From Mya arenaria (Eukaryota > Mollusca > Bivalvia > Myida > Myidae): a stretch of DNA of 64,000 nucleotides. Location of the stretch: positions 30,570,738 through 30,634,737 of the forward strand of contig NC_069135.1 in assembly GCF_026914265.1 (NCBI RefSeq). The letters run 5' to 3'. The translations under genes and the position numbers were made by a program. This document shows positions 1 through 64,000 of the stretch, piece after piece. Position 1 is the first letter of the stretch. The number at the start of each line of letters is the position of its first letter. Under the pieces are notes generated by a model. It saw nothing but the letters and a program-made list of their open reading frames with translations, searched no databases and was not told where the DNA came from.

Positions 1-392
1 TGTATTGTTCCATTAGTGTTTCAATTTTACGTTTAAAAGTGAGTTCAAGTGGTAGATCTTTTCCCGCGTTATCGTGACGTCATTTGATAAACTGTTTCCG
101 GTTACGAGCGTGTCGTTCTATTTACAAAATGGGTGAGAAAGGACTACTGTAAGTTTTTTTCTTAAATGAAATGAAGTATTTTTGTAACAATTCTTGAATG
201 AAACAATGAACTATTGGTGAAACATATGAAATGAATTGCGGGATTGATGTCATTTTCGGGGATATAGACGCAATTGGGCTGGTCGAAGTACGAAGTCGAA
301 GTGGAGTTCTTCGGACTCCACACACTTCAACAAACCCAACAGAGTTCATACCCTGATAATGACATCAATCCCACATTTCATTCCTTAAATAT
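1..392. repeat. Dispersed repeat, copy 1 (same orientation as copy at 60150)
   Basis: About 390 bp that reappear, diverged but collinear, at 60150-60535. Shared landmarks include 'cattagtgtttcaatttta', 'gataaactgtttccggttac' and 'taatgacatcaatc'. The 3' third holds an inverted repeat: 'gaattgcgggattgatgtca' near 230 pairs with the complement of 'tgacatcaatcccacatttc' near 360. It has no coding potential and is probably a non-autonomous DNA element. The copy may start left of the window. Confidence 0.6.
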
Positions 393-1171
393 ACATTGTT
401 TATTTTAAGGACATGTATATCACGGAGAAGCTCATTTCTGCAAGGATTTCAATATCATATTATTTTTCGAAAGGATGCCAATCAAGCATAACAACATATC
501 GTATAACGGAGAATACTTTGAATGCACGTTACTGTGCCACTTAATCGCTCCAAAGTTTATTAAAAAACTGTATGGACGAATAACTGCACGGACATGTGAC
601 AAACTGTCTCTTGTCAATGAATTTGATAAAAGTTGATCTCTTTATGTAATGCCATTTTGTTTACTGATACCTATTAAATTTTGATCGTTTGCTTCAATCT
701 TGAAATATTTATTTATATTGTTTCGCTTTCCATAGGTAATGTAAATTAAGCTTAAAGGTGCAACATCTTTTTTTCCGGTCAGGTATGTACGTACAGTCGG
801 TCAGGAGAAATTATATACTGGAAATTGCTACTAACTTCTCCAAACAGAAAATTAACGCTTGTTTTTAGTATTTGCTTACTAGTAGTATATAGAGGTTTGT
901 AAGAAGAATAAAGATGATATATTCCCTGATACAAGCTTTTTAGCCCGCTCTTATGTCCAAATCAATCAGCTCGAAATGGGCTGGAACAATTTACGAGATG
1001 GCTTTACGTTGGTATAAGATTTGGCTCTTCCACGCTTAACTGTCTTTTTTATAAACATTTCTAGGCATATCATGAAAAAGAATGACTTGTTACTGGGTAA
1101 GAAATTTCACCTCGTTAACAGCGAGAGTAAAATGTTGGTGCTCACTCTGTTAATTATACTGCTATTTTATG
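393..1171. other. Intergenic, nothing recognised
   Basis: AT-rich stretch with only short random ORFs. No RNA gene, repeat partner or splice-supported exon was seen. Confidence 0.5.
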
Positions 1172-1474
1172 CACAAGTCAATTGTAACCACGCCCCCCCC
1201 CCCAGGTCCGGGGGTATACCGGGGAAATGGGCCATGTTTTTACCTTCCAGGTGGCCCCGCAGTGCCGGGTGAATGTGGTGGTTTTGTCTTTGTGCCAAAA
1301 ATAGCGGGAAAAGTTTCTTACCTATGGTCCCTAGGGTGCGGGGGCATTTGGCCGGGATTTTACCATCTGTTTTACTGTTCGTCGGAGATTTTACCCGGGG
1401 TTGGCTGGACCGAAAGTCAAAGACCCCGCTATTCCCCGGACCTGGGGGGAGGGGCGTGGTTACAATTGACTGGT
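1172..1474. mobile_element. GC-rich MITE with ~40-bp terminal inverted repeats
   Basis: The left end (agtcaattgtaaccacgccc followed by a C-run and aggtccgggg) is the near-exact complement of the right end (ccccggacctgggggg, then ggggcgtggttacaattgac). The interior is much more GC-rich than its surroundings and gives spurious G/P-rich ORFs in several frames. A diverged partial copy lies at 25445-25660. It encodes no protein. Confidence 0.7.
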
Positions 1475-2088
1475 GGATTACATTGAAACAAATATTCCCT
1501 TTATATCAATAAGATTCAGGAGAACCTGTAAACATAATGATTTAACGCTTTTTGTATGAATACAAAATTAAAGTGGTTATGTTTATCGTACATTGTTACT
1601 CTTGTTATGCCCACCAGTTGTTCTACGCGAACTATCTTACCCAAAGCGAAAACAATTCTTAAAAGAGTAGGCTAAGTGCCGTACATTTTATCATAAAACT
1701 TCCTCTTTCATCACCTAATTCATCGAAGCAATGTCTGGTGTGTCGGAATGTTAAGCGTAGGGGTACAATAAAAAGTTATCTTTTCATAAACGAGCTGGCG
1801 TTAAGTACATACTAAAAATTATTTGATTCAACTACCTGAAATATGATACGTTTCAATTACGTAATTATTTATATTGATAGACACGTAATTTTTTTTTTAT
1901 TTGGTGAGTTGTCAAAACATGCTATATATTTAGAAACAAGTCATTACATTTTTAAAAAATGGTTCTAACACCGTATAAACTTATAATATGGAGATACAGC
2001 ATATCGTATTTTATTGCGCAGTTTAAACTGAAAGTTTAAATTAAAAAAAATCATCTAAATACTGTTATCATTCACGAAAAAAAGAAAA
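1475..2088. other. 5' flank of the J-domain gene
   Basis: AT-rich, with poly-A/T runs. It presumably holds the promoter of the gene starting at 2089, but no TATA or initiator can be assigned. Confidence 0.35.
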
Positions 2089-3503
2089 ATGGGAAATTGC
2101 TCTTCATGTGTACGGACGCAGGACGGTGATCAAGGAAATAAACGAAGCGTTGCCTATAAGGTGCGAAAAACTTCGGTATGGCGATATTTTATCTTCATTT
2201 GTTTTCATTATCACACATTCAGGAAGAGTAATACTCGATCAAATAGAAACAAATTCCTGGCAATTTCAAAAAGGGTAATAGTTAAGTAATACTTTTGATA
2301 TCAATTCCTATAAAATATTTCACTACAAAACTGAATCTAATGACTGATTTTTCAATAAATTCACTCTTCTAGCGAATGATACCAGATCGATAGTGGGTCG
2401 CCAGGCATCCCAAGTACACATATTTAAGTAGATCAGCACTTACCCAGGTCTCAGATAGGTAAAATGCATCATGGAAATATGAATATGAGTAGCTATTCCG
2501 TGGAAACTTAATGGACAGGCCCATAATCCAAATTTAAAGAAAAGCACACGGATCAGGCACTCGAAGCAAATCGCAGTTTAAAGACATTTGAAACATAGAA
2601 TTGGCTTACTGAATAAACATTCTCGTAGTCACCTATCTGTCCATGCCGCGTTTGTCTGACTATCTTTTACTTTCGTGCCCTCAAACAAGACTACAGGAGT
2701 TCTCGAGTTGTTTCTCTTGTTGTTCTCACTTTACAATGGTTTCTTTAACTCTATAAGAAATTCTTATGTTATAGGGATCAACAAAAGGCCGACAATGCGT
2801 TTTTAAATGTGTGCGGTCAACATTTGAAAACGAGCCAAACAATTTCACCCAAGTCATGGAGTTCTTGGTTAAAAGTGAAGAAAAAGGGTTGCGGAGTCCA
2901 TTCGAAACATTGGAAGGAGTTAAGGATAACCCAGCTTTATTTCGAAGTTTGGCATTAAAGCTTTCTGCCGGTAATTCCTGTTCGGATCAACAAAAGTTCG
3001 ACAATGAAAAAACAGATGACGAAAAATCAGGCGCACTTGCCTTGTGTCTCAATAAGTCACAAATACAAAACGTTCGATTAGATATGCCTAAACTTTCCGA
3101 GGAAGTGCTTTCGAACATTCGCCGGTGGTGGACTGGAGAAATAACAGGCATAAGATGTGGCAGGAATTTGGCTGACAGCGGGTCCGATATTATAGCATGG
3201 TGCGCTGGAAATACGGTTGACAATTGGTTTCAATTCCCGGATGGAAGTGGAATAAGTAGTGGTGTGAAATATATCTGCGATAGCCTAAATGATAAGATGT
3301 TCCAGATTCCCAAATCGGAAGCCTTAGACAAAGCATATAGTTTTCTTGGCGTTCCGATGACAGCATCAAATGGAGAAATCAACTCGCGATACCGAAAACT
3401 TTCCCGGAAGTACCATGCAGATAAAGGCGGAGACTCACAAAAATGGACAGAACTGCAGTGCTCTTTAGCTATTATAAGAAAAGCAAGAGGAGACATGGAG
3501 TAA
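2089..3503 (+). CDS. Small acylated J-domain protein with HAD instead of HPD (2 exons)
   Basis: Exon 1 is 2089-2160 (donor AAG|gtgcga) or 2089-2175 (TCG|gtatgg). Exon 2 is 2775-3503 after acceptor 'gttatag'. All junctions are phase 0, so both donor choices keep the frame; the first gives 266 residues. The N-terminus MGNCSSC fits N-myristoylation at Gly2 with nearby palmitoylatable cysteines, so membrane attachment is likely. The last ~60 residues (about 205-265) look like a J domain: LGVPMTASNGEI helix, YRKLSRKYHADKGGD, then a basic helix. J domains stimulate Hsp70 ATPase through HPD; here the tripeptide is HAD. The middle (WFQFPDGSGISSG region) is not recognised. The stop at 3503 is followed by AATAAA at 3732. 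The gene is host-like, single-copy here and unrelated to its neighbours. Confidence 0.72.
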
Positions 3504-3731
3504 TTGTTATTACCCATTCTAACCTCAATAGGTTTCTGGCACATTTCTTGAAATGTTTGCCATGTAATGTGAAAAGGGTTTTTAATTCATAAACAAGAAG
3601 TTTCGTTCTGTACGATAAAAGAAGTATCATGGTGTCTTGTCAAAAGACAGGAGTAGCTTGGACAAAAACGCGTTCAAAGCTCAATTGTATTTTGTAAATG
3701 CTTAATTACTTGTCTTCAAATCATAAGAAAA

Positions 3732-3737
3732 AATAAA
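3732..3737 (+). terminator. Polyadenylation signal AATAAA of the J-domain gene
   Basis: Canonical AATAAA about 230 nt after the stop codon, in an AT-rich 3' region. Confidence 0.45.
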
Positions 3738-3783
3738 CCTTCACAATTATCATAATAATTCCATCAAGTTCAATCAACTTTAC

Positions 3784-5173
3784 CGCAAATAATAAACATA
3801 TGGTAACAAAGACAAAAATCTATAAAAAGCATCTGTTGTGTTCCAAACAAAATATGGCTTTCCGCTTTTGACAAAACCAAAATCAATTATTCATAAGTGT
3901 CTTTCCGTTTGAACTAAAGGAAATAATAACATTTCATGTTATTGTTACAATGTCTAAAAAGTGATTCTGTTAAAAATATCAGAAAATGAAACATTCTGTT
4001 AATTCAGAATATATACCAGTTAAACACAGCTTTGAACAAAAATCTGCGCTTTGAACAAGCTTTAACCATAGTTTGTTTAGGGAAATTTGCTTTAACTGTG
4101 TGTGATGTTCATAGTTTCAAACAATAACTGCATCGTATCTTCGGAGAGTTTTTGCATTCGGTACTGTGTATTGTATTCCTTCATATGCAGATAGGGTTGG
4201 GGTCCCTAATCATTGAAGTACTTAGGGTTCACCTATTAGTTTGTTATCATTTGTTTTATTATTAAGTTTCCTCAAGTTAATGCATACATTGATAAGATTT
4301 ACCTTTTAGGTTTTTACTTTATTCTGCATTATTGGGATAAGAGTGCGGTTGTGCACACAAACTGGTTTAAACACCCAGTAAATTGACATTTTTCTGACCG
4401 TTCCAAGGCGGTACCTAATAATCCATGATAAACACACCTAGTTATTTTTGTAAAGTATATTTATATGCACTGTGTTGTTTGTGTTATTTTTTGCTGTTGT
4501 TCCATGTTTCTTGTTAATGATTTTTTGTTTTGTTTTTGTGTTTTTTGTCGTTGATGTTTACCCTCTGTCATTAAACGGGGTTTATGATTACACTTTTGGC
4601 AACTGAACGTGTTTCTGTTGTTGTTCATATAAATATTAACCGGACTTGTTTTAATAAAATAATATGCTATTTCAATGGCAAGGGTTATACTTTCATTGTT
4701 ACTAATTAGCAATATCATTATGACTGTCTAACAATATGATGCAAGTGCAACATTCCGTATGCTTGGAAATAATTTAACAGATGTTTCACCCGTTTTGTTT
4801 TGCTTGATACATTTGAATATTGTTTGTTCCTTTTTTTATGATAGCTGCATTCTTATTATGTTTTTTTCTCATATAAACTCATACTGTCACGTTACCATGA
4901 ACTGAATTTATTTTAAATCAAAATTTGTTTTGTCATTTCTATTCAATAATTCAATTTGCCATTATCTATTAATTACTCAATGCAGTTTAAGGCAATGCAA
5001 AATTCGACACTTTTAAGAAATAAAAGGTAAAAAATAAAATCAAAAGGATTAAACTTTACAGATTAAGCTTAATTTTAAGCTCAACTCAGCGGAAAGCCAT
5101 ATTTTGTTTGGAACAAAACAGATGTTTTTTTTTATAGATTTTTGTCTTTGTTACCATATGTTTATTATTTGTA
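3784..5173. mobile_element. Non-autonomous element with ~85-bp terminal inverted repeats
   Basis: Left end 3784-3868 (caaataataaacatatggta ... ggctttccgct) and right end 5088-5173 are reverse complements with few mismatches. The ~1.2-kb interior carries no transposase-like ORF. A second dispersed repeat (4385-4655) lies inside it. No clear target-site duplication was found. The left end begins ~280 bp after the J-domain gene stop. Confidence 0.7.
4385..4655 (+). repeat. Dispersed repeat family, copy 1
   Basis: Collinear with 9018-9272. Shared blocks include 'ctgaccgttccaaggcggta', 'tgctgtgttgtttgtg' and 'ttccatgtttcttgtt', then 'cattaaac(g/t)ggg' and a 'gttcatataaatatt' end. No coding potential. 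Probably a common short interspersed element of this genome. Confidence 0.65.
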
Positions 5174-6265
5174 TGTATATAAAAAAAAGCACGGTGGATC
5201 CAAAAGTTATAAATAATATGAAATAAATTCAGTTTAGGGACATAACTGAATTTTAGAAATTAATATGGTGACAGAAAGTTATACGTGGACATTAATGCCT
5301 TCTTTAGTTTGTTCATATCGGGTCAAAACCTAGGTAATTTGGTCAAGTGTTCAGAATCTGGTTAATGCTCTAGTGGTCAAATTATTGGAACTTGCTGGTT
5401 AAGTCTGATACTCGGATGAGCAACGGTGGCCCTAGCGTATTGAAAGACCCGTTATTTGAGAATAAACTATTCAAAACTTGTTTTCGGTTTGTTATAACTA
5501 TAATGTATTTTTCTGTATAACACATGAGTGATATCACAATATCACCCCACATGTGTAAACCATATCTTTTGAAACTTTTGTTACTTTAGTGGTAACATTC
5601 TAGCAAGAGAAACGGTTATTTCTTGTTGAGTTTCTGACTATATATAGTACCATTTTACAACAGAAAACGATTTTCGTTTCCATCCATGGGATTATCACGC
5701 GAGGGCAAGTTTGGCATAATTTTAACCGACGAAGTAGAAAACGTACAACATGATGTCATGATCACGATATAAATATTTAAAAACAATACCGTAGTACCGA
5801 AAGTTTATTTGGTGAAGTTCAGAAACCAGCAATGCGTCCAGTAGGGCGAGCGTTAGCAAACTGTTTCCTTTTGAATCAGTGTTGCAACGTGGAGCAAATA
5901 CTGTAAGCGGAGAACAAAAAAGGAAATGTTCGCCACAGACGTGTTTACTTAACACATTGTTGTGAGACAGGAAAACATTCTGTTGAATTTGTTGGACTTC
6001 TGCTGTGAAATGTTAATTATTTTAGCAAAATGGCTAGAGTTATTCATGTCCAGATTCTTATGAACCCCTAGGCTTGATCGACCCTAGAATTTTTCACATA
6101 TTGAAATTAATGTCAAAATTAGCCGATGTAAAAACAGTAACTATTTAAAGAATGGAAAAATTATTGTCTGAATCCAATAGCAATTCCAATAGAATCCAAT
6201 AGCGAGTATGCTTTTTTGATTTCCAATTATTCGTTATTAAAAAGCTTTTGTTATGTGCACTTTTG
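5174..6265. other. Intergenic, nothing recognised
   Basis: AT-rich. Short ORFs only, none with splice or motif support. Confidence 0.45.
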
Positions 6266-6848
6266 TTTTTCAGAGATCAAATCCTATGCAAAGTAAGACC
6301 ATATCTTGAATACTCCTCTTCAGTCTGTGAGCAATACTTATTATATAACACGGTATTCAAGTCCTTGATATAGTCCAACGCCCGATTCGTCACCGAAAAC
6401 TACTCGTATGATGACAGAGTAACATCTATGTTCAATGACTTGACCTGGAAACCTCTTCAATATGGGCGGAAAAATAAGGGACTTACCAATTTCCATAAAG
6501 CAGTAAACACACTTCAACATGTTACTCCAGCACATGACCATGGTACTAGAAGACATAACACAGACTTAATTGAACTTCATGCTTACTACGAATAATAAAA
6601 ATAGGTTCCTACCTCAAGCCATACGAGATTCGAATTCCCTTCCTCAAGACCTTGTGCACAGCACTTCTGTAGACGACATCAGCGCCGCTCTGCAGAAAGA
6701 CAAAGCCGAAGCAGCACAGATATTTGTTTGATTTTTTCATTGAAAATATGCCACTTTGTATGGCTTTATCTACTTTGATGGCGTCACTTGCCTGCGATGC
6801 AACTATGCCGTAGGCAGAAACGAACTCGAAGTAGAAGAATTACTCTAC
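6266..6848 (+). mobile_element. LINE (non-LTR retrotransposon) 3' fragment
   Basis: Translation in shifting frames gives the C-terminal part of a Jockey/CR1-type reverse-transcriptase ORF: VRPYLEYSSSV, then RFVTENYSYDDRVTSMF, LTWKPLQ, then RFLPQAIRDSNSLPQDL and STSVDDISAALQK with a stop near 6732. The copy is 5'-truncated, has in-frame stops and at least two frame changes, and ends in the 'gaagtagaagaa' type of 3' tail near 6848. It is dead. The family name cannot be fixed by eye. Confidence 0.75.
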
Positions 6849-8679
6849 AATAAAATTGTAAGGTTATTGGTCTTTTTTCGACATAAATATCTGCTTCCAG
6901 AGTAAAACAATTTGAAACAAATAAAGGTTAACGTACCTATGACGAACGTTTAGAGCTCATCTCATGCATAGAGCTAACGTTTTCCAAATTATCAAGTCAG
7001 GGGAGATCAATCAATTTTCGTAAGCATAGCAGTTTGCAAGTTGAAGGGCCTTGCAATATGCAATATTATCATATTGTTTTCACTTCATTTCAATGGACAT
7101 TTCATTGTTTGTAAACACAAGATGAGTGGTTTTTCACCCACCGAACTATTATTAGAAAGGAAGTGTGCTTGCTGAGGAAGACAGCACTATCATATCCTCA
7201 CAACAGTTGTCGCTACTTTCTTTCCAATGAACATGGAACAGCTCAGGAGGAGCTCAAAAGCATATTACCAGCAGGAGTAGCGTGAGCTCCCAATGGGCCT
7301 CTCATAATATGGAACGTTTAAATCACTCCTCCATTATTGTCGACAGAAATCATTCGATCGTTAGCGTAATCTGTAATAATAATCTTCATCCCATGGCTAC
7401 ATACAACAAACATCACATCCGTGTCCCTCGTTGCCTCGTGTTCGATTAGTTTTCTGAACAGTTGTTCTGCGATTGTTTAGACGTACAAGGCGGTATCGGT
7501 TTAGAGATACGGTTGGCCATTGTAGAAACCTGCTACGTAAATCATATGTGAGTATCATAACCTTGTAGTCTTTAAAATGTTTCGATCTATAACTGTTTAT
7601 TGTCATGTTAATATCATCATAACTGCATTTTCATTCCAGCCAATACAGATGGCATCGCACGGGTACTCAGGGACGTCACAGTGGTCGAGAATCTTGTATT
7701 CCTGAACTCGATTTTAATACTTCAAATACTTTGGATTAATATCACCACCGTTCCACCAAATCTTTTCCAAACACCATGATAAAACCATTATATCATATAT
7801 ATGCCTTCCTTACTTTCAAAGGGTTGACTTTTGTCGATGTTTGTGCCTTCATTCTGGACAGAACTTATAGTTCTTTCTTCCGAAGTCCCAACACCCTGCA
7901 ACGAGGCTAAATTTTAAATATATTACTGTCCGTGTAAAGTATAATTGTTTTCAATTGACAGCAGAGAGGTATCCATTTATTAATTACATGGCTTCTAAAA
8001 GAATGCCTATCTAATGCAATGAAATATAATGTTGCCTTATTGTCCTGCTTCTTAATCTTTGTCTTTTCTTTATCAATTTCTTGTGAAAAGTCATACGATT
8101 ATGGCAGCAATATATTACACATTATATACAGAGGTGTTTTGATTTCGTGTTTAGTTCATCTTCTTTGAATGCCGAACATGAACATGCACGGACATAATCG
8201 AAGCCTCGGTTAATTGATGATTTAAACTTAGAACGCCTTTTTCATTTCAGATACACCCACGGATAACCCGTCAACTCAACATATACGAAGTAGATGATAA
8301 CACAAGTTGCAACATATAGTAAATGAATTCCCTACTTTTTTATTTGTATTGATTTTACATGTTGAAATACAACAAGGCACATATAAACAGTTTATACCAG
8401 TAGCCTTATACATCACACGCTAAAACAACATAAAAGGACAAATACATACTACCCCAACAATCATCTATAAATAGAGGCTTTTCCTATTTCCTAATTTTAC
8501 AGACGCCCTAGCCAGACGGCGTGTACATTATTTTGTTTATCAGATTACGTCATGTAATGCCTGGCAACATCAGTTTTAACCACTGCCGTTGGGACCTTTT
8601 TGAGATCGGCCACGGATATGCAATAAATTGGTCACGTTTGAGTGATTCGAAAAAGTTGTAATAACATTCTAAGACTTAC
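6849..8679. other. Intergenic / possible lost 3' exons of the P450 relic
   Basis: No exon with a P450 meander or heme-cysteine motif could be found on the minus strand here, although that is where the relic's last exons would be expected. Otherwise AT-rich and featureless. Confidence 0.4.
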
Positions 8680-9017
8680 CAATAGGACTGAAATGAAGTA
8701 TTTCGTAAACAAAAGCTTGAACGTAGCTTAGCTTCTCCTGGTCTGATAGTTTGAACTGCCTGTCTTCATCCACACTCTGCAAATAAATACATAAACAGTC
8801 TTAATCTGTATTGTACACTCACTTGACCAAAGTTCCCTTACAAGCTTGTCATTCATTACAATAATATGAATACACGTCCTTAAAATAACTAATTCGAACT
8901 ACAAATAAGTCCATGTCAATAAGAACATATATAACAGTTTTAACATATCAACTTCCACATAAGAAAATGTTTGCACAGCATATTTTACCATTAATAAAAA
9001 TTTCGACGTTTTGGCCT

Positions 9018-9272
9018 TACATTTTACTGACCGTTTCAAGGCGGTACCTTACAATCCTTGATAAACATACCTAGTGTTTTTATATACAGTATGTACATGC
9101 TGTGTTGTTTGTGGAGAATTTTGCTGCTCTTCCATGTTTCTTGTTTGTGATTTTTTGCTTTTGTGATCTATATCTTTGGCTTTTGCTCGGTGCCATTAAA
9201 CTGGGCTTATGTTTTGCTACTGAGCTTGTTTCTTTAGTTTTTCACATAAGTATTGATCTGAATGTGATAAAA
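9018..9272 (+). repeat. Dispersed repeat family, copy 2
   Basis: Second copy of the element at 4385-4655, in the same orientation. It lies inside the intronic span of the P450 relic. Confidence 0.65.
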
Positions 9273-10141
9273 CGTACCTGAATACTTAACTAGTCTACAG
9301 TTTTTACGAATGCTGTCGAGGTTTGCGTTCATATTTGGATTTTAATTAGTTTAAAACTTATTTAGGTCAACAAACGTTGATGCAATTCGAGTTGTTTCGT
9401 CCAATTACATGTATGAAGTTTATTCATTCCTGTTTTGTTTTCAGATACATATCGACAAAGTATCTCAAATTATCGGGGTAAATTTCGCCAGAAGTCCCCT
9501 AATTCTTAACTTCGCGTATGCTTTTATGTCTTTGAAGGTATTGACCACTGCCATCAAACGATAATGTTAAGGAATTAGTTTAATAATATGGAGTTGAATT
9601 AAATAAAACTGTAAACGCTAACCAAAAATTAGTTTAAAACTAGTTTAAAACAGATTAAAAGTAAATATTTCGTAAAACTGGGGCATTATTTGATAAAAAA
9701 GCCATTTTACAAAATGTAAATATACATGTTTACCTTTAAGATTATGGAACCAAGAGGCACATAATAAGAAGTCACAAATGACCTTATTCTACAACTAACA
9801 TGGTATTATAAAGATTATTATTCTATGCCTTATATATTCGTCCGATCGTAGACTCTCATTTTCAACATGTGATCGAACTATATATTGTCTTATAGGGACG
9901 CACGTGCGTACAAAAAATATTGTACCTATAATAAAGACCGAAACGCGTGAACAGGTTCCGAATGAAAATCGGGATCGACAGACGCTCTAAAATTAGAAAG
10001 ACATAAATTATCTTGTATAACCAGGATCTTTCCTCGTTTGATTATAATCAAAACGTCAAAATGTTGTAAAAATCTTATATCAACGCCTTTTATAAATTAA
10101 AAATATTTGGAAACATGAAGGTATGGAATAAACAATAAGTT

Positions 10142-10299
10142 ATTAAACATTGTTCTGTACAATACGGGATATATTTGGACTCGTACACAGCTGGAAAAAC
10201 TTTACTGTAATGGACTCGCCTAACTTCTCGTTAAATATGGTTTTCCCAGCTGTGTACGAGTCCAAGTACGTATCCGTATTGTACAGAACAATGTTAAAT
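10142..10299. mobile_element. Foldback MITE, ~60-bp arms
   Basis: Left arm 10142-10202 and right arm 10239-10299 are reverse complements (core: tgttctgtacaatacgg / ccgtattgtacagaaca and ggactcgtacacagctgg). The loop is ~36 bp. No ORF. It lies in the relic P450. Confidence 0.8.
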
Positions 10300-10915
10300 A
10301 ATATATAAGTATTGTCCACATAACCACCACAGGAAATTCCATCGGAATGTCAAAACTAAGTTAGCCGCAGTCAAATATGTAACACATTCGTTTTAATATT
10401 TATCATATTCGATGTTTTATTTTTCAATTTTACAGTGGTCCAGTTTCTAGATCTAGTGTTCTAGATTTCAGTGATTTTAGTAATTTGATTATATTCATAT
10501 GTTTCCGATAAATCCTTAACTTGTTAGTACTTACCAACTATCGGCTAGGGTTTTGGCCCCGTGGAAGTCTGCGAGAAGCTGAAGCGGAAGTGACGTAGAC
10601 GATGGTAAGTAGACCGACCAGTACAAGAATAGCGTACAAAGTCCAGTCTGCTGACAACAACAGCTGACCGATGTCCATCATATTGCTAATGAGTGATGAG
10701 TGAACGCGTAAATGTTCCAAGCAAAAATATCAAGAAACGTATAAAGCTATTTTGATCCTGCTTACACTTGATGTAGAGATACCAATTAAGATATCCCTTA
10801 AACCTTTGTATTAGGTGTTGGCCCCCTGTGGTCCAATATTATCTTGTTATCAGTTAAAATGGTTTCATTTGAAAAAAAAGAGTATATACAAATATCACGA
10901 AAACATATTATAAAT

Positions 10916-11021
10916 AGGGTTATTGGTACTGCGTTTTAATCCGTTTTCGACTACAGTGTATTTTTGCAGATTCGAATTCAGGAGGCGCAAGCCGTCTAAT
11001 CACGCAGTACTAATAACCCTT
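10916..11021. mobile_element. Short MITE with ~19-bp inverted termini
   Basis: Left end agggttattggtactgcgt and right end acgcagtactaataaccct are complementary with one mismatch. About 105 bp, non-coding. Confidence 0.7.
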
Positions 11022-12457
11022 TAATTATAAACGTAAATCAATTAAAAGACACATGCTTTAATAATAAATGTCATTTTGATGATGCACTATTTTTTAGTTT
11101 GACTTTATATCAACATCGGGCAATGAATAGATTTTGATGTGACGTCACCAGAGAGGAATAGGGACTAACATATTTTGCGATATGTTTTGCGAGTAGATTT
11201 TTGATATTTATAAAATAAACAAGGACAAAACAAGGTATTGGGCTTTGAATGACTGCAAAAATGGTCATTTAAAGTCCAAAATCAGCTTTAATATAGAAAT
11301 ATAATTCAAACTATAATTCCTTTACCTGTAATTTTGTTTTTGTCAGATAATTTTCATTTTAGTAAGCAACACCTGATAAATGACAAATGATAGTGAAATT
11401 AAATGTGGTCACCAGGCATCTAATTTTAACATTATTACCACTGGCTTGATGAAAAAAGCTCAATAGGAGCAACTCGGTCATTTTCCTTCGAAAGAAGACT
11501 CGTATGTATTATGAACGGTTTACAATGTCAGAATTCTCTACATTTAACTAAGCTGCAGGTAGATCGCGTAGTGATTTATAAATTTAGCACTATCAACCTA
11601 TTAAGAACTTTACACTTAGTTTTTTATGATTTATGCAATAAAACACTTCACTGGGAATTAATTTGAACTTAGTAATACTAATTACACGTTAAAACACTAT
11701 ATTTAAATAGCATCATAGATATTACTTTTACGAGTTAATGCAACAGTAAATCCGAGGCTGATCTTATAGCGTGCATTGGCCGAGTTGTTCCGATTGGAAA
11801 TAGCAAGCCTATTTGTACATCGGATAATTTACACATCGACGGTTAATAAGAATGCAGACATCGACAACGTTCGTAACAATTGTAGTCTAGGGGAAGAAAC
11901 TATGTATTATAAAGATCTTAAATGATGAAGAAAACAAAGAAATATATACTTTACGGAAAAGGACTGCCCAAGTCATTGCAGTCGCTGTAGTATCCCTACC
12001 CGCATTAACTATTTATATTATAGTTATTTTTTTTCTTTATATTCTTGTATAACGTCTTAAAGACAAGAAACGAAGCAAAAGAACATTACATTTATTTTTT
12101 GTTTAAAGTACTAGCGGATCCCTAAAATCGTTCCATGTTTAGTTTTATTTCAATATAGCAGAAAGAGAATAATATGAGGAATTAGGTTCGACGTGAAGCG
12201 TTTAAGCGTCTCAAAAATAAACTATCAAAAATATACAAACATATTTGAAATTTGCATTTCAATAGCGTCCGCAAAGGTTTAAATATGGATATGTTTACAT
12301 ACATTTTATTTCGCATTCATCCAATATTAACAAATATCCTCAATACGCGATCTCAAGCTTAAAATGGTATTCACATTTTCATCTCTGAAAATGAGTACAC
12401 AGAACACTTTATATACAGACACACATTCAGTTAAAATATAGAACACTAAACACAACA
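11022..12457. other. Intergenic between divergent P450 loci, nothing recognised
   Basis: AT-rich. No exon of either strand is supported by splice sites and homology to the neighbouring P450s. A 12-bp-arm hairpin (tttatctcatct / agatgagataaa) follows at 12458-12503. Confidence 0.4.
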
Positions 12458-12518
12458 TTTATCTCATCTCCGGCATTAAGCGTAGTGAGGCAGATGAGAT
12501 AAACTCCACAAACTATAG

Positions 12519-12648
12519 GAAATATTTAAGACTTGCTTGTATTTTAATGATGCAACCCTTGGCCGACGAAATTTTGTAGAATGATGTAACGCTGAAATTT
12601 TCGGTAAAGGATTGCATCATTTAAATACAAGCAAAACTCAAATATTTC
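12519..12648. mobile_element. Foldback MITE, 42-bp arms
   Basis: Arms 12519-12560 and 12607-12648 are reverse complements (gaaatatttaagacttgctt ... against its complement). One arm plus flank recurs near 27415-27520 in duplication unit 2, so the element or its region was part of the duplicated block. Confidence 0.7.
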
Positions 12649-13942
12649 ACGCGTAAAGAAGCAGAACATAACACAATCTTTTATAGACCAAGAAAATATT
12701 TGTGGTAATCTTTATATTGCGTATTTTTTTTATTTCAATGATTATGAGCTTAAACCTATAATGCACGAAATGTCATAGCCGTGGCGGTTACGTGCTGGAT
12801 ATCTAATCATAGATTATAATAGCTGTGAGTTCGAAACAAGAGTTCTGAATTCTTCTGAATTCTAACAAACAAGGGTATCATAACAGAACGTTTATTAACC
12901 AAAAGTGTATACACACATGTGTCTTAACAACATTTAATCGCGACAGTTATGTAAACGACAGATTTGGACAAAAGGTATACTTAATAATAATAATTTATTT
13001 AAAAATTATTCCAACATTAGGTATCAATGAGCTTTTAAATGCATTACTGGTGTTATAAATTATATACTTTTATATACTTATTTTGGGGCTAATTTACGGT
13101 ACCAGTGGCTTATCCCTGGCTTCTACCAAACTTAAAGTATCAGTCTTGTTTGGAAATGGGAAAATGCACACACGGTATGTTACTCTGGTTAAAGATACCG
13201 TAGTTCTTTAAAGGCACTAGACCACAGATGGTCCAAAAATCGGCATTTACAATATTTCCTAAAAACACGCTTGGAGTTATCAATACAAACTAGTATGAGG
13301 TCGATAATACATCATATTACATGTTTAAAAGAATATTTTGACGCTGTTGTAGCTGATATTACCCGTTTAAAAATAGTGCCGTAATGGTTCCCAGTTTGTA
13401 GTGTGTATACTTGGCATAGGAAAGTCTTGTGATAAGTACAGATACTTCTACCGGCACTTTTTTATATTTTCCGGGATTAACGTGGTAGACAAACCCAATA
13501 AATTTCGAAGTGGAAAAATTAGCAAACACTGCGAAAGGTACATGTGAAGTCAGCGATATGATACAGCAATAAGTTTTAATGCGTTATACACAACGATAAT
13601 TTTTATGTAAGTTTTTGATAATTTTCTTTTGTTCTTGCACTGGTATTAGCTGGTGTCTGTCTAGTCTTGTTACCGTCCACCAACTTATATCGATGTGATT
13701 CGGGATTCCTTATAATGGTACTGTTCGTATTTTAAGTGATAAGGACTATAAACCCTGGTTTGACAGTCGAGTGTTTAACCACAAGACAACGGATCCGCAA
13801 CTGATAGTGATCAATTAACATGTTTAGCTATATATTCATATTGCAAAATATATGAACAGCTTTGTATTTACATAATCTGTTTGATTTAATACCTATAGCT
13901 ACTTAAACAGCTACACCAGTATTTTCTGATTTAATCATGTTC

Positions 13943-14110
13943 AACTCTATTTTGTAAAGATCTTACTGATGTTGAGTCATTTTGAACTCTATTTTGTAAA
14001 GATCTTACTGATGTTGAGTCATTTTGAACTCTATTTTGTAAAGATCTTACTGATGTTGAGTCATTTTGAACTCTATTTTGTAAAGATCTTACTGATGTTG
14101 AGTCATTTTG
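13943..14110 (+). repeat. 42-bp tandem repeat, 4 copies
   Basis: Four nearly identical units starting aactctattttgtaaagatc and ending gttgagtcattttg. The matching place in unit 2 (around 27063-27100) has a single diverged unit, so the array grew after the duplication. It lies ~700 bp upstream of the P450 start. Confidence 0.9.
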
Positions 14111-14795
14111 TACTCTAATATCCCTTTTACGCCTGTTACGAAATGGCGTGAACTACATTTTAAACTGAATGTTAAATGTTTACTGAAGAGTTCTGGCCCT
14201 GTTTAAAGATAGATCGCCTCAATAGCTCCTTCTCATTTTAACCTTTATCGCGCATGTAGGTTTGGTGTACGTTTATTTTGAGTGAAAGAAAGCTGTATGT
14301 AAACAGTCCCAGTTTATAACGTATGTTTAACCTTAATACGGACGGTATTCAAACTGTGATATTTAAGGCGTTAAGTATTCTTGCAAGTTTATTATTGAAA
14401 TTCGATTCGCGATTATTAAGACACTAAAACGCACGCCGGGACCGTGTTTTTCTTATTTTATATTGTGTTGTCATTTTGGAATATTACAAGGACTGGTAAA
14501 TTTTGTTTCCATATATAACGATTTTTAAAGCATCTTCTCTTTGATTAAACAAAGAATTACGAATTTTGCTTATTACTTTTTAGTTTGAACCTTTTAATGA
14601 AAACAAGAACAAAGACAAAGGCAACATAACCTTTTTAGAATAATACTCACTAAAATGTTTCCATTCCTCTTAGCTTTAAATTATAAAGACGTATTATGTA
14701 ACCGTTGATTGTCAAATTACGTTAGAAAATACATGCAAGACCGAAAAAGTGTTTGTGTTCACTTTTTTATATAGGTGTACTTACAAATCATTAAC

Positions 14796-16472
14796 ATGAT
14801 GTACATCGGTCAGCTGTTGATGTCAGCAGACTGGACAGTGTTAGCACTGCTTGCTTTGGTCAGTATATTGACTGTCGTTTACGTCACTTCCGCATCATCG
14901 TCTCGCAAGCTACCCCCAGGACCAAAGCCCTGGCCGATAGTTGGTAAGTCAAGGATCGTTCGGGTATATATGCATATAAACATAGTAATTAAATCCATTA
15001 AGACCGGTTTTGAAACAAGAGCTGTCATGGGGACGTGGATAGGCTTCACCCGCTGGTCATTTCCAACCAGCTCGACAAGTATGAGGTCTCTGGGCCTTAG
15101 CGTTATTCATAAATTCATCGGACACGACCCTGACCCTTGGGCCACTGACTTCAAAGTTTGATATTGATCGGAAACTGCAGGGACTGACTGACGGAAGGAC
15201 ATACTGACCGATTCCTATCTGAAACCCTTCCGGGGTATGCAAAGATTTCAAAAATTACAAAGATAATAGTGCAATTTAAAAAAATCACACACACCGAATA
15301 TTTAACTTCTTAAGAATGAAACTGACAGCGACAAAGCTAAGCTGCAATGATATATCTTTATTTTTTAACTCTGGAGTAAGTATTGAACAAACAAAAGAAA
15401 TAGATCGTTTTTTTTCTTATTGCTGTACACAATAATTTATATTAACATATAATTTCTTCAGGCAACCTACCATATATACGTGGTCAAAGCAAACCCTTAT
15501 ACGAGGTGATGCTTACGTTACGCCAAGAGTATGGTGACGTTGTGAGGTTACAACTCGGTCCAAGCCTTAATTTCGTCTTCATCATGGGAAAAGATAAGAT
15601 TTACAAGGCGGCCGTGGATATGAACGACAAATTCAAATTCAGACCAACTAATTTCTATGCCACTAACTACATATTTAAAAATAAAGGTAAGCGAACAATG
15701 AACTGAAATGATTTATAGTTACATTAACTGTTATAAAGTTAACTGAAAATTTAAGACAATGGTCATTACAGCCGATCTCTTCGCCAACAACATCGTATTT
15801 TCCACTTTGAAATGGCAAACTATATAAAGATGATTGTAAAAGTAGTTTTTGATGATGATATTTTCACTGCTTAGTTTTCAGTGAATATATCAGCTGTTGT
15901 TATTTCACTGATAAAATCCATACATCATCGAAAAGCATGATAGAAAAACTAAAATGATCAATAAATATGACTTAACAGCTTCAATAATGAGTTAAGTCAT
16001 TCTTTATTAGTTGAAGGTCATTTTTGTATATTTGTGATATTCACCAAACAAATACATTACAAAAGTCTGAATGGATCAGAATTTTAAATGGACATTTATA
16101 ATAGGTTCATGGTCATGCCTCTATTTACTTGTATTAAGTTAAAGAAGTCCTGTTATATGGCTAATAAAAGGAGTTAACTGACTTTTCCCTTTTGTTGAAC
16201 GACATTGATTCTTTGTGTCAGGCATCTCTGCGTTATTGATTTTAATGTACTATCAGTATTGGCTAAGGGAAACAATTCGCGCCTTGTTCTTATAAACCTG
16301 TCTTAAGAACGCACTCTACACCAATACTCAATCACAGGTATATTTTTGTCAAACGGCGCCGAACACACTGCTCTCCGGAAGTTGATTCTTGTGACGCTGA
16401 GAGATTTTGGGGTTGGCCGGAAGTCACTGGAGGAACGTATACAGGAAGAGGCTAGGATGTGAGTATTTATAG

Positions 16473-16530
<58 letters not shown>

Positions 16531-18580
16531 TTTCTTTTTATCTAAGAATCGCCTTTCCGGTGTATTTGACTAATGCTGATATGAATTGTGGCGTGGTGCC
16601 GTTTATCTGTCTCAGTGGTGTTATTTATATTCTAGTTCTTATTAGGACATAGTTTTCAGAATACTGCTGATGTAGATGCAATATGTAATACAGGTTGTGT
16701 GATCTTATCGAGAGCAAGAAGGGTCAGCCAACGTATTACCTGGACAACTTTAAGATGGGTGTGTCCAATATCATCGCTGGTATTGTGTACGGAAACAGGT
16801 AGCTGTAGTCCTTCTTAATGTCTGCAACGCATGATGCAGCATGTTAAATGGATACTGTTGTGTATTATATGACGACTTCTTACATATCATATAAATATAG
16901 CATAGTAAATAGGCGTTGTTTTGTTAAGACAAGCGGAAATTTGAAAACTGGTTGCTCGAGTAAGTGGTCGGATCCTATTATGTAAATGGTTTTGTATGTG
17001 ACCAACTCTGTCGATAACTCATCAGTCTCAAATACTCCAAAGCTCGAGATCCGTTGTCGCTTGCCTTATAACATAGCTTCATTGCCGTTGTTGTCTACTG
17101 TTTGCATTGATTGCGTGTCTTATAAACAGGCCACAGTTTCTCGATATATTTTTATTTTTCAAGCAACGTTTGAATGCAATACCCTACTACGAAACGGTAC
17201 CCATTTGCCTCGTACGTTACAATGACTGAAAGTTATTTCCGCAGATATAATATCATTTACACATACAATGCTATTTGTTTCAAAATAACTATTTAACTAC
17301 AAATGTATTTAGAGAATGGCTTGCAATTTCTTTGACGTATGGCGTTTTGTTTTATGATAATTGTGGTTGATTTCAAACCATTCTTATATGTCGTTGTTAA
17401 AATCTAAAACTCTCTTTATAGGTTTGAATATGGGGACCCTACGTTTCTAAGGTTAATAGGCGATATCGACACATTTTTCAAAACCCTGAGCATATTTCTT
17501 CCTGAGAACTACTTCCCGTTTCTACGTTTCCTACCTAGATCAAAGGTAGCTACAGTGATTTAAACATTTACATTAAAGGGTCAACTTCAATAATATAAGT
17601 ATTTATAATGAAATTTTACAGTATATATGTTTACTCCACTCTTTTGCATATATTTTATTACTTTTTCAGTTAATGGCGGTGTTAAACGTATTTAAAGATC
17701 TAGAAGCATACGCGAAGTCCAGAATTGACGAACATCGGCCGACTTTTGACCCAGATAATTTGAGAGACTTTGTCGACATTTACCTGAAAGCAGAACAAGA
17801 AGGGGACAAAACTCTCACTGGTATTGGATAATTATCTGAAATCGCACCAACATTTGATTAGTTTAATACTTTCAGTAGGAAATAGATTCAAAAGTTCGCA
17901 TTCTAAAGGATATAAATTTCGTTAATAGTTCATGATATCATTTTTATAAAGTATTCATTCGAAACAATTTAAAACCAATTAGAGCGAAATAAAATTTGTA
18001 TTATCAGGATGTTGGTTAAAGAAAAAACAATAGATATATACGATTGTATCAAATTCAGCGGAACACATGTACCGTGTAATCGTGGATCTATTTAATGCGG
18101 GCACAGACACAACAGCAACTGCAATGACCTGGGCAGTCCTTTTCCTCATGAATAATCCGAAAATACAGCAGAGGTGTCGTAAAGAAATACTTCAGGTTAG
18201 TTTGATCAACATCAGGCTCAGTCATTTGAACTCACAAAGCTTCAAACGCAAAGGGCAAATAACATGTTCACTATTTCATGAAAATAAATTGTAATTGTTT
18301 GCTCTCTTTCTCGCTGGTTTAAACAAATATTAATAAACCAGTATAAACTATGCAACATTAAATAGTTTAAAATAATTATAAATCAGATTAATTCTGCGAG
18401 AATCACTGGCATAAACGAACCCAATACATATGTAATATGATTGAAAGAAGAGTGAAAACCCAAGTAGCCAAAGATTTAACGATAACCTTTTTTACATACA
18501 CACAGACACTAAAAGCGAAACACATAACGTACAAACAACACACAAACAAAACGAATAAATACACAACAGATATACCAAAT

Positions 18581-18614
<34 letters not shown>

Positions 18615-20073
18615 GTATTGGCAAACCAGCCCGAATCAAACATCTCAAATTGACTCCGCTAAAGGACAATCGTCCTTGTGTAGATAAAAGTTGATCAATA
18701 TCATGTGAGCTTCTAAGCTCATTTGTACTTAAACATCAGAAATAGTATACATATGTGTTCTGTTCGCACTTCTTGAAAATATTAACAAATGCAAAACATT
18801 CTTTGTTGTAATTCCAATTGGAATTATGCATATACATAATACTATGTATGTATTAACACAGTAATCGGTTTTGACAGGAAGTGGGTGAAGACAGGCAGGT
18901 CCAACTCTCAGATAAGGAGAAACTGCCCTACCTTCAAGCATTCATTAATGAAGTGCTTCGATTCAGTGCTATTGGTAAGTTTTAGAGCGTTATTATGAGA
19001 ATAAATGTTCCCCGGAAAGAAATTATAACTGAGTACTTTGAGAAATAGCTAAAAATAATAAAAGATGGTGAAAAGGGGCGTTGAAATGTTTGCTTTATAA
19101 CATTCTCAAATGAACCGAGACTATTCACATTTTACAGTTTATGGTTCCGGAAAATCTCACTTCTAATCGCAATCTGTCACAATGACTGGGTTGATGTGCT
19201 GTTAGGCGACTTAATATCCACCCACTTCGTCGTTCACAATAATCCTAGCTTCTCAGACTCCCCTGAGCTTATAATGGTTATAATGATTATGATGCTGTTT
19301 TGCCAAACGATTTGCCTTTTCACTCCATTATTCTTAATTCATTGCTGTTCAAATTATATTTCCTTTTTTAAAAAAAAAAACAATAACAAATAGCCCCTCA
19401 GAGCGCACCACACTTCACAATGGAAGATGTCGAGTTTGAAGGTTACATTATACCAAAAAGCTCTTTAGTGTTTTTTGGCCTGATTACCCTCCTCACGGAC
19501 AAGTCCACCTGGCACGACCCGGAAGTGTTTAGACCAGAACGTTTCCTTGACGACAAAGGTCAATTGAGGAACGAAAAAAACCAGAAGGAACACTTGACAC
19601 CATTTAGTCTAGGTAAAGTTTAATTTAATCACATCTTAATCAGATCGATGATATGAAATTTTAACAATACGTATTTTAGTATTTAAGCGGTTATCACTAC
19701 ATTCATTTTCAACCTTAGTTAATCTAAAAACATCTTTATCAGATCGAAGATATGAAATTCTAACAATACGTATTATAGTATTTTTTCGGTTATCACAACA
19801 TTTATTTTCAACCTTAGAGCCAAACACACTTTCAACAATGTTAAACATAACATTGAACTATACCTAATCGATGTCAAATTCTCTATTTCAGGTGGTCGTG
19901 CATGTCTTGGCAAGCATCTGGCACGTATGGAATTAATACTATTCCTCGGAACGCTCATCCAGAGGTTTGAATTTTCAACGCCTCCAGGTTGTACTGCCCC
20001 ATCCGAGGATCGCGTGCAGTCAGGTATAACGTGTCAGCCACGCCCATTTGAAGTGTGTGCAACACCGGTTTAG
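14796..20073 (+). CDS. Cytochrome P450, CYP2-clan-like, intact copy 1 (10 exons)
   Basis: Heme-thiolate monooxygenase, ER membrane-anchored. Exons: 14796-14943, 15462-15686, 16338-16458, 16694-16798, 17422-17545, 17670-17820, 18059-18195, 18878-18974, 19394-19612, 19892-20073. All introns are GT-AG and the phases chain without error to 1509 nt, 502 residues, the usual microsomal P450 length. N-terminus MMYIGQLL then a hydrophobic anchor (about residues 13-32) and hinge [12 protein letters not shown]. Helix-C region [11 protein letters not shown]-helix FNAGTDTT (exon 7); ExxR as EVLR (exon 8); meander FRPERF (exon 9); heme loop FSLGGRACLG spanning exons 9/10 with the Cys ligand. Start: two adjacent ATGs, the first taken. 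The donors of exons 4 and 5 are weak (gtagct). The substrate cannot be read; clan 2 placement rests on the hinge, helix-C and heme motifs. Tandem partner at 31309. Confidence 0.9.
15014..15250 (+). repeat. Interspersed element in P450 copy 1 intron 1
   Basis: Opens with aaacaagagctgtcat, a start seen in many bivalve interspersed repeats, and is shared with intron 1 of P450 copy 2 (31531-31760). It was present before the duplication. The same opening starts the tandem composites at 20736 and 42083. Confidence 0.55.
16473..16530 (+). repeat. (CAT)n microsatellite
   Basis: About 19 uninterrupted CAT units just inside intron 3 of P450 copy 1. The orthologous site in copy 2 (33463-33490) has only ~9. 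Confidence 0.95.
18583..18611. repeat. (AT)n microsatellite
   Basis: About 29 bp of alternating AT in intron 7 of P450 copy 1. Confidence 0.9.
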
Positions 20074-20325
20074 CACCGACATCGATCTGGCCAAAATGTA
20101 GCTAAAGAATGTTGCTTTTCTAAAAAAGGTGTTTATGTAAACATGGCCCTTATAAATTAAATACCCATGTCGAATTCGAATGTTTGCGTTAATTCCATGA
20201 ACAAATTCTTTGAACTTAAGAATAATTCATTCAAGCATTGTTAGAACAAAGCGGTTCTAATCTGTTTTTTTAAACAAACCAAAACTGAATGCAGCATCTT
20301 CTAGTTTCAGCATGTTGGCTTTTTA

Positions 20326-20331
20326 AATAAA
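20326..20331 (+). terminator. Poly(A) signal of P450 copy 1
   Basis: AATAAA about 253 nt after the stop, in a stretch (cagcatgttggct...) conserved in copy 2, where the signal sits at the same distance. Confidence 0.65.
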
Positions 20332-20735
20332 ATGATCATTATGCTATTTCTGATGCATTTGAAATGAATGTAAGGTATATTATCTATCAATACTAACTTA
20401 CTGTTTTAAAGGAATTGCCGACCAACCCGTCGTACAATGGTTTACAAATATATGCTGAATACAATTATATGGATTATATTGTAATCGTTTTGTTAATGGC
20501 TTTAAAAGGGAGAAAAAATAGGTAAACGTTATTAAGAGAGACTCTTTCTTATAATATTAGTATTAGTGATAGTTTGTCTTATGCAGTGCTTTAAACCATC
20601 GTTTGTTATTTTTAAATAAAATAATCTGAATGGAAGAATATGACTTGTTGCTTGTAAACGAACCATGATTCGTTTAAGGAAGTTGCAATATCACTCCATT
20701 CACTCAGCCTCGTAGTTACGGAGCTGACTAAGAAC

Positions 20736-21560
20736 AAAACAAGAGCTGTCATAGTAAGTGACGAATGCTCCCGAGGTTCTTTCAAGTTTTTGATTATGTA
20801 ATTACTAATATGCATACATTCAGTATACGCATATGCCGCACCCCTCATGATGGTTGACGTCAAGCGTGGATGAGTGATGCAGTGAGAGGTAGGGACGTGG
20901 ATTATGTAGCCGACACTTCATATTTCTGTTCCGAAAACATGTGCAATGCAATTTTAAACTATCTCCAAAAATATAAATTTAAAGCCCGTAAGTGGATTCT
21001 ATATATATAAATACAGCAATTCGCAATTATTAAACTCTGAATATGACCTTGAGCTTTTATGTAGTGACGTAGGTCTTGCATGCGCAACGTTTTCTTGATG
21101 TACCGAACAAATGTGCAACATAATCGATTTGCAGCCCGGACACAACCAACTTACTATAATGCATATGCATATATGCAGCATTCAGCATATTTACAAAGTA
21201 ATTATAAATTTCATCCCTGTCTGCCAAAGTTACAACCCGGACACGACCAGCTATACGCTATGTGGAATATACAGCATCCGAGTATAATTAAACTCCCAAG
21301 TGTGATCTTGCACTTTCAGGTCGGTTCGTGGGTCTTGTAAACGACCTATCGCCCTAACGTGGCGAACACATTTGCCAGTTTAATTTAAAAATCCAACCGT
21401 GCAGGACAACGTTACTGCCCGGACTTGACCAAATGCATTGTTAATGCATATACGCAGCATTTCATAATGAAAATCCTTTAAGTGCGAATTTAATCACTGA
21501 TGTAGGGACATGGGTCTTTATGTAATGAACACCCCTATCAAATAATCCCTTTCTGTTTGA
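20736..21560 (+). repeat. Degenerate tandem composite repeat, bivalve type, copy in unit 1
   Basis: Starts aacaagagctgtcatagtaa. It is followed by about four degenerate ~200-bp modules. Each carries a 'gtgaccttgac'-like segment, 'gggtcttgta..cgacctatc', 'gaacacatttgccagttt', and a 'cagcccggacac' block. Module sequence differs widely, so the array is old. It is matched by 42083-42975. Non-coding. Confidence 0.65.
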
Positions 21561-22580
21561 AAAAATAACAACCCTTACTAGCACTATTCTAGATCCCAAT
21601 TCAAGATCAGTTCTTGCTCAATTTAAAATTGGATTTTTGAAACTGGAAAACGTTAAATGGTCGGTTTTTGAGCATCAAGTTCTAAAATATTTCGAGTACA
21701 ATAAGTTCTAGTTCTAGCAATTGATGATCTGTAACCGGCCTTTAAACGTCCATACACTGTTCCAGAATCCAATCCTTGAGGTAAAAGAAATGTTTACTAC
21801 ATAGTTATGATTGGTTGGCCAAAACCTCAGAGTTTACTACAGTATACGTGAAAAATTAAATTTAAAACAATTTCTAAGTATTATCTTTTTTAAAAAGATG
21901 TTGCAATATAAGATGAAGGTTTATATTTTTTTGTTAACAAATTTAATGTTTTAAAATATTACCAAATTTACAGTGGCGAATTGACGGCTACTGGACAGAA
22001 TATATGACACGGCAAGAGTTTTACACTACACTGCAAACTTTTTCATTGTTTTGAACATGTGATTCCATGTTAATTAACCTATTGTAAGATGTGGTTTAAA
22101 TAGCTTCAAAGAAACAGACCAAATATGGCATGAGTGCAACAAGAAATGTCATTCTTGCATAACTGACATGCGTTTCCCTGTTCTTTTTCACCGGGGCTGG
22201 AATTTTCTGTCCTACCCACCCTGGGTAAAACGACTCAGATGAATATACGCGCCATTTTAGAATACTGTTTTAATTGAAACTGATAATAATGATTTACAAG
22301 AGCAGAGTCAGAGCATTTGTACATCAAAAATATTTCTTAATACAAAACTAGAAAATGAAACCTCAAAACGGCGACGTCAATCAGGAATTATTTGACGTTA
22401 TTTGACGTTCACTTTGAAATAACGCGCGTTATGACGTTGGCCTCAACAAATAATTTTGCACGCGCAATTTGGTGGAATTTCTTAAATAACACTTATATCG
22501 TCGAAATTTCACTTAAATATAAGTTTTAAGCATGCAAAAAAGAATCGTACACATGCAAACTGGTTAAGGACAATGGTTTT

Positions 22581-25444
22581 CATTATTATGTTGATCAAAA
22601 TGATAGCTTTTTGTCTCCCCTTTAGTTGGGCTTGATTTGAATTTGTACATTTCTTATTTCAAAAGCATTTAAATAGAAGCAGAGTTTTTTCCTGAGATAC
22701 TAGCAATATAAGATTTTAACAAATGAACAGTTTTGAACACACTTGTAAGTTTCATTATCAACGAAATATTATGTAGCTATTCTTTTGAAGACGTGGACTA
22801 GTAAAACGAGTATGTTTAATTTAACAGGAAGCTATGCTTTTTTACAGAAATTATAGACACCGAAGTACCGAGTGTTATTCAGGTGGGACTGCTATTTATG
22901 ATCGATCTAATGTCAAAAATGGCTTAACTTTGTATGATACGACAATATGGTTAAATTAGATGAAAACTTGTTTTAGGCTAGATCTTGATATATTCCTTGC
23001 AAGTATATACTTCTGGAGTAACAACTCGCCAATTACAAGCTTGATAGATATTGAACTATTTGATTGTCACCAAACTGATATAAGTCATTTCTAGTTGCTT
23101 GACATTCTACGCGTCACAGGGGACTGTATTTCGAGAACTTCTTGTTAGACTGATTTTATTCATTGTGATAGATATGTCCAAGATATTGATGCGGATAATT
23201 ACAAGCTAGATAATCCTTTGTCAGGATGTTCATTGGACAAGGGAAGTAACTTCAATGGTAAAAATATATTAAAAGTGTGCAAGGCTACCTCCCTTAGAAT
23301 TTAAAATATTCGTTTAGGATAGGGAACGTGTTTTAACCATCTCTGTGCCAAGGGCTTATTTTGGGCCTATTTTTGTATACTGCCCAGATTTTGCCCTCCA
23401 AACTTATCATTTAGATAAAGGTTACCCAGGGTCAGTGTTTATTAACACCTCTGTGATAATGATCAAAAGTAAAGCAATGAGTTATAAACACTGACTGACC
23501 AGCTGGTATTAAATTTCTAACACATGTTTCTGAGAACCGATCTGTACATCGTTTTTTCACTTGTTTTTGTCGTTCAAAACATTTCCGAACCGATTTAGTA
23601 TACTTGAAATATTTAAGTGGATAATTAATTTTATTGCATTTCTTAATAATAAGACAATACAAAATTACAAACAACATTGAACAGTCCAAGGTACATGATC
23701 ATTTGAAGGCCAGAGTATGAAAAATAAACCATTTTTTCAATATTATTTTCTTCTTTTTAAGTTTATTAGTCTATTTGTACTTTCTTTGAGACTCATATGC
23801 AATAAATATGGATTGCTAAAATTGCAAATACATTAAATTATCATGAAAAGCTATCATGCTCTTATTTCAGCTGATGCTTTGGAAGTTAACACATTCTTGA
23901 TTCTTATTATATTAAGAATGAAATAAATCGTGAAAATATTCAGTTTAAATCATTTCTGACAGGATAACCTTTTTTATTTTTCTTAAATTACTGCAACATT
24001 ATATCGCTAAGTGAATAAGAGTTGTAATAAATATTGATATTGATATCTTACGTGAATAAAATTAGCTTCAACATTATGTCTAATTTTCTTTAAACTACAA
24101 ACTAATGGCATTTTTATTAAAAAAGGCAATGCTATCAATTACCATATAAACGCGTCCAAAAAATACCACAGTGCATATTTGAATACTTGGCATAAAAACG
24201 CAACATATCGTAATGATTAGATGATATTACTGTTTCATAATGTACTTCATACGGACATACAATACTTCGCATTTCAAAATGTAGGTCAAATTATTTGAAT
24301 TTGAAAATGTAAATATGATCAATATCGACAGCGTTGTTTTGATAAACAAAAAATAAAAATTGTTTTGTTTGAAGTCATAAAATAAATAAAATTGCAAAAC
24401 AGCTAATTAATATATTTCATCCCTTTTCCCATATTAAAAGTCAAGTCAACCATACAATGTCCCTACTTAAGCACGTCTAGTGCAAAACAAGCTACATATG
24501 AAATGTTTTTATGAGTCTCATGTAAGTCCATTCAGTTGGAGGTATCACCCTTTAAGTCCATTTTGTGTTTTTACAACCTAATGTGTTAATATTCTAATAC
24601 CAAACAACCCAAAATTAATATATGATAAATTTAATCAATTAGTTAATCAACTACTCTTGCGCTTTTATGGCACGTGCTTCTACGTCAGCACTCTCTATAC
24701 ATCATTTCACGTGTAAGGGAATACTTTCCAACATGGCTGCTCCCTGGTGTCGTAATAATTTTTTTTTGTGCGCCCGCACCTACATTTTAATCGCCAACCC
24801 GATTTATTCATGTAATATTTTTTTAAAAGGCTGAAAAATAATAATTTATACTATTTCTATGCTAGTTTAGGTGTTTTTGTAAAGGGAAGTTACCGATGCA
24901 TGGTGTTTTATACTGCATATCGATCGGTTTAGCATGGATCAATCAAAATGGCGGCTTCCGGTATTAACAATGTAGCTGGAATATTGGAAATTAAATCTTA
25001 TTTTTGACAATAAATATGTTTTAAGCATGCTTGAAGACATTGTTCATCGTCTCATGCACTAAAGGGTCATTAATTAAAGCTATATTATGCAATAAAGCAT
25101 GTGTATCTGAGACTGGTAGCTATTATATTGCGTTATTAGTGACTCATTTTGGATGGAAATCGGAATGATCATCTTAGTATTATTTATTCTAATCATAATA
25201 CAAGTGACCAAAATTATACCTTGTTACGAAGATGCTGAAGATGACTTCTCAACTGAAGAGGAACATGAGTCATTGTTTGGTCCAAATTGATGTATCAAGC
25301 TCATTTTTGAATAAATTCTGACAAAACAACAGTTTTGAACAAATATCTTTTCACAAATAGCGATATAAACTATGATCTGTAGAGACCAAAACATAGGTAA
25401 GCCTAAGTTTATCGCCTTAAATTGTGTTTTCATTTGCAGCATAA
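22581..25444. other. Spacer between duplication units, no gene recognised
   Basis: AT-rich, with short random ORFs only. The one element that stands out is the motif cluster at 24945-24962 (see separate entry). Confidence 0.4.
24945..24962 (+). promoter_or_regulatory. YY1-like plus ETS-like site
   Basis: AAAATGGCGGCTTCCGGT combines the YY1 core ATGGCGGC with an ETS core TTCCGG, a pairing typical of TATA-less animal promoters. Another ATGGC motif (acatggctgctccc) lies ~210 bp upstream. No gene starting here was recognised, so this is a candidate only. Confidence 0.3.
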
Positions 25445-25660
25445 TCCAGTGCCTAGTGAATGTCTTCCCACTGAAAATAGCGGAGAATGGGCCTTACCTC
25501 GGGGTATCCCGGGGTGTTGGGGGCATTTGGCAGGGATTTTATCAGCAGTTTGTTTCTGCAGGTCGGGTATTTTACCCAGGATTGGATGGACCGCAAGTCA
25601 AAGGCCCCGCTTTTCCGGACTTGGGGGGGGGGGGGGCATACTCAATTGGCTGGTGCATAA
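25445..25660. mobile_element. Partial copy of the GC-rich MITE at 1172
   Basis: Matches the right two-thirds of 1172-1474 (shared 'gggggcatttggc(a/c)gggatttta', 'cggactt(g)gggggg', 'caattggctggtg'). The left ~90 bp with the left terminal repeat is missing. A poly-G run of ~15 marks the right side. Confidence 0.65.
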
Positions 25661-26320
25661 AAATATCTTAATGACCATAAAAGTCATACCCTTATTCTTT
25701 TTGTTTTGATAAGCATATGCCATTGCATTTCCATTGATAATAAAAACAAAACTTAGTCTAGAAATTAAATGTATATGGAGTCTGATGTTTGATTACGCCT
25801 GTGTGAAAAATCATTTTTTACAAATCCAAAATCAATCCTAAGTATGTGTAAATACGGTTGCAAATGATGTTAAAGTGATTCAGGTAGATTTATATAAGTT
25901 GTTTTAAACTTTTTATTAAAGGCAGTGTTATTTTTGATTGCGAATGATCGTCATATTGAAATACGTTTTAATTATATTAGAAATTTGATTTATCCATATA
26001 ATGTTTGTACTAAACACGGATGAATAAATACTATGTATACCGACATTTTCCCAATGTCCAGTAGAGGTTCAGTTCAAGATTGCATTTAAATCGGTTGAAG
26101 GGAAATTATATTAAACAATCCTTCCTATTTATATTGATTATAAGGGGAAAAAATCGCTCTTCGCTCGCTTCGAGTTTAATGAATATTGACAAAATTGTAA
26201 TTTTTTTTTCGCGCACTCGCTCCATTTTTTTGGCAAAAATCCGAGGAACGAAACATTAATTTGGTGTGGACTTACGTTTTACATTATATACTAATATATA
26301 CTTTGTTTACTGTTAATTTA
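25661..26320. other. Spacer, nothing recognised
   Basis: AT-rich, no supported feature. Confidence 0.4.
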
Positions 26321-27060
26321 GGTACCAGTGGCTTATCCCTGGCGTCGACCATACTCAAAATATCAGTTTTGTTAGTTAGTGCAAACACAGTATGTTACTC
26401 TGGTTAAAATACCCGTAGTTTTTTGAAGGGACTAGACATCATTTTATATGATTGAAAGAATATGTTGACGCTGTCTCAGCTGAGGTTACCCGTTTTAAAA
26501 TAGTACATCATGGTTCCCAGTTTATAGTGTGTATATTTATCACAGGAAAGTCACGTGATAAGTACAGATACATGTACCGGCACTTTTTTATGTTTACCGG
26601 ACTTTACGTGGTAGACAAACCCAATAAATTTCGAATTGGAAAAATACGCAAACACTGCGAAAGATACAAGTGAAGTTAGCGATGTGATACATCAGTAAGA
26701 TTGAATGCGTTGTACACAACGATATCAATTTTATGTAAGTTTTTGACAATTCTTTTGTTCTTGCACTGGTATCAGCTGTTGTCTGTCTAGTCCTGTTAAC
26801 ATCTGCCAACTTATATCGATGTAATTCGAGATTCTTTATAATGTCAGTGATAAGGATACGACCTCTGGTTTGACAGTAGAGTGTCATATTTACCAAATGA
26901 CAATGAATCCGCCACTGATAGTGATCAAATAACATGTTTAGCTATATATTCATATTCATATCGCCAAAAATACATGATTAGCTTTGTATTTACATAATCT
27001 GTTATGTTTTATACCGAAAGCTATTTCAACATCAACATCAGTAATTTGTGATTTAATTAT

Positions 27061-28230
27061 TTAAACTCTGTTTTGTCAAGATCTTACTGGACTCTAATAT
27101 CCTTTTTTACGCCTGTAACGAAATGACTGATGTGAACTACATTTGAAACTGAATGTTTACTAGTGTATTTTGGCTCTGTTTTCAGATCTAGACCACCTTT
27201 AATAGCTTCTATTCATTACATTTTGAACTTGATCGCGCATGTAGGTTTGGTGTACGTTTATTTTGAGTAAAAGAAAACTGTATGGAAACAGTCCCAGTTT
27301 ATAACGTTTGTTTAACCTAAATATGGACGGTATTTAAACTGTGATTTGGAGACGTTTAGTGTCCTTGCACATTTATTATTGAATATGGCTCGCGATTATT
27401 GAGACACTAAAACGCATGAATTTTTGGCCAAGGATTGCATCATTAAAATACAAGCAAGTCTAAAATATTTCACATCTAAAGAAGCAGGAACTAACATAGT
27501 CTTTTAAAGGTTAAGAAATATTTTTTTATTTATTTAATTTAGAAATTAATGAAACTTAAATGTTTGTTTACATCGTATGTGACCAGCAGTGATCCATGTA
27601 AGAACCCCTTTAGGTCACGTGATTTCTTACCCTTCTTAACCTACAGTTCGATTTCAAGCATTGAGCTGTGAATGTACAATAGAGATATTTGGGTTCATCC
27701 ATATACTGTAAATAAACAACTTATTGAAGAAGTTGCCAGATAATTCCATTCCCACAAACTTGAAGGCTTGTTAATGGGAAAGGAACAGAAAAAAAACAAC
27801 ATAACATAACCATAATTAACCAAAAGTTTATATACACGTGCGGCTCATGAATGTGGTATACCTATTGGAAAATGTTCCAACATTAGGTAATTAACGCGAT
27901 AACTAACGTGACCTACATTTAACAGAATGACCGACTTAGCTCCTAATCATTGCATTTTAAAATTTATCGCGAATGTAGGTTAGCTGTACGCTTATTTTGA
28001 GTGAAAGAAAACTCTATGTAAACGATCTCAGTTTGAAACGTATTGTTAACCTAAATACTGACGGTATATAAACTGTGTTTTTAAGACGTTAAGTTTCCTT
28101 GCACAATTAATATTGGATTTGATTCGCGATTATAGAGACACTAAAACGCTCGCCGGGACCGTATTTTTCTTTTTATATTGTGTTGTCAATTTGGAATAGT
28201 ACAAGGACTGGTAAGATGTGTTTCTATATA
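27061..28230 (+). repeat. Locally rearranged upstream block of unit 2
   Basis: 27210-27410 and 27955-28230 are two copies of the same ~250-bp segment (…gcatgtaggtt.g.tgtac..ttattttgagt…), present once in unit 1 (14240-14500). Between them, 27415-27890 resembles 12595-13040 of unit 1. The order fits a partial tandem duplication with one junction near 27412. Confidence 0.6.
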
Positions 28231-29029
28231 TTGTAGGGGGCTCACCCTAGTTTCACGCTTGTGAATGTACTTGCCGCAAATGTATATCACAACTTCGCTT
28301 CAACTTTTTGTGGGCCGTGCGAACAAGCTCAGCTTGACTCCCAAGTAACCAACTCAACTCTGATATTACGCAGACATTCTGTAGTTCGTACCAATTTCAA
28401 CTACGTATTGAAAACAGTTTATAAGTTTTATTGCATAAATAAAGGTGGAACATCACTCGAACTGGGTACAAATGTTTATACAGAAATATTATGTATTTAT
28501 GTCATAATATTTATTAAAGGTAACTATGTTTTCGCTGGTCCGCACGTTCCGAAAAAGCGGTATTTTATATAATATAATTTATTATTGATGAATCTAGCGG
28601 TGTTATTTCTGTAGCACAACGCAATTTTAATATTGTTAGGGTAATGGCAATCTAAGCGAGATAACTCACAAAAGTCACCCTACTTGTTTATTACAGTTGT
28701 CTGTGCTCTATAACTTCAATATGTATACACGTTCTGATTAATACTGTAGGAATTGATCAATTTTATAAAAAAAAATGAACGTTAGTAAAAATTCTTATAA
28801 ATATTCAATTCATACATAGTCACATAAGTTTTATGTTTGCCGAGTGATTATTATATCAAGTAGTTTTTTAATGTAACCTTTGTTATTACAGTTGAAATTT
28901 AGATTTATTACTTAAGCAAACATAACGTGGTTCTGCAATGAACAAATGCTTGACTCAGACTGCCTGCCAACGAAAACCGTGGCGCTTTTATACTCGCACA
29001 GTTGGCGAAACGCTACTGTCAAGAAAAAT
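28231..29029. other. Unmatched insert-like stretch in unit 2
   Basis: No counterpart seen in unit 1. It contains a 103-residue open frame at 28261-28572 without recognisable domain, splice context or codon support, which I do not call as a gene. Confidence 0.35.
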
Positions 29030-30445
29030 GATGACAGACAGACAGACAGAAATGTTTATTGTCGTAAACATGTTATGTAACAGTTTCTTGAAAAAAATAT
29101 AGAAAATATAAACACACATATAAATATTCAGTATGGTCACAACGATTCATGGCCTAAATACAAAGAAAAGAGAATACTATAAGTGAGTTAAATTAAAGAA
29201 CAAAAAAATAATCAAAAATAAGGTATCAAAAAAGGGAAACAAGATACATATCAAAATCAAACTCTGGGGTATATATTAAATACAGTAATGAAGTATTATG
29301 GGAGGCTATTCACAAATGTCATAATACTTGAAAGATCTAAACGGTGTTATTAATTAAGGAATTTCTTAACATAAATGCTTGATTTATAAATTTACTTAAG
29401 CTACTTAGTATGCTTACGTTTTTTGATAACATTAGTTCGATAAACTTGTACATACTTGGGCTTCTAATATAATATCTTTTAATCATTTTTTTTCTGAAGT
29501 CATTATATACCGGACATATTATGATGAAATGATATTCATCTTCTAAATCATTAGAGTTACACACAGTACAATAACGTTGGGCTCTATCTATTCTATTTCG
29601 GCCATATCGGCCGGTTTCTATATGCAGTTTATGAGATGACAATCTTAGCTTAGACAAAGACATTCTTAGTTTCTTTGGTAAATACTCTAGGTAAAGTTTA
29701 ATTTCAAAATGTTCCTTTATTAGTTTATATGTGCATAAAGTACTACTATTGTTTATCCCTTTATACCATGATAGCTTAAACACATCGAACACTCTATTTT
29801 TAAACATAATATGAAAGTTTTTCAATTAAACTGAGTTTGGATTTAACCACACATATGAGAAACCATACATATCTAACAATGATTTACCTTATTGACCCAG
29901 TTGTTACGATAATCAAGGTTCCCTAACATGTCATTATATAATTCTTTTGTGATAATGTTGTCGGTAGAAATAGTTTTACACCAAAATTTTATAATCCTAG
30001 CATATCTATTGACGTATAGAGGGTATCTACCTATTTAACCGTAAACGGCCATGTTGCATGAACTCGTTTTAACACTAGAATATATTTACAAAATTTAAGA
30101 TGAATTCGCTCGATCTCTTTCGATTTTGAAAATCCGCATATCTCAGACCCATGATTCAACGTGGCCCCAACCAAGGCGTCAAACAATTGACAATGAACGC
30201 TAGGCTTAAAATTGTAATGCTTTGTATTATTCATAAGTACATAAAGAGCCTTAATACCTTTCCCAGCTATGGATTCTTGGTTTAAAACAAAGGACCCGAT
30301 GACAATGCCACCCAAAACGTTGGCATAGCCAAGAAAAAATATGGCAGTGACAACAATTTGAATGGCAGTCATGTGACCGCCACAAAATAGATCGTTTATA
30401 GGAATTAATAGCAGCCATTTTTGAAAAATATGTAACTGATACAAA
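29030..30445 (-). mobile_element. LINE 3' fragment with CCHC-type C-terminus
   Basis: Minus-strand translation gives, in order: FDALVGATLNHGSEI and HLKFCKYIL, then YPLYVNRYARIIKFWCK, FHIMFKNRVFDVFKLSWYKG, and LRLSSHKLHIETGRYGR followed by CTVC-x9-H-x4-C, the C-terminal end of a common invertebrate non-LTR ORF2. It spans three frame segments with stops between ~29826 and 30031, so it is dead and 5'-truncated. The 3' end has a (CTGT)n tail at 29034-29051. It lies between the rearranged block and P450 copy 2. Confidence 0.8.
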
Positions 30446-30826
30446 GAAAGGCTCTGAACATAGCCCTAAGTTTTGGAATGTAAACATAAACAAATCAAAA
30501 GGATGAGTCACCTTATACATGACTGCACTTGACCTTAAAAGAGCGGAAGTTGCGCAGAATAACAAAATGGCTGACATTGTGCGAGTATAGAAACTTTACG
30601 ATAAATAATGCAAGAAATATGGATAGTACGTCGCACCAGCGGTGAGGAAAACAAATGCATCTTAACACCAACATATCGAGGAAAGCTTTTGTTGAACGAT
30701 TTAAATTCAAAAGCATGCATCTGTTGAAAAAGTTCACTGAATGCTTACTATTACCGGGTGGGGTAAAGTTTATCTGAAGTGCACTTTTGGCAAATGTAAA
30801 TACAGAGTCAGTTCGTGATACTTTTA

Positions 30827-30930
30827 CCCCTCCGAATGTCATCATGTTCTGAATAAAATCGGGTAAGTGTTAAATAAACCCCTCTGAATGTCATCATGTT
30901 CTGAATAAAATCGGGTAAGTGTTAAATAAG
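30827..30930 (+). repeat. 52-bp direct duplication, 2 copies
   Basis: Two adjacent copies of the unit starting cccctccgaatgtcatcatg, differing at one or two bases. Very recent tandem duplication upstream of P450 copy 2. Confidence 0.9.
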
Positions 30931-31308
30931 ACAACTTTAAATATAATAGGTTACATTTATAATGTTTAGATTTGTATGTATGTAAATAATAATAACAATT
31001 TTAACTTTAAATTAATGTCTTTTGTGTCCAAAGATCTGGGCACAACAATATTACGATTTTTAAAGCATCTTCACTTTGATTAAATGAATACAAATTTTGC
31101 TTATCATTTTTAGTTTGAAACTTTTAATGAAAACAACAACGAAAACAAATGCAACGGAAATATTTCAGTACCATACACACTTTAGCTTTATATTATAAAG
31201 ACGTATGACGTAACCGTCAATTTGTCAATATACGTTTAAAAATAAATGCACGAACGAAAAAGCTATTTTCGTGTCCACTTTTCCATATAGGTGCACTAAC
31301 AAATCAAC

Positions 31309-34300
31309 ATGATGTACATCGGTCAGCTATTGATACCAGCAGACTGGACAGTGTTAGCACTGCTTGCTTTGGTCAGTATATTGACTGTCGTTTACGTCAC
31401 TTCCGCTTCATCGTCTCGCAAGCTACCCCCAGGACCAAAGCCCTGGCCGATAGTTGGTAAGTCAAGGATCGTTCAGGTATATATATATACAAATAAGCAT
31501 AGTAATTAAATAGATTAAGACCGGTTTTCAAACAAGAGCTGTCATAGGAAAGTGGATATTGTTTACCCGCTGGTCATTTCCAACCAGCTCGACAAGTATG
31601 AGGTCTCTGGGCCTTAGCATTATTCATTAATTGATCGGAAACGATCTTGACCCTTGTCCCACTGATTCAAAGGTTGTGGTTGTCGGACTTATCGTTCCTT
31701 AGATATTGATCGGGAACTGCTGTGACAGACATACGGTCCTGTTCTAATCATCCGCCGGTTTGGGTCCAACAAAGATTTCTAAACTTCGATAATGGTTTAC
31801 TTGTTGTTTAAATAAGACCGAATATTTAACATCTTACGAATACAACTGAAAGTGACAACGGTAAGATGCATTGATAAATAATCCATTTTTAATTTATGAT
31901 TAGGAATTGAATAACAAAATGATATAATTATCTGTTTTTCTTTTTATAACTGTACACAATAATTAAAAAAACAAAACAAATAATACCTTCAGGCAACCTA
32001 CCTTACATACGTCGTCAAAACAAACCCATGTTCGAGGTGATGCTTACGTTACGCCAACAGTATGGTGACGTTGTGAGGTTGAAACTCGGTCCAAGCCTTA
32101 ATTTTATCTTCATCATGGGAAAAGATAACGTTTACAAGGCGGCCGTGGATATGAAAGACAAATTTAAATTCAGACCAAATAATTTCTTTGCCACTAACTA
32201 CATATTTCAAAATAAAGGTAAGCGAACAGTAAACTGTAGTTTAGCTTTCGTGGATATGGATTTATTGTATGAAAAATGACTATATCACGATATAACGTTG
32301 AAAATATTGCTTTGTGTAGGAAAAATGACAATTAAAATCATTTTATCAAGTTTTAGCATTTGGCTGATGATACAAGTGTATTGAATCACTCCTAGCTGTC
32401 AGTGATCAGTCTGATTTGATCGAAGACGGGTTGTTTTCCAAAAGAAGAGGGAACACTACGCTTTGGTTTTAACATACGTTGAGGCGTGGCTGTGTAGTTT
32501 AGGTTCTCAATTAATTGTTGTGTAAAAATTCCGGAAAGTTATTACTACAAAGTAATTCAGTTAAAAACATGAGTAGGTTATTAAACATCGAAGTTGTTCA
32601 TGACAATAATGTTTTGTACGAAAGCAAATGATCAAACATTCAGCTTTAATAAAATGTTAAAACAAGACTACCATTTGTCTAAGAAACGGTATGTTTTTTT
32701 TCTCCAAATATCTTTATTTAAACGCATGCTACATTTTCATTTCAAATAATTATTTTGAAAAAAACAACAGCTTTTCATAAATATGGAATTGAGTTTTGAT
32801 CAAGAGGAAGTAACTACAACATATTTTTAAGTAGTTTTTGAACTTGATATTTACACGCCTTAGATTGCAGTGAAACTGTTGATATTTCACTGATAAAACT
32901 TCTATTAAATAACAGAACAACTGGTCAGTGGATATGACTGAATGGCTTCAATAATAAGTTGAAACCTATTTTTAGTTGAATGCCATTTTTACATATTTGC
33001 ACTCATATATTGAATGAGTCTAAATGTATCGAAATCCTTAAAATTTTAAATGAACATTTATAATCAATTCATTTCCATGCCTGTATTTACTTGTATTAAG
33101 TAAAAGAAGTCCCGTAATATAGCTAATAAAGGGAGAAAACAGCCTTTCCTTTTTGTTGAACGAAGTTGATTTTTGTGTCAGTCATCTCTGTTGGTATTTT
33201 TTTAAATGTTCTATTAGCATTGGTCAAGGGAAACAACTCAGTATTGTCCTTACAAATTATTGTCCTTAGAAAGAACTCTACATCAATACTCAATCGCTGC
33301 AGGTATACTTTCGGCAAACGGCGCCGAACACACTGCTCTCCGGAAGTTGATTCTTGTGACGATGAGAGACTTTGGAGTTGGCCGAAAGTCACTGGAGGAA
33401 TGTATACAGGAAGAGGCTAGGCTGTGAGTATTAAGAACAAATACATCGAAAAATAACACAACCATCATCATCATCATCATCATCATCATCTTTTTTATTT
33501 CTAAAAATCGCGTTTCCGGTGTATTTGACTTATGCCGATATAAATTATGTCGTGGCGCCGTTCACCTGTCAAGGTATAGTTATTTATGCTCTTACATTAT
33601 GAGGACATAGTTTGTTCTTAAGAATACTCATTATGTTGATTGAATGTGTAATACAGGTTGTGTGATCTTATAGAGAGCAAGAAGGGTCAGCCAACGTATT
33701 ACCTAGACAACTTTAAGATGGGTGTGTCCAATATCGTCGCTGGTATTGTGTACGGAAACAGGTAACTGTAGTCCTTCCGAGTGTTTAATATCTGCAATGC
33801 ATGATGAAGCGCGTTAAATTGATACTATTGTTTATTGTATGACGACTTCTTACATATCATATAAATATAGTATAGTTAACGGGCGTTTTAGGTCGAACAC
33901 GCCATTGCCGTTGTTGCATACTGTATGCATTGATATACAGCGTGTTTATTATTCAACCAACGTAACGCAATTTCCCTAATTCCAGGGGGGAGAATCGAGC
34001 TTAACCTAAGCATTCAAACAAGATGGCGGCGCCCATGTAAAAGGTGAGTTTTTCGGCGATTTAAAATTTTGGAAGCCAGTTTAGACACTGGCATATTGTG
34101 AAAAACCTGCTAGAGAAAATTCCACACCCATTGGTACTTGGATCTCCATGAAACATGCTGTAGTTTTGTCAAACATTCGGACATCGGCATCGACTCGAGA
34201 GGAAAACGAACTAAAAGGCACGGCTAAGGTTAGGATCCCTCGATAATATTGGCATGTTTTGACGATTAGCAACACTATTCATGATTGTTGTGTCAAGTTG

Positions 34301-37300
34301 GTGCAATATAAATGTGTATTGATCAACAGTTATCCGTCTAGAAACCCGTAATGACGCATTTGCTTCAAAATTAGTATTTATGCACAATGCTAAGGAGCAG
34401 TGCACGCAAATAAGTGGCTAAGGTTAGGTGCCATTTATTGAGAGAGGCGTTCATTACCTACGGTAATTTTGTTTCCTGTTTGTATCTGTTCTTTCTGAGA
34501 GATTAAAGGTTTCCGTAACACTGTGCGACATCATCATTATCCAGATGAGGTATTTTGAAACTGCCAAATTTGATTTCGCTGTGTTTTCATCTGGATACAG
34601 TTGAGAAAAAACTACAGTGACGCGATGTTGTGGATGAAAATCGTCTGTTTTGAACCGTAATGTTTAAGTAGAAGGTTCTTAATGATCTAATAAACAGACT
34701 CTTGAACAAATAATATTAATCTGCCTAGACCACCTTTAAAATTTATTTGTATGTAACACTATAAAAAAGTTACCAAACCTCATAAGTTAAAACGTGTCTT
34801 TTTTCTTTGCAGTGTAAACACAAGTACAAGATGGTGCGCCAGAAGTTGTCTCTTGGGCGGTATACCAGAAAAACAAAACATCGACGGTTTCGGACATCAG
34901 GTACTTGCGATGTACTAAATCTATCAAATGTTTATAAGCGCAAATGGACCAAAACACCAATTAAGTCTCCCTACAAGAGCCCGTTTTACACAGTTCGGCA
35001 TTTTTCACCTGCAAAGAAAAAAGTGAAAGTCGCCCGTCCTCTATTTGGAACGTCTTCTGAATGCCAGACAGATGCGGAAAGTTCATCAATAGATAATGCT
35101 GACCTTGAACTAATTTTGCCAAATCTGCCAGAGGAAAACAGTTCAGTGCCAGAGGAATACTACAATTCAGTGCTAGAAGAAAACAGTTCAGTGCCAGAAG
35201 AATACAATTCAGTGCCAGAGGAAAATAGTTCAGTGCTTGAAAACATTTCACTTCTTGAAGAAAACAGTTCAGTGACAGAGGAAAACACTAACTCTTTTTT
35301 AAACCTAACCAGCAGTATTTTCCTCTGGCACTGAATTGTATTCCTCTGGCACTGAACTGTTTTCTTCTAGCACTGAATTGTAGTATTCCTCTGGCACTGA
35401 ACTGTTTTCCTCTGGCAGATTTGGCAAAATTAGTTCAAGGTCAGCATTATCTATTGATGAACTTTCCGCATCTGTCTGGCATTCAGTAGACGTTCCAAAT
35501 AGAGGACGGGCGACTTTCACTTTTTTCTTTGCAGGTGAAAAATGCCGAGCTGTGTATAACGGGCTCTTGTAGGGAGACTTAATTGGTGTTTTGGTCCATT
35601 TGCGCTTAGAAACATTTGATAGATTTAGTACATCGCAAGTACCTGATGTCCGAAACCGTCGATGTTTTGTTTTTTTGGTATACCGCCCAAGAGACAACTT
35701 CTGGCGCACCATCTTGTACTTGTGTTTACACTGCAAAGAAAAAAGACACGTTTTAACTTATGAGGTTTGGTAACTTTTTTATAGTGTTACATACAAATAA
35801 ATTTTAAAGGTGGTCTAGGCAGATTAATATTATTTGTTCAAGAGTCTGTTTATTAGATCATTAAGAACCTTCTACTTAAACATTACGGTTCAAAACAGAC
35901 GATTTTCATCCACAACATCGCGTCACTGTAGTTTTTTCTCAACTGTATCTAGATGAAAACACAGCGAAATCAGATTTGGCAGTTTCAAAATACCTCATCT
36001 GGATAATGATGATGTCGCACAGTGTTATGGAAACCTTTAATCTCTCAGAAAGAACAGATACAAACAGGAAACAAAATTACCGTATGTAATGAACGCCTCT
36101 CTCAATAAATGGCACCTAACCTTAGCCACTTATTTGCGTGCACTGCTCCTTAGCATTGTGCATAAATACTAATTTTGAAGCAAATGCGTCATTACGGGTT
36201 TCTAGACGGATAACTGTTGATCAATACACATTTATATTGCACCAACTTGACACAACAATCATGAATAGTGTTGCTAATCGTCAAAACATGCCAATATTAT
36301 CGAGGGATCCTAACCTTAGCCGTGCCTTTTAGTTCGTTTTCCTCTCGAGTCGATGCCGATGTCCGAATGTTTGACAAAACTACAGCATGTTTCATGGAGA
36401 TCCAAGTACCAATGGGTGTGGAATTTTCTCTAGCAGGTTTTTCACAATATGCCAGTGTCTAAACTGGCTTCCAAAATTTTAAATCGCCGAAAAACTCACC
36501 TTTTACATGGGCGCCGCCATCTTGTTTGAATGCTTAGGTTAAGCTCGATTCTCCCCCCCCTGACGAAATGGAACGCATTTGCCTAGCACGTTATAATACT
36601 AGAAAGTAAGTTCCGCAGATATAATATCATTACACATACATTGCTATTTGTTTCAAAATAACTATCTAAATAGAAATATATTAATGGCTATGGCTTGCAA
36701 TTTCCTTGACGTATACGTTTTTGTTTCTGATAATGTACTCCTTGAACTGAGCAAGGGTTTGTTAATTTAACTTGACATTGCGCTTGTATTCATAACATTC
36801 TTAGTTAATATCGAAAACTCTCTTGATAGGTTTGAATATGGGGACCCTACGTTTCTAAGGATATTAGGCAATATCGGCACATTTTTTAAAACCCTGAGCA
36901 TATTTCTTCCTGAGAACTACTTCCCGCTTCTACGTTTCCTACCCGGATCAAAGGTAGTTAAGTTAATGTAAACATTTACACTATAGGTTCGATAACTTCA
37001 ATAATATAATGGCATTATGAGTATTTATCATTAAATTTTATAGTATATAAGATTACCCCAGCCTTTTTATAAGCAAAGCGAAAATGAATGTTCGATCATT
37101 TGCTTTCATTACCTAATCAGTTAATGGCGCTGTTCAACGTGTACAAAGATCTGGAAGCATACGCGAAGTCCAGAATTGACGAACATCGGCCGACTTTTGA
37201 CCCAGATAATTTGAGAGACTTTGTCGACATTTATCTGAAAGCAGAACAAGAAGGGGACAAAACTCTAACGGGTATCGGATAAATATGTGTAATCGCACCA

Positions 37301-39893
37301 ATATTTGATTAGTAAAATACGTTCAGTAGTAAATAGATTTAAAGTTCGCATTCTAAAGAATATAATTTTTGTTAATAGTTTATAATATTGTTTTAATAAT
37401 ATATGTATTCGAAACAATTTAAGAATAATTAGAGCGAAATAAAATATTTATATTCAAGATGTTGGATAGAGAAAAATAAAATAAATATATACGATTGTAT
37501 CCAATTCAGCGGAACACATGTACCGTGTAATCGTGGATCTATTTAATGCGGGCACAGACACAACAGCAACTGCAATGACTTGGGCAGTCCTTTTCCTCAT
37601 GAATAATCCTAAAATACAGCAGAGGTGTCGGGAAGAAATACTTAAGGTAACTGTATACCATTTCATTAAGTTAAGTTTGTAATTGTTTACTGTCTTTCTC
37701 TCACTTTTAAACGAACTTACTAGAAATTTTAATATAATTAAAAGAACAGCAACAAACCCAGTGGCCAAAGGTTTAACGATGACTTTTTTAAATACACACA
37801 GACACTAAACGCGAATCACATAACGTAGAAAACAACACAGACAAAACGCATACTCACACGACAGACACACGAAGTGCGGAAATATATTTTTATTAGCAAA
37901 TCCGCCCGAATCAAATGTCCTAGGTTGTCTCCACTAACGAAAAAAAGTTCCTAGTTTAGATAAAAGTTGATCAATGTCCTGCGAGATTCTGAGCTCATGT
38001 GTATCTATAAACATAAGAAATAGTGCACATTTGTATTATGCTTGTTTTTTTGGAACATATGAACACACGCAGTACAGTGTTTGTTCTTATTCCAATTTGT
38101 CAAAACATTACATTCTTCATGTATGATTTGTTTCTAAGGATATTTTGCTCCACGTGAGTTATTCATAATAGTAAGTACATGTTGTATATATAAACACAGT
38201 ATTATGTTTTGACAGGAAGTGGGTGAAGACAGGCAGGTCCAACTATCAGATAAGGAGAAACTGCCCTACCTTCAAGCATTCATTAATGAAGTGCTTCGAT
38301 TAGGTTCTGTTAGTAAGTCTTTGAGCGTTATTACGTGGATGATTGTCCTCCGGAAATTTTTTTTATAACTGAGTGCTTAGAGGAACAGCTAAACGTAATA
38401 AAAGATAGTGAAAAGTGGCGTTGAAATGTTCTTCTAACAACTGTTTGCTTTATAAACATTCTAAATGAAACCAAGACTATTCATATTTCACAGTTTGTGG
38501 TTCCGGTAAATTTCATTTCTTAAACGTAATCTGTCACTATGACTGGGGTTTAGTGCTGTTAGGCGACTTAATATTCACTAAAATAGTCAAAACGTCTTCA
38601 GCCAAAATCGGGCTTCCTTTAATTAACTTTTAATTAGCAAAACACTTGCGATATGAAAGAGAAGTTAATATGTCCTAGTACATAAACGTTATCGGTAACT
38701 GTTATAAACAAGCTTATTGTATTAAAATTCATAAATTTGCCTTTTCTATTCTTAGGTAAATGACAGGTAACTATAGGATACAGTTTGGGCCACTAAAAAC
38801 ATGTTTTGGAATTGACTTTTATTGGCTATGAACATAACTAAATACAAGTTAAATCACGTTTCTCGCTCCTACAGCCTTTCAACGCTTTCAGTGCTCATTG
38901 ATTTCATTGTAACTCTTGTAAAAGCAATACTATATTTTGCAATTTTCATATGTTTCAACTTATACTTAAGCCCGACGTATTATTTTATAAGCTTTACGTT
39001 GAATGTTTTCAATAAATGAGCAATAACCTAGGACTAAATGGACAATTACCGATCCCACACACTAGTCCATTGCATTATTGTTGTTTTTAAATATGTTGCT
39101 CCTTTAAGTCATTTAATACATATATGCCTATATTATTCTTGAAAGTAGAAAACCATTCAAGTCGGAAATAAAGATTGCAAAACCATAGTCAAAAAAGGCT
39201 GAATTTAGATTATGATGCTGTTTTGCCAAACGGTAAGCCTTTTCAATTGAGTATATTTAACTAATTGCAATGCAATTTGTTTCCTTTTTAAAACACCAAT
39301 AGCCCCACATAGCGCACCATACAGCAACATGGAAGATGTCGAGTTTGAAGGTTACATTATACCAAAAAACTCTTTAGTGTTTTATGGCCTTATTACCCTC
39401 CTCACGGACAAGTCCACCTGGCACGACCCGGAAGTGTTTAGACCAGAACGTTTCCTTGACGACAAAGGCCAACTGAGGAACGAAAAAGAACAGAAGGAAC
39501 ACTTTACACCATTTAGTCTAGGTAAAGGTGAATTTTAATCACAGGAACACATTTTAATCAGATCGAAGAAACGATATGCAAACAAAGCTGTATTGTAGTA
39601 TTTTTGCCGTTATCACTACATTCATTTCCAACCTTAGAGCCAAACACACTTTCAACCATGTTAAGCTAAAACATTGAACTATTCATAATCGAATTTAATT
39701 ATCTATTTCAGGAGCTCGTGCATGCCTTGGCAAGCATCTGGCACGCATGGAAGTGTTCATATTCATCGGAACGCTCATCCAGAGGTTTCGATTTTCAACA
39801 CCTCCTGGTTGTACTGCTCCATCCGAAGATCGCGTGCAGACAGGGGTCACGTGTCAGCCACACCCATTTGAAGTGTGTGCAACACCGGTATAG
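31309..39893 (+). CDS. Cytochrome P450, CYP2-clan-like, intact copy 2 (10 exons)
   Basis: Exons: 31309-31456, 31993-32217, 33303-33423, 33657-33761, 36830-36953, 37121-37271, 37510-37646, 38216-38312, 39303-39521, 39712-39893. Every exon has exactly the length of its partner in copy 1, giving 502 residues. The anchor and hinge [13 protein letters not shown]-helix [18 protein letters not shown] and heme loop FSLGARACLG are all intact. About 55 residues differ from copy 1. They concentrate in exon 2 (13), exon 3 (6), exon 5 (6), the exon 8/9 junction (FSAIA to LGSVT, plus PHSAPYSN) and exon 10 (9), regions that include substrate-recognition segments of P450s. Exon 8 ends in A rather than G before gtaagt. 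Intron 4 carries the 2.58-kb palindrome, which may affect splicing. No broken exon was found. Confidence 0.9.
31531..31760 (+). repeat. Interspersed element in P450 copy 2 intron 1
   Basis: Counterpart of 15014-15250 (aacaagagctgtcata ... ccaaccagctcgacaagtat). Confidence 0.55.
33463..33490 (+). repeat. (CAT)n microsatellite
   Basis: Short version of the array at 16473-16530, at the same place in intron 3. Confidence 0.9.
34020..34043 (+). promoter_or_regulatory. Terminal YY1-like site and donor, left arm
   Basis: AAGATGGCGGC at 34020-34030 matches the YY1 consensus. It is followed by a non-coding leader ending AAAAG|gtgagt at 34043/34044. Together with the acceptor at 34811-34812 this predicts a leader exon transcribed inward from the element end. 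Confidence 0.5.
34831..35334 (+). CDS. Unrecognised basic/acidic ORF of the palindrome, left arm
   Basis: 168 codons from ATG 34831, placed 18 nt after acceptor ctttgcag (34812). The N-terminal ~75 residues are very basic ([19 protein letters not shown], later [12 protein letters not shown]), as in a nuclear-localised DNA-binding tail. There follows CQTDAESSS and then short imperfect repeats of [14 protein letters not shown] in the acidic C-terminal half. The reading frame runs past the arm into the spacer and stops at the start of the other arm, so the true C-terminus (another exon or a lost body) is missing. I do not recognise the family; probably the first coding exon of a transposon protein. 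Confidence 0.5.
   Translation: MVRQKLSLGRYTRKTKHRRFRTSGTCDVLNLSNVYKRKWTKTPIKSPYKSPFYTVRHFSPAKKKVKVARPLFGTSSECQTDAESSSIDNADLELILPNLPEENSSVPEEYYNSVLEENSSVPEEYNSVPEENSSVLENISLLEENSSVTEENTNSFLNLTSSIFLWH
35305..35712 (-). CDS. Mirror ORF of the palindrome, right arm
   Basis: 136-codon frame from ATG at 35712, nearly identical to the left-arm ORF until the [12 protein letters not shown] repeats, then ending ENTAG. Its last ~30 nt overlap the end of the left-arm ORF on the opposite strand. Only a few residues differ (for example TKKT/TRKT, NVSK/NVYK, LYTARH/FYTVRH), so both arms have kept the frame. Confidence 0.5.
   Translation of the reverse strand: MVRQKLSLGRYTKKTKHRRFRTSGTCDVLNLSNVSKRKWTKTPIKSPYKSPLYTARHFSPAKKKVKVARPLFGTSTECQTDAESSSIDNADLELILPNLPEENSSVPEEYYNSVLEENSSVPEEYNSVPEENTAG
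36502..36523 (-). promoter_or_regulatory. Terminal YY1-like site and donor, right arm
   Basis: Mirror of the left-arm site: minus-strand AAGATGGCGGC at 36523-36513, then leader and AAAAG|gtgagt. Transcription would run inward, converging on that of the left arm. Confidence 0.5.
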
Positions 39894-40148
39894 CACCGAC
39901 ATCAATCTGGACAAAATGTAGCTAAAGAATATTGTCTTTCTTAAAATGGTGTTTTTCAATCATGGCCCTCTCCAATACAATACCCATGTCGAATTCGGTT
40001 TGGAATGTCCATGTTAATTCCATGAGCGGATTCTTTTAACTTAAGAGGTGCATACAAGTATTGTAAGAACAAAGAGGTTCTTAACTGTGTTTTTAAACAA
40101 ATCAAAACTTAATGAAACATCTTCTTGTTTCAGCATGTTGGCTTATTA

Positions 40149-40154
40149 AATAAA
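40149..40154 (+). terminator. Poly(A) signal of P450 copy 2
   Basis: AATAAA ~256 nt after the stop, at the position conserved with copy 1. Confidence 0.65.
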
Positions 40155-40324
40155 AAGATCAATAAGCTATTTCTAAAGCAGGTGTCATGAATCTAGCCTA
40201 AGGGTAGTTTATCTATCATTGCACACTTACTATTTTTACAAGAATTGCCGACCAACTCGGCCTGCAATGGTTATAAATATAAGATGCATACAATTATATT
40301 GATTTTATTGTAGTCGTTTTTTGA

Positions 40325-41920
40325 CGTCGCGTGGAAACACTACGACAGTTTAGGATAGGTCTCAATGTTGTACTATGGAGGGTCACGTGATTATAATTGG
40401 CCACCCAAATTTATTATTGTAAAATTAAAATATAAAATATGTTTGATAAAAAAAACCCTTTATAAACAAACAATTGCACAAAATGATTAACGTAAAAGGA
40501 AACGTTTGTCTTATACCGTTATTACAAACCTCTTGGTTAACGAACCTAAGGACCCGATTCATCAAAGCTCAGGGAAAAACGTTTCGGGGGATTTTTTCTT
40601 ATTTAAAATAATCGGAATTATAATAAATGGGTAAACTTGAAAAGTCAATAACCATTCATTACATATACTACTATCAATGATATCATGTAGAAACTGTACG
40701 TAAACCAAAAATATTACATACGCTCACACGATGACCCGTCAGCCAATCAAATCGCAGGAATTTTAGTTAAGATTCTTCCGGTTTGAGTTTACCCACAAGA
40801 AGACTTGTGGTCTAACGGGTCGGTGGAATTACCGGAAAACCGAAAAAAAGGAAAACACTTTAATGTTCATAAGTATATACAATAGAGTATGCGAAGAGGA
40901 TTGATGCGGCTGGGGTTCATACTATTTTGTGTTGGAGGGGTGTGTAACATATACCAACATATTAACATTCTTACACAGTCGTAGGTGCTGATATTGTCAG
41001 TACAGTGAGCGAGCAGAGTCTGGTATTATTTAAATTACATGATAAGTACAATACTTCGTCTTAGTAACAACTTCTAAAGATTTTTCCTATCAAGCTAGAT
41101 TAATTATAACATGTTAACCAACTACACGCCAATGTACCATGCTGTTATTCCCATGTATATAATGCTACTTACAAATTTGCTATTGAAATGTAAATGAGTA
41201 TAATTTAAGGAATATTCTTGAAAGAACTAACCATTATACAGTGGTATGTCAACTAGCGGAACTGTGTGTATGTGGATTGCCCGTACAGAAGGGGGAAACT
41301 AGTTAATTTTATCACTGTGTTCAGTGCTCAAATCCATCTTACTTTTGTAATTGTATGCATGAGTTTAAAAAAGAACAGCCTTTGTAAATACTTCTTCCAT
41401 TATTTGTACCTATTTTAAACTATATGCTTTTACTTCCAGGTTACACGCTCATTTTTATGTTTGGATATGTTATGTATGTTTGTTATTCATGTCTTCTTTT
41501 AGTAAAAGTCCATTAAGTTATCAATAATTTAATTCTTAGATTTTTCTCACATTGGAGTAAAAATAATATTATAATTGTACACCACCCTAAAATTGTCGAA
41601 GTGATCTTTTCACTGGTCGACATATAGACCTTAACGGTCAATGTCGTGGTAACCTTATGATTACCTTCAGCTTAAAATCGGTTTCCGATCTATATATAAA
41701 CAATGCTTTAATCCACATACCTCAAACTTGGTATCCTGATTTAATGCATCGGCTTCCTTTTAGTCCTGCTCCAAAAAACATTCGGTACGTCTTTGATGCT
41801 TTGCATCAAAATTCATCTTGTTTGTAGGCGGTAAAAGGAAAAAAAAATGTTGACGGCCCTACGCGAGTTTCTCCCTTTAATATAAAAATAGTAACATTTT
41901 TCCTATAACCTTATGTTTTA
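40325..41920. other. 1.6-kb block unique to unit 2
   Basis: Unit 1 passes directly from 'ttgtaatcgtttt' (near 20490) through ~100 bp to 'aatctgaatggaagaat' (near 20625). In unit 2 these landmarks (near 40310 and 41965) are separated by an extra ~1.6 kb. No terminal repeats, ORF or LINE motif was found in it. Origin unknown. Confidence 0.5.
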
Positions 41921-42082
41921 TACAATGTTTAAACTATTGCATGTTATCTTTGATAATAAACAATCTGAATGGAAGAATTTGTTTGCTTGTAAATGAACCA
42001 TGAACCGTTAAAAGAAGTTGCAATATAATTCCATTTACTCAGCCTCGTAGGTAGATTTATGGGAAAGCAGCTGTTAAGAACA

Positions 42083-42975
42083 AAACAAGAGCGGTCACAG
42101 TAAGTGACGAATGCCCCCGAGGTTCTATCCAGTTCAATTGATTATGTAATTACTAATATGCCTACATTCAGGAAGGGCTATCATAAAGTATACGCATATG
42201 CCGCCCCCCCCCTCATGATGGTTGACGTCAAGCGTGGAGGAGTGATGCAGTGAGAGTAAGGGACGTGGATTATGTAGCCGACACTTCTTATTTATGTACC
42301 GAACACATGTGCAATGCAACCTTAAACTATCTCAAAAAATATAAAGCTACAGCCCGTACGTAGATTCTTAATCTATATGCAGCATTTCACAGATATTAAA
42401 CTCTAAATATGACCTTGACCTTTTAGGTATGGGCGTAGGTCCTGCATGCGAAACGTCGTCTTGATGTACCGAACAAATGTGCAAAATATTTTTCTTTAAA
42501 TCGATCCATGCATAACAAGGTTGCAGCCCGGACACAACCAACTAACTATACTGCATATGCATAAATGCAGCATTCAGCATATTTGCAAAGAAATTATGAA
42601 ATCCCTCCCTGCATGACAAAGTTTCAACCCAGACATGACCAGCTATACTCTATGTGCAATATGCAGCATCTGTTAATGATTAAACTCCAAAGTGTGACCT
42701 TGAACTTTCATGTCTAACAAGGGTCTTGTACACGACCTATCACACTAACGTGGTGAACACATTTGCCAGTTTAAATTCAAAATCCAACTGTGCATGGCAA
42801 CGTTACTGCCCGGAATCGATCAATTGCACTGTTAATTCATTTATGCTGCATTTCATCATGAAAAACCTTTAAGTGTGAATTGAACCACTTTAAACAAAGG
42901 TAGGGACGTGGGTCTTTATGTTATGAACACCTTTACCAATTAATTTTAAAATCCCTTTCTGTATGGCACCCTTAC
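42083..42975 (+). repeat. Degenerate tandem composite repeat, bivalve type, copy in unit 2
   Basis: Counterpart of 20736-21560: opening aaaacaagagcggtcacagt, then about four modules with 'tgaccttgacctt', 'gggtcttgtacacgacctat', 'gaacacatttgccagttt' and 'cagcccggacacaacc' blocks. Confidence 0.65.
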
Positions 42976-43462
42976 TAGCACTATTCTAGATCCCAATACA
43001 AGAACAGCTCTCGCTCAGTTCCAAATTGGATTGTAGAACACAGGAAAAAAACGTTTTATTGCCGGTTTTGGAGCATCAAGTTTAAGAATATTTCGAACAT
43101 CAAGTTCAAGAATATTTTGAGGACAATAAGTTCTAGAACTTGATGTTTTATAACCGGCCCTTTAACGTTCATGCAATGTTCCAGAATACAATTCTTGAAG
43201 TAGCAAAAATTTTTACTATGTGTGATAATTGATTTGCCAAAATCTCAAAAAATGATATGCCATCGAACCTAGTTCAATCGCCACAAGGCTAAGCTTCAAC
43301 TAGAGTCTTAAATTACAAATACCCCCCCCCCCCAAGTTTTATTCAACATACAGTTGACAGAGATCCTCAGGGAAGGTTGCTTGTCGTTTCATTTTGATTT
43401 TTAAGTCATGGTATAACATTATTCTTTGTTCAATCATAATAAAACCCTTAACATCATCTTTG

Positions 43463-44985
43463 AATGTGAAACTTGAAACTTGAAACTTGTTTATTTGATT
43501 AAACGCCTAATTTTATAAATATACTCAATGGCGTTGTACACAGTAATGTAAACAAATATAAAATCGACATCAATACAATTTCATAAAACACACGAAGCAT
43601 ACTTAAGACAGGTAAATGCGACATTATAAAAATAAAATGCGATTGTGTGAAAAATAAAAAAGAATAAGTTAAATTAAAACTTGTATGTGTCTACTATAAA
43701 ACTTGAAAGCGTCATACCCAAAAGCGTCATATACCACAATGTGAGTACTGTGTGGCCCATATTCAAGAGTATCGTAGAATATATTTTTTAAAATATACAT
43801 GAAATAATATAAAAATAAATGTTGAACAAAACAGAAAATGATTTGGGCCAAAACAGTCCGCCCACCAACACTGTGTTTATTTAGAATAATGCATAGTAGT
43901 CCCTGAAGTAATGCGTTTTCAAGTTTTTCTTAAAGCAGTCTGAAGATACCGAGTTCCTGATGTTACTTGGAAGCTCGTTCCAGAGTTTCGGACCAACGGT
44001 ACTGAAACTCCTATCGGCGAAAGTCTTTCTTTTATTGAATGGTATTTTATAACATCCTGAAGTTTGTGTTGAGCGTAGATTGCGCTTGTGTCGTTGTTCT
44101 TCAAGAAGTTCGGTAAGGTACTCTGGAGCGTTTCCAACTGAGCAGCTGTACATAAAAGTTAAAATTTTGAACGTGATTCTAGCTTTCACAGGTAACCAGT
44201 GCAGATCGTATAAAGCTTGTTTGGAACTATCATATCGAGAACGAGATAGAACGAGTTTTACGCACATATTTTGTATACGCTGCATTTTCTGTATGTCGCA
44301 CTGGGCTATCCCATAGAGAATGACGTTGCAATAGTCAAGGTGGGACATGACTAGGGATAACACTAGAATTTCTGTTGCTTCTTTCGTCAAATATTGTCCA
44401 ATGCTCTTTATTCTCATGTAATTCAAAATAGCAGGGCGGCATTTTCTTTTCACGTGTTCTTTAAAATTCAATGTTTCGTCAAGGAACGCCCCTAGGTATC
44501 TTACACAGTTTTCTGCTTCGATGTTATCACCAACAACATTGATTGGCAGTCAGTTGAGTATGACTGCCAAACTTGATAAACTCCGTTTTGGAAGCGTTCA
44601 TCTTTAATTTGTTCTGATTCATCCATTCATTGATTATTAAGGAACATTGTTCGAGTTCATGTTTAGCATTTTCTTCGGTGCTAGGATCGCTCGGGCAGAA
44701 TTGTTTATCGGCAGTGTGATCATCTGCGAAACCATGCACAGTGATAGATGGCGGTATGACGTCGAATAACGTCCCCGCATATGCTAGGTACAACCAAGGG
44801 CCGAGACAGCTTCCTTGTGGGACACTACATTCAAGTGCACGTGACCTGGAATAAGGTGAACTGACATTGACCCTACAAGTTCGAGGACGCAAATAGGAGT
44901 CGATCCAGTTCAGTGCTGTCGAATAGATTCCATACTATTTGTTCAGTACGTCTGTTAGAATGTGACATGTCTCATGTCTATACAA
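43463..44985 (-). mobile_element. LINE 3' half: RT domain end and C-terminus
   Basis: Minus strand 44985-44527 translates to the reverse-transcriptase palm end: YSTALNWIDSYLRPRTCRV, SVPQGSCLGPWLY, then FADDHT (the FADD active-site box) and NQNKLKMNASKTEF. After a frame change, 44471-43881 gives SHLDYCNVILYGI, RIQNMCVKLVL, LHWLPVKARI, LWNELPSNIRNS and a stop, the usual end of CR1/L2-like LINE ORFs. A ~420-bp 3' region ends in (CAAGTTT)n at 43466-43490. It is 5'-truncated and interrupted, so dead. It is inserted in unit 2 between segments that are adjacent in unit 1 (~21840/21900). Confidence 0.82.
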
Positions 44986-45798
44986 CAGCATAAGCTAACA
45001 ATGTGCATACATTTCAAAATTCAATCTCGACTTCTAGAAATAAAATTTCTTCGATGAAAATAAAATTTACAACAATTTTGATTTTTTTTGTGTATGAACT
45101 CATTGTATTAAAAATACCTTAAATGCAAACTGACGAATGGGCGAGTTCAGGACAGAGTATATATAGCACGGAATGTGATTATATGACAATAAACATATTG
45201 TAAAAATTGATGTTAAATAGCCTCAACGGAAACAGTTTAAAACAAAAAAGACCAAATAGTTAGGAGTGTAAAAAGAAATGTCATTCTTGCATAACTGACG
45301 TGCGTTTCCGATTTTTTTTACCGGGCCTTGAAATTTCTGGCGACTCATGCGTATCAACGCACCAGTTCAGAATGATATTTTAAAGGATACTTAATTAAAA
45401 AAAATGAAAGATTAACCAGAGCACAGTCAGAACAAAGCACATCAAATGAAACACCAAATTGAAAACCTCAAAACGGCGAACTATTTGACGTTCACTTTAA
45501 ATTCCAACGAGTTATGACGTGGCCCTTAATAAAAAAAAATGCACGTGCAATTTTAATGAAATTTGAAAAAATAAATAAATGATATCGTCAGAACTTCAAT
45601 TAAATTAAAAATTTTGGTATGCAAAATAAAGTATCGTAAACATGCAAACTTGTTTATGACACTGGGTATGCATTATGTATTATACTGTTCACAAATATTA
45701 CCAAGTGCTATTATCTTATGTCTTGAAGTTAAATTTGTTTAAATGTATTTATCTGCCACAAGGAAACTATGTGGTTGACAAGAATAAAAACATGTTCT

Positions 45799-45929
45799 GG
45801 GGCCTTATTCAATAAATATCTTAGGTTGGCTGTTTTGATTGGGCTAGAATATTAATTGACCAATGGAAGCTCTTAGTTAATTCTCCTTAGATTAAGATCA
45901 ATCTAAGTTGTTTATTGAACACTGCCCCC
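45799..45929. mobile_element. Short MITE, ~26-bp imperfect terminal inverted repeats
   Basis: Ends ggggccttattcaataaata and its imperfect complement (tttattgaacactgcccc). About 130 bp, non-coding; lies just outside duplication unit 2. Confidence 0.65.
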
Positions 45930-46933
45930 TGCTATATTATTGATTGAGCATTACTTGAATAGAAGATATGTCGGACGTAACTTGGCAAATACAATTTAGC
46001 ATATTTAAGTTTTTGATTCGTTGAAAAAAACAGTAAAGAGATGAAACTGTCAAATATTTCTCTCAAGAATATGTCTCTAAAATCACTTCAAAGGTTCATT
46101 ACTTTGATTGTATCATATTTATTTGTTGTAATTAAAATAACTTAATGTCCATGATGTTTATACAAATGGACCAGATATGTGACACCTGACAGTGTAAAAA
46201 CACTGATCTTCCTTTGTTGTGATTATGACCACTTTTTTTTTGGTTGTTTTTGTCAGCATTTTGTTGAAAAGTGATTTTGATATACTATTTGAGTTTCCAG
46301 ACAAGAACTTCACGGTTAATAAAATCAATCTCATTGTCAGAGATCCGTATTACAAAAACAGGCATATTGAAAGTATATTAAATACATGACATGACAACGA
46401 ATATATGGCCGAGCATTTGTTTTTGTAATGAGTTAATACGCAAATATTCGAGAAATTCAGCTTTAAGATAACGTGTGGAAATAGCACTACCATGTCCCTA
46501 ACAAACAGTAAGAAATGTTTATTTTCCATAAACCTATTTAATTACACATACGATTTTTTTTTAATATCAAACATAATTGTTTACATTATTTGCATTTTCA
46601 AAAGTGAGGTACTCATATTTGATAAAAGGAAAAAAATAGAATAATAAAATCAAGAACTAGAATAAAAAAGCTGTAAATATTTTTTTTTATTTCATTAATA
46701 AAACTCCATATATCAACCAAAATCAAGAAAGACAAGTTCGCATTAATTTATTAAGTGTAAATATTTATTTATCTTAAAAGACAGCACCATTTGAAGATGA
46801 ATAAAGCAAGTTTTGTGTATAATAATAAAAATATGCTCCATTATATGCAATTCCAAACTATGTACACGTCAGTGATTATAAACATCATGTAAGTACACAT
46901 TCTAACAGTATCATTAACAATACTACTTTAACA
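45930..46933. other. 3' flank of the GH31-type gene, nothing recognised
   Basis: AT-rich, no supported ORF or repeat. Confidence 0.4.
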
Positions 46934-46946
46934 TTTATTATTTATT
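46934..46946 (-). terminator. Candidate poly(A) signals of the GH31-type gene
   Basis: Two AATAAA hexamers on the minus strand ~245-255 nt after the stop at 47189. Other AT-rich hexamers nearby make the choice uncertain. Confidence 0.4.
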
Positions 46947-47188
46947 GTATCATGCATTGCACTTAATTCAAAACATGATAACTTATCATACTTTGAATCT
47001 TTTTTTATTAATTTTAAAAAGAAAAAAAACTCTGTAAAAATAATAATGCTCTATAGGACACAACAAAAACAAAACAAGAACAACAACAGTAACAATAAAA
47101 ACAAACAACAACAGCTTGTATTGTAAATCACGGTTAACTTCCGATTTAAACGTTCACATTACCAGCACAATTCTAAACATAAGTTATC

Positions 47189-50100
47189 TCAATACTGAGG
47201 CATGCGTTCAAAGAAGGGTATCTGCGTCAAAGACACTTTATACCCTCTAAGCCATCTTGGCCCAAGAACTATCTTGTCCTTGTTTACATCCTTCCAAACG
47301 CCTCCGGGTACATAAATGTCCCGAACCGCCTCATTGCGCTCCACCGCCTCGCAGAAGATGGGTGCCACCAGATATGTGTCTGCCAATACAAACTGGTCGC
47401 CAACGGTAAAGGTGGCGTCATCAGCGCGTTTACGCCACCATAGCGGCTCCATTACAGGCTCGCCCGCTAGGATACGACCCTGCATCCCATAAATTGCGTC
47501 CATAACTACGGTGGAATGGAAAATCGTTAGATTCCTCGAAATTTCAACGACACCGACGTCGTAGTGCCAGGGTTTGATAGTGTATCTCATGGCCGGAAGG
47601 AATGCGGACAGTTGCATCCACCGGATATATAATTCTCTGCTGGGATACCTGGCTATATCATCTTCGTCGTCGTGATCAACATCGAATCCATCGGACATAA
47701 CGAACGGGTACCCCATTAAACCGAGATTGAGAATATCAGGAATTATATTTTTCAAACACTTTTGGCCATGCGTCTCGACGATTGACGATGGTAATGCAAT
47801 TAGATGCGAAATATGCTGAGACTGAGAGGTACTCTCTACTATTGAGTTCCCAAGTGTTGAGACCATATCAGAGAACATTTGTTTTAATTGGTTAGGATTC
47901 ATTTCGTCAATATGAAAAACTGGCTTGTGTGGTATCCAAGATGAAGTCCCGTAGGCGAACCGGAATGTCTTGATGTCATATTTCTCTGCTATGGTTCGTA
48001 TTTTAGACATGTACCATTCACGTGCAATCGGATTCGAGACGTCAAGCATGACGCCAACGCCATGTTCCCAACGTAGAAGTGCCGGTACTGAGCCACCGAA
48101 GTCTTTGACGAAATAATCTTTGTTAAGTCCCTCTTGGAAATTAACAGAACGAAAGCTGAAGAACGGGTACAAATTCAGGGACATGTCACAATTTGTCTGT
48201 TTAATAGACGTCGTAAGATTTGTAAGATTTTTGAAATGATGTTGACTGAATGTAAAATCTCCGAAATTTGATTCCCATTTGCCATCCAGTTCCAGAGAAC
48301 TGCAGTTTAGTTTATTTCTAATAAGCGACGTCGCAACGTTTTGTATGACACTTTCGTTCAGTTGAAAATCATCAGCGTCCCAAACAGTCGACCAATGAGG
48401 ATATTGCAAGAATGATCTTTCTGGCATTGCCGTAACGGTTGGGAAGTACGTTTTTCGAATGAAACTGTGGGTATCCCTTATGTTTACCCCATTACAGACA
48501 GTGTATTTAAAAGTCTTGAGATACATGTCGTCATGGTGATAAAAATCACCGGTATCTTTACCAATAATACAAAACGCACCGACCCGTCTCCGGTTCCAGC
48601 TAATTTCCAAGGGGTAGTTGGAATCAACTACCACTGCTTCGCCGTTTGAAGAAATCCAATAATATTCGATGGCTGAAGTGAACGTTCCGCTTCCATGATG
48701 TTTGGCTCTGTTTACGGTGAACCTAAAGCCGTCATGTCGTATCGGCCACTGACTTTCGCTCCGATTTCCAGGCCCGTACCAGTAACCACTTCCGATGTTG
48801 TAACAATCAAACGGCGCTGTTCCGTGCTGCATATTCCACGTTACGTTATAGCACTGTGTATTGTTCACTACAAAGTGACTTATATCCAATCTTCCATGTT
48901 CTCGCCACTTTAAACACGTTTTGTCCAAAATCTGCGCGTAATCTGGATAACAATGCGTAGGATTTTTCCACGAAGGTATGTCAAGCCCTAATGCCCCAGA
49001 AAATGTATCGAGCCCGGCGGAATCGCCCAATGTTAGTACCCGCTTCTTTCCGTCGAAGAAGACCTTCTGTGCAGATTGGACGTACTCGTGGTGTTCACTG
49101 TGGAAATGGAGACCAACGACGACGAAAGTAAGCGTCAGCAAGAACAGGAAAAGGACCAACAAGTGCAGTTTATACTTCTCTACCAACCGCTTCCGTTCGG
49201 ACCACATCTGCAATAAAGGACATGTGCTATAAGTTAAATAGACTTACAGGTAACACGTTTTAAGGGTGAAATGGTTCCTAGTGGTTAAATGTTTTCAAAC
49301 CATATGTTTAAGGTTATTTGGTTCTACTGGTAGCATGTTTAAAATGCGCAATGTTTACTTGTAGCAGATTTTAAACGTGAAATAGTCCTACTTGTATTCT
49401 CTTATTTTAAAGTAAAATGGTCCTACTTGTTTTAGAGTGAAATTATTTTACTTGCAACATGATTTTTAAACTGAAATTGTTTCTATTTTTGCAGCATGTT
49501 TTTAAAATTAAAAATGTTTAACTTGAAGCATGTTTGAAAACTAAAATGGTCCTATTTAAAGCATGTTTTTAAAAAGTGAAACAGTCCTACGTGTAGCAAA
49601 TTTTTAAAAGTGAAATTGTTTTACTTGAAGCATGACTTTGAAAGTGAAAAGGTCATACTTATAGCAGGGTTTTATTAGTGTAATGTACCTACTTGTAGCA
49701 TGGTCATACTTAAAGCATTTTTGCTTAAGTGAAATGCACTTATTCCATTGTCGTACTTTCAACAACTTTTACAAGCGTTATGGTCCTACCTGTAGCAGAG
49801 TCTTACTTGTTACATGTTTTTGAAAGTGAAATGGTACAATTTGTAACATGTTTTACAAGTGCAATGGTCCTACTTGCAGCATGTATTAAAAATGAAATGG
49901 TCCTACTTGCAGCATATTTTAAAAGTGAAATGGTCCTACTTGCAGCATGTATTAAAAATGAAATGGTCCTACTTGCAGCATGTTTTAAAAGTGAAATGGT
50001 CCTACTTGCAGCATGTATTAAAAATGAAATGGTCCTACTTGCAGCATATTTTAAAAGTGAAATGGTCCTACTTGCAGCATGTATTAAAAATGAAATGGTC

Positions 50101-53100
50101 CTACTTGCAGCATGTTTTAAAAATGAAATGGTCCTACTTGTAGCATATTTTAAAAATGAAATGGTCCTACTTGCAGCATGTTTTAAAAATGAAATGGTCC
50201 TACTTGCAGCATGTTTTAAAAATGAAATGGTCCTACTTGTAGCATATTTTTAAAGTGAAATGGTCCTACTTGTAGCACGTCTTAAAAAGGTAATGGTCCT
50301 ACTTGTAGCACGTCTTAAAAGTGAAATAGTCCTACTTGTAGCATATTTTAAAAGTGAAATGGTCCTACTTGCAGCATGTTTTAAAAATGAAATGGTCCTA
50401 CTTGTAGCACGTCTTAAAAAGGTAATGGTCCTACTTGTAGCACGTCTTAAAAGTGAAATAGTCCTACTTGTAGCATATTTTAAAAATGAAATGGTCCTAC
50501 TTGTAGCATATTTTAAAAGTGAAATGGTCCTACTTGTAGCATGTTTTTGAAAGTGAAATGTTACAACTTGTTGCATGTTTTTCAAAGTGAATGGTCCTAC
50601 TTGTAACATGTTGGTCCTACTTGTAGCATGTTTTGAAAAATGAAATAGCCCTACTTGTAACATATTTTAAAAGTGGTCATACTTTAAACATGTTTTAAAA
50701 AGTAAAATGATCTTGCTAATATGTTTTTCTTCATATGAATGACATTACTTGAAGAATTGTATTAACGCTGACAGTGTCCTATAATTAAAATGTTCAAAAT
50801 AATAAATTGATTCTTAAGTTGTAACTGTCTTACTGCATAACCTTAAAAATGAAATTGTCCGTCTGTTTAATTTGCAATTTTTAAAGGGGTACTGCATTTT
50901 ACTTACGTTAAGTCTTGATAGCGGATATATGTGATACGCTTGATCGCTGAAAAGTTTCGCTGTAAAGTCGTTTGCTAATATTCGATGTGTTTATTACGAA
51001 ATGTAGCTTACTTATTTGCTAAAACGATTGCCAGATGATATTATAAATTGCTGTGGTTCTTTTTTCGTTTTAAATGCATACTTACTTTTGTTTTTTATTA
51101 AAGTGTGCATTAACCGCTAATTTCTTTTGTCATATTCATACCGATTCAGCATGTTACTCTATATCGTTATTAAGTTTGTTGGCCTAACGTTAGTCAGTAA
51201 AATTGACGTTTTAATAGTATGCTAATTTACAAGTTTGAATCGTGCTATTTAAGTTTTATGAACAATCACCTATATGTGCTTAATTTAAATACACATTATG
51301 TTCTATTTTTCTGGTATGTTCTGAAATATTCTTTGCTTTTATGTATCTTTTTTTAAATATCAGCAAATAAAACATACATGTTTGAGGTTATTCTTTCCGA
51401 AGCATCTCCAATGACGAACACCATATTGCTTGCGTAACTCCTGCATAGCCGCAGTTCCATGTTGATCTACAAAAAGTGCAATGGAGTCTTTCCGCACTTT
51501 AAACTGATGTCCAGCAACTGAATCCTCAGACACGACTGACTCATTATCACTCGGTCGTTGTTTCAGAATAGACTTCGGTGGTGTGTCGGATGATCCCCGT
51601 CGGGTTCCAAAGCTCGCCGGCAATGATACAGACGATATCTTTTGTGTCGGATTGACCATGGTATGCTGAATAATCGCCGGTTGATCATAAACGGGCACCC
51701 GAATTGGCGCCGGCGACAGACGTCTGACGGGGCGATCCGCGGCTTCTTGATAAGTCGGCGGCGGGCTATGGCTGTCAAGATGTACGCCTTTTAGGGAGTC
51801 TTCATCGTCTGCCACGTACGCGCGGTTGTCTATGCCGCTGGCGTATCCTTCTTCAACGTCGCTGATGCTTAATTCGCTGGTTGTCCTTTCAATAGCTCCA
51901 GGGCTGTCTCCATCCTCTGTACCTAGTCCCTCGTCTTTGTCTGACGTAATTTGCTTTAACGACACTCTCTTTGGTCTGGTACCATTCTCATAGGTTATCA
52001 CATTATTATTTGTATTTTCGTCTGAATAATATTCAGGCTCTTCGCAGACGCTTTGTCGTATTTCATCATTAAGAGGATATCTACTACCGTTAATGAGCGT
52101 CGTAGTGTCAAAGGAAACCTTTCGTGTTCTCGGCGTATCTTGCACTGCTATGAATTCCGCTGATCGTGTACGCTGCAACCGTGCATCCGACGAAATCTTC
52201 CGACGAGGTCCGGTGGTTCGCATTTCCAGCGACGCCGACGAGGGCGATAGCCGGGCATCCGAGGAAAACTTACGCGACTTTTGTTCAATAAGGCGCTGCA
52301 CAGGAGAGGACGGACTCGGCGAAAGCCGCCGCCGCTGTTGTTCCGGGCTCCTCTCATAGTGTCGCCGGTAATCTTCAGAGTGCGCGCGTTTCACAGGAAC
52401 CTCGTCTGAATGCAGATAAAATAGCTTTACTTTAATGTTACGCAACAGTGCCATAAAATTCATATTAAATATTGAAAGCTACACATGAAAAAAGCTATTG
52501 ATCCAATACAGTACTACTGTTTGGGGTCGTGCGTTCGAGCCCAACCAGCTAGCCGAAGCAGTTATCCAGTCCGTTTCATTTGGAATAGCATTCATGTATT
52601 TCATACCATACATTTACCACTGGCAAGATAATCGGTTTAATAAAGTGTTCATGAAAAGGCATGAAGCGTAAATTCTTCTAAAAACTTGTAAATATTGTTC
52701 AATCAGTCATAATTGACACCGTTTTTGTTTAGAATTGTTCCAAATATTTAATGTATAGTTTGATATAAGATATTAAAAGACAGCCATATAGTCGTTATCA
52801 TCAACGTCAACTCTTATTTCAATTCAATTCATTTTAATTTAAATCAATGTATTTATTTCCCCTATATAAAAAAGGTTGAACCATTAATTGTCAATGTTTT
52901 GAATATGTTTGTACAACTATCAAGTTGTTTTATGCTGTTTTTGTTTTTCGTAACATGTTAATTACAAAAACAACAATTAGACTGAAGTTGCCTGTATATC
53001 TTTCTGTGTTTATAGCAATTAAACTCTCATAAAACTACTTTCTGGAAAACAAGAAAACTTTAATTGAAATGAATCACGAAAAGAGTACAACAATAATATT

Positions 53101-54595
53101 AACAAAAACCATTCTCTTGCTATTAGATGTGCAACTTTTGCGAACTGTAGCCTAATTAAGAAATTATGCATGTGCATAATCTAACCTCGTAGCATGACAT
53201 GAACGAGTTTGTATAAACCATTTAAATTAGAATATAAATGTCGATCTTTAGTTATGAAACGATACTTTGAAAGAAAACAATATACAAACGGAAAAGAAAG
53301 AAAGAAATAGGTTTTGGGAGGTGCTGAAAACAAAAGACAGGGGAGAAAGCACGAAGAAAAGGAGAAAGAAAAGAGAGAAAGAAAAAAAGAAAAAAGAGCA
53401 AGAAAAGGAAAAGAAAGAAAAGAAGGAAAGAAACAAAGTAAATACAGATTTTCAGGCACGATAAGGAAACGTAAATGTTAAGTAGGGGCTGTTGAAGAAA
53501 ATAAAAAAAATAAAAAAACATACTACAGTTAGTTTTTTTTCAAATGCTTGAGGCTCATATTTGAACTTGAATCAGCAGTTATCTGTGACGTCATCTGCGA
53601 AAGCGGCTAAATAAATAGGTAACAGTGGCGTGTTTGTGTTTGCAAAATGCCTTGCCCCGTAAGCAAGCGGTCTGTTTTACTTTGTTTTTTGTTTTAAAAT
53701 TATCTCTAATTCACATTTTAAAAATTGTTGAAAGTCATTTCATTATCCATTCGCTGAACAATTGGTTTTTAATGATGATGTAAATACCTCAACATGACTC
53801 ATTTTCGCAGAAGATATCACAATATTGCAATGAAAAACAATGTTTCCGTTAACAAATAGGAAATAATTGACATAAAAGCATAATACCTTGCCGACGATCA
53901 CATCCCTCGCTCGGTTCCTCAGCTATAAAGGTTTTCCGCCGGCGGCGGTCGGGGCTCGCACCTTCCTCCGGCCCGTCGGGGGAAATGAGGAAGCCGATGC
54001 TGTCATGGAGGACCCTTTCCTTGTGTCTATCCGTATTAATCTTCAGGTTTTTAGGATTGGCAAGGCGTCTTGGTTTTGTTTCATCGTAGATTATATCTGT
54101 TGGTAGGTCTTTATCTATTTGGTGTTTTTGATGTGTGACTGTTTGATTGTTTTCTAACCTGAGTCTCTTTTCTGTATCTGCAGTATGTTCAGCCTCGTGT
54201 GGTTGTGGTAAATTTTCATCTTCTTCGATAAATACTTCATCGTTTGTGTCTGCTATTTTGGTTAAAGCTTCAATATGTTGGTTACTATCGTCGTCTTGAT
54301 CATATGAATTTGGCATATTGTTGATTAATGTTTTTAACGCCAGACTTTCTGAGTTTTCATCAATGGGTGTATCTGGTGTTATTTGAATTTCGGGACAAGT
54401 TGTTGGACCGTTCGAATTTTGTCGGTTTTCACCGGATATATGATCGGGCATTTCCGTCCCGTTATGCTGTTCATCTCCGTAAATGTCCGGACGAACTTGG
54501 GCCATGATCGTGCGTTTCCGTCGTCTTCCGGGAGGGGATTGTTGGGGAAAAATCTCCTCAGATGTTACGAATTCAGCTGTTGCCTCGGACGCTGA
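47189..54595 (-). CDS. Type II membrane GH31 glycosidase-like protein (MYORG/SITS-binding-protein type), catalytic site altered, 5' incomplete
   Basis: Three exons join in phase: 54595-53887, 52405-51378, 49207-47189 (donors CAAG|gtatta and CAT|gtatgt; acceptors cattcag and attgcag; phases 1 and 0), 1251 codons. Acceptor atttcag just before 54595 implies a further 5' exon; otherwise ATG 54505 (MAQVRPDIY) could start a 1221-residue form. Exons 1-2 (~580 residues) form a low-complexity cytoplasmic region rich in RRxS/T-type sites, with repeats RKFSSDARL/RKISSDARL, KVSF, PPPTY and KSILK. Exon 3 holds a membrane anchor (HLLVLFLFLLTLTFVVVGL), several N-x-S/T sites and a GH31 barrel: YPHWSTVW, LELDGKW, YPFFSFRSVNF, ELYIRWMQLSAFLPAMRY, EPVMEPLWW, DTYLVAPI, RDIYVPGGVW. 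The usual FKFDAGE nucleophile box reads FRFAYGT and the acid/base region is not conserved, so hydrolysis is doubtful. Confidence 0.82.
49260..50710. repeat. 33-bp minisatellite filling intron 2 of the GH31-type gene
   Basis: Unit gaaatggtcctacttgcagc + atgttttaaaaat. Core 49860-50560 is nearly regular; both flanks decay outward. Because 33 is a multiple of 3, long repetitive ORFs open on both strands (11-residue periods such as MVLLAACFKNE); they are artefacts. Variants alternate in a higher order (for example gcagcatgtatt / gcagcatatttt). Confidence 0.9.
53277..53450 (+). repeat. Polypurine (GA-rich) tract
   Basis: About 170 bp of A/G-only-like sequence (aaagaaagaaa, gagaaagaaaa) in intron 1 of the GH31-type gene. 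On the minus (transcribed) strand it is a polypyrimidine run, which yields spurious F/S/L-rich ORFs. Confidence 0.85.
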
Positions 54596-54840
54596 CTGAA
54601 ATAACATATAAATACATGTGAGCAAGGCTATACTAGTGTAAATAAATGCTTAATTATACAACTTATCCCACAATTTTTATTCTGATATTTCCATCAATTT
54701 ATCGAAAATATAATCTCATTGGTACTTTAATAATATTGGGATATGTCGTGACATGATGTAAGTGTATTCTACCGGCTGTAAACAATAAGTTTGTACCGAG
54801 CTAGATTCCGCTTCAGCTAAGCACTTTCACTTATGTTTTT

Positions 54841-55265
54841 GTGACGTATATGCAGTGTGTGTGTACCATGTGATAAATTGCGTCATTAATGCTACATCGG
54901 AAGGCAATATTTTGCTTCGAATAGAAACAACTTCACTTTTTCTTTACCGTTTTAAATGAAACTTAGCACAGTCTACGCCGCCTATGGAGCCCCGTCTTCG
55001 ATCTTTTGCCAGAGTTTGATTGAGAGTTTAGTTTCATAAAACACTTCGACAAACCTTTTCAGTAGTGGCCTTATCAAACTTACGTAATAAAACGAAGGCG
55101 GGGCTTTTAAGCGGCATAGACTGCACTTTGTTTCATTTAAAATGGTGTAGTATAAGAAAAGTTATTTTTGATTTAAGTCTTTATTTTAAGCAGAATGTTG
55201 CGTTCCGACGTAGCATTTATGACGTAATTTATCACGTGGTATACACACACTGATATGGTGACGTC
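54841..55265. mobile_element. Foldback element with ~160-bp arms
   Basis: Left arm 54841-55001 and right arm 55093-55265 are imperfect reverse complements: tgtgtaccatgtgataaatt / cacgtggtatacacac, 'ccgttttaaatgaaac' / 'gtttcatttaaaatgg', 'ggagccccgtcttcg' / 'cgaaggcggggctt'. Central loop ~90 bp. No ORF. Confidence 0.7.
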
Positions 55266-55454
55266 AATTCAGCAACAAACAGTAACATGGCTGCCGCAAT
55301 GACAGTTTTATAAACATGAATTATCCGTGATAAATGTGTTCTTCTACGAGTTTAGTTTGGTATTTGGCATTTGTTTAGCATATTTAAAGGCGATTTGTAG
55401 CCGTTTGATTAGCGATACGATGTATACAAAGATGACCTTTATTTTGTGTAGTGA

Positions 55455-56345
55455 GTTGAGTATAAGTATCTTCCATGGCCGAGAGTGTAAGATAGGTTTA
55501 TCCCGACCAGAGCGTAGGGTGTTTTGCGGAAACGAGGTTTACCGAGTTTCCGCTAAACACCCTGCGCGAGGGTTTGGATGAACCTATCTTACACAATGGA
55601 AGATACCTTTTCTCCCACATCAGTTAAACAAAATTAAGTACAAATGTACTTTTTACTGAAACTCTTTTGTGCGTTGTGAAAATAAATGCGTATGGATATG
55701 TGATAATTCGTGGTTGTTATGGATATGCGCGCAGTGATTCAGATTATTATAATTGTAAAATCGGTCTTTAAATAGTTCTGAGGAGAGTGAACCATTATTT
55801 CTTAAAAGGTGTGTGAAAACTGTCATTTGAAGCGGGAAATAATTAATTAGCATTCTAAATATTGCCACAAGACAAGGTTTCTGTTATCTGTTGTCATGGA
55901 TATGCGCGCAGTGATTCAGAGTATGTTAATAGTCAAATCGGTCTTTAAATAGTTCTAAGGAGAGTGAAGCATTATTTTTTGAAAGGTGCGTGAAAACTGT
56001 TTTATGGTGACATTTGAAGCGAGAAAGACCTATTTGACTATTAACATACTCTGAATCACTGCGCGCATATCCATGACAACCACGAATTATCGCATATCCA
56101 TGTATACGCAATTAATTTCACTAAGCACAAAAGAGTTCCGGCAAAAAATACATTTTTACTTAATTTTGTTTAACTGAGGTGGGAGAAAAAGCATCTACCA
56201 TAGCCGCTCGTGTAAGATAGGTTCATCCTTACCATCGCGCAGGGTGTTTCGCGGAAACTCGGTAAACCTCGTGTCTGCAAAACACCCTACGCTCTGGTCG
56301 GAATGAACATATCTTACACTCTCGGCCATGGAAGATACTTATAAT
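55455..56345. mobile_element. Nested foldback element (~890 bp)
   Basis: The two ends (55455-55610 and 56185-56345) are inverted copies of a ~155-bp unit that is itself palindromic (ccatggccgagagtgtaaga ... gcggaaac..ggt..accgagtttccgc ... tcttacac). Internally, 'ggatatgcgcgcagtgattc' occurs at 55720 and 55898 in one orientation and at ~56070 in the other. A palindrome within a palindrome, non-coding. Confidence 0.75.
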
Positions 56346-56654
56346 CAGGGGTGGGAGGAAAAGTTTATCCGCATGATGACAGTTGGATCATCCTCGAATT
56401 ATTCTGTGTTTGATGGTAGCAGGAGAATATAGTTATCAAGAAAAAATGTCAGACTCATCGTTTACTTTTGAATCGAGAAAAACATGCCTGTATTTTATTA
56501 ATGTAATAAATTGCTACCTTTTGCCAAAAAAATAATTTTGAATTTTTTTTTTTAACAAGTGTAAAAAGTGAACTAGTATGGTATATTTAATAGAATAAGA
56601 TGATCACATTTTGAGTCACGGAACTTACAAACGACCCGTACAATTGACTTGTTC

Positions 56655-56760
56655 AATGAACAATAAGCCATTATTCATTTTAATCAGGTGAATCGGTTGA
56701 TTTAAATCAGAGGTAGGGTCAGTAGTAAAAAATCTCAAACACGAAGCTGGTGAAAGCGTT
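56655..56760 (+). repeat. Dispersed repeat, partner of 62450
   Basis: Shares 'gccattattcat', 'caggtgaat', 'agggtcagtag', 'ctcaaacac' and 'gctggtgaaag' in order with 62450-62560. Confidence 0.55.
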
Positions 56761-56785
56761 ATTAACGTGTATTACCCTAATAATC

Positions 56786-56953
56786 GGGCCAGTGCGACCA
56801 GGCCAGTGCGAGACTCCAGCCCAGTGCGACACTCCAGGCCAGTGGGGTTACAACAGGTCAGTGCGACACTCCAGACTAGTGCGACACTCCAGACCAGTGC
56901 GACACTCCAGGCCAGTCTGGCATACCAGGCCAGTGCGACACTCCAGACCAGTG
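56786..56953 (+). repeat. 18-bp tandem repeat, ~9 imperfect copies
   Basis: Unit ccagtgcgacactccagg with variation. It reads as RPVRHS/TSATLQ-type hexapeptides in open frames, which I treat as artefacts. Two units are irregular (gtggggttacaacagg and gtctggcataccagg). Confidence 0.9.
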
Positions 56954-57822
56954 TACTTTGGTATGTTCAAACTGATAAAATTAAACCATTAGATTCATTG
57001 TTCAAGCATATCTTAACCCAAACCGGATGTTTATTACGTCATTGCCTTATACACCATAACAGGACTGTGTCACGCACGTGTACCATACCTATACTTAAGC
57101 TCTTCCTTAGTAAACCGCCAAGATACTGAGTGTTTGAGTGTAAATACTCGTAAATGAGAAAACGTTTGAATTTGGTAAACAATCGCAGTTTAATGGGGGA
57201 CATGGTGGGATTATGTTTCGTTTCAATACTTTCAATTTGTTTTATTTAAATCAGTGGCTACTATTCAAAGTTTGTTTCCATTATTTTAGTTTTAAAATAA
57301 CTCAATAACTTAACGCTCTGGGCTATTCTTAAGTACGTTATTTGATACTATTGGAAAATGAAGAAATAACATTTCGCAACAGGTAATCTTGGTTAAGTCT
57401 ACGAAGAGAACTAGATCACTTGCAACGGGTTTTATCGATCCGGGCACACACTTAATATCGTATTGGAATCTAGTTAGACGCATTGATTTAAACAGTTGGA
57501 AATTACACAAGAAACTTTGACATCACCTGAGTAAGAAAAAGGTGACATTACCTGAATTTAATAAAAAGTGAATCAAGAAAGAGTACTTGTTATACTGAAA
57601 ACGGATATGTTGAGATTTGTCAAGATTATACGTAGCAATTCTTTCAAAGTGGTGATATCAAAATCCTCTTAAGATTTGTATATGTTTATGGAATGGTTGG
57701 AATTATGAAAAGCTCTTAAGCTAAATCTTGAAAGGACCTACGTTATGTTACCTCAAGCCTAACATGAAACGTGTGACGTGCGGAAACATACTTTGTGAAA
57801 TGAAATAATCATCCGATCTGAG
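56954..57822. other. 5' flank of the two-span membrane protein gene
   Basis: AT-rich. A promoter or 5' non-coding exon may lie here, but no clear signal was found. Confidence 0.35.
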
Positions 57823-59040
57823 ATGGTGATAGCATGTTGTTTAAAGCGAGATGGACACACATTAAAAAGTTTAAAGGAACACTGTCATGCCAGCCAAGAA
57901 CAAAGTAGGAATGTAAATGTTCAGACAATCTCTGTGGTGCTTAAGGACTATTCGAATGACCCTGTTTCGAAAGGAAACTCAGGTACGTGCTACTTTTGGT
58001 TTAAAAATAATTAAAATTTATCGTTGTTGTGATGTCATTCTTAGATGTAATTGGTGATCAAATGTTGTTATATAATATTTTCATGTAAAAAATAATTAAA
58101 ATAGAATAGCCGTGGTTTGAAACGTGACATGTTTTCATGACAACAATAGTGATCATAGATTTTATTCCATTAATGTCACTGTGGTTTTTAAGATAATTCA
58201 TGAGGCCGTCATAAAAGGTTGCCTGATAAAATGTTATGCGCTTGAATAGGCTCCAGTGTTTTAAATTTCTGAAAATTGATATTGTTTCTTTCTTCTTTAA
58301 CAGCCGTTGATGACTCTTCGGAGCCGGAACTGGCGTTCTGGTGCCGTGCCGGCTGTGTTAGCACCGTTTGTGTGTCCGCCCTCATCTTTCTCGCACTTCC
58401 GGCAGGTAAGACTGCACATTTGTCTTTCCTCTAGTTAACGACCGGAATCTTCTGGTTCAGCCATACAACTGTGCTGGTGTTGCCGTGCCGGCGTGTTACT
58501 ATCCATTGTACGTCCATGCTTAACATCCACGTCTTACTCATGGATGGCAATAACGACTGCCATAAGGTCGCTTAATTGTCAGGGGCGTAGCCAACCCTCT
58601 ATTCATCTGGTGTATTCTGTGCCTTCTAATGTGCTTTATGTAATACTGGAAAATGTACAGTTTTAGGATCATGAAGTCAAGTACGCATACTGCAACTGTG
58701 CTGTTTTTTTTATTTTGTCAAAATCATGTGGATTCAGCCGTGTACTCGCATACAGGCAGCTACGCGCCTAATTGTGTCGCCAATTTATAATAGATGCATT
58801 ATGTTATGATAGATAACTATGCTAGGTATGGCCATTGATTAAATATGTTTTTTGATATCGTATTGAAACCCATCATCATCCTCTATTCCAGGAATCCTCC
58901 TGTGTGTCTATGCATCGAATAACGCCGACAACGAACTATTGACCGTCGGCATCATTATATCCTGTCTTCCGATATTGACGCTCCCGCTTATTGTGCTGGT
59001 CTTGTTCAACCGCCGATGTATCCGTAGTTCGCGGTCCTGA
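57823..59040 (+). CDS. Small protein with two membrane spans (3 exons, 136 aa)
   Basis: Exons 57823-57982 (donor TCAG|gtacgt), 58304-58405 (acceptor ttaacag, donor GCAG|gtaaga), 58892-59040 (acceptor attccag), both introns phase 1; total 411 nt. The N-terminal ~60 residues are hydrophilic with several Cys and basic residues (MVIACCLKRDGHTLK) and then an acidic patch VDDSSEPE. Two hydrophobic segments follow: CVSTVCVSALIFLALPAG (split by intron 2) and LLTVGIIISCLPILTLPLIV, with a short loop YASNNADNE. A basic tail FNRRCIRSSRS fits a cytoplasmic C-terminus, so both ends would be inside. Topology and size recall TMEM100-like proteins, but I see no diagnostic identity and give no name. The first ATG is taken; an upstream 5' UTR exon is possible. 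AATAAA at 59273 closes the gene. Confidence 0.72.
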
Positions 59041-59272
59041 CGAAGTATACATAATCGCCATTAACATTCCAGTCAGAAATTTTGAAACCGTTCAATGTCT
59101 TTGTGTGTGATTTAGTTTATACCTTATATAAAGTGATGTACGTATTTCTTTGATGCTTAGTCAATGTTCTAAAAAGGTGCAATGTTGTTGTTTTTTACAA
59201 ACTTGATGTAAAGCTATCATCTTTTATGAATTAACTGTGATATTTATTTGAATACACGTTATGTATAAAGGC

Positions 59273-59278
59273 AATAAA
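59273..59278 (+). terminator. Poly(A) signal of the two-span protein gene
   Basis: AATAAA 233 nt after the stop, followed by an A-run at ~59281-59293. Confidence 0.65.
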
Positions 59279-59452
59279 AATACAAAAAAAAAATGTTATT
59301 TTTTAAGGATCCAAATATTGAACCACATGATACTTTCAGCCATGTGTTTGAGAGTGGTTTCTTTCTGATTGACGTCCCATTCACTCCAATATCTGAACGA
59401 TAACATGCAGATGAAACAGAGAAACAAAGAAGTACAATGGGCGTAACCGTTC

Positions 59453-59596
59453 TTATCTAGTTAAACATTTATTATGTTATCTAGTTAACCATTTATTATG
59501 TTATCTAGTTAACCATTTATTATGTTATCTAGTTAAATATTTATTATGTTATCTAGTTAACCATTTATTATGTTATCTAGTTAAACATTTATTATG
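59453..59596 (+). repeat. 24-bp tandem repeat, 6 copies
   Basis: Unit ttatctagttaaccatttat + tatg, six head-to-tail copies differing at one or two positions. Confidence 0.95.
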
Positions 59597-59704
59597 TTAC
59601 TTATTAAGTGGAATCCACAAACCATAACTAGAAAACTTGTCAGTGTTGTTAAGCATGAAATGGTAAGAGCCTGCTATAGTCTTATAAAGTAAAGTGTATG
59701 TTTA

Positions 59705-59945
59705 TTATAGTGTCACCCTCTTAGTAAAGTGTCTGCCCGTTGGGCTTATGAAACACCTACATTTGTGAACATCTTTACCTCGATTCCTATTCCAAATGCC
59801 AGGCGCCTGGCAGGAAGGCAATCGGTACCCCTCGATTAAACAAGCTGCTGGGTCGGCAACCGACCATGTCAGAACAAGCCCCGTGTGGAACCTTAGACCT
59901 CTCGCTCCGTAGGCGGACGCCTTAACCACTAGGTCACGGAGACGG
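59705..59945 (-). mobile_element. tRNA-derived SINE
   Basis: Minus-strand start ccgtctccgtgacctagtgg carries a box A-like TGACCTAGTGGTTAAGG (59936-59920), and GGTTCCACACGG (59892-59881) stands at box B distance. The rest of the ~240 bp is a unique body. It is not a functional tRNA: no acceptor stem or proper anticodon arm can be folded. Confidence 0.65.
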
Positions 59946-60149
59946 TATATATATTTACACCTCAACTTCCATTTTATTAATGAACGGCTTTTTGGCAATA
60001 GCCAATATTCCGATGAAAGCAAAATCTTCGGAGTTGACCTCGAATTATTGCGTATCAACATAAATTGAAAATTAATTATATGTTATTCTTTTAGTCGGCA
60101 GGCCACGAACAATTTAATAAGCATTTTATGACTTTTTAAAGGTATCGTT

Positions 60150-60535
60150 GTCATTAGCGTTTCAATTTAACGTTAAACAGTATTTTGTAGGGATTTATTT
60201 TTTTGCGCGTTATTGTGACGTATAATGATAAACTGTTTTCGGTTACGGTCGAGTACTCCTAGTATACAGAATGGATGAAAAAGAATTATTTCAATGTTTT
60301 TTTTAAATGAAATTTTGTATTTTTTATCAATTCTGGAAAGAAATAATAATAACTTATGTGTAAATGTAGGCAATTAATTGCGCGATTTTTGTCATTATCG
60401 TGTATATGAACGCAGTTGGTCTGGTTTAAGAACGTGTGGAGTCTCCACCGACTTTAACCGGGTTGGTTAAACAACTTTAACAAGTCATAAAATCATAGTC
60501 CGATAATGACATCAATCACGCCATTCATTGCTTAA
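60150..60535. repeat. Dispersed repeat, copy 2 of the window-start element
   Basis: Collinear with 1-392 (cattagcgtttcaatttaac ... gataaactgttttcggttac ... ataatgacatcaatcacgcc). Confidence 0.6.
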
Positions 60536-62449
60536 TTGATATTTGTCTTACCGAAAAAATAGCGAATATTAATTAGATAGCTAGATAATTATCGCAAAAA
60601 TGAAATGGATAAAACGAAACAATTAGCGAACAATAGCAGATTATGTAACAGCTTTTATATGCCACCATACATTATATATCCTCCGTGCAGATAAATGACA
60701 ACGTAACGCACGTACATTGACGCTATATTCTTAGCGTCGTCCGTCACAGCATGATACAAAACAGTAACGTCCCCCGCAACCCTTACTTAAGCGTTCGTAT
60801 ATAATCTCAATAATTCGGGCTGTGTGTGCCGTTTGTAATATATATTTCATTTCCGCACAAATCGCTATGTCGCGAAGGTGATAATATTAAGGATAAAATA
60901 ATTGTCACATGACGTTTTTGTTCTTATTGTTTTTATATGGATTTATTATTGCCGATTTGTCATCATTCCGACTGTATGTTCCTTATTAATACTCAGTGAC
61001 ATGTTCATCCTAATCCCCTCGCATTTTGTCAAAACTGGGGGCTTGTCCAGGATTTGGTGCTAGATTGAGCGCATCTTGGGGACAACTAATGAAGTCAGTC
61101 ACCCCCCCCCCCCCCCAAGACCAGAACAAATGTATACATTGAATGAGATAAGTTGGGTTTAGCGGTCCTCAACCAAAAAATGTTTGTCTAGTTTTAGTAT
61201 GAAATTTTGCATTCAGGTTTGTTATATGTATATATACGCGACCCTGAATCCGCTAGTGAAATAATGAACCCACGATTTGAAATATTGTACCATGTAGGAA
61301 AGCGTTTTCTAAGTTTTCGCCATTCATTTGGAGGTAAAAAGCAAAATGCCACGTGTTACCCAGTTCTTTCATTCAGGCGCAGGGTTTTTCGCGATGTTTG
61401 TCTTTCACAAATAAGGTGTCTTCTCTATCCCGCATTTTACGTCCGATCCTGCAGGTTACTCGCTAGTGTAACCTATTTCCATCCGATTTCAGGAAACAAA
61501 ACAGAAAAGGGACTTGATAAATGGAAACAAGCATGACTCTGTATGGAAAGTTAAATGAATAAAATATGATCGTTCGTCCTCAAAAACAAGGCCACAATCT
61601 CGCGCAACATCGTGCTAACAGCAGTAACCTAGCATTAATCACTTGCTTCATAGTCGTTATAAAGAAAATAATTTTTAAACTAAAGTGTGATCATAATGAC
61701 AAAGACTCACGCTGACCGCTTTACTAATTTTGCAGACCTCATTCTACAGAGCGGATATTACTACGTAGTTAGAATGTTTTGATATAGTTTGAGAGATGTC
61801 TTCTATTATTCATATTGTAAGGTCCGTAAACATGCGAACATTTTATTAATTATTGTGTCATATGTCTGACTTCTTATGACTTGTGAATAAAACGTATGGT
61901 AATAAAATTCACGAACTTATTTATTTTCCTGACAAAAAATGTGGTAAAACATGTCCAGTACGCATCAGAGTAGTAAATATAGAAATAACACGTCCACACT
62001 GCCTGACACAGTAATTATTGGTCATCATGATATCTTGTCCAATGAGAAAGCCGTATTTTTTCAAGTTTTCCCTCATATTCATTTCAGTAAACCAGCTGAT
62101 TGTATAGATTTTTAATCAGATGAAGCGGTAGATATAAACAGTGGATGGTTCATTGAGTGGGTAGTTTACAAACTATAATGTAGACCACTAAAACGTGAAG
62201 ATTGTCATTATGTGCTTACACAAAATAAATAGTTATGCATCACCATTATTTTTTGAAAGTACATGGAAACAATCTTTAACCATTACTGAAGGGTTGCTTT
62301 TATTTCCTGCCTGCTTCTTATGTTGATAGACATACACTGAATAAAGCATGCTATGTTCAACTGTTTCATCCCATTAGTGTTCGAATTCATGATTTGTTCA
62401 ATGGGATTGCAGTCATTTTCAAATGTGTGTTACACTTAATTCGTTAAAT
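60536..62449. other. Intergenic, one unexplained open frame
   Basis: A 109-codon open frame at 61207-61536 (+) reads RDPESASEIMNPRF... with no recognised domain, and its context suggests a repeat remnant rather than a gene. A poly-C run of ~15 is at 61100-61114. Otherwise nothing recognised. Confidence 0.35.
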
Positions 62450-62560
62450 CAGCAGTAAGCCAATGTATATATTATTCATTAGGTGTGAATGGTAAATTTA
62501 AAACCGAGGAAGGGTCAGTAGGCAAAATTTAACCTCAAACACTGAGCTGGTTAAAGAGCT
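62450..62560 (+). repeat. Dispersed repeat, partner of 56655
   Basis: Same order of short matching blocks as 56655-56760 (agccaatg..tattcatta, gaggaagggtcagtagg, cctcaaacac, gagctggt.aaag). Confidence 0.5.
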
Positions 62561-64000
62561 GATAGTATATCTGCATTAACCTTTTGAACTGGTATATCGT
62601 CTGCGAAGCTCTATGGCAATTTGTTATGCTAATTACATACTAATAAGTAATAACCCTAAACTATAACCAACATTATTTATTTAGCCTGTTGTGTGGAAAT
62701 ATTACACGTATGTCACAAAAAGGTACGCTTTCGTAAGATTGTCCAGTTTGACGCATGTCAGGTTTTAATTGCATCCAAATTCAAGGGAAAAATCGCCCAA
62801 CGCAAAGACATTTAATATCTTATTTTCCAAGCGCACTTGAATTATGTAATTTTGCATATATACTAATAACGTACATATTTAGCAATGGTTTCTATTTTCT
62901 ATTAAGACAAATTTAATACTTTTTCAACTCATACGAAAACATGTCACACGCAAATTAAAATAATGTACTTTTTAATTCGTGTCCTCGCCCAACGTATGTT
63001 CATATTTTCGAATTGTACATAATAACTTATAACTATAAAGCATATACTAGCCGACAATGAAATCGCCTATCGGCCATCAATAAGTTTCACACTTAAAGAA
63101 TAACAATTTAACATCTTAAAAAACGACGTCATAACTAAGGGTTAGCATATATTTAACTTATTACATTATATTATTAAAGAATTATACAACTAAAAACTAT
63201 ACCACAAAGTTCCCGCCTCGGTAAGAGAAAATCCATAATTGATACAAATGAAATCGCACATAAGTAAAACGCTTATTCTCCAAGAACTGCTGTTTTAAAT
63301 GACATCATAATTGATTTCCCCGCCTGCATGATATTATCTATGTCAGTTAGACGCTTCGCACGCTTTTGTCCTTCTTAATCATTCAGATCTTACACGATAT
63401 GTTTTAACTATTACTAAGCGTGCACGATAATGCAATGCACAACACCCTTTATATACTTAATCGAAATCTTTACTTAAACTTCTGACGTTTTGAGTTTATT
63501 AAAAGCATACATACCATTTCATAATGAAACTTCACGTAGATTGGAATGGAATGATTCCTTCACTAAACTTTTTCTTGACGGCTTTCCTCTTTCACGAATT
63601 TATCCTCTCGCAAAAAAACCTGAATATTCTAGTTTTGACATCTAATACGGGAAGCAAAAATGATAAATAACGCACTCGTCTAACTTACGTATACATTCAC
63701 TGCACACGTTGAACGTAATGAAATCATTCTAACGTTAAGCTACGCTGTCTCTGTTACGCTTGAAGTAATATGACAGTCTCTCAGCTGAACTCTTACATTA
63801 TTCAGACGTTAAACAACAGTTTATATCTGCATAAAATGTATTTCCCAACACGCTTACGAATCACGCGTAACTTGAACGGGCTTCGACTTGAACGTTTTTC
63901 AAAGTTTACGCTTTGATTTTCGTTCACCGGAATCAGACGGGTACAATTAGCAGACACGTTCAAATACACGCTGACAAGTTGTTCATCAATGTATCATAAT
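62561..64000. other. Intergenic, nothing recognised
   Basis: AT-rich, short random ORFs only. Confidence 0.4.

What the first reader, a model, noticed from the sequence alone, without database searches (positions are those of the whole stretch)
33984..36561. 2.58-kb near-perfect palindrome, each arm with the same protein-coding frame
Two ~1.24-kb arms with few mismatches flank an ~88-bp spacer, inside an intron of an intact P450. Both arms keep the same ~130-residue frame open (very basic head, CQTD, acidic VPEE repeats), with only conservative changes between arms. Ordinary MITEs do not keep coding frames. This suggests a foldback transposon made of two inverted 5' ends, or a new family with extremely long coding inverted repeats. 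Its intronic location means the P450 pre-mRNA would carry a ~1.2-kb hairpin, a natural source of dsRNA (siRNA or ADAR editing).
Basis: partly seen in the sequence, partly recalled or inferred. Interest (0 to 1): 0.85.

Follow-up and report, generated by a model that had tools for sequence, protein, structure and literature searches.

The report
Transposon with two mirrored left ends
A 2.6-kb mirror-image stretch inside a clam-like cytochrome P450 gene is a crippled jumping gene made of two copies of the same end, most likely a product of faulty DNA repair; its parent family may be unusual because its enzyme seems to carry an extra DNA-chewing domain.

Summary
The palindrome is real: 1243-nt arms, 99% complementary, 88-nt spacer; outer ends CAGGGG/CCCCTG at 33983 and 36562. 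The ordinary element has ~669-bp inverted repeats and distinct L and R interiors. One 11.2-kb copy has both ends, a 5-bp target duplication and a broken gene of which the window ORF is the N-terminus. Of 16 parsed copies, 11 have exact 5-bp duplications (0 of 240 mismatched pairs); the window copy has none. The window's L|L junction recurs at two loci (L012, L013); another L|L (L015) and an R|R junction at six loci exist, so end-duplication recurred and, most simply, some products transposed. Drosophila Galileo '2RT' copies are the same kind (PMC3573991, passages). The open frames need no selection: 5 of 6 codon differences are replacements. Two relatives have 1350-1386-aa frames with a YqaJ exonuclease domain apparently inside a P-like RNase H domain; the P link is weak. 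My searches listed no such fusion. Known kind of derivative; the family looks undescribed.

The parts
33983..36562 (.). whole element (2580 bp): L-L palindromic derivative, termini CAGGGGG...CCCCCTG; no target-site duplication (AATTC / ACGAA)
33984..34652 (+). left copy of the ~669-bp terminal inverted repeat
   Evidence: 34 of 74 rows end at arm position 669
34653..35227 (+). L-specific interior, left arm (rest of predicted intron and start of the coding exon)
   Evidence: (query 34660-35150): 14 rows at 11 loci, all 12 candidates scored
34044..34812 (+). predicted intron (AG|GTGAG ... CTTTGCAG|), most of it inside the terminal repeat; no RNA evidence
   Evidence: sequence signals only
34831..35334 (+). 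left-arm frame: N-terminus of the transposase-like protein (basic head, CQTD, VPEE repeats); runs past the junction into antisense
   Evidence: matches L032 and L033 proteins, E 3e-7 and 3e-5 in a two-sequence comparison with composition correction off
35228..35315 (+). spacer: 88 nt of further L sequence belonging to the left copy; joins the right copy with a 3-nt overlap (TAT) by eye against the window's own left arm (BLAST against L014 leaves a 5-nt gap)
35305..35712 (-). right-arm copy of the same N-terminal frame
35316..35890 (-). L-specific interior, right arm
35891..36559 (-). right copy of the ~669-bp terminal inverted repeat
33218..33424 (+). open frame holding the P450 exon candidate upstream of the element
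   Evidence: PF00067 profile 77-123, E 0.0016, below the Pfam cut-off
37088..37279 (+). open frame holding a P450 exon candidate downstream of the element (a nearer candidate, 36771-36968, had no Pfam match)
   Evidence: PF00067 profile 195-258, E 0.0002, below the Pfam cut-off

Best explanation
The palindrome is a non-autonomous derivative of a cut-and-paste DNA transposon with ~669-bp terminal inverted repeats (TIRs). In it the right end has been replaced by a second, inverted copy of the left end with ~570 bp of adjoining gene sequence. Shown: two L ends; the same junction at other loci; a separate R-R junction at six loci; 5-bp target duplications; an 11.2-kb copy with a broken transposase-like gene. 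Inferred: the end-duplicated forms arose when the gap left by excision was repaired from a template copy and, because the two TIRs are nearly identical, both broken ends copied the same end of the template; synthesis stopped inside and the ends were joined with little or no homology. Some products kept working termini and were moved again by transposase supplied from elsewhere. The ORFs are remnants of the first coding exon and stay open because the duplication is recent.
For: L-specific sequence lies at 11 loci (14 rows, all 12 candidates scored); R-specific sequence at 34 clusters, 13 with it in both orientations (52 rows; 40 of 61 candidates scored, so lower bounds). Junctions: L1316|L1237 in WIN, L012 and L013; L1095|L976 in L015; R1439|R1290 in L019 (with an extra rearrangement), L020, L022, L023, L036 and L037, in both orientations; an L1170|R1274 deletion in L009, L010, L011 and L018. 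Overlaps or fillers are short: 2 nt (L015), 1 nt (L020), 5 nt (L010) overlap, 3 nt in WIN by eye; 2-22 nt filler in L021, L024, L027 and L028. Exact 5-bp target duplications in 11 of 16 parsed copies, 6-bp in 2, 0 of 240 cross pairs at either length; end-duplicated copies L013, L015, L019, L020, L022, L023 and L036 are among those with a duplication. Longest copy: 11,238 bp with CATAT duplication. Galileo 2RT copies show TIR1-F1-F1-TIR2, and its authors proposed repair of one TIR from the other (PMC3573991, passages).
Against: The window copy has no target duplication, so its own arrival by transposition is not shown directly. L012 and L013, which share its junction, each lack a full second arm. 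The window arms are closer to L015, which has a different junction (left arm 13 of 1095 and 10 of 976 sites), than to L012 and L013 (21-29 of ~1246), and both arms share variants absent from L012 and L013 (arm positions 26, 345, 741, 1109); this needs gene conversion or a more complex history. Within-copy TIR divergence is below that to the nearest other copy in only 6 of 14 copies. Breakpoints do not separate gap repair from snap-back synthesis or recombination between copies. Duplications round a palindrome could also be left by conversion of an existing insertion. No intact gene of this subfamily was found (one copy; the next near-full-length match is 46% identical).
Confidence: 0.8

Rival explanations
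1. The palindromes form by snap-back (fold-back) synthesis or by recombination between two copies, not by wrong-end gap repair.
For: Every junction can formally be read as one arm turning back on itself after a loop (88 nt in WIN; 119 in L015 and 149 in the main R-R form). Absence of a target duplication in WIN resembles Galileo chimeric copies, which have unlike flanking 7-mers (PMC3573991, passage). WIN arms are closer to L015 than to L012 and L013, which exchange between copies could explain.
Against: Snap-back synthesis would be expected to run on into inverted host flank; end-duplicated copies L015, L019, L022, L023 and L036 instead have target duplications on unlike flanks. Recombination leading to a large inversion would have broken the P450 gene, whose matched exons continue in order.
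Confidence: 0.3
2. The palindrome or its frames are kept by selection: a coding foldback element, a repressor peptide, or a hairpin RNA regulating the P450 gene.
For: Frames are open in both arms; arms 1243 nt long and 99% complementary within an intron could form dsRNA if transcribed.
Against: 5 of 6 codon differences in the arms are replacements, 76% expected with no constraint; chance of no stop 0.71 to 0.50. L009, L010 and L011 have shifted frames. No RNA data were available.
Confidence: 0.07
3. Assembly artefact (one arm duplicated in reverse).
For: The missing target duplication and the general risk with inverted repeats.
Against: The junction recurs on two other contigs (L012, L013), the arms differ at 13 of 1246 aligned sites, and end-duplicated forms are common (13 of 34 R clusters).
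Confidence: 0.03

Closest known systems
Galileo 2RT ('two recombinant TIR') copies, Drosophila mojavensis (PMC3573991, passages)
   Same: Long TIRs extended by an inverted copy of the adjoining internal region from either the F1 (5') or F2 (3') side; non-autonomous; some copies lack matching target duplications
   Different: Galileo has 7-bp target duplications, here 5 bp. In the passages seen, the recruited F1/F2 regions are spacers outside the transposase-coding segment; here the arm includes the start of the coding exon. Those passages mention no YqaJ domain
P element / THAP9 transposons (PMC7776569, passages)
   Same: Weak RNase H similarity: PF21787 just above cut-off in one relative (25.2 vs 24.6 bits); the first-Asp region aligns with clam P-like proteins (E 0.016 but HH probability only 2.8%; 0 of 100 decoys reach it)
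   Different: 5-bp not 8-bp duplications; no THAP or GTP-binding domain match in Pfam; a YqaJ domain lies between the two RNase H-like pieces
ISL2EU (PHIS group; PMC4482050, passages)
   Same: Carries a YqaJ exonuclease domain
   Different: ISL2EU has AT 2-bp duplications and, in most autonomous copies, YqaJ in a separate ORF; here duplications are 5 bp and two relatives have one ORF

Membership tests
Galileo-type 2RT (end-duplicated TIR derivative), as a kind | TIR extended by an inverted copy of adjoining internal sequence, giving TIR1-F1-F1-TIR2 or TIR1-F2-F2-TIR2 | tested here: met
   L-L junctions in WIN, L012, L013, L015; R-R junction in six loci
Galileo, as a family | 7-bp target duplications | tested here: not met
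   of 16 copies 11 at 5 bp, 2 at 6 bp, 0 at 7 bp
P superfamily | P-type RNase H catalytic domain | tested here: inconclusive
   PF21787 25.2 bits in L032 (cut-off 24.6), 16.3 in L014 (below); E<=0.05 in 3 of 6 members. Joined segments: 29.4 bits L032, 23.3 L033, below cut-off. Clam P-like profile by HMMER: 0.3 bits for L032, -2.3 for L033. C-terminal segment with the supposed Glu: no Pfam match. No P entry among PDB hits
P superfamily | 8-bp target duplication | tested here: not met
   0 of 16 at 8 bp
P superfamily | N-terminal THAP domain | tested here: not met
   no THAP match at E<=0.5 in L032 or the L014 N-terminal ORF
P superfamily | GTP-binding insertion domain between second Asp and Glu | tested here: inconclusive
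   no Pfam match in L032 though ~500 residues lie there; structure not predicted
ISL2EU | YqaJ domain | tested here: met
   L014 E 6.6e-7; L032 and L033 segments 37.3 and 32.3 bits, cut-off 22, though the full-length L032 scan did not report it; PDB 3syy, named Exonuclease, E 0.0093
ISL2EU | 2-bp AT duplication and YqaJ in a separate ORF | tested here: not met
   5-bp duplications; single frames of 1386 and 1350 aa in L032 and L033
MITE | short (usually <600 bp), very high copy number | tested here: not met
   2.6 kb; copies counted in tens, a lower bound

The most novel reading that the evidence does not exclude
The parent family is a separate P-related group of transposons whose single protein carries its own lambda-type (YqaJ) resection exonuclease inserted in the RNase H fold between the first and second catalytic aspartates; by resecting excision gaps this nuclease promotes strand invasion of the wrong TIR and so drives the frequent L-L and R-R end duplication seen here.
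Probability: 0.12. Interest if true: 0.75.

Novelty: new variant of a known kind. Interest (0 to 1): 0.45.

Why it matters
The palindrome shows a TIR transposon repeatedly turning into end-duplicated foldback forms, some of which appear to have moved again, in an animal far from Drosophila. That gives an independent case, with several traceable junctions, for how foldback elements and very long TIRs arise. The parent protein, if the domain reading holds, would add a transposase with a built-in exonuclease and bear on how such elements process their ends. The P450 intron copy is a natural test of whether a 1.2-kb intronic hairpin makes siRNA or edited RNA.

Tried and rejected
Assembly artefact: rejected, because the junction recurs at other loci. 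Selection on the frames: no support. Relatives in viral or prokaryote collections: one scan each with A1, by two short peptide patterns each, confirmed none. TIRs around the relatives L032 and L033: a scan for 20-nt ends plus direct repeats gave only chance-like pairs, so these two relatives are not shown to be mobile. PDB sequence searches: no P-element hit; one exonuclease at E 0.0093. Filing it as ISL2EU: rejected on duplication length and ORF layout. Filing it as P or Galileo: not done, because duplication length (and THAP for P) failed. Structure prediction was not submitted: its stated rule lists window proteins and loci from other tools, and the relatives came from the fetch from genomes. 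Literature on a fused P-like/YqaJ transposase: searches (15 of 16 papers listed; 16 of 17 listed; 15 of 317 listed) showed none in titles and abstract starts; passages only were opened in a few papers; the library holds open-licence PMC papers only.
Full report
The two arms (33985-35227 and 35316-36558) are 1243 nt long and 99% complementary, 88 nt apart. Reading outwards to the terminal C and G gives an element of 2580 bp, 33983-36562. It lies in an intron of a P450 gene on the + strand: of eight exon candidates scanned, six match PF00067 and do so in order, two upstream (profile 11-123) and four downstream (195-461); two of the six are below the Pfam cut-off; one N-terminal and one downstream candidate had no match.

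The genome (G000, 1.216 Gb, 18 contigs) holds many relatives. A search with the left arm gave 74 rows, with 40 of 90 candidates scored, so this is a lower bound; 34 of the 74 rows end at arm position 669. I take that as the ordinary terminal inverted repeat (TIR). Beyond it lie two different interiors. The L interior, which the window arms carry, is at 11 loci (14 rows, all 12 candidates scored). The R interior is at 34 clusters, 13 of which hold it in both orientations (52 rows, 40 of 61 candidates scored).

I examined 24 copies: 20 loci (one of them, L014, extended with L031 and L035), three loci, and the window; 23 were mapped onto the two ends of the longest one. That longest copy is 11,238 bp, has both TIRs and a CATAT duplication, and carries the gene in broken frames, probably with later insertions. 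Its N-terminal frame is the window ORF continued. Four copies (L009, L010, L011, L018) share one internal deletion, L1170|R1274. The window has L1316|L1237; L013 has the same junction and L012 has it in the opposite orientation, each with part of one arm lost. L015 has another L-L junction, 1095|976. Six copies (L019, L020, L022, L023, L036, L037) share R1439|R1290, in either orientation; L019 has an additional rearranged piece. L021 (689|1026) is a further R-R form; L038 (1139|1439) may be a deletion of the main one; in L024, L027 and L028 one arm ends inside the TIR, so its end of origin cannot be told. L016, L017, L025 and L026 are one-ended.

Target duplications: 18 of the 24 copies had both ends; two (L010, L037) could not be parsed and were dropped. 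Of 16, 11 have an exact 5-bp duplication and 2 a 6-bp one, against 0 of 240 mismatched left-right pairs at either length. WIN, L021 and L027 have none at the set boundary; L021 would have TTTAC if its left boundary were moved by one base. The simplest reading is that palindromic copies transpose as units, since one R-R junction sits at several sites with different duplications; the window copy lost or never had its duplication.

Sequence history. The window arms differ at 13 of 1246 aligned sites; they differ from L012 and L013 at 21-29. Several variants shared by both window arms are absent from L012 and L013 (positions 26, 345, 741, 1109), although the junction is shared, and the window arms are about as close to L015, with its other junction, as to each other (left arm 13 of 1095 and 10 of 976). 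So exchange between arms and between copies is likely, and the descent of the window copy is not simple. In the TIRs, divergence between the two ends of one copy is lower than to the nearest other copy in 6 of 14 copies, equal in 2 and higher in 6.

The frames. Inside the arms 6 codons differ, 5 replacements and 1 silent; 76% of random changes would be replacements and 5.6% would make a stop, so 6 to 12 changes leave the frame open with probability 0.71 to 0.50. In L009, L010 and L011 the same region is frame-shifted. There is no sign that the window frames are maintained.

The parent protein. A protein search of the genome (71 candidates, all scored) found one copy of this subfamily; the next near-full-length matches are 42-46% identical, and shorter partial matches reach 58%. 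Two relatives have single open frames of 1386 and 1350 aa (L032, L033). The window ORF aligns to the start of both (E 3e-7 and 3e-5 in a two-sequence comparison with composition correction off). A YqaJ exonuclease domain matches in L014 (E 6.6e-7) and in isolated segments of L032 and L033 (37.3 and 32.3 bits, cut-off 22), though not in the full-length L032 scan. The best PDB match is 3syy, named Exonuclease, E 0.0093; that it is of the lambda type is recalled. PF21787, the P-type RNase H N-terminal half, matches L032 residues 774-851 at 25.2 bits (cut-off 24.6), and L014 only at 16.3. The missing first-aspartate part appears ~420 residues upstream, before the YqaJ domain: profile comparison with eight P-like proteins of the same genome aligned L032 297-355 to their 'DEMSIQ...LVGF' region (E 0.016, HH probability 2.8%), a score that 0 of 100 decoy profiles reached. 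The same P-like profile used in HMMER gave only 0.3 bits for L032 in that region and nothing there for L033. Joining the two pieces raised the PF21787 score of L032 to 29.4 bits and extended the match, but left L033 at 23.3, below the cut-off and not extended. The third acidic residue (E1345 in L032) is my reading of a conserved GETFFSE motif; the L033 segment holding it had no Pfam match. Catalytic residues and the GTP-domain insertion of the P element are from PMC7776569 (passages). So the YqaJ part is firm, the P-type RNase H part plausible, the insertion of one in the other a hypothesis.

Mechanism. I think the L-L and R-R forms come from repair of the gap left by excision, both broken ends copying the same end of a template because the TIRs are nearly identical, followed by end joining. 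The occurrence of both kinds, unequal arm extents, and junctions with 1-5 nt overlap or 2-22 nt filler fit this. The authors of PMC3573991 proposed repair of one TIR from the other for Galileo (passages). It is inference here.

Comparison. As a derivative it is the Galileo 2RT kind. I do not file the family under P or Galileo (5-bp duplications; no THAP match), nor under ISL2EU (PMC4482050, passages: AT duplications, YqaJ in a separate ORF in most autonomous copies). In two bivalve papers YqaJ genes are listed among viral or recombinase-like domains (PMC7826175, PMC10225492; one passage each). A survey of 27 bivalve genomes classed transposases with profiles of 17 superfamilies including P (PMC10294476, passages; YqaJ does not occur in its main text).

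Source organism. Size, 17 large contigs and a 17,947-base contig 18 whose first 1.5 kb encodes a COX1-like frame (recognised by me) fit Mya arenaria (1.22 Gb, 17 scaffolds; PMC10663159, passages). This is inference.

Noticed in passing
L012:3491-5230: The 45-bp unit of the VPEE coding repeat is expanded to about 36 tandem copies in frame, giving a 705-aa open frame that crosses the palindrome junction.
   Followed up: partly
G000 C7:8976774-9002099: R-end hits are arranged as a mirror image (two R-R palindromes and two flanking R ends in opposite order), suggesting a ~25-kb inverted duplication of host DNA around these elements.
   Followed up: no
G000 C8:43743345, 43789611, 43814601 and C5:59736666, 60086675: Same-strand R ends not far apart on one contig; may be local duplications rather than separate insertions.
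   Followed up: no
window 47189-49240 (-): Single 683-aa open frame matching glycosyl hydrolase family 31 (PF01055 E 8.5e-23).
   Followed up: no
window 43881-44934 (-) and 29337-29825 (-): Open frames that look like fragments of non-LTR retrotransposon reverse transcriptase (recognised by eye, not searched).
   Followed up: no
G000: 39 matches to P-type RNase H (PF21787), all marked over the cut-off (70 of 70 candidates scored), many in open frames, so ordinary P-like elements are also common in this genome.
   Followed up: partly
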